Source of the DNA: Alitta virens
Lineage: Eukaryota > Annelida > Polychaeta > Phyllodocida > Nereididae
DNA: 64,000 nucleotides
Assembly: GCA_932294295.1 (NCBI GenBank)
Contig: OW028580.1
Span: 39,589,336-39,653,335 of the forward strand
Reading direction: 5' to 3'
The position numbers and the translations under genes were made by a program. How positions within the stretch are numbered: position 1 is the first letter of the stretch; every line of letters starts with the position of its first letter. This document shows positions 1 to 64,000 of the stretch, piece by piece. The notes below the pieces were generated by a model. The model searched no databases. It saw only the letters and a program-made list of their open reading frames with translations, and was not told where the DNA came from.

Positions 1-2640
1 GCAAATAAAAAGTAAACCAACTCATTGTTTACTCATTCACCAATTAGTCTGCATTTCGTAGCGAGGAAGCAATGCAAAAACAACATTCCTAGAAATTGTT
101 GTTGTTTCTGTTCGCCAACCATGCATTTCACAGACATAACAGCCATCTTCTGCTACCGGAAGTAGGTTCTTGCCACCAGTTTAAGAACTCAAGTGGTTGT
201 TTGGGCTGCTGAGTATAGTGTGGACTCCAAGAATTCTTCACATTGAGTGGGGAATATATACACACAGGAGTTTCATAACAACTGACAGTTAAATGTCAAA
301 CACGTTGCTAGAGTTGCCATAGGATCTGCCTTCGGGTATACCAAGGGGAAAATTGCTCTGTAAATAATGTGCTGTGCTTGACCACTGGGCTGTGAGTGGT
401 CACTACAGTGTGTGGTCAGTGCTCAGTAGCCATTGGTGGTCAAGTCAGTTATGATTGATAAGCTTGTTTTGGGTTTCATGCTACAATAAGGGTTCGGGTA
501 CTCATATGATTGATTTGAACATCAGAGTTAGAATTACCGTATTGTTTCGATTAAAAGCCGGGGTCTAAAATAGAAGCAGGTATAGTTTAGAGGTATACTT
601 TGGGCTTGTGTAAAATTGAAATTATGATTTTTAATTTCAAATTAATGCCAGTCAAAATGTTTAGTTAGGTTGGCCTACTTTCTATTCTGTGTTCTGCACT
701 AAAATATAGTTACATATTGTGTAAAGTATATATGATATAAGTATGTAGTTAGGCATTTTGGGTAGATAACTGAGATACTGAAACACCATTTATGATTATT
801 AGCACATTGAAAATTAACCCCAAAAAGTGGCAAAAACCTATAAATGCATTAAAACCTGCATAAGCTAAGTAACACTATTGGATGGAATCTTCACAGTAAA
901 AGTGCTTGGGTAGGAAGTTACATTGTATCTGAGATATACTCCACATAGTAAATAAGATTAGGTGAAAATGCCAAATATCTGGATGATAGGGTAGAGTGAA
1001 TTCGGCACAGGTGTATGCTCCATGGTGATGTATAGATGCTAGGAATTATGTAAATTACATGAGGAAATATCAATTTTAAAGTATATTAAATTCATGATAA
1101 TATTGGGCAGTAGCATCTCGCTATTAAGACCACCCTTGGTGCAGATTTTATTGCATGATCTTAATTAGGTGATAAATAATTAATAGGCCTAGTGGATGAA
1201 TATGATAAATCATACGTGTTATTGCCAGATATGAAGTAATTATGAAATATGATTTTTTTTTCGTTATCTTATTGGGAGGTTTGTGTTATCTATTTACAAT
1301 GCCATTATTCATCTCAAATGTATTACATTTTTTTGTATGTGTGAAGGCAGGAAAATCGTGCCACAATTATATAATTTTCTGTTATCATAAGGACATATAT
1401 ATAAGCCCTTTGGCTGTGTAAAATACAAATAAATTACGAGTGGGTCATATCGTAAGGTTTTTCTGTACATCATTAATATCACAGTCAAGTTATTATTAGT
1501 TTGTACATCAAAAGTATATTGTAATATTAATCCTAATATTGAAACTTGTAGTTGACTGCAGCAGTACAATATTGTACCCAAGTGATGTATGATAAATGTA
1601 CCCCATTCCACAGTGCTCTGAAGGGAGGGGCACAGAGAGAGGGTGATCAAGAGAGCAGGAGGGGATCTGCCATGGACCCAGCAGGAGGGGCAAAATATAA
1701 ACACCCCTCTCAACCCCCTGGGCGGCTTGCCCTTTGATCTTAGCTCTTATTACAGGTGTGATTACCTGAGTTGACTAAGTAGTCTGTAGCAAAGATAGAC
1801 AAAAGGTGTTTGAAGGTGTTTGAACAGGGCTTGTCATTTGCACCAGCAATATTGTTCGTGTTTTATAAGTAATATTGGTTTGCTGTAGAGATCTTCAGAT
1901 ACACTAATGCATTTATGTAGAATGGTGTATTTTATAAAATAGGCAATTCATTGATATGAGTAGGCCTACAGCATTCAGAATAACTTGAGTCTTAAGCACA
2001 AATAATGAATGGATAATGAATTAATAATGGATGAACGATGAATGAATTGTTTCTATCCAGCAAATTAGCTTAAAATTCATAATTAACAAAGAAATATTCA
2101 CCCACAATAGATAAGTAATGATATTTATTACCATGCAAGTATACTTTGAGCCTTTTCTGGCTTCATTTCACTGACACTATTCTGTCCACTGTTCTGTGGA
2201 CAACACTGTAAATAATGTGAAATCCTTACAAAAATATTTCTGGGTCTTCAGGCCAATATTGCAATTATTACTAAACGGGAAGAAATAGGAAGAATTGATT
2301 CATGTCATAATCTAGGACGAGATTTGCTTCCTCAGCCATCTCAGCCAGATCTATCAAGGTATTTTTGTTATCCAGCAGCACTTAGCAAATATTTATGCTT
2401 GGTGTCCCAGCTTATTTCTTGTTTTGCTAATTGCAGCTGCCCACTAGATCGGAGTAACGAGCCTGGCAGCTGGGAATTTTTTCAGTGTATTTTCTTAGGC
2501 CTTTTGCTATGGTCTTCGTTCCCTAAACATCTGTCAAAATAATACATACTGTGATCTGCCGTGAGACCTTAAACCTGTGGCCGCTCTACCTGTATTAAGG
2601 GATAGCAGAATATTGTTCTTTCAGCTAATTAGTAAACTTA
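1..2640. other. Non-coding stretch, probably FGFRL1 upstream intron
   Basis: AT-rich sequence with no exon I can support. No Ig1 or signal-peptide exon of the downstream FGFRL1-type gene is recognisable here, so those exons probably lie before the window. Short open frames at 1309-1737 and 2324-2542 have no family resemblance or splice context. Confidence 0.5.
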
Positions 2641-2648
2641 AGTTTCAT

Positions 2649-2698
2649 CACATGTCATACACATGATATTCACGTGACATTCACGTGCTGATCACATG
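2649..2698. promoter_or_regulatory. Array of five E-boxes at 11-bp spacing
   Basis: Five CANNTG boxes begin at 2649, 2660, 2671, 2682 and 2693: CACATG, CACATG, CACGTG, CACGTG, CACATG. The spacing is exactly 11 bp, about one helical turn, so all boxes face the same side of the DNA. CACGTG/CACATG are the sites of USF/MITF/Myc-type bHLH factors. It may be a true enhancer element of the FGFRL1-type gene or an 11-bp minisatellite that happens to contain the motif. The periodicity is seen; function is inferred. Confidence 0.5.
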
Positions 2699-4563
2699 TT
2701 CATTAGCCCTAGCGTTATCATCCACAAACCCCCCTATTGGGTAGAGTATTTACCCATGGATAGGGGGAGTTTGGGGTTGCTAAGGAGGTCATGGCGGCTG
2801 TTTTGAAGGGGTGTCCGAAGTCCCCTGAAAATGTTAACCACCCTTCCCCTATCAGCAATCCCTGTTTTCTATTCAAACACTCTGCAATGCCAAGAACTCT
2901 GGATAGATACAGATAAGGGAACTGTACACAGGATTTGACAATAATCCCATCTAAATGTATTCAGCTGGTCTGAGTCATCTTTTAGATCTTGTTGCTTGGA
3001 AACAGAAAAATAGAATTGTAAACCCCCTGTTTGCAAGCACACTGAACATTTCTGTATCAGTCATGTTCTATTTGCTCTTTGAGGTGACCTGGGCAAACTT
3101 GACTTTGTAGACAGAGCATTGGCTTACATTGCTGGTCCTGGGTGCACCTAAGTATGTCCTCACATATTTGATAAGTCTGGACATGCCATGCATATTTCCT
3201 TCAGCATTTTGGTAGTTCAGGTTTTGGATTGTTGTGTTAGTTCACAGAGCATTGTGAATTTGAATCTTTGCAAGATATTTGACTAGACAATGGGGAAGTT
3301 TGATAAAGACCACCCAATATTGTATGCATATTGTATGGCCACTTTCTAGGCCCCAAAACAGTAGAATCACAATTAAATTTTGACACTTTCTGTGGTGATT
3401 TTAGCCCACCTAATTATAAGACAACTTTGGTATGACCACCCCAATTTGAGGACTTTTCTAGGTACAAAAAGGGCCAAAAATTATCATATAATTTCATTAT
3501 CCAAATTTAGTAGCAATGGTAAGGCCATTTCAATGATTCCCATAATTACCCTATATGCACCTAAAGTTTACATACAACACTGAGGTCCTATAAATATATC
3601 CTAGACTTACACAACTAAATGTCCTTAAGCCTCAGGTCAGTCAGCTGCCATACATGTCATCATCTCAGGACACTAAATGCCTCAGAACAGCATGGCACCC
3701 TTAAAACAATATGTGAGTGAGACTCAAGAACAAGTTTTTCCCATTTTCCCACATTTGGTTGGTCTCCTGCCTTGCACTGGATGGGACAGGCTAGGTGTCC
3801 TGCTGGGACGAACCTTTGAACGGAATTGCACCATTTCAGTTGAAAAGTTTCACCCTAGGCACTCCGGTAGGGCATCAGGGAAAATCCATGCACATCAAAT
3901 GGGGTTAAACTAAGCTGCCCTCCACACTCTTTTGAGTGTTTTTGCCATCACGAATATTTCTCATAATGCATTATAATACTTCATATTGAAGTGGGGTGAT
4001 ATAAAGAATGATAGGTTACCCAAACAGGTTGAGCCAGGGAGCTGGTCTGTGTCCCACTACTGCCATGCATAAGCAGCAAAAACTTGCCTTAGAGGGCTGC
4101 ACTGTTTCATTATAGACCACTCTAATCAGTGTATTGACTAACGTAGTTTTGGGATGAAAATAGCTCGAAAGGTCAATCAATTATCTGGTGAAATGGTGAA
4201 ATATCTCCATGTACTCAATACATAACAGTAACAGCAGTCAGAACTTCGTGTATGCTTCAGAAATGCTTTGGCATTATGAGGTTATGCCATTTGATCAGGT
4301 GGGTAGGGAACAGGTATGAAGAATGCCCTCGTACCTGCTGACCTATTTCTTGATCTTTGACCTAATTCGTGACCTCTGACCCAGAGATCATGAGTACCTG
4401 GATGGACCCGCTGAGTTCAAAATGGACCTGGGGATGAAGCACATAGTTAGTGACCTGGTCATGGGGCTGGTCATGGACCCCCAGTGCCCTTTCCCAATGC
4501 CCCCATGCAATGCCCTCTTGGGGGTCTTGGGTCTTCATTGCCCTTTTGCATTTTGGGTATGTC
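2699..4563. other. Non-coding intronic or intergenic stretch
   Basis: No exon, RNA gene or clear transposon is recognised. There is local duplication of short words around 4430-4510 (repeated 'ggtcatgg'). Short open frames here look random. Confidence 0.4.
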
Positions 4564-4743
4564 CAGTGGCGGATTTTGAGGGGGCTGGTGGCTATCACTG
4601 CACTTTTCTCACATAAAACTAAATCTGTGTTTATCAAATTAAGATAAATTGGTGTTAGCTACAACAAGCCTTATTTCTCGATATTCTTCGAATTAGCTTT
4701 TCTTTTCTATCTTACTTTTTTTTCTGACCTATCTCCGCCACTG
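4564..4743. mobile_element. Small inverted-repeat transposon (hAT-like MITE)
   Basis: The left end reads CAGTGGCGGA and the right end TCCGCCACTG, a perfect 10-bp terminal inverted repeat around a 180-bp body. Ends of the CAGTGGCGGA type are common in hAT-family elements. I cannot see a convincing 8-bp target-site duplication in the flanks, so the family call is tentative. Non-coding. Confidence 0.5.
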
Positions 4744-6344
4744 GCACACCTCCAATCTCGGACCTCGCGATACCTGCACGCGAGTTGCACGAGACTTGGG
4801 TGGTCCAGGGTGTTATCCGCGTGGGGGAGCCGACAGCAAAAATGTCAGAGATCAAACATTTTTGGATCATGGCTTTAGATCACTGCCCAGGTCTCTTGCT
4901 GAGATCACACACAGTCTACCTCGAAATATCAAACGTGAACAGGCAATTATCTGAGATTACAGGGAAATTCCAACTCAGTTACTTGCACACTACATAAATA
5001 CTTGGGTTTGTCATATTATAAAGATTTATTCATCTATAATTCCAATGAGCATAACGGATTATTTTGGCGATATATATCTATTTCTTTGACCTGTGAATAA
5101 CATACATATCTGGCATGATTGCATTGATATTTGTGTATGTCAAAAACATTTTGCAGTATTATGAAGTATATTTTGAACATGGCTACTATTTATCATATAA
5201 ACAATCTTTTGTATTATTATGAAGCATGTATTATTTATCTTAGAACTGGGGTTGAGGGTGCAACAACAATCATTATAACATTGTAGGAAAAAATAATTAC
5301 AAGGAAATGAGAAAAGAAGATTGAAAAAGACATTTTAGGAGGTGGTCCCTTGATGTCTGATGTAGATTTTGAGGGGGCATCTCAAGTTGCACCATGGTGC
5401 ATTAAGTTCTGTGATTACAAGTATTGTGTGGGGACAGGATAGGTCTACTTGTCAAAGGATAGAATTAAGAAGGGAAATGTTAGCTAGGAAAAGGGAGGTG
5501 TATGTTTTTGTAGTGTTCTATTTCAATTAGAGTGGAATTTGGCATTATGTAGATTGTAGAATGTGCATGCTGTTGTGGATGTGGTCTAGTCTATGAAAAA
5601 TCGATATCACGGATATCTACATTTGTACTTTATAATAACTAGGTTAAAAAGGATCTTAATTGACCTTATGACCTCAAAAATAAATTTATAGTAATTTATA
5701 ATGATTATGTAGATCTTTTCAATTGGAAATATTGATTTGAAAGGATGAGTGTGGAAATAATGTATACATTTTTTGTAGAAAAAATTAGTTGGTGATATGT
5801 GCTCACAGGTGACTTCAACAGTTTACCAAGTTAACTAGAAAATATCAAAAAGGGATTTTATTTGTCCGGTAACTTCAATACAACGTCTGTGCTGTGTCTG
5901 CTCAAGCTGTACAGCTCTGAATGTTAGCTCCCAGCATCTACCCATACTCATAATGGCGTCTTTATTTTGAACTCTCATTAAAACCAGAGCCTTGGGGAGA
6001 CAAAATTTGTCTGCATTCAAAACCTACCATGTCTTTACGTAATGAGTATACCCCCAGGGTTCTAACGTATACTGACCCAGTGCCAAAACTCCTGATAATT
6101 TATGCTAATTTTATGCTAATTTATTCAAGGGGCGGACAAGCTGATTATGTCGTAATATTGACACGTGGTTTAATTATACACAACTGTGCAATTATTCAGT
6201 GTAGACATATTATACAGTGTCAAGATAGACATCTCTATTGACAATACTATCTCAAGAATTGAGGTTTTATTGCAAGCTCATTTGTACCTCATTTTGATTT
6301 TATTGTAGCTCATTTAGCCTCATTGTGGTTTCTGTTCTTTTCAG
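4744..6344. other. Non-coding stretch upstream of first visible FGFRL1 exon
   Basis: AT-rich and probably intronic. It ends in a pyrimidine tract and acceptor (ttcttttcag) just before the exon at 6345. No other feature is supported. Confidence 0.5.
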
Positions 6345-8712
6345 CTGATAACAACGACACCTCGTGGACACCCCCTCCATTAGATTATGACTATGATATG
6401 GAAGGCCTTGGTGGTAAGTTCATTTTGTCTTGAATATTAAAAGTCAGTTTATCTAGATAGTTTAAAACACTAATTGCATTTATTTGTTAATTGATGTGTT
6501 TTTAGCAACTGCCCACATTGCTAATGAACAAGTTGCCAGACCATGTACAATGTACATCAATGATATTTGCATAATATTATCTTTATTCACAGTTATTCCA
6601 AAGATAATCAAAAGCTAGTTTTTCATGATCTGCCTCAAACTTCTATATAAAATAACAATTTAATTTAATTGATAATACTACCACATTTTATTGGCTCATT
6701 CATGTTTACTTGTACTTTATATTGCTATAAATTATTAAATTACAATTTCATCTTTTTTTCTATCACAGAACCTCCAATGTTCATCAAACCTGAGCAGATG
6801 AGGCCTTCGAACTTAATGCGTCCGGCCGGTGGCTCCATTCGCTTGAGATGCAAAGCTTCCGGAAAGCCTAAACCCGCAATAGTTTGGTTAAAAGACAATT
6901 TACCCATCAGTCCGGAGACTCCGGCTGAGTTGGAAGCGGAATGGGGAGACGAAGAAGAAGGAGAGGACACGATCGCTGAATCTCGATGGACTCTTCGATT
7001 ACGCGGACTCGAAAAAGAGGACAGCGGACGATACACTTGTAAAGTGTTCAACTTAGCCGGAGCCATCAACTTTACTTACACTTTGGAAGTCATAGGTTAG
7101 TGTTAAAAAATAGAATGATTGTAGACAGTATAAGGAAGCTTGAATAATGAATATAAAACTGCTCTACATGTACAAAGTTCATATCATTTAATTACTCACA
7201 AAATCGCAAGAAGCACTTCCACATTTTACAGAACAGATTGAATTGAAAAATGTTCACTCATAGGTAATTAAGTTGCACAATGGGTTTGCTAAACATTTAT
7301 TTTGTATTTTTCAGATCGTTTATCACCTCCCATAGTCAGTGAACCCACCCCCATTAACAGCACAGTTGAATATGGAGGCACAGCTTCATTCCAATGCCAA
7401 GTCCACAGCGATGTTGAACCCACGATCCAGGTTGGTAGTTCATGCAGTATCCGCTAGGGGGTATCATGTCTGGTGTGCAGTTGTTACATTAATACCAGGG
7501 GCATGGAATAGAAAGTGCAGTACAGTACTTAGTATATGCAACAGTAAAAATATCTGCCAGTAATTAAAATAAAAGCAGGGAAACGTTGAATTTTTTATAT
7601 CAGAGTAAATGACCTTTTCATTAGTAACTTGTCCAACTTTACAAGAAGAATACCATGTTAATGAATGCTTCTAATGCAAAAATAGCTAAAAAATTAATTT
7701 TCTGTTTTTAGTGGTTAAAAAGAGTGGAATATGGATCTGGTCTGCACCTGAAAAATGCCACAATTACAGTTAAGGGCCAACAGTTCATTGTATTGAAGGC
7801 TGGCAAAGTTTGGTCCAAGAAGGATGGGTCATTCCTGAATAAACTGACCATTCCGCAAGTGAATGGACAGCACGCGGGCATGTACGTCTGTCTCGGTGCC
7901 AACTCTATGGGATTCAACTTCAAAAGCGCTCACTTAACAGTTTTGCCTGGTAAGTTTTGTTAATTATTGACTGTATTTGTCCTTGTCAATCAGTTTATAG
8001 TACCAGTAGTGAACTGTATTTGTCCTTGTCAATCAGTTTATAGTACCAGTAGTGAACTGTATTTGTCCTTGTCATTCAGTAGTGAAACTTGGTTTAATTC
8101 AAATGTAAAAACTACATCCAAACATGAAGCTATATTGTATTCTTTGTCTTTGCAGCTCATATAGACAGACCTCAACCAGAGTCCATCTTTAGCCTTCCGA
8201 TAATCATCGCCATCCCGGCTGCCGTCTTGGTCATCCTAGTCATCGTGACAATCGTTATCGTTATCAGGAGACAAAGACAGCAGACGCAGAAGAAACTCAT
8301 CCGCACCAGAGTCCCTCCTCCTCCCACATCACCGCAAAACGACAAACACGCGGAGCAGCAGCACTACTCCGCTCTCCAAGCGTACCACGCCGTACAGCGA
8401 GCACCAAGCCACGAGCGAATAATCAAACCGTACTCGGACATCCACTCGCATTCACATTCTGACTCTTCGCACAACCAACAACACACGCCGCCCCACATGC
8501 AGTATCAGTACCAGCAACCATACGCTCCACATCCACACCAGATGATGAACGGACACTCGCATCATCATCATCCCCAAGCAGTCGCGGTCTCCCCTCCTCA
8601 GGTACCGCAAATGCCATCCGTGCACAACATGCCACCGATACAACCACCACCTCCGATACAGACATTTCCGTACCACAGTCACACGAACCACTTGCATTAC
8701 GCCCCTTGTTAG
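6345..8712 (+). CDS. FGFRL1: FGF receptor-like 1 (FGFRL1), 3' part of gene, five exons
   Basis: Coding exons are 6345-6413, 6769-7095, 7315-7430, 7712-7949 and 8156-8712, joined by GT-AG introns with matching phases (1, 1, 0, 1), giving 434 codons and a TAG stop. The first exon encodes an acidic linker (DYDYDMEG), like the acid-box region between Ig1 and Ig2. The next gives Ig2 ([21 protein letters not shown]). Exons three and four give Ig3 ([27 protein letters not shown]). The last has a TM helix ([20 protein letters not shown]) and a His-rich cytoplasmic tail ending HLHYAPC. There is no kinase domain. Split Ig3, the WLKRVEYG signature and the His-rich tail are hallmarks of FGFRL1, a cell-surface FGF-binding decoy and adhesion receptor. 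Signal peptide and Ig1 exons are not in the window. Confidence 0.9.
7973..8090 (+). repeat. Short tandem duplication in FGFRL1 intron
   Basis: A unit of about 43 bp beginning 'ctgtatttgtccttgtcaat' occurs twice in full and a third time shortened, inside the intron between exons 7712-7949 and 8156-8712. Confidence 0.8.
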
Positions 8713-10210
8713 TCTTATGGGAACTTATCAATGACTTTTTAAAGAATTTCACTCATTTGTATATCACATGAACTGTTTATGATGTTGTGAACCAAGCCTT
8801 ATTAGGTGCTTGACAAACTTTAGCGAAACATTGCCTTTTATCCGATGCTTCGGCATTCGGCATCAAACAAGGACGTCGCTAAGACTCATGCTCTGGCAGT
8901 ATGAGTTCTGAATGAAAGACATTCTGACGCAGTGGATGGTTTTGTTGTCTCCAAAAAAGGGCATAATGTTAAAAAAGACTGTATTTATAGACTTCAATGG
9001 CCGGCATCCTCAGTCAAACTGCTACAGGTGTCGTTATGTATCGATAATCCCATAAACTGATACAACTGGTGATATTTATTACCAATAGCTACCAATGGTA
9101 CTATCTGAACGTTATTTCGAAGATTTAGATATTCTGAATGTCATATGTTGCCTTGATTTTTGCATTGCAGATGAATTCATAATTCTGATGTTGTGTGACT
9201 GTTTTCTGTCCTTTTTAGACTGCAATCAATTCGTAAATTATCACCATTCGAAAGTGCTCTAATAAGTGGTCTTAAAATCTTCCAAAAAGAGTGACCTTAT
9301 GTATCAATTTAAGTAGTTAAACATAGACGCTGCTCGTTAGGGCTTTTCGTATTTATAAAAAGCATTGTAAAATGTAAAGCATAGTGCCGATTAACTCACA
9401 TTAAAACTATATCTCAGGCCCTTGATATTAAAATAATTAATTAACGACTAACTAGGAGTCAGGGAGTGTTTATTGATACCAAGTCATGCATATTTTATTT
9501 TAATGTATTCAGAGACTAATTTGAATACTATAATTTATTAAATAGCACTGAGTGATATTTTGATTTGGGTAACATTTGAAAGAAGTATAAATGCAGTGAA
9601 AAAAAAAACACTGTGTATTGGACATTGTTAGATGTAATTGCATTGATGTTAATTGCAATTGTAGTTAAATCCATTGTGTTATTGTTACGTCACAATAAGA
9701 TGTAAGATTCATGTTTTTTTTTGCAATGCATCAAAAACGTGATTAGTGTAAAACTTGTCTTTCTACAATATTCATGAAAAAATCTTATCGTTTCTGAATT
9801 TTCATAATTTGGTTATTAATAAAAAATTGTCAAGTCAAGAAATTGGACATACAGAAAACTTACATTAAAGACAATATTGATAAATAATTTAATTTGAGAG
9901 GATTTAGTAAATTAACAATATCTCAATTGTTCCTTCCCCTGTTACCTGTATGAAGAAAGGGTTTATAAGCTATTGTATTGTCTTTTATGGCATACAATAA
10001 TTGTTCTATGTTGTGTTATATGTTATATAAGACAATCATTTTTTTCATGTTTACAGCCTTTGTGCTGACCTATACATAGCATTGTACAAAGTCTTGATAG
10101 TGAAGTACTTGTAGATATTAATGAATCTTTTGTGTTGTATATTTCTATATGTTGTTATATGAAGCTCTTTATGTTCCTTCTAAAAACAGAATTAAACTAT
10201 TATTATATAT
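8713..10210 (+). other. FGFRL1: FGFRL1 3' UTR (probable)
   Basis: About 1.5 kb of AT-rich sequence follows the stop codon with no competing gene. Candidate polyadenylation signals are AATAAA at 9818-9823 and ATTAAA at 10191-10196, the latter followed by a GT-rich stretch. A strong hairpin with a C(TTCG)G loop sits at 8842-8860. The 3' end is inferred. Confidence 0.5.
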
Positions 10211-10264
10211 ACTTGGGTGTTCATTAATTATGTTTGTATTACACGCACACACTGGTATACATTG

Positions 10265-10450
10265 GTTACAATGGATCGCCTAGACTACACCAAGCCTAAC
10301 TGGCTAAGGTGGTGGTTAGGTCCTCCAATCACCTTTCCTCTTCTGGTGAAAAGGGGACATATGGATATTCTCCACCCTTGAGCTCCGTATATGCTATTTT
10401 GATGGGTTCAAACCCGGCCTGGTCACTCTTTCTGGACCACACGTACACCA
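10265..10450 (+). mobile_element. tRNA-derived SINE copy
   Basis: A Pol III A-box-like stretch (TGGCTAAGGTGG, near 10313) is followed by a B-box GGTTCAAACCC at 10405-10415, the tRNA-like head of a SINE. The distance between boxes is longer than in a real tRNA and no cloverleaf can be folded, so it is not a tRNA gene. Confidence 0.5.
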
Positions 10451-11820
10451 AAACTCTGGGTGTTGCACTGGCTTAAATTGTTATCAAAATAATTACAATA
10501 GAAGCCCATATTAACTATTCAAGTGAATCAAAGTCAAATTTCCTAATTCTTATATTTTCTCTCTTTGAACAGGCTACCACAAGGTGGAGCCAGATGATGG
10601 TTAAGCACATGCTGCTACACCTAGCGGCAATGAGCCACAATGAGTTCCAGTGGTGGTTGAAGAGTACCAAAACATTTACTTATATATTTTAATGTACAAA
10701 TGGCAGCTGGAAAACAATAGAAAATTAATTCTTAATCCGTCATCAAATAATTTGAGACAAGTCTCATTATTAATTTAATTGAGGTTAATATCGGTGAAGT
10801 GTGGGATGATTTAGCACAAGGAAATTAGTAGCTCTGCACTGACAGGGCCTTGAAATTTTGTCAGGTTTTTGATCACCCACAATTCAAGCTAAATTGGTTT
10901 AATATTATTTTCTACCTGTCTTCATTTATTTTAGGCCCTAAATTAATAAAATATAATCATAAAGGCCATTTCCAATGAGAATTCAGCAAATTCTTAACTT
11001 CTTACTCAAGACTAGTGCTCCAGGTGGAAAAACAATACAATGCAAAAGAGCAATAAGCATTAACATGCGCTGAAAGATGATCATGATTAGTAATAGTGGA
11101 TTTTCATGAAAGGTTCTCTGTATTTCAACCAGGTGGCTAAAACAGAATACTGCAATTCCATTTGACTGAAAAAGTTCCCGCCCTTGACTGTGATTGGCTG
11201 AAGCCAAGTGCATCCTAGCAGCAGAATTTTTAGTACATTTTAATGTATATTTGACACTTTATCATTTAGTTGATTTTTGTTATTTTTCTGAGAAAGTTTT
11301 GGAATCAGTTAGTTATTACCTACTGTCTTGCTGAATTCAGGGTTGTTCCGTGAAAAGACTTTATTATTTAGCTTGATTGCAATAGGGGTCGGATTCATTG
11401 GGATCAATAGGCCTAAGCTTGCGAATAAACTGGTCAATATAAGCTCTAAGGCTGAATGGCAGGTCACATGACCTGACAGAGCAGTGACCTTTTTTAACTA
11501 ACTGAAAAGGGAGACAAAATGCAGGAGTGAACATGTGTTTGCACGAGTGTGTTGCTAAAAATAACAGCAGATGTGACGTGTGGGTTCTACGAACTAAAAA
11601 CAAATATTAAATTACCTTATTTTTTCATTGAGATTATGCACCCGGTGTTGATACATCCCCATAATAACAAACATGCGGCTGATGATTTTTTGCCACCATG
11701 TGCAATTTGTTGATTTATTATGAAGGTAGGGGAATGGTAGGCACATTATGTGTATGTTGTGCCTGGTGTCTACATGAAATTCACCTTAATAGTTAATTAG
11801 TTAATTTGTTGAATATAAAC
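10451..11820. other. Intergenic stretch
   Basis: No gene is supported. Frames on - at 10983-11213 and 11364-11603 lack family features. Confidence 0.4.
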
Positions 11821-12694
11821 TGGTCTTGACAAACTTTATTCCTGGTCTTGAAATACAATTTTCATGGTCATGAAAAACTATATTCATGGTCTTGACAAAC
11901 TATTTTCATGGTTATGACAAACTATATTCATGGTCTTGACAAACTATTTGCACAGTCTTGACAAACTATATTTATGGTCTTGACAAACTATTTGCATGGT
12001 CTTGACAAACTTTTTTCATGGTGTTGACAAACTATATTGCTGGTCTTGAAAAACTATTTTCACGGTCTTGACAAACTATATTTATGGTCTTGACAAACTA
12101 TTTGCATGGTCTTGACAAACTATTTTCATGGTCTTGACAAACTATATTGCTGGTCTTGAAAAACTATTTTCACGGTCTTGACAAACTATATTTATGGTCT
12201 TGACAAACTATTTGCATGGTCTTGACAAACTATTTTCATGGTCTTGACAAACTATATTGCTGGTCTTGAAAAACTATTTTCACGGTCTTGACAAACTATA
12301 TTTATGGTCTTGACAAACTATATTCATGGTCCTGACAAACTATATTCATGGTCTTGACAAACTATTTTCATGGTCTTGACAAACTATATTCCTGGTCTTG
12401 ACAAACTATTTTTATGGTCTTGACAAACTAAATTCCTGGTCTTGACAAACAATTTTCATGGTCTTGACAAACTATTTACATGGTCTTGACAAACTATATT
12501 CATGGTCTTGACAAACTATATTCCTGGTCTTGATAAACTATTTTCATGATCTTGACAAACCATTTTCATGGTCTTGACAAACTGTTTTCATGGTCTTGAC
12601 AAACTATATTGCTGGTCTTGACAAACTAATTTCATGGTCTTGACAAATTATATTCCTGGTCTTGGCAAACTATTTTCATGGTCTTGACAAACTT
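11821..12694 (+). repeat. 22-bp tandem repeat array with 110-bp higher-order unit
   Basis: About 40 copies of a 22-bp unit, consensus tggtcttgacaaactatttt plus two bases. Between 12020 and 12300 a five-unit block (110 bp) repeats: the variant tggtcttgaaaaac starts at 12041, 12151 and 12261. 22 is not a multiple of three, so no frame is kept. It is a non-coding minisatellite grown by unequal exchange or slippage. Confidence 0.95.
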
Positions 12695-12859
12695 TCTATA
12701 CATGGGACATTATATATTAGCCTCAAATAACTTCCATGGTCTGTTTGGGTTCACCAACTACTTCAGACTTGAAATCATAGCTATATTTACTAACTCCTAT
12801 CAGACTGTGTCTTGAATGACTGAGCTCATAGCCATTGTGTCTGTTTTAATGACTTGAAG

Positions 12860-13030
12860 TCCACACAATGTTACACATTTTACCCGATGGGTGGGGTTTT
12901 TACTTGCCTCAGCATAGACACCCAGTACAAGACACCTCTAATTCAATGTCTTATGCGATCGACATTCCAGCTGTGATGTAGCACATGAAGAGTATCCGTG
13001 GTGGAGATTGAACCCGGGACCCTCAGCAGA
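12860..13030 (-). mobile_element. 5'-truncated SINE-like fragment
   Basis: Read on -, a B-box-like GGTTCAATCTC lies near 13010 and is followed by sequence without coding potential. The expected A-box side falls where the 62-bp array begins, so the element seems cut by the array. Weak call. Confidence 0.3.
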
Positions 13031-13047
13031 GCTGGCCAATATGGAAT

Positions 13048-16000
13048 TGATTGATCAAAAGCCTTGTCAGAATGCTTAGCCATGTTAGTAAAATGTTAAA
13101 GAAGTTAGCTGATTGACCAAAAGCCTTGTCAGAATGCTTAGCCATGTTAGTAAAATGTTAAAGAAGTTAGCTGATTGACCAAAAGCCTTGTCAGAATGCT
13201 TAGCCATGTTAGTTAAATGTTAAAGAAGTTAGCTGTTTGACCGAAAACCTTGTCAGAATGCTTAGCCATGTTAGTAAAATGTTAAAGAAGTTAGCTGATT
13301 GACCAAAAGCCTTGTCAGAATGCTTAGCCATGTTAGTTAAATGTTAAAGAAGTTAGCTGTTTGACCGAAAACCTTGTCAGAATGCTTAGCCATGTTAGTA
13401 AAATGTTAAAGAAGTTAGCTGATTGACCAAAAGCCTTGTCAGAATGTTTAGCCATGTTAGTTAAATGTTAAAGAAGTTAGCTGTTTGACCGAAAACCTTG
13501 TCAGAATGCTTAGCCATGTTAGTAAAATGTTAAAGAAGTTAGCTGATTGACCAAAAGCCTTGTCAGAATGCTTAGCCATGTTAGTAAAATGTTAAAGAAG
13601 TTAGCTGATTGACCAAAAGCCTTGTCAGAATGCTTAGCCATGTTAGTAAAATGTTAAAGAAGTTAGCTGTTTTGACCGAAAACCTTGTCAGCATGCTTAG
13701 CCATGTTAGTAAAATGTTAAAGAAGTTAGCTGATTGATCAAAAGCCTTGTCAGAATGCTTAGCCATGTTAGTAAAATGTTAAAGAAGTTAGCTGATTGAC
13801 CAAAAGCCTTGTCAGAATGCTTAGCCATGTTAGTAAAATGTTAAAGAAGTTAGCTGTTTTGACCGAAAACCTTGTCAGCATGCTTAGCCATGTTAGTAAA
13901 ATGTTAAAGAAGTTAGCTGATTGATCAAAAGCCTTGTCAGAATGCTTAGCCATGTTAGTAAAATGTTAAAGAAGTTAGCTGTTTTGACCGAAAACCTTGT
14001 CAGAATGTTTAGCCATGTTAGTAAAATGTTAAAGAAGTTAGCTGTTTTAACCGAAAACCTTGTCAGAATGCTTAGCCATGTTAGTAAAATGTTAAAGAAG
14101 TTAGCTGATTGACCAAAAGCCTTGTCAGAATGCTTAGCCATGTTAGTAAAATGTTAAAGAAGTTAGCTGATTGACCAAAAGCCTTGTCAGAATGCTTAGT
14201 CATGTTAGTAAAATGTTAAAGAAGTTAGCTGATTGACCAAAAGCCTTGTCAGAATGCTTAGCCATGTTAATAAAATGTTAAAGAAGTTAGCTGTTTTGAC
14301 CGAAAGCCTTGTCAGAATGCTTAGTCATGTTAGTAAAATGTTAAAGAAGTTAGCTGATTGACCAAAAGCCTTGTCAGAATGCTTAGCCATGTTAGTAAAA
14401 TGTTAAAGAAGTTAGCTTTTTGACCGAAAGCCTTGTCAGAATGCTTAGCCATGTTAGTTAAATGTTAAAGAAGTTACCTGATTGACCAAAAGCCTTGTCA
14501 GAATGCTTAGCCATGTTAGTGAAATGTTAAAGAAGTTAGCTGATTGACCAAAAGCCTTGTCAGAATGCTTAGCCATGTTAGTTAAATGTTAAAGAAGTTA
14601 GCTGATTGACCAAAAGCCTTGTCAGAATGCTTAGCCATGTTAGTGAAATGTTAAAGAAGTTAGCTGATTGACCAAAAGCCTTGTCAGAATGCTTAGCCAT
14701 GTTAGTTAAATGTTAAAGAAGTTAGCTGATTGACCAAAAGCCTTGTCAGAATGCTTAGCCATGTTAGTGAAATGTTAAAGAAGTTAGCTGATTGACCAAA
14801 AGCCTTGTCAGAATGCTTAGCCATGTTAGTGAAATGTTAAAGAAGTTAGCTGATTGACCAAAAGCCTTGTCAGAATGCTTAGCCATGTTAGTTAAATGTT
14901 AAAGAAGTTACCTGATTGACCAAAAGCCTTGTCAGAATGCTTAGCCATGTTAGTGAAATGTTAAAGAAGTTAGCTGATTGACCAAAAGCCTTGTCAGAAT
15001 GCTTAGCCATGTTAGTAAAATGTTAAAGAAGTTAGCTGTTTTGACCAAAAGCCTTGTCAGAATGCTTAGCCATGTTAGTAAAATGTTAAAGAAGTTAGCT
15101 GATTGACCAGAAGCCTTGTCAGAATGCCTAGCCATGTTAGTAAAATGTTAAAGAAGTTAGCTGATTGACCAGAAGCCTTGTCAGAATGCCTAGCCATGTT
15201 AGTAAAATGCTAAAGAAGTTAGCTGATTGACAAAAAGCCTTGTCAGAATGCTTAGCCATGTTAGTAAAATGTTAAAGAAGTTAGCTGATTGACCAGAAGC
15301 CTTGTCAGAATGCCTAGCCATGTTAGTAAAATGCTAAAGAAGTTAGCTGATTGACCAAAAGCCTTGTCAGAATGCTTAGCCATGTTAGTAAAATGTTAAA
15401 GAAGTTAGCTGATTGACCAGAAGCCTTGTCAGAATGCCTAGCCATGTTAGTAAAATGCTAAAGAAGTTAGCTGATTGACCAAAAGCCTTGTCAGAATGCT
15501 TAGCCATGTTAGTAAAATGTTAAAGAAGTTAGCTGATTGACCAAAAGCCTTGTCAGAATGTTTAGCCATGTTAGTTAAATGTTAAAGAAGTTAGCTGATT
15601 GACCAAAAGCCTTGTCAGAATGCTTAGCCATGTTAGTAAAATGTTAAAGAAGTTAGCTGATTGACCAGAAGCCTTGTCAGAATGCCTAGCCATGTTAGTA
15701 AAATGCTAAAGAAGTTAGCTGATTGACCAGAAGCCTTGTCAGAATGCTTAGCCATGTTATTAAAATGTTAAAGAAGTTAGCTGATTGACCAGAAGCCTTG
15801 TCAGAATGCTTAGCCATGTTAGTTAAATGTTAAAGAAGTTAGCTGATTGACCAAAAGCCTTGTCAGAATGCTTAGCCATGTTAGTTAAATGTTAAAGAAG
15901 TTAGCTGATTGACCAAAAGCCTTGTCAGAATGCTTAGCCATGTTAGTTAAATGTTAAAGAAGTTAGCTGATTGACCAAAAGCCTTGTCAGAATGCTTAGC

Positions 16001-16191
16001 CATGTTAGTAAAATGTTAAAGAAGTTAGCTGATTGACCAAAAGCCTTGTCAGAATGCTTAGCCATGTTAGTAAAATGTTAAAGAAGTTAGCTGTTTTGAC
16101 CGAAAGCCTTGTCAGAATGCTTAGCCATGTTAGTAAAATGTTAAAGAAGTTAGCTGTTTTGACCGAAAGCCTTGTCAGAATGTTTAGCCAT
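13048..16191. repeat. 62/63-bp satellite-like array (about 50 units)
   Basis: Head-to-tail units of 62 bp (core ccttgtcagaatgcttagcc and atgttaaagaagttagct). Some are 63 bp with the variant junction ttttgaccgaaaacc. Higher-order patterns change along the array: 187-bp triplets (62+62+63) around 13581-13953; 124-bp pairs alternating gttagttaaatg and gttagtgaaatg around 14450-14940; and 124-bp pairs with accagaagcc/gcctagcc around 15110-15720. Open frames on both strands in this region follow from unit length and are not genes. The array ends about 330 bp before the FN2 gene start. Confidence 0.97.
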
Positions 16192-16522
16192 GCAATATTG
16201 GCTATCATAGGCCAACATACTTTGTAGTACCCACTCATTTTTTTTTCAAGTGATGGATGTGTACACTTATATGCACTTATATATCCGACAATCCTAATTA
16301 GTATACATGCAATTAATTTTATTATATAATCACACAAATTATAACCCTGAAAAAACTTCATTGGCATGCGTGACTGGTGTCCTATTTTATTAACATAGAC
16401 ATGATCAATAAAACATGCTATGGAAATATCATTTTTAATTTAAGTTACAGGACGGTTTAACTGACACCATGTGCATTTTTGAGTTAATTGTTAACTTGTA
16501 AAACAATTTGGAAGTAACTAAA
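16192..16522. other. Probable promoter/5' UTR region of FN2 gene
   Basis: AT-rich gap between the satellite array and the ATG at 16523. No clear TATA box can be assigned. Confidence 0.3.
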
Positions 16523-19500
16523 ATGGCTACGTTTGGAATTTTCCTTTCTACATGCATTTTGATTTGTAAGTAAACCATCAAATGTAATTTTTCAGTCGAA
16601 GTTAATGAAGATTTTAATATTCAAAATGAATGTGTAATATTATAAGTTTTAGTGTAATATATAATGAAACAGGCAAAAGAAGGATTATTGATCATAAGTA
16701 GTTTCTAGAGTAGTTATTAAAAAAAAAAACAAAAAAAAAACAAGGTATTGACAAGAAACTGTTCTTAAATGAGTGGTAAGCAAATCAGTTGACCAGTTTA
16801 CTGATATAAATTGGGTCAGTTAGATAATTGAGCACAAATATAATGTTAAACATTCAGTTTATAGATTTTAACTTATTGATTCTCTATATCTTTCTTTCGG
16901 AAACATATCATTGACTTATCAAGTTTGTTCACTGTGGTGGATAGGCACCTTCCTTTTGAAATAAGCAAAATATTACCGTTTAATTTGTGCTAAATCAGCT
17001 AATTTATCTTTTAATAATTTCACTGGTGACAGTCATCCTTTTCAGCAGGCATATCTCCAAACGAAGTCCAACCACTGGATTCCGGGTTCGACTCCCGGTC
17101 GAGCCTAAGTTGGATGGCTGTTTCATCCTTCGTCTCATTGCCATGGTCCCTGCCTGTCCTAATTAGCCCATCAAGTGCAGAAATACAGGACGTAAAGCCC
17201 TAATCCACCCTCCCACCACCCAAAAAACATCATGTGAATCTAGGAATCCCATAAGCTGAGGGACTGTCTTGGCCAATGAGAGTTCTGGATCAATGTGAAG
17301 TCATCTGGAGTTTCCAAGTCTATCGCATCAGCTGTAAGGAGCTTCTTATTTCAACTTGTCATGTAAATATCTAATTTACATTTTTCAGTTGTTGAGGCAT
17401 ATCCTGAAATTAAGAATATCAGCCACCCGGAACCATTGATAGGGAAAGGTAGGTACTAAAGAACACATCATCATTTTGTTTTGTTTGTTTTTGCTGATTT
17501 TGTGGTTTGAAGTGTAATATAAATGCATGTTTTATCGTCTATAGTATCGGACCAGGACTCATGCAAAAGTAAGAAATATATCCCTCTTTATTTTTGTCGT
17601 ACCTCTGTTTAAATTCTCTAATCTGTGGTTAGCAAATTCAGATTGCTAAAACGTTTGCTCAATGTTTTACCAGAAAATCGATATTAAAGATTTTAAAAGT
17701 TTTTATATTATTTATCATACTTAACTGCACTTATGAACTGTTGTCCATCTTGTTTGTTTAAAAAAATTTCTTAATATCTTTTGAATCTTGTTTCTAAATA
17801 AATGTATCATTTTCTGGTGGCATATTTAGGGGTCAGATGCTTAATGATTTATCTGTTTTTACTCATTTGTTTTGCAAGGTGACATAATATTTTTGTACAA
17901 AACCGTGTATTTTGGCTTGCTTGGAAAATGCTAAGCTCTGTATTTAAGCATGCTTTTATCTGTCCACTATTGGCCAAATGCTGGCCATGAAAACTAAGGA
18001 TGCTGAACGAATACAGAATGGTGATTATTCATAACTGTATTCTGCGCAAGTGTATGTAAGTTTTGGGGCTCGATTGTATGTATTTCAATGATAAAATAGG
18101 ATGTGCATCTTCCCAACGCAAGCCCTCATCCTCCGCACAGCTCCGGGCGGCCTTGTAAGATTTCACGGCAATGTCGAGGTTTTTTTCACTGTGGCCCGTT
18201 GTCGGTAAATACGGGTGTGACTAAGTAGGTCAGTCAATGCAAGCATTTCAAAAGATTCAAGAGTCACTGCAGGCCACATTGCCCTGATATAAAATGACAC
18301 ATTCCATAAACATTACCGCTTTGATTTGGTGCTCCACAGATCGTCGCGACCAATCAGATAAGTATGAATAAACCAGTAAATTCCGCCTATTTCTAGCAAG
18401 GCCGCCTAGCGTAGCTACACGAAGATTGCGAGCTTGCTTTTGGAAGATGTAGTCCCTGACGTCACCTAATAAGCTTAGTCATTTCTATTGCTCTTTGGAA
18501 TGGTTTAAATTCTGACAGTGTCGGTATATTTTTTGGTGTCCCTTTAAATAGAGACAATTCCATCAGTAAATATTTTTCCTTTCCTTTAGTGATGACACTA
18601 TCCGGTCATCCTTGTGTGCTACCCTTTACATACAAAGGGGGCAGTTTCACCAACTGTACTAATGTGGACCACCCAGGGATGAAATGGTGCAGTCTGACGG
18701 CTAACTATGACACAGATGGACAATGGTCAAAATGCACTGCAGTCCACTGTGACAGTAAGTTAATTGGCTTATTAGACTTAGAATTAGAATCTTAGACAGA
18801 CAGACGGATAGATAGATAGATAGTTATATAGATAGATAGATAGGGAGGTACCCAACGAACACAGGATGTCCTGAAAACGTTGTGAGATGGTTGTCTTATG
18901 GAAAGTTTTCCGAGAACCATCAAAAAAACATTTGGAAAATGTTTGGTAACATTGTTTCAATTGGACTTTTTTGAAATGTTTCCAGCAAACAACTAAAAAA
19001 CGTTTTTTAAACATTTTATAAAATTGTTTTATTCTGACTTTCCTGAAATGTTTCCAGCAAACGGCCAAAATAGGTTTTCCAAACGTTTTATAAGATTGTT
19101 TTACTTGGAAATTCTTAGAATATTTCTCCGAAACCGCCAAAAAATGTGTTATGAAGTTGTTTTACTTGGACATTCTTACACCGTTTCTAGCAAACGGCCA
19201 AAACACGTTTTCAAACAAGTAGTCCTGCAATGATTAGAAAACTTCCATAGAAGTTGATTAAAAAATGTTTGGGAAGCATAATACAAACTTGTTTTAACGG
19301 TATCTTATATTACCCCTTCCAGCAAATGTCCGAATATTGTCAGGAAAATGTCTCATATAATTATTCAATAACACACTGACAATCCTGTGGAATAGAATCT
19401 GAACACACTGAAAATCCTGTGGAGTAGAGAGTAAAAACCGCTACTCTCTTTAACTTTTGCCTTGTACCAGAATGACTACTTCCCCTGTCTACAAGTCGAC

Positions 19501-22500
19501 CCCTTACCCCTTCTATAGTCTAGTGATGTTATATTGCCGAGCCCAGCAAGGGTCTACATAATCTCATTGAGATTCACTCACCAAATGTCCGGCACAACTA
19601 TCTCAGTCACTTTTGACCTGTGGTCACTGATTCAAAGATGCTCAATAACATCCTAAGAAGTCAAAACACAATAAATTGGGTATTTTAGCACTTTTCTGCA
19701 GTAGTGCATGTGCTTAGCAATCTAGAAATGTAGGTCGTTTCAGTTTCCAGGAACCCTGAAGATTCAGAGACAGCTACTTCCCCATAGTCTTTTCGAAATT
19801 AATGCCTCGAAGTCCTCAGTAATTGGGTGGGTCTAAGTTATGTTTACAGTTAGTTTCATAAAATACGGTCAATTTTAGATAGCTGTAGCCACCTATTCCT
19901 GGCTGTAGCTATAACTGGCTAAAGCTAGCCTCTTCTGGCTGATAATCAGTTTACACATACTACCACTGAAAAAGTATAAACCATGGAAAATGTAAGAAAT
20001 GTATCTAATATATCATTAATATGTACTTTTAGATTCGGCTTTGAGTAGCCAGGTATAGCCAGACAGTTCCGTTCAGTGGCAGGTAGCATTGTATAGCAGA
20101 AGTTGTCTGGCTTTGTCTATGTTCAATTTGACAGGTCGTATTTAATGAAACTAACTGCATATCTGATGTCTCAATGCTACTGGTTATTAAGCTTAGTCAG
20201 CTTATATGACCAGCTGCCATAGGAAGACGTAATGGTGAGATGATAAGGCTGGAGTCCACATGTGTTACTGTCTGATTAATGGATAGGTGGTCTAAATGGT
20301 GAGAATGATTACCCCAGTAGAAAGCTCTATCATATTACACATAATATTTGCATTATATTGTCAAAAATATCACTTATGAGGCAGTCTTTCAAAACAAATA
20401 TTTTCGATGTTATAAACGGGTGATTTATGACTGATCTTGAAATTTTGTAAATGATTTAAGATACCATAAGAAATTCTTGTTATTAACTTATGTTTTTAAT
20501 TTTTTTTTCCACGCTCATCTCCACGATAGACTGCAAAGGTAAGTTCTGAAAAACAACTGATAGTAAATGAGTTTTCGAATGTCTCTTATATATTTGCAAA
20601 TTGACACAATACGTAAATATTCACGCATCAATAATGTTACAAGGTAATATTGGTTATATCCCGAGTAGGAGGGAGGCAGCTAACATTTTTGTTGGTTATG
20701 TCCCGACTCCGAAACAACTTATACTCCACTAGACATAACGAAAATGTTAGTTAACTCCTAACTATAAGGGATATAACTAACTTATACTAAACATAACAAA
20801 AATGTTAGTCAACTCCCAACTATGAGGGATATAACTAACTTATACTCCACTAGACATAACAAAAATGTTAGTCAACTCCCAACTATGAGGGATATAACTA
20901 ACTTATACTCCACTAGACATAACAAAAATGTTAGTTAACTCCCAACTATGAGGGATATAACTAACTTATACTCCACTAGACATAACAAAAATGTTAGTCA
21001 ACTCCCAACTATGAGGGATATAACTAACTTATACTCCACTAGACATAACAAAAATGTTAGTCAACTCCTGACTATGAGGGATATAACTAACTTATACTCC
21101 ACTAGACATAACAAAAATGTTAGTCAACTCCCAACTATGAGGGATATAACTAACTAATACTCCACTAGACATAACAAAAATGTTAGTTAACTCCCAACTA
21201 TGAGGGATATAACTAACTTATACTCCACTAGACATAACAAAAATGTTAGTTAACTCCCAACTATGAGGGATATAACTAACTTATACTCCACTAGACATAA
21301 CAAAAATGTTAGTTAACTCCCAACTATGAGGGATATAACTAACTTATACTCCACTAGACATAACAAAAATGTTAGTTAACTCCCAACTATGAGGGATATA
21401 ACTAACTTATACTCCACTAGACATAACAAAAATGTTAGTTAATTCAACTATGAGGGATATAACTAACTTATACTACCTAGACATATTGCTAATTTGTTTG
21501 ATTTGTTTAACTGTTGTATTTAAGCAATTAAAGTACAGTTTGCACTCATTTCGTTTGTTATATCCCTCCTGAGAACAACATAAAAGTTCACGTGGTGGAG
21601 CATTATGTTAATTTTTTCTGCATGTTAGGAGGCTCCAGATAGAATTCATGGACTTCTTATTTAACTGAACAACATATTGTATATCCACTCAACTTAACTT
21701 TATCGGGAAATAATGGTCACCCCAGACATTTGTCCAATAAACTTTATTTTTCAATTTTCCCTTTTTCCATAGTAGTTCTTTTATATGATTTATCCAGGCA
21801 GCTGAGTGGCCTAATGGTTAGAAGGCTTGATGGCAATTCTTTTGCTAGTTTACCAGATTGACTGAAATACAAACAAATTTGCCTAATAGCCTGGCTTATG
21901 GCATTGAATGTCTAACAGTGAAATTGCATATCAATTAGTTTAGTTTGCATTGATTACACTCAATTCTTAAACAAATATATTGGCCAATCAGGGAAACGCA
22001 TACAAAATGTAATCACTTAGAATAAGAGAATTGTTTTTGTGTATAATATTGCCATTTTTGAGGTAAGAAATCATGTTTTTGAACTGGCCCCATCATTGAA
22101 GGCAGTTGCATAGGGGGAGTAAAAGCTGTTCTTGACAAAGCCAGTAGCCTTGGTCTTATTGTATGCTAACTTGCCAAGTGCTGTCATGATGGCAAATGCC
22201 TGTGGTTTTACACTTCATATCACATACCAGTACAAATTTATCTGTGAAAATTGGTTTGGCATAGATGCTACACCATTACTTTACCCCTTGACAACTGTTA
22301 GGGCGTTAACTGCCGCCACTTGTACGCGCGAGGGAAAGTGAAGGTGCGACAGACAAAATAGGCCTGCTGCACCCCCCCCCCCCCCCCCCCACCAAGAGGT
22401 CCATGGTTTGAATACTGAGCACTCCTATATTCGACATTTCTATCCATTTGTGCTGCTTTATGCCATTTATGAAAAAAAAAAATAAAATTTTTTTTTTTAT

Positions 22501-23537
22501 ATATATGACAGAAAAACAGGTAGACGTTTATTTTGAATTAATTAGAATGCATATGATTTTGCTTCAGTACATACAGTAGAAGGCCATACCTGCAGATTGC
22601 CCTTTGGCTACAAGGGGGTGACTTACCAGTACTGCACTGATGTGGAACATAACAGGCCTTGGTGTGCTGACGATGTGGGACGCTGGGGAAATTGTGGACC
22701 CTCCCACTGTGGAGGCAAGTTCAAATCTGATACCAATAAATGATTAAATACAGCAGCTGTCTGATGTTTAAAGCCCTGCACAGCTTGTCAAAAAGTCCTG
22801 GATTCGAATCTCAGCTAGTTTTTTGTTTATAGATTTCATTTCATGCTTCTTACTGTTAAAGTACATTATAAAGCTGTCTAGCATAATTTCGAAAAGTCCT
22901 GTTCTCTCATTTCCCAAATCATATATATTATTAAATTTATCAATATTTATTTCTTTCATTGCAGAATGCATTGGTAAGTACTAATTAATTGGCGTAAGAA
23001 GTTGCACAGGTGCAAGATAAGAAGTCCATTGTAATCTGCCTAATTTATTATTATCTAAAATAACCACAAAAAAGAAAAAAAAAATCTATCTACTGGATGC
23101 TTCAGATTTGTACTAAACACATAAACATCAAAACTGCCTTGTTGATTTACAGATAATTAAGTCGAAATTAATTATTAAAATAATATGTAATTAAAGGCAA
23201 CAAATTAAAGGAATATAACAAAAGCCTTTGGTAGACTATTATTATATTATTATAATGATCATGTAAATAATTATTGAACATGATCATAAATTCTTTATGA
23301 TTCATCTTATCACAACTAACATTATCCAAAAGCTATAACAAATTAATAAGAGGTTTGTTTTATTTAATTCCAGTCAGGAGCGACACATGGGGACTCTGTG
23401 TCTTCCCGTTTACCTACAAAAATGTATGGTATACGTACTGCACCCTGGTTGACTCCAAATTACCTTGGTGCAGTTATACCACTTACTACAGTGGACAATG
23501 GGGATTCTGTAAGCATACGGAATGCACTGCCACCTAG
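16523..23537 (+). CDS. Secreted protein with three fibronectin type II domains
   Basis: Eight coding exons: 16523-16565, 17389-17448, 17545-17568, 18590-18754, 20530-20538, 22577-22714, 22965-22973 and 23374-23537, all joined in phase 1, 612 nt in total (203 aa). The start gives a signal peptide (MATFGIFLSTCILI then FVEA) and a short linker. FN2 modules follow: HPCVLPFTYKGG...WSKC, HTCRLPFGYKG...WGNC and GLCVFPFTYKN...WGFC. Two 9-nt microexons encode Asn-Cys-Lys and Glu-Cys-Ile linkers. All donors are GT except GC at 22715. FN2 modules bind collagen/gelatin or choline phospholipids, and small FN2-only secreted proteins resemble binder-of-sperm proteins in layout. A non-coding last exon probably starts at 24025, with AATAAA at 24268. 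Substrate unknown. Confidence 0.8.
17057..17230 (+). mobile_element. tRNA-derived SINE (family A) in FN2 intron
   Basis: A perfect B-box GGTTCGACTCC lies near 17085, followed by a body (gtccctgcctgtcctaatta) shared with the minus-strand copy at 28394-28556. Two independent copies with the same body and tRNA-like head make this a SINE family. Confidence 0.7.
18120..18445. mobile_element. Possible fold-back element in FN2 intron
   Basis: GGCGGCCTTG near 18147 and its reverse complement CAAGGCCGCC near 18400 bracket a GC-richer stretch, with weaker inverted similarity around them. The boundary and target duplication are not clear. Confidence 0.3.
18796..18842 (+). repeat. GATA microsatellite
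   Basis: Run of gata/gaca tetranucleotides directly after the first FN2 exon's donor region. Confidence 0.9.
18880..19250 (+). repeat. Diverged tandem repeat (about 67 bp) in FN2 intron
   Basis: Roughly five diverged units share words such as gtttccagcaaacggccaaaa and aaacgttttataagattg. Intronic and non-coding. Confidence 0.7.
19847..20157. mobile_element. 311-bp MITE with about 20-bp inverted ends
   Basis: The left end CAGTTAGTTTCATAAAATAC matches the reverse complement of the right end with one change (ATTAAATAC). The interior is rich in the word 'agcc/ggct' (tagctgtagccacc, ctggctgtagct). No coding frame; the target-site duplication is not resolved. Confidence 0.6.
20185..20290 (+). repeat. 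Dispersed repeat, second copy near 34560
   Basis: A stretch with gagatgataaggct and gtccac is diverged from but clearly similar to 34560-34680. Likely a SINE tail or other short interspersed repeat. Confidence 0.4.
20717..21479 (+). repeat. 63-bp minisatellite in FN2 intron (about 12 units)
   Basis: Units of 63 bp (cttatactccactagacata, then tgttag and atgagggatataac) are tandemly repeated with few changes. A partial inverted copy (taacatttttgttggttatg) lies just before, at 20676-20702, and gttatatccc occurs outside the array on both sides (about 20652 and 21556). This suggests that the array sits inside a larger fold-back element. Because 63 is divisible by three, one frame stays open, but there is no sign that it is a gene. 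Confidence 0.9.
21797..21850 (+). mobile_element. tRNA-like SINE head fragment
   Basis: TGGCCTAATGGTTAG is A-box-like. No B-box partner is clear. Fragment within an FN2-gene intron. Confidence 0.3.
21851..22560. other. Intron sequence with homopolymer runs
   Basis: Part of the FN2-gene intron. It contains a C run (about 22371-22391) and A/T runs (about 22470-22500). Nothing else is supported. Confidence 0.5.
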
Positions 23538-23569
23538 ATGATCAGGTAATTAAAAAGGAAGGAAGGAAT

Positions 23570-23770
23570 TAATGAATAAGGAAGAGGGAATTAATGAATA
23601 AGGCAGGAAGGATAGATAGATAGATATATAGATAGATAGTTAGATAAGATAGATAGATAGGTAGATAGGTAGATGGATAGGTAGATGGATAGATAGATGG
23701 ATAGATGGATATATGAATTGATGGACAGATGAATAGACAGATGGATAGTTAGATAGATAGAAAGATACCT
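23570..23770 (+). repeat. GATA/GGAT microsatellite
   Basis: About 200 bp of gata, ggta and ggat tetranucleotides after the last FN2 coding exon. Confidence 0.9.
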
Positions 23771-24024
23771 TTCAGTATGATAAACCATCTTTCTTTTTTT
23801 TAATTAATTATTTTTTTCACAAACCCATCCAAATGCGATGCACAATGAATCATGAATGATTGTATGAATGAATTCATGGTTGAATGAAGTAATGAATGAA
23901 TTAATTAACTAATTTGTACATTGACTTAATGAATAGATAACTCAAGTCTATACTCTATAATAATTTTGTGCTGGAAATTCATGTCATATACAATCATAAT
24001 TGCTGTGTTCTTTTGTTTTCAGCA

Positions 24025-24290
24025 ATTATTCCTGCGAAGAGTGGAAGACCCGTTTATAACCAACTTTTAAATTTTGATAAATTCCTTAGCAATATTTCAA
24101 TTCTGTCCATTATGTTTTGGCCATCTATCGCCATTACTTAGCTGTCGAAATTTTACTGCATAACAAAAAGATTTTCCATTGTACTTAACTTCTTAATAAT
24201 TATGTATGATGCATTTGTTGTAACACGTCGACATAAACAACTTGATAATTTATTTATTTATGCTGTTAATAAATCCATAGATAAAACAGA
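24025..24290 (+). other. Probable 3' UTR exon of FN2 gene
   Basis: A good acceptor (ttgttttcag) precedes 24025. A donor (GTAATT) lies at 23546, nine bases after the stop codon, and AATAAA lies at 24268-24273. Together they suggest that a spliced non-coding last exon ends near 24290. Confidence 0.45.
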
Positions 24291-24495
24291 ACACTATGAA
24301 TATATTTCCTGATTCCCAAAATGCTCACATTTGCCAAATTCAGCAGAATAAACTAATCACCCCTGAATTGTTGTTGTTCTTCAATGTTGACAAATGAAAA
24401 CTAAAACTTTGCACTTCAAAACAGATAATTGTTTCGCTGGTGTCCACTCAATAGTTTGCTAAAAATCAGCCAGGATATGGTTCGTCCTGAAGCCC

Positions 24496-25080
24496 CCCTT
24501 CACACATAGCCGGATCAGACGACGGAGTGTCCCGGAGTATCACTCCGGAATGCTCCATGCAATACCATGTAGACCTCAAGTTTATTTCCGGCATTGTCCG
24601 GGGCGATCTGGGGTGATCCGGGACCACCGTGGGCCTCCGGGGAAAAATTTAACATGTTCAATTTTTCATGTCGGAGGTCCCGGAGTAATTTAATCCGTGT
24701 TGATCCGTGTAGATTCCCAGTAGACTCCGCCGATCTCCAGGAATCTCCGTATTGACCCGGTATACTTTGTGTTATCTCCGGCGTCAACCGGGCATGAAAA
24801 ATTCACCACCATGTACGCCGGAGAGTAAAAGGACCAACACGGTTCCATACAAATGAACACGGTGTAAAGACCGGTAATATCCGCGAAGGCACCGTGTAAA
24901 ATCCGGTTCACTCCGCACTCTTCCAGGACAGTCGTGTTAGCTCCTTGTTGACACCGTATTGCCATCGTGTAAATCTCTTTTTTGTTGACATTTAACAGCT
25001 CTTTGATCCCGGACACCCCCGGAGTGAAAGAAATTTTACTCCGGGACACTTCGGCGTCTGATCCGGCTATGTGTGAAGGG
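24496..25080. mobile_element. 585-bp MITE with 44-bp terminal inverted repeats
   Basis: The left 44 bp (24496-24539, starting CCCTTCACACATAGCCGGAT) match the reverse complement of 25037-25080 with two differences. The interior is GC-rich with many ccgg/ctccgg words and no transposase. The flanks offer only CCC on both sides as a possible target duplication, so the superfamily is left open. Confidence 0.85.
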
Positions 25081-25161
25081 CCCTTGAGACAGTGATTGTC
25101 CAAGGCAACCAACATAATTTTTCGATTATACAATTATTGTCGAAAGCTAAACAATATTATA

Positions 25162-25465
25162 GTATTACGATCCAGGGGTACACAACTACCTTGCCTACTA
25201 GCACTTGGCTGGTGGGCAGCTGCTCTTTAGCTTACTGTTAGAGTTGCACACAAGATGGTGTAGAATCCGGTCCCCTCTGACCCCTTGTGTAGGGTAGTTG
25301 GTTTGAATCCCGTTAGTGGGGTGAGGTTGTTGACTAGGAGTAGTCAAAACCTCGGGTGGTCATTGGGGATATATTATTACGATCCAGGGGTACACAACTA
25401 CCTCGCATTCTAGCACTTGGTTGGTGTGCAGCTGCTCTTCACCTTACTGTTAGAGTGCAGGAAAG
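25162..25465 (+). mobile_element. Pair of SINE-like direct repeats
   Basis: About 80 bp starting attacgatccaggggtacac at 25164 recurs at 25376 with few changes, 212 bp apart. Between them lies a B-box-like GGTTTGAATCCC (about 25300). Best read as one SINE followed by the start of a second, or a dimer. Confidence 0.5.
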
Positions 25466-25469
25466 TAGC

Positions 25470-26750
25470 AAACAAGAATATCTTGGCTGATTTTGAACAA
25501 GCTATTGAGCGGACACCATGAACACAAACAGTTTGTTTTTTTAGTGTGCCAGATCACTGGGTTGGGGGGGGGGGGAGGCAAATGGAGTTAGTGGTATCAT
25601 AGGTCTGGAACAGAGGTCTGGGTGGAACCTATCTTTCCCTGAGTGAAAACCTAAATTTCCTAATAAAGCCTTTAGTCGCCAAGATTTCCCAGCAGTCGAA
25701 ATGTTTAGTGTTTCTGCAGTCCTAAACATGTATATTTTCATGTGATATCAACAACAGACAGCCGTGCCATGTCGTCTTTTGCATTCACGATCATCTATGC
25801 GTTGCAACGGCCATGACATGCCCATGTTTTACCTTGTAGATTGAGGTCAAGGGAGTGGTTATTTATTCATAAAATTATGAGAGTATCTGAAAATCTTGGC
25901 GGGAAGCCTCTTAACTGTGGTTGTGCTCCCTACTAACCCATTATCTACATGCTATAAAAAAAATTTCTAATAAATACAAAAAATAAATGGAATAAATTAA
26001 TGTATGCAGTTTCATTTAATGTATACATGCTCCCTAATCATGTGATTGGCGGCCATTTTGCAACTTACTCTCGCTTCGGAAATGCCGACGACGTTTGTGG
26101 AGTAAATATTGATGCTATACAGCTGCAAGTGGGCTTAATATGTAGAACTTTTAGTTAGCCTTCTATCAGTATCAAAATGATTTCTGTGCGACGAACGAGG
26201 CTACTGTTTCTTAGCAATCACTCAAGAAAGTATAGGGTGGGCCCTGAGCTTTGCTCTCCTAATTAAGTGGTAGCATTGCTTCTTCTTCCATCAGTTTCGA
26301 TTAATTTCATACATTTGGAAACTAAACTTCATATGTCGTCATGTGAATCCAGAACTCCCACTAATAGAAGTCTTGGATTCACATTACGTCATGAGGTATT
26401 AGTTTCCAAGTCAATGTTATTGACTGTGATTCACAGACATACATTAATAAACTTGGAAACTGAACTCCAGAGGACGTCATAATTCAGGAAACATCTCACA
26501 GCAGATGGTTCCGCTTTCTTTTGCTTAAGAAAACTGCTGGCTTTGGAGAGAAGATACTCTTAAAATTAATGGTGTTAAAAAAATAAAAAATTCAAACATG
26601 TATTTTTAATGGACATCTAGAAACAAACATTATCAACAAAATACAATCACTTTTATGGATTCACTTGCGATTTGTAAAACAGAGAATATATTAAATCATG
26701 TGGCTAGAAGCTCTATTAAACCTTTTATTATACCGATGTCCATTTTTTAT
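25470..26750. other. Intergenic stretch
   Basis: No gene is supported. A short GC-richer spot (attggcggccattttg, about 26045) has CCAAT- and YY1-like words, but no adjoining exon could be built. Confidence 0.4.
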
Positions 26751-26894
26751 GTTTAGTCATCGCGCAGTTCACAAGGAGATCCTCCAACCGCTGAAAGCAA
26801 AAAATGACCAGTATAACAAAAAGCCTCATGTAAAATCATATCTGGCTTAGTTAATGTTATGTAAAGTGATTATTTTTATTATTGAGAAGCTAGT

Positions 26895-27245
26895 CATTAT
26901 GACTGATGACATACACGATATACATGACATGCACAACTTACATGACACACATACATGACATAAACAACATGCATGGCATATATTTGACATACATAACATA
27001 TATAACATACATGACATACATGATATACATGTCATACATATCATACATGTCATACATAGACATACATAGACATACATAGACATACATAGACATACATAGA
27101 CATACATAGACATACATAGACATACACTTATCTGACTTAGTCACGTAAATTGATTTGTTTATTATGGAGAAGCTAGGCATACTGGACATAGATGTTATAC
27201 AGGAAATACACAAAATAATCGACATACACATGCATGACATACATG
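26895..27245 (+). repeat. CATA/GACATA microsatellite
   Basis: Impure gacatacatg repeats; the core 27051-27125 is a perfect 10-bp catacataga array. It lies within an intron of the LamG-like locus. Confidence 0.9.
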
Positions 27246-28393
27246 ACATGGGCTAAAGCTGAATAGTTAGTTTCTTATTTTTACTGTTAATGAAAGTAGA
27301 CACAGTCAAATTGTGTAAACTTTAGTTAAATCTTCAAATTGCCAATTCTGAAATAAATTGGTTTATTAATATGATTGGCATTTGATTGCTCTGTTTCAGC
27401 TTCATTGTGTTAAATATTTCATCGGGTTAGTGACTTTTTTCCTAAAATGTTCTGCTTATTTTCTATAATCACAATTCACATTTCGTCCTAGCTTCACTGC
27501 CTAAAACGATATACAGTGGTACCTTCTTTCCCAGAACCAAACATGTAGCCCACAATCCAGCCCACTAGCGGTGCCACAACGGTGATCTGTTTCCAAGTAA
27601 TGTATGTGCCCCCTGTAGCATTTTAGAGATTTTAGAAATCCCAATGCTCACTGGCTAAGCAATTGCTTTATGTTAAAGCTGCACTGTCTGTCAAAATTAC
27701 TATTTTCTATTAATTACAAAATATAAATGATACATTGAAATAAATCATGAAATTAAATAGAATAATATGTAATTAGAATCTAAATTCGCCTAAAAGATGG
27801 TTTTTATAGTGCTGAGGCATCATTACATAATCCTAGTCACATATTTCAATTATTTGAAAGCAGCTACTTTCTCATAGATTTAACTGGTCAGCGTATGACT
27901 ATACATAACCCCCTCCCCACTCCACAGCTAAAAAGTTTAGGGGTTAGCAAAAATGACTCGTCATAGTATCCAAGAAAGTAGCCATTTTCTCTACCTCTCT
28001 AGTCCACCATATTTTCAGTGTTTAAACAACCCTGAGCAACCTCTCATGTACTTTTTCCATCATTCTGGCTTCATTCATAGCAGTGTGATGATAGATAAAA
28101 GGCCCATGGTTGAAGTTCGCACCATATGAGCATGTCTAACTTGGTAAACCTTTTTGGCTATGACTCAGACTCAGACTTGCATTTATTCGGCAACAACAGA
28201 CAACCACACATGATTAAAAATAAAATTTGCCGGGAGATCCTCGGATGGCTATATCTGGCAGCTGGAGGGGAACCACCCATTATCCGTTCATGAGGGGATA
28301 TTGTCGTTATGGGACCAGTCAAAATCTCAAAAGAAAGAAATAATTTTTACAAACTTTCTATTCCACAGGATGTTTAAAGAAAATTTTTTTACA

Positions 28394-28556
28394 CAAGACG
28401 GTGGGTGGATTAGTCTTGTATTTCCGCACCTATTGGGCTAATTAGGACAGGCAGGGACCATGTAAATGAACAGCCATCAAACTCAGGCTCGAAAAGGAAT
28501 CCAACCCCGCACCCAGTGGTTGGAAGCCCAGAGAGCTACCACTGAGCTAGGTCCCC
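28394..28556 (-). mobile_element. tRNA-derived SINE (family A), full head
   Basis: On -, it starts GGGGACCTAGCTCAGTGGTA (A-box at 28549-28539), then B-box GGTTGGATTCC (28506-28496) and the body gtccctgcctgtcctaatta shared with 17057-17230. It sits in the intron between the LamG and TM exons. The tRNA-like part is diverged and the body unrelated to tRNA, so it is not a tRNA gene. Confidence 0.75.
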
Positions 28557-29344
28557 ACTATTTTCACACAAGATAAGTTGCTGACTATAGTGAAGTCTAG
28601 CCTTACCACAATCTTCTGGCCCTTCGAACCAGTCTGACTGTTGCATCGTTGTAGCCACTTCAAAACTAGTGACAGAAGCGTTGCCAATGGTCAAGTCACC
28701 TTCTGAGAATAGCTGAAGTCCTCTCACATCCCCAAGGCCTGCTACCGGAAGCTGTTCACCATTAAGGTAGAAAAAAAATGACGATGTTCGGACATCATAG
28801 GCCAGCCCTTCTTCTCAATTCTTCGACTAGTTTCAGTCCCAAGCCAATCAACAAGTCATCAGACACCCTTCCTACTTCAGTTTCATCTTCGCCAAGAACA
28901 ATAGTTTTGACAGTTTATAGTTCGCGTGTCGTAGAATTGTACAAGTCATAGATGACTTGGATTTGATCGTCCGGTCTTTGTTGCACTTTCACCACTGATG
29001 CCCTGTCAAATATTGTTACAGGTTCCTCAGCAGGAGGCTGGAGAATTGAACTGCACATAGAACTGGATGTTGAAGGTATACGATGAGGACCTCATAAACT
29101 TGACTTCCCGTTCGAAGTTAATATTGAATGCAGTACCATTGGTAAACTGAAGACCTTTCATAGCACGTGGACCATTGACTTCTTGTGGATGCCCGATAGT
29201 GTATTTTGGATTAGTGCACTTGTCCAGTGCTTTATTATCCTTTCCCCTGAAAGTGATTATTCAATAGGTAAGCTCAACATACATTATGTAGGCCTAAGAT
29301 GGTTATGTAAGTGTTGATTTAGGGAGGATAATAATTTACATATA

Positions 29345-29405
29345 AGGGTGGTCTAATGGTCAGACCCTCGCCCGCTCTTCTGACGGACCCGGGTTGAAAA
29401 ATATA
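29345..29405 (+). mobile_element. tRNA-like SINE head fragment
   Basis: A-box-like TGGTCTAATGG, then a decayed B-box (CGGGTTGAAA) about 40 bp on. Short fragment. Confidence 0.35.
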
Positions 29406-29819
29406 TACCTGCACAGGTATTAGTATGGCATGTGAAGCGTATAGCCCAGTTAATATTTCAAAGTAGTTAAGCTTCTGTGGAACTATTTAATGGCAGCAGG
29501 GTGCATTAATTTTGATTTAATAATGTGTCAGTTTAGCAAACAGACTAATGTCAGAGAGGCCAAACCTCTAGAATGTAGGGTAGGCCTATGGTTCCAGGTC
29601 TTCATAATAATGTTACCAAGGTCATTTTGGTAACGAGGAGACCCAGAAATGAAAATGAAAAAGTCACACACACTTTATCATATTCAGAAAGATCATTTTG
29701 ACCTGATTAGACACTTACTGATATCTATTTCTGTCCACTTATTTGCATAGACGCCAGGTTCACAATATTCTTGGGCATTTTGGGGATTGACTGCATATTT
29801 ATGTAGCATGCCTTCTTTC

Positions 29820-32040
29820 CTTTAATAGAACAATAATATCCATATGAAAAAATATAATAAAGAATACTGTTTCAACTTTTATATTGGCATTGTATAGGGA
29901 CTCTTAATTACATTTTACTGCCAGTGACTAAGGCTGTCTTTCAGCCAATTGGAGTGCTGCATAGATTCCCATGGCGTCCTCTGGATGTAAACAGATGATG
30001 AAAAATTTGTTATTTTCCCACACAATACAAAGGAACTAACCACTATAGACTTGTACATCTTCTGAACTGAACATACACCCAAAAAGTTTGCACAAAATCA
30101 TTTCAAGTTGTCAAATTACACTACCTGCTAATTATACACCTAACAGCATATTTTGACCAAACTCTAATGTGCAAACCATACAATATGCTCTGCACATCTT
30201 CAAAGTTAAATCTCAAATATAGTCGGCAAACTTTGGAAAATGTAAAACTCATTTCCACCTTCTTTTCCTCAAGGTTTGAAGATCATAATTAACTTTTAAT
30301 AGCTGTATATCAGAAATAAGTAAGAGCTCTATCTATTAACATCCTATAACTAAAAAATCATGATCATCAATGCAGTCTATGCTGCTCTGTGGATAGTTAT
30401 GTTGGGGCATGTGGTTTCAATGACCCGGTTGATGTACATGTTAAGCATGCCAGCAATTTGGAATGTGTGTATTTTGTAGAGAATGTCTTGCAGATCTAAT
30501 TGGTATTTAGGCAAATTTTAACTCTTTATGTACTTCTTAGTAGGGCCACAGAATTTGTATATCAGCCCTCTGAACCTTTGGTTGGGTATCCTTGGCCATG
30601 GCTAAAAGATTACTTCAAGGGTCCCCAATATTATTATAGTATACTGATGCAGTCTACATGATGTATGTGCCGAGATATGTTTATTAAAGTAACATGGTCA
30701 TATTATTGCAAAGTCATAAAAAAAATCTGTTCCCTATATCAATCTCTTGTAATTGTGAGATTCAAGCAGCTGTATGCATATCTTCCCAAAATAAGGTCCA
30801 TTTCGGTGGCATGAAATGCACTAGGTCTTCTTTGTGTGTTTTGGTAGAGCCAATAATGCTTGCAAAAGTGGCTGAACACTATGTGTCATCACCTCACAGC
30901 CCAGCGACCTAATTATAAACAAAATGATTGGTTAACCTATGCAGCTGATAGGCTGATCAACAAGCGTCACATCACATACAGTAGTAACCTAGGTATATAC
31001 ATTATACAATACAGGTCAATGTACCAACACATTATGTCTACAATTTTGTAAACAGTTTATATACAGTTGTTCTGGAAGATTCGTTCTGAAGTGTTATTAA
31101 GGTCACTTTTTTAATGATTTGACAATTAAGGATTTGACTGTGCAACTCTAGGAGAGGGATGATTGCAAACTTAGACATCAGCATTTAAAAGAAATCTACC
31201 TAGGACTTTCAGCAGCTCAGGCTCCTTAGAAGTCATTTTCCCTATAAATATTATGTAATGTGTCAAATAATTTACCCCAATAAGTTATCATTCTGATATT
31301 TTGCAATAATTCTATCATGAATATTGTAATAACATTGGGGTGGAAATGTATACATTGTGCTTTATTCTTGTGACATGCAATAAAGACTTAACTAACATTC
31401 TGGAAAAAGTTGGGTGCATTTTTTTTTTTTCAATTTTGCTGAGACATTTCAATTTGTCTATGTAAAAGTAAAAATGCCAATTTATGTATGTTGTCACATT
31501 TACTATGTATCCTTCATTGTGACAGTTTCACTCTATGAACAGACTAGGGAAGGTTTTATGCCTACAAATATTCAGCTTTATTTAATTACATACTCAACGA
31601 TAAATGAATACAGAGATTATTTCCATTCATTACACACTTGGATAGGGTGCTGTACACGTAAATTATATCTTGTGTATCATAAATAACGATTTATTAAATA
31701 AACTGATAATACATAAAGCTTGTTATTACGTTTCATTTTATCTAATCACGATTTAAAAATTAATTAAATTTGCATTGTTGCATGTTTAAATGATTTCAAG
31801 GATAATACCCTGGTACATCCTAGTATTTTAAAAAATAATTATATATGTTAAAATCAGGATCCCTGTAAAACCTCAAAAGGAAGTTTTAGAAAGTGAAACT
31901 AATCATGATGTTGGTGAAAATGTTAATTTGTAGTATGTACTACAACCGGTAACTTTTATGAAAACATATTAATCAGGGCAGCAATCACGGTCATTATTTA
32001 TTGACTTAACCCTGGGTGGTTAATACCAGGAACCTAACGC
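29820..32040. other. Intergenic stretch before GPCR gene
   Basis: AT-rich, with no exon or repeat family recognised. Small frames at 30694-31051 and 31315-31686 have no supporting features. Confidence 0.4.
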
Positions 32041-32053
32041 TTATATATATTGG
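32041..32053 (+). promoter_or_regulatory. Possible TATA element of GPCR gene
   Basis: ttatatatattgg lies about 120 bp before the first ATG. A start site about 30 bp downstream would give a short 5' UTR. Placement only. Confidence 0.3.
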
Positions 32054-32162
32054 ATACCACTTAATAGTCGTATGTTAAACTGCTGAGGACAATAGTTGTG
32101 AAACGTTCATCCCAAATTGCAAGATAATCAAGGTATTGATCTTATCAGACATAAAATCCACA

Positions 32163-34333
32163 ATGACTGGATTCATTGATATCAAATCCACCATACCTGG
32201 ATTTATTGACAACAATGCCACAGTGGCTGGTTTGGTTGATAACACCACATTGAACTACACAGGAGGTCAGTTTGCACCCGATGTACCAAGTGCCATCCAA
32301 CTTGTCGTGGTGTTCACCGTCAGCTTGGGAGCATTTCTTTTAAACTTCACCGTCTTCTACACTTTACCTCACTTACAAGGAAAGATCAACAGCTCCACGA
32401 GGTATGCCATGTTAAACCTTGCCATCACAGATGCTTTACTCGGCTGCGGATGTTTCGTCGGTCGGATAGTTTACCTCATTGACCCTGAAGTATTTCTTAA
32501 TAACCTATGCTTTGTGGATGGGTTGTTTAACCCATTACTCGCAATCATGAGTGCATTTGGACTTGTATTTTTGAATCTGGATAAATTTCTATCGTTAAAA
32601 TACCCTCTGCGATACAAAGTATGGATGACACGCAGGAAGACGATAGGAACCTTGATTGGAATTTGGGTATCCTTCTTGGTGCTCTATGGATTCGCCTTGG
32701 GAAGAGGACATTTAAAAGTGCGCTACATCGAAAACACATTCCTGTGCTTCGTTTACTATCCTTCCAAGAGTACGTCAAGCTTAGTAGCAATAATCATTCG
32801 TTTCATACTTCTTCAAGCAATGCCATTCTGCATCTGCGTGGTGTCCATAATTGGGATGTACCGCATCTTGAAAAGACATAAGGACCAGGCCAAAGAGTTG
32901 AAGGTAAAGAATAAAGATTCATTCACTTTGAAGAAAAAGTTAACTTTCAAAACGACACGGGTTACAAAGTTAATTTGTCAGACTATTTTAACTTGTCGTT
33001 TTACAAACAAGCCCTGTCAGGTGACAGAGAACATGTGGTTGCTGTGGTCTGCATGTGGTTGCTGTGGTCTGGTGGAACTGAGCAGATCCTGCTGAAATCA
33101 CTGCTTAATTCACTCCACCCAGGTGTGAATTTATACTTGGCTATATTGGAGTGATGGTAATTGTAGAGTGCACCACCTAAATGGCGCCTTAACTGCTGAT
33201 TGGGCATATACTCCCCAGAGAGTTGAGAAAGTCTCAATAAAATGCTTGCCAAGGATGTAAATTGTGATGTTGGCAAGGTCGATAAAAGTTTATATATTTC
33301 GATATGGCAGATAAAAATATAAATGTAAATGGAGTTTATAGTCATAGTTATCACCATCCAAACAGACAGACAGACAGAAAGTATTTATTTTGACCACAAA
33401 CTTACAATTTACAAAAACAAAAATAATCAAGGAAAACTGGTTATATTATGGTCATAGGAGACATTCACTAAGGCCAAAAGCCGCTGACGTGCATGCCAGC
33501 TATGAGCCATTTGGTGTTATAATATATGAGTATTGGCTACAAAATCTCAACCGACTTTACAATTACACCAATCTCAACTGACTTTACAATTACACCCTTG
33601 GCAGGCCTGTTCAAGTTTGGGCTTTCTTAACTCCCTGCAACCTTTCGATTTGAAGGCGAGCACCTTAACCACTAGGCCACGGCACCTTAAACACCCACAC
33701 ACATTTGCACACATTCACATGTTTCATTCTGACACCAAGTATGATTATGATTTGGTGATTAAAGTTAAATTGATGTTATTTTAATTGTAAGTTGGGCTTA
33801 CTTTTGACATGTATACATGACACTGTACAATGTTGACACTTCGTGTGGAGCCATGTTCAAAATATGCAACTATTGATAATTCTTTGCCATAATTATTTGC
33901 CTAAGCCAGTTATGTATATCCAATTTACTTTTAATAGCTTGTTTTATCCATACAGGAAGGTCAACAAACAGTATCGAAGAACGACTATGCCGTTGTTTAC
34001 ACAATCTTTGCGCTTAATTTCATCTACTACGTAATGATAACGCCATTTTTTGTGTGTGTCAGCGTTTGGAAACTTGCCACCGGTTCAACCTTAGGACCTA
34101 CCGCAAACTTCATAGCAGTGTGGGTAGGTGCAGCCAATTCCGCCATAAATCCATTAATCTACATTCCTAGCATGAGGTCATACCGCAGAGAATTGAGAAG
34201 AGGATTCGGGAAGCTGTTTGTTAAAGGACATTGTAATAAACTGGATTTCATCACAAGCAGCAGTGCCAAGAATTCCCAGAATAGCAGCAATGCTTTACAG
34301 CTGTCCTCTGATTGCAGCAGTCGAAATGTTTAA
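32163..34333 (+). CDS. Class A (rhodopsin-like) G-protein-coupled receptor
   Basis: Two exons, 32163-32903 and 33956-34333, with the intron at a phase-0 donor (AAG then GTAAAG) and acceptor tacag; about 372 aa. Seven TM helices are visible: TM2 carries NLAITDALLG, TM3 follows LCFVDGLF, TM7 carries the NPxxY motif as NPLIY. Cysteines before TM3 and in the second extracellular loop (FLCFVYY) can form the usual disulfide. The DRY motif is replaced by Asp-Lys-Phe (D140-K141). The extracellular N-terminus has 10-residue repeats with NAT, NTT and NYT glycosylation sites. The first in-frame ATG was chosen; the repeat begins before it, so an upstream spliced exon is possible. The ligand cannot be inferred. 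Confidence 0.8.
33362..33692 (-). mobile_element. tRNA-derived SINE (family B) in GPCR intron
   Basis: Read on -, it starts with GGTGCCGTGGCCTAGTGGTT (A-box) near 33690, continues with a weak B-box (TCGAAAGGTTGC) and a roughly 250-bp body, and ends in a ctgt microsatellite (complement of cagacagacagacag, 33362-33377). Head, body and microsatellite tail are the standard SINE layout. Confidence 0.7.
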
Positions 34334-34479
34334 AAAAATGTTTCCACAAAAGGACAAGGACTACTTAAAGAAATCAATATTAAAAAAATCTTAAAATCAG
34401 TTCAAATAATTGTAGTGCTAGTGTTGTAGTATTGTTTTGTATTTAGAAGCCAGTGGGGTTGGCCTATATTTTATTACAT

Positions 34480-34535
34480 ATTGTATTGCATTGTATTGTA
34501 TTGCATTGTGCTGTATTGTATTGTAGCGTATTGAG
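34480..34535 (+). repeat. ATTGT/ATTGC microsatellite (short)
   Basis: Pentanucleotide tattg repeats, same family as 34860-35042. Confidence 0.85.
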
Positions 34536-34554
34536 ACTGTTGTCTAAATGTCAC

Positions 34555-34680
34555 AAGTTTGAGGCTCAGTCAGTTTATGGGATCAACTGAAGCAGACGCT
34601 ATGATGAGATGATAAGGCTTGAATGTCCACTGTAGTACTATGCATAATCAGCATTTGTAAATATCTGATTTGGCAAATAA
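34555..34680 (+). repeat. Dispersed repeat, second copy near 20190
   Basis: It shares gagatgataaggct and gtccac with 20185-20290. Likely a SINE remnant. Confidence 0.4.
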
Positions 34681-34859
34681 TTTGAACTGAACTTAACTAT
34701 CCTTTTTATCGCTGTCAGTTGTTGCCCTTGCAAGGTGCTTTATTTGATATTCAAGTAGGCCTACACAATGATGTAGCAGTTTATGTTACATAGTGCCAAG
34801 GCTTGCTCCACTGTTCAGTAAGAAATAAAATAAGCATGTGAAGTCTACCTGGATCTTGG

Positions 34860-35042
34860 TTGTTGTATTGCATTGCATTGTATTGTATTGCATTGTATTG
34901 TATTGCATTGTATTGTATTGCATTGTATTGCATCATTGCATTGTGTTGCATTGTATTGTATTGCATTGTATTGTATTGTATTGCATTGTATTGTATTGTA
35001 TTGCATTGTATTGCATTGAATTGCATTGTGTTGCATTGTAAT
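34860..35042 (+). repeat. TTGCA/TTGTA pentanucleotide microsatellite
   Basis: About 180 bp of tattgcattg-type repeats. Long open frames on both strands here come only from the repeat. Confidence 0.95.
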
Positions 35043-35059
35043 GTGAATAAACTGGCCAG

Positions 35060-36838
35060 TGCACACTGCCAGTTTGAGAGACTCGACATGACAAATGTGT
35101 GCAGATATTTTAAATGTTTATATGAACTTTTACTGGATGATTTGATTTTCCGATTTCTCCATTTTTACAGTCATTGTTTGTAGATTAGTCCTTCCAAAGT
35201 CATACAGAAACAAAAGCTTTTCATCAAATATGACCTAAAATAAAATTTTACATTTACATTGTATTTTTATTGTATTGCATTGTATTGTACATGGCATTAT
35301 GCAGTATGGCTTCCATTGACAATTTTACATGTCACACATGAAACATCATTATGTATATCATAGGTGGCATTCTGTAGGCCTAGGGTCTGAAATGGCTGAA
35401 ATCTATCTAATTAAAAGGCAATTAACACAATTAATGACTTCTGGTTAACTCCTTTATTTTAATTTTTTAATTTTCCCTAGGGCTTTTATGGCTAGAAATT
35501 GGCCAAAAACAAAATCTACTGACGTGCCTTTCTGAAATGACCGGATCGGAACTTTGTTGTCCTAATTAATCTGCGCGGTCATGATGCGCGCAAACTTATA
35601 ATGACCTACTTACACAAAAATCTTTGATAACTTAAGATATACCCGACAAATTTGAAGAAACTCGCGTTAGAACATGTTAATGATCATTCTATGATTCAAG
35701 ACTGAACCAGCAGTAGAAATATGGTTTTGAATGTTCCATGGGAGCGATGTCCATTGCCCGATTTTCTTCGACGCTAACTAAATAAACGTTTGACCAATCA
35801 GAGCAGAGCTTATTTCATTGCTAGGCCATTAGCTAGGCAACAAGCTCTAACAAACTCTGTGATTGGCCATAGCGCTCAGGTGTTAGAAATCAATGCTTGT
35901 GGCCTCACTGTACAGTACGCAGTAGACCTGTACGCCGTAGCCGTTAATCAGCCTCTAACTTTTATCATAGATTAAACAGACTATGTTTTCATACAAGCCA
36001 GCCGTTTGTCTCACTGCTCAGCCAGTCAGCCACCACCAATGAAGTCCCGCCGTTTTTTCCAGCAGGTGGCACCCAAGTTGCTGAAATGACTGTGCTGCCA
36101 TATGCATTATTGACACGGTGTTAAAAAAAAAAACATGTCAGGAATTTTGGTGATAACCTGCCCAAGAAGCTTGGTGATTATTACAACTATTTCAATTTGT
36201 AAAAAAAATAATTTTTCATGACACATTTAATTAATATTACATATACGTAATGCTCTTTCAACAACCTAGTGCTTGTATTCTAGGATTTCACATTAACAAG
36301 CTACTGTAATTGTTTAATTCCATATCCTTGATGTATGACCTCATCAGCTGTAGCCTGTATGTATTAAGTCAGGTAAATTGTATTAAATCATGGGCAATTT
36401 ATGACATTTGAAAAAATCCACTTCTCTTGAAACTTGTCAGCCACAAAATGCTTTCAACAAGATTTTCATGAACAATTAATAAGCCACGCTATGACATCTT
36501 GCTCACTCAGAAAATTTCACCTACGGAAGCAATTTCTTAATCTTTTAGCTAACATCAGTGACTTCAATATAACATTCAACACCAGTACAACTTGTCAACT
36601 CTCAAACTTCACAAAAAAACCGAATTAAAATGTAAAAGAAATAGGAGGGGCCAAAACCTAATTAAATTGGCAAAAAATACAATCATCTGTTTAAATGTTT
36701 GGCTTTTTTTGATGGCAAGTTCATATAATTTTGTTCCTATATAGAAGAACCCGCCCCGGCCGGAATAAAAAATAAATTAGCAGGGACCACTAATTTCTTT
36801 CATTTCACCCCTATGCAACTCCCCAGGGTCCTTAGCTC

Positions 36839-36879
<41 letters not shown>

Positions 36880-37400
36880 AAAGAACATCCACTATATTGA
36901 TTTGTTATATGTATATATATATAAGTTCTGTCGTAAAATCATTCACTCATTCATTCTATGATCTATACACATATGTTTTAAAACGAATTGAAACTAAATA
37001 GCACAAATGGTGATGATGCTCCCTACCCAATCTACTTCCATGCGGCCTCTCATGCAGATTGCATTATCATATTAAATTTGTTGTTGGAAAATTATTCAGA
37101 TTTTATGTGGACACATATTGTGTCTGTGACTTTTGAATGTTGGCGAGAAATGTAAATTACCAGTGGTAATCAATTGCCATAATTTCAATGAAATGCAAAC
37201 AAGCAAAAATGACATTTTTAGATTAGCCTTTCAGGTAATACCTTCTATGGCATTCTCTTATGCCAAAATCTGCTAGAGAGACATCCATTGAAAATGTTTG
37301 TATATATATATATATATTGTCGCCAGGAGCGCTGCTGTTGCATTGTTAGGCTCTTTTTGAACTACCAGCACTTTATTGTGGAACTGCAACCTTGGGATGT
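35060..37400. other. Intergenic stretch
   Basis: No gene is supported. It holds an A run at about 36842-36878 (possible retroelement tail or assembly artefact) and a few TA-rich patches. Confidence 0.4.
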
Positions 37401-37419
37401 CTTTCAAAGAAACATATTA

Positions 37420-37770
37420 AGAAAAATTAAAAAAATAAAATACCCTTGGGGAATTGTCAACATGGTCAGATGGCCCGAGAAAATGTCTAACGTAGAAATT
37501 TATGAAAGAACAAATACTAAAGAATGGAGCAAGATAATCAAGCTTAGAAGACTAAAGTGGGTATGTCATCTTCTTAGACTGCCAGATGAAATGCCAGCGA
37601 AACAAGCATTAAAAGAAGCAAAGAAACCATCGAGGAAGCCAAGAGGGGGCAGGAAATAACTTGGATGAAAATTGTAGGAAAGGAAATAATGCAAGAGTCA
37701 AAATATCACTCATTTGCCGAATATATGTCAGTGAACAACCACCTATCATGCCCAAGAACGTGTTAAAGCT
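37420..37770 (+). mobile_element. LINE ORF2 C-terminal relic
   Basis: The frame around 37450-37659 carries RRLKWVCHLLRLPDEMPAKQ, the C-terminal 'LGHVLRMP' block typical of non-LTR retrotransposon polyproteins. After the stop at 37659 similarity continues in another frame (TWMKIVGKEI). Truncated on both sides and frameshifted. Confidence 0.65.
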
Positions 37771-38259
37771 GACCTCCAGGGGTTTAGGGTGAGTCTAAAT
37801 TTCAACAGATTCAGCGGCAATATGTGTACCAATAGAGCTCAGCAGAAACCAGGCATATTGCTACCAGTTTCTGCTTCATCTGGGGAATAGTTGCTCTGCT
37901 GGTGTTAGGGCTCAAATGCACATGAGATTGCTCAGCCATCCTGAAGAAGGCAAAAGATCTAAGACCAGCTGATATAAAAAATATGGAGCAATATTGGCCA
38001 AACATTATGTACGTGTTAGCAACAAAAGATGACAAACACAAGAATTTAAAATTACAGGTTTATTAGAATTTACTATCTATTAAGAAAAATATGAAGCATA
38101 ATGATTAATACAAGCACTGATAATTAATAAACAAAGATATCACTATTCACAGTCTCAAGACTACATTAAAAATTAAGTGTCAATAGTCAATATATGCGAC
38201 AATTTGATGACAAGTTGAAGTCTTCTTCTCCTTTCTGGAAAAAAATTCAGTCAACATAT

Positions 38260-41200
38260 TTACACTCTCGTGGAATAAAAAAGTTCCTTTTTCAGGGACT
38301 TGCAAAGGGTTTTCCAGAACAAGTCTTGTAAATTAGGAACTTGTGGCCAGGTGAGGTACGTCTTATTTGTGAGAAGGTAGATCAGGCGGGGAGAAAGCAG
38401 GTCGTCATCAATGTCCTCCAACATAACTACGAGTAAGCGATCTCTCTTGTGACCTTCGGCATCCAGTCTCATGTGTGCCATGGCCAACTCAAACTGACAC
38501 CAACGGCTCATAGCAAAATCTTTCGACAGAACAAGGATGGTGCGACGACTTTCAGCGATGCTGCTTACTATGTTTTCCACAATGTCAATGCCTCCTAACC
38601 AATCACGGTGGTGTATACAGAGTTTAAATCCTTTTTCGCCCATATAAGTTTCATCAATATTGGGCAACATTTGCTCTTTTACCCATGGAAGATCTTCACT
38701 GGCATAAGCAACAAAAGCATCATATTTGTATGCAGTTTCATCTTGCATTTCCATATACCTGCCTCGACCTGCCTTCGCAAGAAACAGGGTGTACCTTATG
38801 TGCCACCGATAACGCCATAAAAGATAAAGCCCTAGCAATGCAAACATTGCAAGAATCCCTGAAACTAATGGCCACAGCATAGAAAGCCACCTTTCTTCAC
38901 AATCCAATATGTTTAGATTGACATCTAAGAGTTTCGCATTCAGAGAACCCGATCGGTCCGTACATCTCATCATATCTCTGTTCAGCATGTAGACCAAATG
39001 GGGAGTTGTAGCTGCTTGAAAAACCCATGATCCATCACAAGTGCAGACAAGTGGGTTTTGAACAAGAGAAAGAATTCTTAAATTCGGCAAATAAGTGAAA
39101 GTGCTCCAACTGACAAACATGATTAAATTTCTGTCGAGATGCAGTTCAATAAGCATTGATGCATTCCAGAAGGCGGATGGATCAATATGGGTAATATAGT
39201 TCGAAGTTGCATAAAGAATATTTAAATGACACAAAGAGCTAAACATATGCGGGACCACAGCATAAATTTGACAGGAACTGATATCAAGAACTCTTATATC
39301 AGTTGAATTATGCCAAGGTAAACTGCTAAAACAATGGTTTAACTTGCAATCTGGAGGATGCACATTCATCAATAACAATCCAGAAAAATTCAAAGTCTGT
39401 GCATTTGTTGCAAAATCCGAACGTATTATCAAGTCTGGATTTTGGGACAAATCGAATTCTAAACCAATTAAGTATTTCAGATTCCCAACCATTCCTATCA
39501 AATAATTGGAGTTAACAGAAAGATACTGTAATGAAGATGGGTAGTCTGAGGAATATAGCAGAGTCATTTTATTTTGAGAGAGGTCAACTGTCCTCAAAGT
39601 TGATATATTTATTTTGTTAATAAACGGGAGTCTATTCTGTCTCAGGTATAGCTCAGTCAGCGCACTGTTTACCAGTCCATTTTGTTCTCCATTAAACTTT
39701 TCCAAGCTATTGCCATTCAAATTCAAAATTTTCAAACTAACTAAAGCTTGAAAAGCATTAGAACCAAGTGTGAGGATGTTATTGTTATTCAAATGTAATT
39801 TTTTTAAGTTTGTCATATGGCAAAAAGTATGTGAACGAATGTCACGAAGTTGATTATGTTGTAGGTCTAGATTCTGCAGGTCTGGAATACCTTCAAAATC
39901 TGTAGGACTGAGGCTTTTAAGTTGGTTACGTGATAAATCCAATTCTTGTAAACTCTGAAGACCAAGGAAAACTTGTGAACTTATGTTATTCAGTTTGTTA
40001 CCAGACAAAGACAATAAGGTAAGTTTTACCAGACCATCAAATGCGTTAGGGCTTATTTGGTCAATGTAGTTGTTACTTAAATCTAAGTTTTTCAGTTCTT
40101 GCAGACCATTGAATGAATTAGAGAAAATACTTGGGAAATCATCGTTAGCCAAATTCAAACTAATTAAATTTGTCAAGCCATAAAAACTGTTTGGAGTAAG
40201 CTGTATAAGTGAACTACTGGACATATCAAGAATTTCCAAGCTGGTTAAAGTATCAAATGTGCCAGGCAGAATTGTATCAACTTCACTCTCTGATAAATAT
40301 AAAGTTTGTAAGTGATTAAGCTGCAGGTTCTGTAATGATTTTAACATGGAACTTGATGCGCCAATGACAGTCATATCCAAATTGGTTAAAACAGGGCAAT
40401 CCAAAAGGCTCAACAATCTTAATATAACTTCCTCTTCCATAATAGTATAATACAGATTCAGGATTTTTAAATTCAGCAAGTGATAGGTAGTATTCCTGCC
40501 AAGGTTAATCAGTTCAGTTTCTGATAAATCAAGTTCTTCAAGGCTCTTCAGATTAGCTAACCAACCACTTGCCATATTGATGGAACATCCTGACAAGTTT
40601 AACTTCTTCAAGTTTGTCATATTTCTGAAAGTGGATGTCGCTATATGATCGATGTAGTTGAAAGACAAGTCGAGAGTCTGAACCCTGAATCCTGTGAATG
40701 TACCGCTATCAATTGATGATATGCTGCAGTATGATAATGAGATATAACCAGTTACATTCTTCAGGGGTTGCAGAACCAGGCTAGTAGGTCCAGAAATGAT
40801 GTTGCTATTCAGGTCAACATGAGATAGATTCTTCAATGAACCCAAGCAAGTCAAATTTCCAGGTTTTATGATTCCATTTGCACTCAGGTCAATAGTGTCC
40901 AGTCTTTTCAATGTACACAGTGTAGCAAGGGCAACCTCATATCCATTTGCACTGATAGAAATGGTTTTCAGGTACAGAACAGGGCGAAAACTTTCGCTGG
41001 ACAGATGTCGAATATCATTTTCATCCATTGCCAGTGATTGGAGTCTAGGCATGCAGCTGAAGGCATTGTGTGCAATTGATCTGATGTTATTCCAATAAAC
41101 ATTAAGATCAGTGACCTCACTGTAGTCATTGCAGGAGTTTGGTCTTTTCAGTGTTCCAAAGTTCCCCATGGCAATTTCGACATTTTCCGTCCCTTCAGGT

Positions 41201-41355
41201 AGGTGAGGGAGTTCATTCCAATAGCCATCTGGACATTCGACTGAATTTTGCTCCATTTTACAATTGCATCCCACAGGACATTTGCTTCTAATGATGGCTG
41301 CTACCGAAGTGATGTAATAAAACAGAAGCACCCAATTTAATCGTAAAAAATACAT
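38260..41355 (-). CDS. Toll-like receptor, single cysteine cluster, intronless
   Basis: About 1031 aa in one exon. The ATG at 41355 is chosen because it starts directly before a signal peptide (MYFLRLNWVLLFYYITSVAA). Then come an N-terminal Cys cap (CPVGCNCKM) and more than twenty LRRs with LxxLxLxxN signatures. One C-terminal LRR cap follows (NPLVCTCDGSWVF with later Cys pair), then a TM helix at about residues 826-848 and a TIR domain at about 878-1025 (YDAFVAYASED, box 2 RDWLGG, final FW). A single CxC cap places it with vertebrate-like (V-type) TLRs. It would sense microbial ligands at the membrane and signal through TIR adaptors. The BB-loop proline is Gly. AATAAA on - lies at 38064-38059. 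Confidence 0.93.
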   Translation of the reverse strand: MYFLRLNWVLLFYYITSVAAIIRSKCPVGCNCKMEQNSVECPDGYWNELPHLPEGTENVEIAMGNFGTLKRPNSCNDYSEVTDLNVYWNNIRSIAHNAFSCMPRLQSLAMDENDIRHLSSESFRPVLYLKTISISANGYEVALATLCTLKRLDTIDLSANGIIKPGNLTCLGSLKNLSHVDLNSNIISGPTSLVLQPLKNVTGYISLSYCSISSIDSGTFTGFRVQTLDLSFNYIDHIATSTFRNMTNLKKLNLSGCSINMASGWLANLKSLEELDLSETELINLGRNTTYHLLNLKILNLYYTIMEEEVILRLLSLLDCPVLTNLDMTVIGASSSMLKSLQNLQLNHLQTLYLSESEVDTILPGTFDTLTSLEILDMSSSSLIQLTPNSFYGLTNLISLNLANDDFPSIFSNSFNGLQELKNLDLSNNYIDQISPNAFDGLVKLTLLSLSGNKLNNISSQVFLGLQSLQELDLSRNQLKSLSPTDFEGIPDLQNLDLQHNQLRDIRSHTFCHMTNLKKLHLNNNNILTLGSNAFQALVSLKILNLNGNSLEKFNGEQNGLVNSALTELYLRQNRLPFINKINISTLRTVDLSQNKMTLLYSSDYPSSLQYLSVNSNYLIGMVGNLKYLIGLEFDLSQNPDLIIRSDFATNAQTLNFSGLLLMNVHPPDCKLNHCFSSLPWHNSTDIRVLDISSCQIYAVVPHMFSSLCHLNILYATSNYITHIDPSAFWNASMLIELHLDRNLIMFVSWSTFTYLPNLRILSLVQNPLVCTCDGSWVFQAATTPHLVYMLNRDMMRCTDRSGSLNAKLLDVNLNILDCEERWLSMLWPLVSGILAMFALLGLYLLWRYRWHIRYTLFLAKAGRGRYMEMQDETAYKYDAFVAYASEDLPWVKEQMLPNIDETYMGEKGFKLCIHHRDWLGGIDIVENIVSSIAESRRTILVLSKDFAMSRWCQFELAMAHMRLDAEGHKRDRLLVVMLEDIDDDLLSPRLIYLLTNKTYLTWPQVPNLQDLFWKTLCKSLKKELFYSTRV

Positions 41356-42385
41356 ATTCCTAATGCGCAAGTGTAGCCTCACTGTTCAACTTATTTGCAG
41401 TAAACTGCCAAAGCCAAAGGAACAGACATATATATTGTAATAAATGTTCACTAATGTTTCATTACAAGTTTCAAAAGTTGAATACATGTATTACATGAGA
41501 TTCCAATTAAAGTTTTTTTCTTATTTTTATCTATGTCCTGCTCAGTTTCCTTGTTCAAGCAATAAAAATTAAAATAGATCTGTTCCAAAAGTCATGCTAA
41601 CTAAACCATAATAATAATATATACATATAATAATTTTGATTTTACATTGAAACTCTACATAAGACCACTCAATATCAGATCCATCCGGATTTTATCATTT
41701 CGTTTGGGTTACATCATTTTAATAACAATGTAAAAAAATCAATTTGAGATGATCTGGATATTAGGAAGATTTAAGTGATTCTCAATTTAAATAACTAGTC
41801 TCATATTTCACCCACTTATTACTTGCAGGTTCATAAAACACATCACGTAGCATACTGTGTACCTGGTGATGCTGAGAAATTAATACACCTATCTTAGAAT
41901 ATCTTTTCCAACAGTTGACTTAATTTAAGGGTTCCACTGTACTATTCCATTAATATTAATGGAAAAACCAGTAATTTGCAGAATGTTTAATTAAAGATTC
42001 ATTACAAACCAGGAAGGATGTGGTGCACACCTGTTTCCAAAAATATAGAAAGTTCTATGTCCACAACATCCTTCAAATCAGACTGTTAAATGAAAACAAG
42101 TATCACATCCCCTTATTGAATGTTTTCCATTAAATATATTTTTGTAAAACTTTTGACCATAATAATCCACAATTTTCAAAAGGGTGCCACTTTTTTTCAA
42201 ATACTTTATAATATCAATCCATACGTAATCAAATCGCTATAGTATGCATATTATTTTAAATGATTTAGTTATATTCTATGTATATGATGATGTTTCTTAT
42301 TTATTTTAAATATTTATAATAAGGTGACAATAGGAATACCAGTAAAAATAACAAAAAGTATATTTTGCAAAACATATATTTCAAT
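41356..42385. other. Intergenic stretch, TLR upstream region
   Basis: AT-rich. It should contain the TLR promoter, but no TATA box or other element could be assigned. Confidence 0.35.
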
Positions 42386-45300
42386 TTATTTCTGTACACC
42401 ATGGCCATGAATTTTTTCAATAGTGTCAACCTTGACATCCGTTGTTTCAACACTGGCGCTAGTATTTTCATCAATTATATGAATTGTCTCTCTACAACCG
42501 ACACTGTCATCATTGACATAAGCTGCCTCAGCATTGACATTCAATGTATCTGTAATGACATCATCACTTTCATCATTGACATATACCGCTTCTGTACTGA
42601 CAGTATCAGTTTCAGCATTGGCATAAACAGTTTCTGTGTGGACATTGTTGACATCAGCATTGACAAACACCTTCAGCATTGACATGCAATCTTTTGGCAT
42701 TTGCACCAATATCAGTATTGACACAAGGGGTTTCAGAATTGACATAATCAACGTTTGAGGGCATCAGTGATGGAGTATCAGTTGCAGCAACTGGTGAAGT
42801 GACTTCATCCACAGTTTCCTCATATATATATATATGTTGCTTGACTGGTCAAATTCATTTGGCGTATCCTCATCATGCTTGACCCTTCCTCCCAAATGGA
42901 AGTACATCATTTCATAAGTGTCGCATACTATTCCTAAGGGTGAAAAAAAGGTTCATAGAGAAAAAGTACATAAATAAGCTCCGTTTCAAAAAAGATTCAT
43001 AATTCAGACTTCTTTTTTTCCTCTGTTCGAAGATCCCCTCCCCAGCTTTCTTTTTAATAAAGAAAGTACCCGCCAACCACCTCCTTACCACTTTTTGTTT
43101 TTCATCCCTGCCCCCCAACTTTTTCAAAAATCCTTTCAATACCGATACCCCTGTCACTTTGTTTTAATAGAACAACCCTAATGAGAACTTTTTTGAACTA
43201 ATCATTACCTTTGCAGATTTAGTAATTTTCAAAATAAATTCATTACATTCAAAGAGGTAAAACGAGTCGATGTGATAACAAAACATATTACCTTTGATGC
43301 AATGAATTACATTACTGCTTGAGACAGCGGAAAATTTCAAAAACATCAATTTCTTGGTCATCTTCAAGTTTGTCCAAGTTTGTCCAAAAGGCAAGAGAAA
43401 ATGCAGTAAATGCCTGTCCATTCAACACCATCTCTGAAATATAATATCAATAACAAAAATATGATTCTGGCTTTTTATGTGTCAATATAATCTCAGTTGT
43501 ATCATTTGAAGCATGGCACCCTTTTTGTATTAACAACTATTCAACATTGATCCAAGAACGTTGACGAATCTGAATATAACACTAACTTCAACATTTTAGA
43601 GAGTATTCTCAAACGCTTATACAAGAACATCCAACAGATACGTCTTTAAACATGACAATAATTGGAAAACACATGCAGCATTCAATGTGTCAACCTTTAG
43701 ACAGCCAGTAAATATCTTTTACTACTAACATTTTTGGGGCTGTGCCACTTGAAGTGTTGGGTGGGGGTGGGCAGGAAGCTTTTCTCCATAAGAGAAAAAG
43801 AGGGCGGGGGTGGATGATCATTATTTTCTTAATATCTTTATTTAAGTGGGAGTGGAGGGCGCTCGTCAAAAAACAAAAGGCGAGATGGTCCGAAAATTTT
43901 CCTTTCCACCCCCACCCCATATTTTTAAACGGAAAAACCCTTGCTAGTAAATACTTTTGAAGATATTTGATAAGCACACTAATGAACCAATTGCTCATAA
44001 TTGCTTGACAACACTGGAGAGGCCAATGGGCATATGAACCCAGAAGTGCAGACCATAGTTTTGTTGATATTGTGATATTTTTTACACTTCGTGTGACCGA
44101 GTCTTGGCCGCTCACAGTTTTTTAAGACATCTGCAGAAGGATGATAAACCAATATAGAGTTAAGACATTTATACATTGAGACATTTTAGTCTGATAATTT
44201 TAGATCTTAAGGTATAATATATTTGTGACATTGTCTTTTTAATACAAATCACACCAACTCAATAAAATATAAAAAAATACATTAAAAATTTAAATAAAAC
44301 AACTACTAAATAAAACATCTTTATCATTAACTCTGATAATATTAACAGCAATGTCCAACTTTGTTCATTAAACTTTACTATAAAAACACAAAGATAATTG
44401 AATATAAAAATAAAAAATTACCACCTTTAAGTTTGGATTTTTAAGAAAAGTTTTTACTTTGATACTCACAAGCAGTCATCTGAGATATTAAGGTATAATA
44501 TATTTGCGACATTGCTCTTGTAATACAATTCCAGCAACTCAGCAAATACCAATGGCAATGTGAAACTTCGCTCAGTTAGCTACACTATAAACACTCACAA
44601 GCAATGCACCAAAACAGGAGCTGTGCTGTCATACTTGATATTTTTCTCCTTGACAGCATCACAAATCGCAAGGAATATTTCCAAGATCCACAGAAGACAT
44701 TGAAGAACATTGATCTGAAGTCAAATAATTGCAGAGCTATACCTTTCAATAATTTGAAGCTTCAGTGCCCTTCACCACACATACATGGCCAATTGTGCTA
44801 CTTGAATAAATGCATGGAAAACGCATGGTTTTTGCCTCATTTCTCACGGAAAACGCACGTGGCACATTTGGCCATGTGCGAACAAGTAGACATAGAGACA
44901 GGCTGATGAGCCCCAGGAGGTGCGCAAATTGATTTCATTTTATGTCAGTCAGCGCAACAAGATGTGGCATACACAATGTAGAGATGGCATGCTGACTTTG
45001 GGAATGTGCAATTACATCAGTTAACGTTGATGATCGAAGAGTTATGGGTTTACAACTGCTTAAGCTGAGAAAAAGCAACAGGCCTATAGGAAGCACTAGC
45101 ACTGTAGCAGATTAAAAAGACAATAAGATGACATTACTACACATTTTTAAATGGATGACTTCCCAGAATAGATGATGTCATCAAACAATAGTTGTCTTCT
45201 ACGGTGGCAGTGACCTCTTGTGGTGTTTTTTTATGCCCATTAAGACATAATTACAATTTCCAACTGTCATCCACAACCATTTTAATTAAATAAACATAAG

Positions 45301-45435
45301 TCTTACCACTTGAACAGAAAGAGCAAACTCCCTGATAGTAATGAGCTCATTTGTTCTGACTGAACTGCATTCAATTTTAAATGGAGGCATGGCGTTGATA
45401 TCTCCTTCCATTTCAGGATATTAGACTCCTTCTAA
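42386..45435 (-). pseudogene. Receptor-type tyrosine phosphatase distal domain, decayed
   Basis: Exons on -: 45435-45307 has YPEMEGD, PPFKIE and ITIREFALSVQ, the pre-WPD part of a PTP domain. Around 44120-43960 lies a degenerate middle part. 43433-43316 has the P-loop region DGVEWTGIYCIF then LLDKL and IDVFEIFRCLKQ. 42933-42386 has IVCDTYEMMYFHL (the MVQTxxQY block) and an acidic tail with repeated VN[AD] words. The P-loop arginine is Trp, so even an intact copy would be a catalytically dead D2-type domain. Damage: an in-frame TAA before YPEMEGD; a 10-bp tandem duplication at 43366-43385 that shifts frame; frame changes in the tail, one at an AT microsatellite near 42822-42835; and splice phases that do not match. 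Confidence 0.6.
42940..43180. repeat. Poly-pyrimidine-rich interspersed repeat copy
   Basis: T/C-rich sequence (ccctgccccccaactttttc) ending aacaaccctaatga. It resembles in composition and ends the stretches at 43740-43940 and 45748-46010. Possibly a non-autonomous element family; boundaries unclear. Confidence 0.3.
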
Positions 45436-45747
45436 CTGAAAGCAGACAAAATGATTACAAAAAGTCTTGGTAAGTGGGACTGAGTAGGTAATAATCCATC
45501 CATTTTGGTTAATTCATGTGTATTATTTCCACATCTGTTCATCTACCACAAGGTTTTCCAATTGATCTAAGTCAAGAACTTAGAACTCAGGATTTGCAAG
45601 TGTATTTACATAGTACACCTGTATATAAAAATATGCAAATTCATGATGACCCTTCTGAGATTGAGGGATTAGTACTCGGATCACAGTACAAAAGGGTACA
45701 ATGATTAAATTGTATTGCAATTCTTTCTCACCGGGTCCAGGTAGGTT

Positions 45748-46010
45748 AATTAGGGCTGTTCCATATAAAAATGTGGGGGGGGGGGGGGATTGACAGGAAA
45801 ATGTTCACCTCCATCCCTGTTTTTTGACAGACCCTGTCCGCCCCCCCCCCCTCCCCCTCATCGCCCTTTCTTCTTCATTAAGATATTAAAAAAATACTGG
45901 TCATCCCTCTTTTTCTCTTTTGGGGATCCCCCCCCCCCCAAACCCCGCTTATCAAAAACCTTCCTGTCCACCGGCCCCTCCCCTTTTTTTAAGAAAACCT
46001 ATTAGCAATA
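45748..46010. repeat. G- and C-run-rich repeat copy
   Basis: It starts ttagggctgttccatataaa, has a G run at 45775-45788 and several C runs, and shares its layout with 42940-43180 read on the other strand. The run lengths may be unreliable in the assembly. Confidence 0.3.
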
Positions 46011-46011
46011 A

Positions 46012-46680
46012 TATATGACTCTATTCAGCAACCAAAACTTAGAACATATAAACTCATCAAACCAGATTATAGAATTGAACCATACCTTCTGTTAAACTTG
46101 GGTAGAAAAACTTATAATAAAATAGCTAGATTCAGAACCAGTTCCCATAACCTTCGTGTAGAAACAGGTAGACATGAAAGACCATTAATACCTGTAGAAG
46201 AGAGACTATGTACGAAATGTAACTTAAATTAAGTTGAGGATGAGATACACTCATTAATAATATGTCCAAATAACACACCACTGCGCCTACGACTGTTTGA
46301 TCTAGCTAGAGTTTACAGATATGATTTTGACATAATGAATGACACCAATAAATATATATCCATCATGTGCTCAAAGGAATCTGAGCTACTGAGGTGCCTG
46401 GGAAAATTCTTAATTGATATTGATATGTGAGTTATATGTTCTCCATCTTCTGACACTGTACAATATATATACATAGATGTTACTATAAACATTATTTAAA
46501 AAAAAAAATTAAGTTTGGGGGCTGAAACCGCGTTACTAGTATAACATATGCTTATCTAGTTTACAAATGTTATTTGAACATTTCTGTATTTTCTGTATTC
46601 CTGTATTTTCTGTTCTTTATTTTATTTATGACATATGTATCATGGATGATATTTTACTGTCAATAAAAATTATATATATA
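46012..46680 (+). mobile_element. LINE 3' fragment (C-terminus of ORF2 and tail)
   Basis: The frame encodes KLRTYKLIKPDYRIEPYL, SSHNLRVETGRHERPLIPVE, ERLCTKC and EIHSLIICPN, the C-terminal block with Cys/His ligands found at the end of many non-LTR retrotransposon polyproteins. One in-frame stop interrupts it (after CNLN). It ends in ATATAT-rich sequence after AATAAA (about 46661). Confidence 0.6.
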
Positions 46681-46724
46681 ATATTTATTCATTGACAATA
46701 CTAATTGCTAACTTTTTTTCCAGT

Positions 46725-47613
46725 TGTCGAAGGTTTCTTGTGACGTTCTGCTCAACCACTCCTCTCTGTGGCAGCTTTCAAGTCTATCGCTATCCTGGTG
46801 TTCAAGAAGCCATCTTAGATGTACTGGAAGGCCATGTTAATATAAAGAGCTCAAGGTCTACGATGCATTTCCAGCTAATAAAGAGGCATGCTCCAAACAT
46901 TGTTGATGTGCTATTATCCAATACAGTATGTGGATCATTAGACCAACATGTAGTAAACTTAGTGAAATATGTGCTTATTTATGTGAATCAAACATTCAAC
47001 AGCCACACAATCCCTACCCAGGATCGTTATGGGCTTCCTGATAAAAGCCCTTATGAGTTCTTCCCAGGCTTTCCAGTGGTGCTGGGGAACTCTTATTATG
47101 CTATGGACAAAGACAAAATTTCTGATGACAGTTATTGTCGGAAAATGTCAGGCAGCCACCCTATCCTTAGTCCAGGCATATTCACCTTGTTTTGTAGACA
47201 CAGAATATGCCTGGGCTTTTCTCTAATGACGTCATAAGAAAGTCCAAGAACTGCTTTCAACATCTTCTTGACACGCTTCATGGGAGTACCTTCCACAGCT
47301 GAGGATCATCTATGATAATTGTTGTAACCTCCATCAATTTTGTGTGAACCTAAAACCTTCAAGGCTCAGTGAAACCATCTTCTTGATTGACAGACTGCAT
47401 TTCCAAGATCACAGCGCATGCACAGAGGGTTACAGCACCAATGCCTATAATAGTGATCCCACCATCAAGACCATCAACACACAAGTGAATGAACAAGCAA
47501 ATTCAGATCCCCGAAAACTGAGAAAGCAGGTTTCTTACATGAAGCCGGAAAATGTCATGATCCATGTGAAAGTTTTTTTGGCTGAGAGAAATCGGAGAAT
47601 GAGAGAAAAATAA
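46725..47613 (+). pseudogene. KDZ-type transposase relic
   Basis: 46725-47241 encodes CGSFQVYRYPGVQEAILDVL and SPGIFTLFCRHRICLGF. A second frame to 47613 has IYDNCCNLHQFCVNLKPSRL, DRLHFQDHSACTEGYSTNAY, NTQVNEQANS and RKLRKQVSYM. These match the conserved C-terminal part of Kyakuja-Dileera-Zisupton transposases (GIFTLFCxHxxCxGF, YDNxCxLH, NTQVNEQxNSxLRK). A stop and frame change near 47235-47330 break it, and the N-terminal half is missing. Confidence 0.6.
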
Positions 47614-50070
47614 ATAATGAAATAATAGATAAGTGCAACTTATTTTAATATTTGTATTCTTAGAAATGTCCGCATGCTATGTTGCCATTCAGAATGTTTG
47701 GTATAGTGTAGAATAAAAAATCAATGCTTCTGATTGACAATTCATTTACATGTAGTAGTAAGAGTCAATAAGGTGTCTTAATTGTTTAAAAGTTCAAAAT
47801 ATCTGTAGCTGTATGATGGTCATTGAAATTGAAATGTAAAGTAATAAACCCTCTTAGGTATATTGTGTCAGTTTTACAATTTATATTTCGAGCCTTAGAT
47901 GAGGTCCTTGATACAGGTTGTCAATATTACCAGTACATTCATTGAATATGTACTGGCTGTCAGTAGTTACAAGTGACCGTGTACTTACTGACACTTGTAA
48001 AACCCCAAGTCTGGTTAGCACAGAATTGCCAGTAGATGGCTGAAAAAGTTTATATCCAGACAGTCTGTAGTATCAGTGAAGTGTGTACTTCCTGACTAGT
48101 ATTTTAACAACACTGCTGATCTAACAACTGTCAGTAATCTGGCAAAAATTGTCCTTTGCAGACCGTCAGTAGCATCAGCTCAGTGTGTGTTTCTAGACGT
48201 CTATGTGATAGTATAATAGACTAACTGCTGGTTCAAAAACCCGTCTGTAATCTGGTAAAAAGTAACCTCTACAGACTGTCAGTCAGAAGATCTACGCTAC
48301 TGTCATCGTCCTCCGCCACGTCCGCCAGGTGGCTACGTGTCTCACGACGGTGGCGACCTCTGCCACAGTAGCATCAGTACAGCTTATGCTACTAGACGTC
48401 CTCAAATGCAAGATTAGTTACATACACCCTTTGTGAGTGAGTGCCAAAGAAGCTTGCGAGTCCAACCAATAGGTCATTATTGAAATTGATTAATTAGCTG
48501 CAATATCTGGTGTTTATGATTACAGAAACTTACAAAAACATCTTCAGTGTTGATATGTTCAGTAGTCTCATCCGACCCCACATTCAAATGAATGTGGAAC
48601 CATTCCCCTACAAGAAAATCACACTGCAATAATATAAAGTGCGCTTGTTTAATTACGCTTCATATTTTTCAAATAATCAGTATTATGATCATCTTTGATT
48701 TGAAACTTGAAATTATCAAGATCAGAACAACAGACTATGAGGGGAATGATTAGGTATTTTTTAATGCGACGGTTTTGTATGTGTGTTGTGTGCCAGGGCT
48801 ACCTATAAATCATGTGGAAATCTTAATAAACATACCGCGTTTTGATGCTCTTCTTTGTGGCCGCCGGGTGTAATTTGAGGTGCATTCTTTCACCAGCTGG
48901 AGAAAATAATTATAATGAATAAGTTGAATAATTCTTCAGGCAAACTTACAATCCCATCCCATATTAATTACTGCAGACATGGACTACAAAATAACTTAAT
49001 CACGCAACGAACGACTAAAATATTCAGAAATACAGACATCATTTGAAATACCAAGTGCTTATGACATTAATACTTTGTATGTGTAGACTGCTAAGTTTAA
49101 TTAGCGCAGTAAACGCTTTATTGTTAATCATGAAAATTTTGCTTGTGCATTTGTAGTATTGCTTTGATAAAATTACATTTAAATTAATGCTGAATGACAA
49201 TTTTGACAGCTTTTTACTAATACAACATTCAAATAAACACAGAAAATACAGAAATGTAGAAAATATATGTACATGACAAGGATAAGGCAACAGCATATAC
49301 TTCCTTTATATAAGAAATGAGATAAAATGTACATGACTATGCGAAATAGCAGTATTTAAAACAAAGTAAAGTTTTAACTCAACTGAGTATTGACAATGAT
49401 GGCTTAATCGGACAGAACATACACTTTTTGTCTGATTACTCCAGACCTGGCAATAGAGAAAACTGTTATTGCCAGAGCTGACCTGATCAGAGAACTAGTG
49501 CACATGGTGTAAAGAAGGAACTCTTTCCCTCAATCTCTTCTCTAATGAAGAGATTACAATTATTAATTTCATTTCAACTTTTCAATTGTAATTTATGTTA
49601 CTTTTTTTCACATTGTACTTAGAGTATCTAAATAAATAATATATATATAATCTTAAATGAAGCTGAATTTTACTACTTATGTTTATTCAAATATTTTATC
49701 TTCATAGATAGTATTGGTCATTACCTTGAATTCATAATCAATCCTCGATGCACCACATGACTTTGTTCTGGTGAAAATAAACTGTAACACTGGGATGCTG
49801 GTATTTCCAAGCAAACCACCCATCGTGACAGCTCAGTAAAGAAAATCATACTGATCCTGCAGGAAGATATATATAAAAAAAAAAATATATATATATCATT
49901 GGGGTGCAGCCATTTGCCTGACTTGTACATTCAAACTAAACTGTAGCAGCTGCTGCAATTAGTTTTATAATTGTATCAGATTTTGTGGTATCCAAATTAA
50001 TTGAACTAAACTTCTACACATAGGTTTTACTCAGAACTCTGACCCAATGTCATATTCTTTGTGTACACAT
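47614..50070. other. Repeat-poor flank with diverged duplications
   Basis: Diverged copies of a word set (cagac-gtcagtagcatcag) recur at about 48058, 48158 and 48270. An imperfect GC-rich hairpin lies at about 48290-48390 (gctactgt...ccgccac against ggtggcgacc...acagtagc). A possible small exon on - (48896-48835) could be part of the phosphatase-like locus but cannot be joined in phase. A TA microsatellite lies at about 49868-49898. Confidence 0.35.
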
Positions 50071-50516
50071 TGTAAAAGTCCATGTCATTAAAGACTCCAG
50101 TTTAATGGCATTGCAGTCCAAAAGTCAAAGTGACTGTCCAATGTAGACTTTCAACTGAGTCTCATCTCAGCTTGAAGCAAGTCAAGTTCTCCCAGTTCCA
50201 AAGTGGGTAGAGTCCAAGTGCAGTAAGCACAATATATGCAGAGTCCAAAGTGTACAAGTAATAACACAAGAGTGGTTTTGCTTCCTCAGCTGGCAAGATG
50301 AAACTGATATTTTTATTGTGCACAGGGTATATGTATTAAAGGTACAATTCATGCAGTTTCCCCCCAGCAGGGCTGAGAGGGAATTATCAACCAATCACAA
50401 CACAGTAAATTCCACATTCCATGGGGTGATACCTCCCCCAAACAGGGTTGCTACCAGCATCTTTCACCGACAGGGGGCGTTTTTCAGTGGGCATGTTGAA
50501 ATTTGCTCCTCCAATT
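50071..50516 (-). repeat. 3' LTR of Gypsy element, distal (U5-side) part
   Basis: Starts TGTAAAAGTCC. 50071-50271 matches 63800-64000 at all but two of 201 positions (a C/T near 50191 and an A/G near 50249). On the minus strand the LTR ends here in CTTTTACA. AATAAA on - lies at 50317-50312. The rest of this LTR continues beyond the inserted LINE at 56631-57670. Confidence 0.85.
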
Positions 50517-50807
50517 AGTGGATTTTTTCACTATTTCTGGATAAGTTAATATATTGAGTTTTATATCAAAATGAACATCTTGGATTACAGAAACGGTTGA
50601 AGTGTATCATTTATTAACTGTTCATTACATTTTTATGGATTGAAACAATACTTTACTCAATGCAAATTTCAATGCTAAACTTGATGACATGTACCACGTG
50701 TATTGTATGAAGCTGTTGTCTAGGATATGACTGTGAAAAATATTAGAAGCTGTTGTTACAGGCTAACCATAGCATGACAAACTGTTGCAATCTGATTCAC
50801 TTATTGA

Positions 50808-52175
50808 ATGTCACAGGTAAATATTAACATGAACTCTGACATAATTAAAGAGCAACATTTGACAACTCCTATATCCAAGGATCTTGGTGAAAGAAAAAGA
50901 CAATTGTCAGATGGATCTGAACCTACAGGTGTTTCTCCTGAAATGAAAAAACTTATAATGAGTAAAGGTACAAGATTGATTATGCCAAGTGATGATGCTA
51001 CTGAACTTGAGTGGAACAAGACCATTTTCATGAAAATAGATGAAATGTTTGACAATTTAGAAGAGTTAAAAAGAGGTCTTGAATATAGCAACAAAGAACT
51101 GTCCGATTGTAAAGGAGAAGTATCTGATATGAAAAGAGAAGTTGCTGACTTGAAAGCAGAGGTGACCTTGTTAAAATGTGACAAAGAAAATTTGAAAGCT
51201 CAGTGTCATTTACTTACTGAAAGCCAAGTAAAGTTTGAAACACAAATGAGAGAACAGAATCTGATCTTCGATGGAATCAGTGAAACTTATGGGGAACACC
51301 CTGGTCTTCTACTTAAGAAAATTGTATCTGTTCTCGATCATATGATGGTTTTTGGAAGAAATGGGTCTAAAGTGCCTTTTAGTAAGATACAGAGATTTGG
51401 ACCCTATATCAGAGGATGCAATCGACCAATTCTTTGTCATTTTGCCCGATATTGTGATGTTGAAATACTCATAAGAAATCGTAGTCAATTGCCTGAAAAT
51501 GTGTATGTTCGAGAAGACTTCCCAACCCAAATTGAAGACAGACGGCGAATCTTGAGACCTATCTTCAATAAAGCCAAGAAAACTGATGAATTCAAGGGTA
51601 GATGTAGACTTGCCTACGACAAGTTGATTCTTGATGGGAAAGCATTTACTGTGAATAATTTGCATAAATTACCCAAGAAACTGCAACCCAGATCAACAGC
51701 TGAAAGACACTGTGAAGATGCAGTTGTATTCTTCACTCAAGGATCACCCTTTAGCAATTTTTATGCTGCCTCGTTTGTGAAAGACCGAATAACCTATGTG
51801 AACAATGAACAATACATCCAAGCAAAAAAAGCTGAACTCTTCAACGATGATGAAACTCATCGGAAAATTATGCAAAGTACAAACCCTTATGAAATAAAGG
51901 GACTAGGTAGTAGGGTCAAAAATTTTGTGAAACAACAATGGGAAGATCAGGCTCGAAAGGTAGCATCAGATGCATGTCTTGCCAAATTTGCACAAAATGC
52001 TGATCTTAGAGACAACTTGTTGGAAACTGGAGATAAGACCATTGGAGAGGCATCTAAAGATGCCTTTTGGGGGATAGGCAAAACACTGAATGATGTAAGT
52101 GTATTTGACAAGGACAATTGGATGAACAATCTGTTGGGAAATGTCCTTATGGCAGTCAGAGATCAACTGAAGTAA
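50808..52175 (+). CDS. LINE ORF1 protein with C-terminal NADAR/YbiA domain
   Basis: 455 aa from the ATG at 50808. Residues 75-150 form a heptad coiled coil (EVADLKAEVTLL). 151-225 resemble the L1 ORF1p RRM (IQRFGPYI, RPILCHFARYCDVEILIRN), and 226-285 its C-terminal domain (VREDFPTQIEDRRRILRPIF, AYDKLILDGKAF). These parts trimerise and bind element RNA in L1. 305-455 is a NADAR/YbiA domain: SPFSNF (313-318), NEQYIQAKKAELF (about 333-345), WE (378-379), QNADLRDNLLETG, EASKDAFWGIG (D418, W421), LLGNVLMAVRDQL. The domain is intact with its characteristic motifs. NADAR proteins are N-glycosidases linked to riboflavin intermediates and to removing ADP-ribose from guanine; the substrate here is unknown. 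The coiled coil and RRM are certain in outline; the NADAR call rests on motif order and spacing. Confidence 0.85.
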   Translation: MSQVNINMNSDIIKEQHLTTPISKDLGERKRQLSDGSEPTGVSPEMKKLIMSKGTRLIMPSDDATELEWNKTIFMKIDEMFDNLEELKRGLEYSNKELSDCKGEVSDMKREVADLKAEVTLLKCDKENLKAQCHLLTESQVKFETQMREQNLIFDGISETYGEHPGLLLKKIVSVLDHMMVFGRNGSKVPFSKIQRFGPYIRGCNRPILCHFARYCDVEILIRNRSQLPENVYVREDFPTQIEDRRRILRPIFNKAKKTDEFKGRCRLAYDKLILDGKAFTVNNLHKLPKKLQPRSTAERHCEDAVVFFTQGSPFSNFYAASFVKDRITYVNNEQYIQAKKAELFNDDETHRKIMQSTNPYEIKGLGSRVKNFVKQQWEDQARKVASDACLAKFAQNADLRDNLLETGDKTIGEASKDAFWGIGKTLNDVSVFDKDNWMNNLLGNVLMAVRDQLK

Positions 52176-52284
52176 TAATACACAAGGTACATGTATTGAT
52201 GTGTGTCTTGTGGTACTGACAAATCTATTATGTATTATACATGTCAATCTACATTCTATATTGTTATGTATCAAAGGGTAATGG

Positions 52285-52712
52285 TGTGCGACGGGATCGG
52301 TTCCTCTGATTGAAGACTCGACAATCATTGTTAAATTAAAATGTTTTATTATCATTAAACAAATATATTTTAATATTGTCAATTAATATAGTCACGAAAC
52401 GCAATATAGCAGTGCACAACAGTTCTCAGTATTAATGAATCTTATGAAATAACAATTGAGTAAACATACCTTTTATCTCTCTTGACATTTGAGAGATATT
52501 CTAAGTCATATCTTATGCCAGTCTGCACAACACTTCTGCTTACAAGTCTGCTGGTGGCCACTGTCTGGCCTGCCTATTCTATTTACACACTATTAAGGCC
52601 TCATGACACACTGGCCTGCATCAAGTCACATGCTTAGCTGTAATTTCTATTAATAACCATTACATCAGAAAGCAGTGATTACAGCCATCACTAAACATAG
52701 TATCATAACACA
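52285..52712 (-). mobile_element. Probable solo LTR inside the LINE spacer
   Basis: 428 bp bounded by TGTGCGAC and ATAACACA on + (TGT...ACA ends), flanked by aatgg and aatgc, a 5-bp site duplication with one mismatch. On - it would start TGTGTTATGATACT. No coding sequence. Not similar to the Gypsy LTR here, so a different family. Confidence 0.55.
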
Positions 52713-53241
52713 AATGCTAAAGATAGACATTATGACAGGTGGATAGAATAGAAAATTCCTTGAATATAATGTTCAATTCATTTGAGACAACCCAAAATAA
52801 CTTATCCAGCCCACAAATTGCAAACTACATGCCCATAAGTTTGCATAATCCTTGTTTTATGCTAAATTTCTTTGATTATAGTTTTTGTATATTTGCAGTT
52901 GATGAATCAAATTACAACAATCATTTGCATAATATAAGGTGCATAGTGTTCAATCAGTTTTTGAAAAAAATCTCAAAACGTCAGTCTGATTCATTATTTT
53001 CTACTGCAACTTGATTGGAAGGTGTCCATGTTGCAACGATTGTTTGTATTTTACAAATTGATGTTTGAAACATTAACTATTCATTGCTGTATTATTGAAT
53101 TATCACAGTTATATGGTTATATTGACATGTTATATGTTTCATTGTTTGGTTGTTTTAGCACAGTTATTATTTCATGTAGCTATTTGTATGATGATAGCAT
53201 GTATTTAAATCAGTGCTGACCAAATTAACCTTTTTATTGAT

Positions 53242-56235
53242 ATGATGAACTCAATACAGAACATTCAAAATCTAGATTTTTTAGATATGGTAGAACTTGA
53301 TAACGCAATGTTCACTGAGTGTACATACCCTGATTTAAGTGAGAATTGTATACAACATGAATTGACAGACACTCTTAAAGTGTGTCATATAAATATTCAT
53401 AGCATCCCCAACAAATATGAAGATTTAATTGATATACTAGATGCTATGCAAGAAAGACTAATATTACCTGATATAATGCTTATATGTGAAACCTTTCTAA
53501 ATGAAAGAAATTATGATAAATTTTCTTTCCAAAATTATGATATTGTTAGTGAGTACAGAAAACAGAAATCAAGAGGTGGAGTTTCAATAATGATCCGTAC
53601 ACAGATAAGGTATATACTGAGAACAGATTTGAGAATATTTGAAGAAGGTAAATTTGAGTCATTATTCATTGAAATACCAAGAAAGTCTGGAGCTAATATC
53701 ATAATTGGGGAAGTATACAGAGTCCCTGGAACGAATGAAGTAGATTTTATAAATTGCTACGAATCCATAATCAGTAAAATTAGAGATGAACGCAAAAAGA
53801 TCATTATTGGAACCGACCAAAATATGGATCTTCTGAGAATTAATTCACACAGAAATACACAGAAATTTTTTGAATTGAATCTGACTAATAATCTATTACC
53901 AACCATATTTAAACCAACGCGTGTGACAAATAACACTGCCACCCTGATTGATAACATTTATGTTGACACTGAAATAGGGTGTAATATCTCATCTCATATA
54001 ATAACTACTGACATTTCAGATCACTTTCTATGTCTCACAATCATTCATGACCTTACATTGAATAGTGATAAGATTCAGTACACAAGAAGAAAATTTAATG
54101 ATTCTGTGTTACGCAATATAAAGGGTGCACTATTATATAAGGATTGGAATTACCTGAATGCAATGACTATTAATGATGCATGCTCTGCCCTAAATGCAGA
54201 AATAAGTAAAGCCATCGATTTCTATGCCCCCTTGAAAACATCCACAAACAATAGAAAATACAAGAAAAGAGATCCATGGTTTACTATCGGACTGAAAACT
54301 TCTTCCATCAAAAGCTGGAAAATGTATAAGAAAGTATTACATAAGCCACATGATAGTGAAGAATATATTGCTTATAAAAGATACAGAAACATGTATAGTA
54401 GGATAAGGAGGAAGGCAAAATTTCAATATAATTATGATCTTATTTCAGCTTGTAGAAATGACTCCAAGAAAATATGGGAAATTTTAAACAGAGTAACAGG
54501 GAAGGTTAGAAAGAAAAATAATCTGAGTGAAGAAATCATAGTAGATGGAATAAAAGAAAGTAATCAGAAGACAATCAGCAATGCATTTGCAAAATATTAT
54601 AGTGAAATTGGGAAATGTATGTCCGAAAATATAGAGCAGCAAGGCCCCACATTTGATCCAACCTCAAACATTACAAGTAGAGTGAATGAAAGCTGTTTTT
54701 TCTTTCCAACTTCACATCATGAGATTGAGCATTTGATAAAGGGTTTGAAATCCAAAAGTAGTAAAGGTCATGATGAATTATCGAATACTATACTGAAGGC
54801 AATGTATCCCAGTATACTACATGCACTTTTCATAATCTTTAACAAGTCATTAAGTACAGGTATAGTTCCTGACTACATGAAATTGGCTATTGTTAAACCT
54901 CTTTATAAAGCTAAAAGTGTTTTTGAAATTAATAACTACAGACCGATCTCAATGCTTCCAGTTCTGTCAAAAATTTTAGAAAAAATTGTACACCTTCATC
55001 TTACTAAATTTTTAAAGAAACATGATGTATTATATGAAGATCAGTATGGATTTAGGAAACTTAGAAGTACCACAGATGCAATAGTAGATTTAACAGGAAA
55101 TATCATTGATGGTTTAAACAAAAAAATGTACACAATAGGATTATTTTTAGATATGTCAAAGGCCTTTGACAGTATAAAACATGAGACACTGTTAAAAAAG
55201 ATGGAACTATATGGAATTAGAGGAATAGCATTAAAATGGCTAAAATGTTATTTAACGAATCGAAGTATTAAAGTAATGTTTAAAGAGTCATTGTCAGAAA
55301 AATATGAAGTCAAGTTTGGAACACCACAAGGCTCTGTCTTAGGCCCATTGATGTATAATATTCTTTCAAATGACATGCCAAAGTGTTTGAAATTTAGTAG
55401 AGCAGTCATGTTCGCAGATGACACAACTATATATGCAACTGGAAGAAATGTTAGGTTTTTATACAGAAAAATTAATGAAGATCTAAAAAAAATAACACAA
55501 TGGTTTAAAGATAATTCACTTTCACTGAATATTGAGAAAACAAGTTATATATTATTTAAGAACATTAATAACAGGTCAAATTTCAATGGAAATTTATACA
55601 TGGATGGTAAAGCAATACAGAAAGTTAACCAGACAAAGTTCTTGGGAGTATATATTGACGAGCATTTAAACTGGAATAGTCATGTGCAAAATCTTACATT
55701 AAAATTAGCATCAGGAATCCATAGTTTAAATATGGCATGGAATATATTTTCAGTTAATACCAAAAGACTGATATATTTTTCACATGTATTCAGCCACCTT
55801 AATTATGCCTTGAGTGCCTGGGGACCCATGATATCAGCAAGCAACATGAAGAAGCTACAAGTTTCTCAAAATAAAGCTATACGATTATTATTTAACTTAA
55901 AAAGAAGAACTAGACTTGCCCCATATTATAAAAATGCTGAACTTTTAGACATTAAAAGTATAATAGAATTATCCTTGGTAAAAATATCCCACAGGTACAT
56001 GGTAAATGTTCTGCCCCAGCGAATTGTCAATTTATTTGAAAATGTCAATAATAACCATGGAACTAGAAATAGAAGTTTACCTCAGGCACTCCCACATACA
56101 ACCCAAATTTATAATAAAAGTTTTCTGGGCAGATCACCTCATCTTTGGCTGCATCTACCTAGGGATTTAAAAGATATTTCAAATATGAAGAAGTTTAATA
56201 AATGCTTTGTTATATACAAATTAAATCAACTATAG
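53242..56235 (+). CDS. LINE ORF2: APE endonuclease and reverse transcriptase
   Basis: 997 aa. Residues about 46-268 form an APE-type endonuclease: CHINIHSIPNK, LICETFL (Glu), GTDQNMDLL (in place of GDFNxDLL), TLIDNIYVD, SDHF. Residues about 500-800 form the reverse transcriptase: KPLYKAKSVFEINNYRPIS, QYGFRK, LDMSKAFDSIKHETLL, GTPQGSVLGPL and the catalytic FADD (724-727). A conserved C-terminal region follows (QTKFLGVYIDEHLNWNSHV). It nicks target DNA and copies the LINE RNA by target-primed reverse transcription. No stop or frameshift. Motifs suit the CR1/L2-like (Jockey superfamily) group; exact clade not assigned. Confidence 0.93.
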   Translation: MMNSIQNIQNLDFLDMVELDNAMFTECTYPDLSENCIQHELTDTLKVCHINIHSIPNKYEDLIDILDAMQERLILPDIMLICETFLNERNYDKFSFQNYDIVSEYRKQKSRGGVSIMIRTQIRYILRTDLRIFEEGKFESLFIEIPRKSGANIIIGEVYRVPGTNEVDFINCYESIISKIRDERKKIIIGTDQNMDLLRINSHRNTQKFFELNLTNNLLPTIFKPTRVTNNTATLIDNIYVDTEIGCNISSHIITTDISDHFLCLTIIHDLTLNSDKIQYTRRKFNDSVLRNIKGALLYKDWNYLNAMTINDACSALNAEISKAIDFYAPLKTSTNNRKYKKRDPWFTIGLKTSSIKSWKMYKKVLHKPHDSEEYIAYKRYRNMYSRIRRKAKFQYNYDLISACRNDSKKIWEILNRVTGKVRKKNNLSEEIIVDGIKESNQKTISNAFAKYYSEIGKCMSENIEQQGPTFDPTSNITSRVNESCFFFPTSHHEIEHLIKGLKSKSSKGHDELSNTILKAMYPSILHALFIIFNKSLSTGIVPDYMKLAIVKPLYKAKSVFEINNYRPISMLPVLSKILEKIVHLHLTKFLKKHDVLYEDQYGFRKLRSTTDAIVDLTGNIIDGLNKKMYTIGLFLDMSKAFDSIKHETLLKKMELYGIRGIALKWLKCYLTNRSIKVMFKESLSEKYEVKFGTPQGSVLGPLMYNILSNDMPKCLKFSRAVMFADDTTIYATGRNVRFLYRKINEDLKKITQWFKDNSLSLNIEKTSYILFKNINNRSNFNGNLYMDGKAIQKVNQTKFLGVYIDEHLNWNSHVQNLTLKLASGIHSLNMAWNIFSVNTKRLIYFSHVFSHLNYALSAWGPMISASNMKKLQVSQNKAIRLLFNLKRRTRLAPYYKNAELLDIKSIIELSLVKISHRYMVNVLPQRIVNLFENVNNNHGTRNRSLPQALPHTTQIYNKSFLGRSPHLWLHLPRDLKDISNMKKFNKCFVIYKLNQL

Positions 56236-56630
56236 GTTAGATGTAGATGCCTCACCAATTGTATTATGTTATTGATATATTATTTATTATCCATATTATT
56301 TATATTATTTGTAATCCACTTTTGTATATATATAATGACAAAGAAAATGATAATTCATTTGCAACCAGACTTTTTATTTTTATTATTTTTTTATTATTAT
56401 CATTATTTTATTTTTTCTCTTTTTTTTTTTTTTTTTTTTACATAAATATGCACTAATCTTTTGATTGTTATCACAGGAAATGCACCCCCCCTTTCGGGTA
56501 TAGTAATAAATTACTCGGGTGCATTCCTTCAACTTACTTATGGTGTAATTATTATTTATTATTATATTGTCTTCATACCATGTGTTGTACAATGTAAGTT
56601 GGAAAGAAATAAATATTATTATTATTATTT

Positions 56631-57670
56631 CTCCCAATTCTGCCAGGGATTAGGGCAGCTAAGACAATGGAGCAAAAGTGGACCCCCTGCAGTGCTCTGC
56701 ATTGTGCTGAGGCTATTTATAGCTCAAGTCACAATGGGCTATTGTGTCAACTTTGGCTTGGTCAGCAGTTTTGGAGGGAAAGTTTTGGAGGGAAAGTTAG
56801 TAAGCTCCTCCCACAATTTAGGACTCAACAGTGAGGCATCTTAACAGGGCAATGCACTCACACAATACTGATAATAAATCAATATGAAAACAAAAGGAAT
56901 AATACAATCTATCAATTGACAATTGGACATAAACAATCAATCAATTAATGACTTAATCCATCAATTAATTATGTAATCAATACTAATAATATAACCAATA
57001 TTAATAATATAATCAACATTCCTTGCAGCAGGCTAAACTAGCTAAGACTAAGTATAATTAACAAGCAACTACTGACACATGTGAGTAGAGCAGTGACTAG
57101 CCAAAAATGTAGTGATGAGCACACACTACTACTGCATAGAGTCACACATGAGCAGAGGACAAGTGTAATGATGTGTACATACAATAACTTGTACCTAATA
57201 CATCCATACAATCTGACAGGTATTTGCTTAAGGCAAGTGTAATGAAGAGTAAAACACAATCTGACATGCCTGTACAACCTTGCTTAAGGCAAGTGTAATG
57301 AAGAGTGTAATACAATCTGACATGCCTGTACAACCTTGCTTAAGGCAAGTGTGATGAAGAGTATACAGTAATTCTTGTATCTGTCACCTAACGTTAATGA
57401 CCTGTATGTACCTCCTTTGCCTAGGGCAAGTGTAACGAGGAGTGTACATAATCAATGTCCCTGACACACCATTCTACCATACACACTTTAACCTAAGGCA
57501 AGTGTAACAAGGAGTGCACATGATGATTGCACATACATATAATCCTACTTGACAGATATGTACATCCTTTGCCTGGGGCAAGTGTAACGAGGAGTGTATA
57601 ATCAATGCACCTGTCATATAATTCTAACTGACATATAATAAGTGGCTGCCAGGGGCTGCACTTTACATCA
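56631..57670 (-). repeat. 3' LTR of Gypsy element, proximal (U3) part
   Basis: Sequence between the LINE tail and the polypurine tract. On - it starts TGATGTAAAGTGC at 57670. With 50071-50516 it gives an LTR of about 1.5 kb with TG...CA ends. It carries U3 repeats (57144-57600). Confidence 0.65.
57144..57600 (-). repeat. Imperfect U3 tandem repeats
   Basis: About seven copies of a block with ggcaagtgtaatgaagagt (variants gtaacgaggagt), at about 57144, 57231, 57283, 57342, 57424, 57495 and 57579, spaced 52-87 bp. Their position in U3 suggests promoter/enhancer repeats; function is inferred. Confidence 0.7.
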
Positions 57671-57692
57671 CTCCCCCCCCCCCCCCTTATTC
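57671..57692 (-). promoter_or_regulatory. Polypurine tract of Gypsy element
   Basis: ctcccccccc... on +, i.e. a G-rich purine run on - directly before the LTR's TG. This is the expected primer site for plus-strand DNA synthesis in LTR retrotransposons. Confidence 0.6.
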
Positions 57693-58859
57693 TAGCTCAT
57701 TGATGTTAATCAGCAAGGAGCGTGCCTGGGGATGATCAAGAAGTTATCAGCCTGGCAATCTAAACAATTTGACATGCTAAACAGTTCTGACATGCTAGAT
57801 AATTCTGACATGCTGTAATTCTGACCTGTTAAACAATTCTGACATGCTAGATAATTCTGACATGCTAAGTAATTCTGACGTGCTAAACAATTCTCAGTGA
57901 CATCAATACATGAAGTACAGTGAGTAAACAAAAATTGGCTACAATAATGCTGCAAGGATAAAACAAATGGTGACAAGCCTGAGGAAACAAAGGGTATTTC
58001 TCATTTTGTCTAAGCTAAGAACAGTTCTAATATTGTGGGGATCTCATGACTACATGTCCTGACCATGTCTCCCCTTGAGGTAAAGTTCAAGGTATCCGGC
58101 ACATTGAAGATGCATGCTGGGGTGCATGGCATGCTAGAGTTAATTGTCTTGATGTCTCGAGGCGGCCTAGGCGGTAGTGCCCAAGGCCAGCCTGTTCTCT
58201 AGTGATGCATCGAACAGTCAATTCCACGTGAAAGTAGCTGGTCATTTCCATGAGACACTAGCTAGTCATTCCCAGTAGATAATTCGTTCCAGTGGACATC
58301 GAATTCCGGCAGTGGATGGTAAAATCCAGTAGAGCGAATTCCAGTAGAGGCAAATTCCAGTAGAGCGAATTCCAGTAGAAGCGAATTCCTGTAGAAGCGA
58401 ATTCCAGTAGCTAGTGAATTCCAGTAGACAGCGAATTCCAGTAGCTAGTGAATTCCAGTAGACGGCGAATTCCAGTAGCTAGTGAATTCCAGTAGATGGC
58501 GAATTCCAGTAGAGCGAATTCCAGCAGTGGATAGTTAAATCCAGTGTAGAGCGAATTCCAGTAGAGCGAATTCCAGGAGTGGATTGTAAAATCCAGTGAA
58601 CAGCTCCATCCCTGGGCAACAAGGAGGGGTTAGGTAATTCAGCCAGGGCCCAGATCCATGATTACCAGGAGACTGTACTGTGGAAAGGCGAAATCGATAA
58701 ATTTAACTCTCACTGCAGTAGAGAAGTTAAGGTGGGTTGCGACCAGCACAATCCGGAGTATATCGCCTGACCACTCACAGTCCCTCGGTACGCCTGGCGA
58801 GCGGGTCGACAGGCAGATTCAACATCCTCCACCTCGTACCAGGTTCAAGAGCATGCTCA
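57693..58859 (-). other. Gypsy 3' untranslated region with minisatellites
   Basis: Between pol and the polypurine tract. It contains an 18-19-bp repeat (acaattctgacatgctag) at about 57765-57895 and a gaattccagtag-type repeat at about 58262-58600. No reading frame with recognisable domains. Confidence 0.6.
58262..58600. repeat. Minisatellite with gaattccagtag core
   Basis: About fifteen copies of a core gaattccagtag with spacers of 4-10 bp (agc, gctagt, acggc), in the 3' untranslated part of the Gypsy element. Confidence 0.85.
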
Positions 58860-61800
58860 TCAGTTCTTGGCGGCGTGCTTTTGCTGCTGTGGGGGATCAT
58901 CAAGTTCACCAGTAGTGCTCAGGAATGCGGCAACTGCTGATATGGCTTCCAGCCTGGCCTTCTTCTGTTGCTCTGCGGATGGTACTGGGATCTCCGGGCC
59001 GTGTGGGCGCTTGGCAGTCCTATATAACATGGGTCGGTGGCGCTTGCTGGTGACGGGCAGATCCGGTGCATGCGGACGTCGTGGGGCAAAACGACGCAGG
59101 CGTTTCACATCCTCCTGTCTCTCATGGGCTGTGCGAGCAGAGGCTGCTGATCTCCGTGCTTCTGCCGGCTTGTGTGGGTGACTGGTAGCGTCCTTGCGTG
59201 GAACCTTATGGCTCCTGGCTTTGGCGTCATAAGCAGGGGTCACAGAGCTGTCGTCACTGGATTGGCTGCTGTGACGCTGACGTTTCACTGCTGACTTGAG
59301 AGGCGGGGGGCCACGCGACATGGTGTTGCGTGCGGGGGCTGACACCTTCTCTGGTGGTTGGTACCGCTTGATAAGTCCTGCTGCCCTGGCACCTTGTCTG
59401 GTGTTTCTGATGGGCCTCGGATTCACCTCATCCCAAAATATATTGGGATCCACCAACTTCACTTTGTTCATATTAAGGACCTTCTGCTTCCCTGATTGCT
59501 GGTGATTGAGCCATAGCACCTTGCCCCTGACTCGCGTTACTGTCCACTGTGGATCCCACTTGCTGGTAAGCGATAGTGGCTCCTGGGCTCTAATCACCAC
59601 TGTGTCTCCCACGTTAATTGTTCCTGTGTTGGCCTGCCTCTCTAGTCTGTCTCTGTTGTGATGCCGTGACTGCGTTGTGGCCTCTACTGCTGTCCTCAAG
59701 GCATCAGCTACATGCTGCAGGCGGTCGTCTAGTACACTGCCCAAGGGCAGCAAGCGAGAGATTGGCAATCGGGCTCTTCTGCCATGGTGCAAAAAGAATG
59801 GAGTGTGTCCAGTGACGTCTGACACTGCATTATTATAGGCCATGAGTGCGGGCCCTAGCTGATCCTCCCAAGTATTCCTTGCATTGTTGATGAGGCGAGA
59901 GACTATCTGCTTCAATGTTCCATTGAAACGCTCGCACTTGCCGTTGGCTTGGGGATTTTAGCTAGTGGTCTGCCGGTGGTCAATGGCCACTCCCTTGAAG
60001 TATTCCCTGATGGCTGTGGCGCCGAACTCCAGGCCCTGGTCCGTTATGACCACATCTGGATAGCCGTTACGTGGGAATACGTGCCTGGTGAATTGCTTCC
60101 ACACTTCAAAGCTGGTCTTCCTGGGTATAGGATAGGCCTCTGCCCATCCTGTGCAGTGGTCAACGACAGGTAGGATGTATTGGTTGCCAGCAGGCGTCTC
60201 CACTAGGGGGCCAATCAAATCCACCGCGATGATCTGCATGGGTGATGTGGCCAAGGGCATTTCACCCATAGGGGCCTTGGGCGCTCTCTTCGAGTGTAAA
60301 ATGCACGTGGGACACAGCGCCAGGAAGCGCTTGACATCTGTCTTCACCCTGGGCCATGCAAACGCTTCTTGCAACTTCCGCATGGTTTTGACGACCGACA
60401 TGTGTCCGACCTCCTGGTGAGTGCGCTGGATGATGGATGGTCTCTGCTGCTCTGGGATGACGAGACGCGGGTGATCGGGGGCGTACTTGTAAGGATGCTG
60501 GGTCGAGTAGAGCAGCCCATTTATGAGGTCATAGTGGCTCTTGTCATCATGGTGCTCGGTCCACTCAGTCATCTCGCGTTGTTGCTCTGCAACCAGGCGC
60601 AGGTCGAGGCCATAAACGTCAGGCACGTCGTCGTCGGCGGGCATTGGTGGGAGGGCATCTCCTATCAGCCAATAGTCTGCGTCAAAAGTATTTATCTGCT
60701 CCGTTTGACGTATCCTGGAGAGCATGTCGGCACGCACGTTGAGCTTACCCTTGTGGTACTCGACCTTACAGTTGTATTCAGCTAGTAAGACCGACCATCG
60801 CTGAATCTTAGTATTGTTCATGTCCTTTGTAAACAAGGATGTCAAGGGCTTGTGGTCTGTGAAGGTCCGGTATGTAGCCCCCCACAGATAAGGTCTCAAT
60901 TGTTTTAGTGCGTACACGACAGCATAAGCCTCCTTTTCGATGGTGGCCCAGCGTCTTTGAGTGTCAGACAGCTGCTTGGATAAATAGACGATGGGCCGCT
61001 CTACTCCCTGGTCGTCCATCTGGCACAAGATGGCGCCCACCGCGTAGTCACAAGCGTCTGTGTACAATTGATAAGGCTGGTCTGTCTGGGGGTGGGCCAT
61101 GATGCTGTCGCTGGTGAGTGCACACTTCAGCGTGTCAAACGCAAGTTGGTGGCGTCCGGACCACTCAAACTTGACGTTCTTGCGCGTGAAGTTGACGAGT
61201 GACTCAGATATTCGGAGGATGTTGACTCAGATATTATGTATGCAGGACCTGTAGTAGCCTGTCATACCCAGGAAACTGCGAGTCTCCGCCAGATTTTGGG
61301 GGGCCTGCATTCTGACGATGGCAGACACTTTGGCCAGATCTGCCCGGAGGCCATTCTCACTCACGACGTACCCCAGCAGCTTCACCTCCTTCAATCCAAA
61401 GACGCACTTTGCTGGATTGAGTCTGAGGTTGTACTGACGTAGCCTGTCAAACATGATGCGCAGATGCTCCTCGTGCTGGGCCAAGTTCTCACTGTAGACC
61501 ACAATGTCATCTATGTATAACATGCAAATGTTCCCAATAAGACCTTTGAAAACGACCTCCATTGCCCTCTGAAATAATTGGGACGCGTTACAAAGGCCCA
61601 TTGGTAGCCGTGTCCAGTGGAACAGACCCCTGTGACAGACAAAGGCGGTCTTCTCCTGGTCAGCTGGATGCAAGGGCAGCTGATGGAATCCAGACTTGAG
61701 GTCCAGTGTCGAAAAAATGGTGGCCCCCTGCAATTGATCGAAAATGTCTCTTATCAGTGGGATTGGATATGCATCCTTCTTAGTTATGTTGTTCAGGCCA

Positions 61801-62621
61801 GTGTAATCCACGCAGAAGCGAGGTCCTTCAGTGTTGTCCTTCTTTTCGACTAGGACCACGGGCAAGGCCTATGGCGAAGCTGAGGGGACTATGACGCCTT
61901 GGCACAGCAGTTCTTCCAGTTTGGAGTCCAAAGCATCCCGTTTCTTCAGGGGCAAATGGTAAGGACGCCGTTTGATGGGCCGTCCCTCGGTATGGATGCG
62001 GACCAGGATGTCTGGGTGGCATCCTAAATCTTCACCTCTCGCAGCAAACAGCTCCTCATGGTCGGCCACGCACCGGCTGATGCGTGAGTCCTCGATGACT
62101 GGTGGGCGGTCCCCCAGGGATTCCAGCATGCCCCTGTGGCGAGCCGGCAGCAGGGGCAGAGAGGTGCCCCTCCAGGTCAGAGTGCCCGCATTATAATTGA
62201 TGCTGGCCTGCTCGCGAGTGAGCACATCGCGTCCCAAAATCAACTGATTGCCAATATCCTCTACCACAATGACAGGTATAGTGCCAATAGTGTCCACTGT
62301 CAGTTCTGTTGCACCCAACACAGTAATTCCATGGCCTGTCACCCCACAAAGTTCTATTGTCTGCGGCAGCAGGGGGGAGCGGCCAGTTTTCTTGCACAGA
62401 ATTTCGAACTCTTGGCGCCGCAACACAGTGCGGGAGGCGCCGGTGTCGACGAGCGCTATCAATATGTATCCATACATCACAAGTTCCACATATTTCAGCT
62501 CGTCGACCGTTGCGGCGCCTATTGGCCCCCCTGGGGGTGTGCATCTCCTCGTCTCTCTCCTCGCTGCTAGCCAGCCCATCTGGTGCGGCAGTGGCGCTGT
62601 ACGTGGCCGGCACGTCGACAA
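58860..62621 (-). pseudogene. pol: Gypsy pol: protease, RT, RNase H, integrase; three in-frame stops
   Basis: One frame from about 62621 to 58860, in the -1 frame relative to gag and overlapping it. In order: aspartic protease (ALVDTGAS); reverse transcriptase (FSTLDLKSGFHQLPL, RLPMGLCNA, catalytic LYIDDI); RNase H (YTDACDYAVGA, TDHKPL); integrase with HHCC zinc site (HQEVGH...CPTC) and DDE core (AVDLIG, ITDQGLEF, CERFNG); and a C-terminal chromatin-side domain. The frame is never shifted but has TAG at 61869-61871 (just before the RT), TGA at 61227-61229 (after RT, in a 12-bp local duplication) and TAA at 59958-59960 (in the integrase core). This copy therefore cannot make full-length Pol. 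Metaviridae by domain order. Confidence 0.92.
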
Positions 62622-63622
62622 AAGTTGCAGATCGGGGCTCCGTCGTCTGTGTAGGCAAAGTCTGCCTCGTCGGCTGGAGCAGCGTGCTGTGGGGCAGGCG
62701 CTGCTAGGCGAGCTCCAAGGGCGGGCTGACTGGTTTTGGTGTCCTTCATGGCGGCCATCAGCTTCGTAAATTGCTGGGTCATGCCACAGACCTGTCTGCG
62801 GACCTCCGCCATATCCTTGGCTAGCTCCTCGGTCGTGGGCTTAGCCACGGCCACAGCAGCGACCTCCATTGGCTCCTCGTCCCTCACAACTTCATCATCC
62901 AGAGCCATACGCAGACGGTACTCGTCGGCTTCATACCCTGACACCAATTGCAAGGCATCTGCAAAGTTGCCAGGTCGTCCGTCCTTGACGAGTCGTTCCA
63001 CCACATGCCGGTCTCTCAATCCACGCATGTAAGATTTCAGCAGCAGGCGCGTCTGGTCAGCCTTTCGTGGAGGGGCCGCCCTACCACGCCCTGCGGCAGC
63101 CAGGGGGTATGCCAGGTCTGCCATTTCGCGAAATCGCCTTCCATACGAAGCGGACGTCTCGTAGGCCCCTTGTTTGGTCTTCTCCATCTCATGGCGGAGG
63201 CGGTCGTCCTCGTGAGGCTGCAGGAACGCCGCCTGCAAGTGCGTGCGGAGGGTGGGCCAATCAGCGGTGTTTCTGTCCGGCAGCCGGTCGAGATAATGCT
63301 CTAACTCTCTTCTTAGTGCCTCTTGTGCTGAGTGTGCCGCGATGTAGACGGTGAACTCAGAGTACGGGATTGTCAAGTCCACTTCCTTCAGCCAGTCTCT
63401 GATCCCACCTGGGTTGGCACCGTCGCAGTGCGGGACCCGGCGGGCGAGATTGTCGGCCGTCAGCCGGTCACTGTTAAACTGACGACGTTTCTCCCTGTCG
63501 AACTCTGCTCTTCTGTCTGCCGCCCTGTTCTCTGCTCCTTCATCGCGGAGTTGCTGGAAGAATTCGGCGAACTGTTGTACGTAACCGGGAGCGGGAGCAG
63601 GAGCAGGAGTGGGTAGAACCAT
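62567..63622 (-). CDS. gag: Gypsy Gag with CCHC zinc knuckle
   Basis: 351 aa from the ATG at 63622. An Ala/Pro-rich N-terminus is followed by a capsid-like helical region (WPTLRTHLQAAFLQP, KTKQGAYETSASYGRRFREM, the retrotransposon-gag core) and a CCHC knuckle near the C-terminus (CNFCRRAGHVQRHC) for RNA packaging. The frame is intact and overlaps pol by about 55 nt, with pol in the -1 frame. I see no canonical slippery heptamer in the overlap, so the gag-pol expression mechanism is open. GC content is higher than in the host flanks. Confidence 0.9.
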   Translation of the reverse strand: MVLPTPAPAPAPGYVQQFAEFFQQLRDEGAENRAADRRAEFDREKRRQFNSDRLTADNLARRVPHCDGANPGGIRDWLKEVDLTIPYSEFTVYIAAHSAQEALRRELEHYLDRLPDRNTADWPTLRTHLQAAFLQPHEDDRLRHEMEKTKQGAYETSASYGRRFREMADLAYPLAAAGRGRAAPPRKADQTRLLLKSYMRGLRDRHVVERLVKDGRPGNFADALQLVSGYEADEYRLRMALDDEVVRDEEPMEVAAVAVAKPTTEELAKDMAEVRRQVCGMTQQFTKLMAAMKDTKTSQPALGARLAAPAPQHAAPADEADFAYTDDGAPICNFCRRAGHVQRHCRTRWAG

Positions 63623-63774
63623 CGTGGCGGTAGGCGTCGGGAAGCTATGAGCACTTTCCAGCTTGGAGAGTCAGATCATTAACTTAGTAGGCTGGACATT
63701 AACTTCTGCAGATGCTGCAGTCCTGAGCCAACACATTCCTGTGAGCTGTGGTCATTCTGAGGCAGCTCCTTTCA

Positions 63775-63799
63775 TCCATAATCACGTCAGGGTCACCAA
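63775..63799 (-). other. Primer-binding site region of Gypsy element
   Basis: Directly inside the 5' LTR, the minus strand reads TTGGTGACCCTGACGTGATT. A TGG start within two bases of the LTR end is the normal position for a tRNA primer-binding site. The tRNA species is not assigned. Confidence 0.6.
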
Positions 63800-64000
63800 T
63801 GTAAAAGTCCATGTCATTAAAGACTCCAGTTTAATGGCATTGCAGTCCAAAAGTCAAAGTGACTGTCCAATGTAGACTTTCAACTGAGTCTCATCTCAGC
63901 TTGAAGCAAGTCAAGTTCTTCCAGTTCCAAAGTGGGTAGAGTCCAAGTGCAGTAAGCACAATATATGCAGAGTCCAAGGTGTACAAGTAATAACACAAGA
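63800..64000 (-). repeat. 5' LTR of Gypsy element (cut by window end)
   Basis: Begins TGTAAAAGTCC on +, matching 50071-50271 with two differences in 201 bp. The remaining part lies past base 64000. Confidence 0.9.

Follow-up and report, generated by a model that had tools for sequence, protein, structure and literature searches.

A LINE ORF1 protein with a conserved C-terminal NADAR domain, a candidate guanine de-ADP-ribosylase carried by a retrotransposon

The 64-kb stretch of DNA analyzed here (the window, 64,000 nucleotides) contains a LINE copy whose ORF1 (50808..52175; plus strand, as are all features of this element below unless stated otherwise) encodes a protein of 455 aa in which a coiled coil, an RRM and a C-terminal domain (CTD) are followed by a NADAR domain. 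As the best explanation overall, we tentatively propose that this NADAR domain is a guanine (ADP-ribosyl)hydrolase that keeps the nucleic acid of the element unmarked. Its chemistry is borrowed, by analogy, from relatives, and we infer the target and the opponent. We consider the domain probably active as a catalyst, guanine-ADP-ribose on element nucleic acid a plausible, if less than probable, substrate, and counter-defence a possible reason for its presence that leans toward the doubtful.

An uninterrupted frame spanning coiled coil, L1-type RRM, CTD and NADAR had been described in an earlier reading of the DNA (the sequence-only reading) and was confirmed. Residues 66-147 (51003..51248) form a long helix in the AlphaFold2 model and presumably the coiled coil, residues 148-299 (51249..51704) form the L1-type RRM and CTD, and residues 312-455 (51741..52172) form a NADAR domain of the YbiA-family Glu type; the fold lists are silent on the first 54 residues (pLDDT <50). 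The order of coiled coil, RRM and CTD is that of type II (L1-type) ORF1 proteins. PF08719 matched the window ORF1 with 128.8 bits against a curated cut-off of 35.1, a significant result for the NADAR assignment made in the sequence-only reading, and structural comparison likewise returned a true NADAR fold of the YbiA type, with the catalytic-site residues E334 and K341 kept.

Two active-site stretches were located by alignment. The first, E334 to K341 (EQYIQAKK; 51807..51830), aligned with the Glu and Lys of the Phytophthora NADAR 8bau, and the second, E414-G422 (EASKDAFWG; 52047..52073), holds the YbiA-family Glu and W421. Glu43, Lys50, Lys75, Trp89 and Trp133 of 8bau correspond to E334, K341, K364, W378 and W421, respectively, the chain index of 8bau being the numbering of the paper plus 2, as read from chain Glu45/Lys52 against K50 in the paper. 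The ADP-ribose-contacting R79 and R93 of 8bau are Ser368 and Ala382 in the window domain and hence not kept, which counts against the hydrolase proposal. E414 aligned with the YbiA-family Glu, and compared with YbiA and 8bau, one gap separates it from the Asp that follows; the YbiA family within NADAR is marked by Glu instead of Asp or His in the last strand (PMC11125620), and E414 is such a Glu. The fold and the catalytic Glu/Lys are common to E. coli YbiA, 8bau, the DarT1-associated NADAR and the window domain, which differs from these NADAR/YbiA hydrolases in being fused to a retrotransposon RNA-binding protein. The DarT1-NADAR antitoxin type was not matched, as position 414 carries Glu, not Asp, and the neighbor is ORF2; among the eight window ORFs scanned, there was no Pfam match to DarT. 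E334 and K341 are also the equivalents of E88 and K95 of the E. coli C7 NADAR, in which K95 is essential and E88Q is inactive, whereas E88A has only a minor effect in vitro (PMC11543638), so that the Glu alone proves little.

In a 37-row alignment of the window's family, E334, K341, K364 and W378 were each kept in 34 of the 35 rows with a residue at that position, E414 in 34 of 34, and W421 in 33 of 34. Within ORF1 as a whole, few positions are as conserved as E334, K341, W378, E414 and W421. These residues bear on a reading in which the domain no longer matters as an enzyme and instead contributes to ORF1p folding, trimer packing or nucleic-acid binding: the domain directly follows the CTD, where added nucleic-acid affinity could help, but charged residues need not be conserved for a structural role alone, and we regard this reading as distinctly improbable. 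Over the first 27 alignment rows, mean pairwise identity was 0.59 in NADAR and 0.60 in RRM-CTD, 0.34 in the coil and 0.38 in the N-terminus. Between subfamilies of the window's class, pS was 0.77-0.90 (mostly saturated) and NADAR pN 0.18-0.31; pN was 0.33-0.42 where one or both members of a pair belonged to class B, an ORF1 class described below. The sequence-only reading had looked to dN/dS across copies, and this was informative in part. With dS mostly saturated between subfamilies, the sole NADAR pair with a usable dS (1.86) gave a dN/dS of 0.09; elsewhere, one coil pair gave 0.22 (dS 2.3) and one class B RRM-CTD pair 0.30 (dS 2.1). Recent copies were uninformative, as usable pairs ranged from 0.13 to 2.1 in NADAR and from 0.5 to 1.1 in RRM-CTD, with few changes and decay. 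Between the window copy and its 99%-identical sister (the C5 copy, below), NADAR showed 8 non-synonymous and 1 synonymous differences, which indicates that recent copies drift like dead insertions. On the evidence of the aligned sequences, the NADAR domain of the window's family is conserved under selection, and it probably helps these elements to spread, because many related elements kept it.

The element as a whole (50466..56629) begins with ACCGACAGGGGG and ends in an A/T-rich 3' end with an (ATT)n tail (56596..56629). ORF2 (53242..56235) encodes 997 aa that Pfam assigned to APE-type endonuclease and reverse transcriptase (RT) (RVT_1, E 1.3e-37; Exo_endo_phos, 4.6e-5, slightly below cut-off). 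By its sequence, with APE endonuclease and RT in ORF2 and a simple 3' tail, the element is an APE-type non-LTR retrotransposon (LINE). A second copy in the same genome (G000:C5:31232892) has the identical start base and different flanks, and in both copies (ATT)n is followed by unrelated sequence. Identity between the two was 99.0% over 50466-52286, 98.8% over 52738-56226, and 96.4% over 56334-56629; in the C5 copy the ORF2 frames are interrupted and K341 is replaced by Asn. Its common start and (ATT)n end rule out that ORF1 and ORF2 are mere separate neighbors, and the linkage that the sequence-only reading saw in an intact ORF2 just downstream of ORF1 was borne out by this second copy of one element with both ORFs. 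The window element is a young LINE copy. By eye, no clear target-site duplication was found in the flanks of the window and C5 copies; in CR1-like elements it is often absent. We take the RT motifs of the window ORF2 to suggest the CR1/L2/Jockey superfamily. A 107-bp segment of the 3' part (56227-56333) is missing from the C5 copy. Between the two ORFs, a 451-bp insertion (52287..52737, no strand assigned) with TG...CA ends and GGTG on either side was missing in all five other copies compared (C5:31232892, L003, L008, L017 and L019). Judged by sequence, it is foreign to the ancestral element and looks like a solo LTR; neither the window nor the fetched loci contained a second copy.

Linkage to ORF2 was also seen beyond these two copies. 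Within the ~1.5 kb or less inspected, a downstream ORF2 match was present at 19 of 27 distinct ORF1 places (30 loci) and absent at 8, the matches at L024/L025 (34% identity) and L028 (28%) being weak. For other organisms, four longest-contig sizes (5211, 5384, 6400 and 7608) were common to the list of ORF1 relatives (37 rows) and that of ORF2 relatives (119 of 120 rows, among 218). With jittered sizes, the mean was 0.35 shared, and 0.06% of 5000 trials reached four or more, which is circumstantial evidence for ORF1-ORF2 linkage in those organisms.

The genome that carries the window (671 Mb searched, 23 contigs) gave at least 150 scored NADAR matches from 762 candidates, all 150 above cut-off, and at least 93 scored ORF1 matches from 600 candidates, in which a single copy sometimes accounts for more than one match. 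An RRM-CTD query gave 144 matches, reduced to 111 by setting aside 33 weak or short ones and to 102 by removing 9 that ended before position 150. In 74 of these 102 ORF1 relatives, a NADAR match lay within 400 bp downstream or the ORF1 alignment continued into the NADAR part. Of the 28 left, we fetched 16, every one of which contained NADAR pieces, mostly frame-shifted; L070 and L072 had the N-terminal NADAR part only. NADAR or its remains were therefore found in 90 of 90 relatives checked of the 102 usable, with no NADAR-less member of the window's ORF1 lineage among them. PF08719 was likewise present in 35 of 37 database relatives of ORF1, and the rows of the remaining two (P0030 and P0031) appear truncated. 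These counts exclude a chance capture in a single copy; the search of other LINE ORF1s found the fusion in many copies and lineages, as the sequence-only reading would have it. That the domain is a neutral passenger is hardly credible: the near-identical C5 copy without K341 would suit that explanation, but the 90 of 90 relatives, the database matches and a conservation equal to that of RRM-CTD speak against it. At 15 of 15 further NADAR loci fetched, LINE-type ORF parts adjoined NADAR (judged partly by eye), and NADAR genes annotated in invertebrate genomes may accordingly be LINE ORF1s. On C14 (3894787-3989334), five same-strand NADAR matches lie ~21-27 kb apart, perhaps as a local duplication array; the one fetched, L045, belongs to class C.

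The same genome holds other classes of LINE ORF1 with a NADAR domain. Class B (L030 and L047; partial L046, L039 and L028) has an RRM-type ORF1, 413-421 aa when intact, with a C-terminal NADAR and a different ORF2, and class A2 (L036-L038, L040 and L041) is similar in its RRM-type ORF1 and C-terminal NADAR; ORF2 of L040 gave a weak PHD match (E 0.0016, below cut-off). Class C (L033, L034, L035 and L045; contigs C2, C6 and C14) has a mid-protein NADAR followed by an SGNH/GDSL-like part, for which PF13472 matched below cut-off (E 0.0013) in L033 only of three scanned. Its ORF2 gave an endonuclease match (PF03372, 3.2e-9, L033) and an RT score of 87 bits to human L1 (L058). All four class C members carry His at the E414 position, and two (L034 and L035) carry Met at the K341 position. 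The view of the sequence-only reading that retained motifs imply selection for activity thus holds in the window's family, where K341 is kept in nearly every row, but does not extend to all of class C. Class D (L042-L044 and L060; contigs C2, C3 and C11) combines zinc knuckles and NADAR in ORF1, with CX2CX3HX4C patterns N-terminal to NADAR read by eye in L042-L044. The RT adjoining L043 scored 102 bits to human L1 over ~200 residues, and the window ORF2 69 bits over ~377 aa, in pairwise comparisons with human L1 as the LINE reference; the former score indicates that class D is L1/Tx1-like. Class D NADARs group with those of RRM-type LINEs, hinting, at the level of sequence, at module exchange between LINE lineages.

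For the phylogeny, duplicates and rows with fewer than ~110-115 profile positions were left out, and 12 of the 60 rows, near-duplicates or partial, were then dropped. In a tree of 58 NADARs, YbiA and phage NADARs joined class C (98/96), and the remaining classes grouped with further NADARs of bacteria and phages (98/96). Each of classes A, B, C and D formed one side of a starred branch, class A2 formed one side of a branch with weak second support (94/20), and seven distant database ORF1s were scattered. In AU tests, one clade of all LINE NADARs was not rejected (p 0.095), nor was one of RRM-type plus class D (p 0.415), and RRM-type without class D was borderline (p 0.056). Two NADAR uptakes, a YbiA-Glu type in the coiled coil-RRM and CCHC ORF1s and a His type in the NADAR-SGNH ORF1s, are favored by the tree, the active-site residue and the domain position, although unproven at an AU p of 0.095. 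Among phage and plasmid sequences, the best matches to this NADAR came from Pseudomonas phage ZQG1 and a Deinococcus plasmid (43% identity to the window domain). A search for NADAR-only proteins, which reaches relatives sharing short exact words, gave 12 matches from 25 candidates (55-72% identity, one 43%) with no evident cellular donor, and a scan of viral contigs gave 49 pattern matches, none of them confirmed.

How such a domain might act is suggested by its relatives. By way of its RRM and CTD, a type II (L1-like) ORF1p would coat element RNA, and possibly cDNA and the nicked target; the tethered YbiA-family NADAR would hydrolyze ADP-ribose off guanine bases of the coated nucleic acid. 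Marks set by a guanine-specific ADP-ribosyltransferase, whether it belonged to the host or to an intruder, would then not stop reverse transcription or translation. NADARs reverse guanosine ADP-ribosylation in DNA (PMC11543638, PMC11125620) and are the only tested hydrolase family to do so in RNA (PMC11833690). An alternative is that host marks are not the target, and that the domain instead takes part in processing the element RNA or has small derivatives of NAD or ADP-ribose as substrates. Riboflavin intermediates are substrates of YbiA, an N-glycosidase, and NADARs are found in settings of RNA repair (PMC9503650); nematode trans-splicing requires the NADAR protein SNA-3 (PMC9303266); and for the elements of Ectocarpus and oyster, the published guess is processing of RNA intermediates (PMC12477816). 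The fusion partner, an RNA-coating protein, however, suggests a macromolecular target, as does the activity of NADARs on guanosine-ADP-ribose in both nucleic acids (PMC11543638, PMC11833690), and we consider this alternative unlikely.

The hydrolase reading also constrains the opponent. The sequence-only reading had proposed a counter-defence against ADP-ribose marks, including those of host PARPs; a role on nucleic acid fits published NADAR activity, but PARP-type marks fit poorly, because tested NADARs were inactive on phosphate-end RNA ADP-ribose marks (PMC11833690) and C7 NADAR was inactive on PARP10 uracil marks (PMC13036486). Moreover, insertion of human L1 benefits from PARP1/PARP2 and PARylation at the nick (PMC8535693), so wholesale removal of PARP marks is not obviously useful to a LINE. 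That observation would instead suit a NADAR acting as an ADP-ribose reader or adaptor that places the RNP at ADP-ribosylated nicks or proteins with little catalysis, as would the Met at the catalytic-Lys position in half of the sampled class C ORF1s. This is quite unlikely in our view, given the catalytic Lys of the window's family and the description of NADARs, in the accessible text of the cited papers, as hydrolases and not readers. For a hydrolase, a guanine-specific writer is the better candidate opponent, and animals have such writers in the pierisins and in CARP-1 of a clam (PMC11543638). The guanine-specific Scabin-like family gave no match in the genome, but the controls were silent too, so this is not evidence of absence. 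More broadly, several LINE lineages of one animal genome may encode their own guanine de-ADP-ribosylase in ORF1p, acquired two or more times, passed between lineages, and countering a guanine-ADP-ribosylating defence, a reading that we hold to be doubtful. If true, animal genome defence would gain a new arm in guanine-specific ADP-ribosylation of nucleic acid (CARP-1/pierisin-like or other). What NADARs do physiologically in animals is called unclear (PMC11125620); an enzyme kept on an RNA-coating protein points the search for substrates to the LINE RNP, and whether nucleic-acid ADP-ribosylation restrains retrotransposons is directly testable with NADAR-LINEs.

The sequence-only reading left open whether the fusion had been reported. 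A 2025 Genome Biology paper places NADAR in an Ectocarpus Gypsy lineage and in ORF1 of several Crassostrea gigas Tx1 LINEs (PMC12477816), so NADAR within LINE ORF1 is already known. These elements share with the window element a NADAR inside a retrotransposon protein, ORF1 in the case of Tx1; the window element differs from the Tx1 LINEs in its type II ORF1, its C-terminal NADAR and an RT less L1-like than that of class D. The accessible part of that paper gives, for LINEs, no active-site, selection, copy-survey or multi-architecture evidence. In the literature searched, which left most subscription papers, preprints and Repbase outside its scope, we found no publication on the type II ORF1-NADAR fusion or its constancy in a lineage, nor on how well the NADAR active site is conserved in LINEs or on a single genome with several NADAR-ORF1 architectures. 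Human LINE-1 ORF1p is of type II but lacks NADAR, and its RT is of a different lineage. For another enzyme and another pathway, LINEs also captured viral helicase domains independently, in insect TRAS ORF2 and Jockey ORF1; their motifs are conserved, and an anti-silencing role has been proposed (PMC5563155). Esterase-type LINE ORF1s offer a comparison for an enzyme domain in ORF1 and for reticulate ORF1 evolution (PMC3905857, PMC4120745); in the survey of 448 Jockey-superfamily ORF1s, the word NADAR does not occur (PMC4120745). NADAR/Macro domains of animal RNA viruses are likewise selfish ADP-ribose-processing domains with a proposed counter-defence role, in a polyprotein and not in a LINE ORF1 (PMC9503650).

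Elsewhere in the window, a Gypsy-like remnant in several frames (58860-63622, minus strand) matched Retrotrans_gag, RVT_1, RNase H and integrase, and GC reached 0.55 within 60001-64000. An open frame of 1040 aa (38260-41382, minus strand) contains LRRs and a TIR domain of the Toll-like-receptor type, and another of 319 aa (32136-33095) encodes a rhodopsin-type GPCR (7tm_1, E 5.5e-20).
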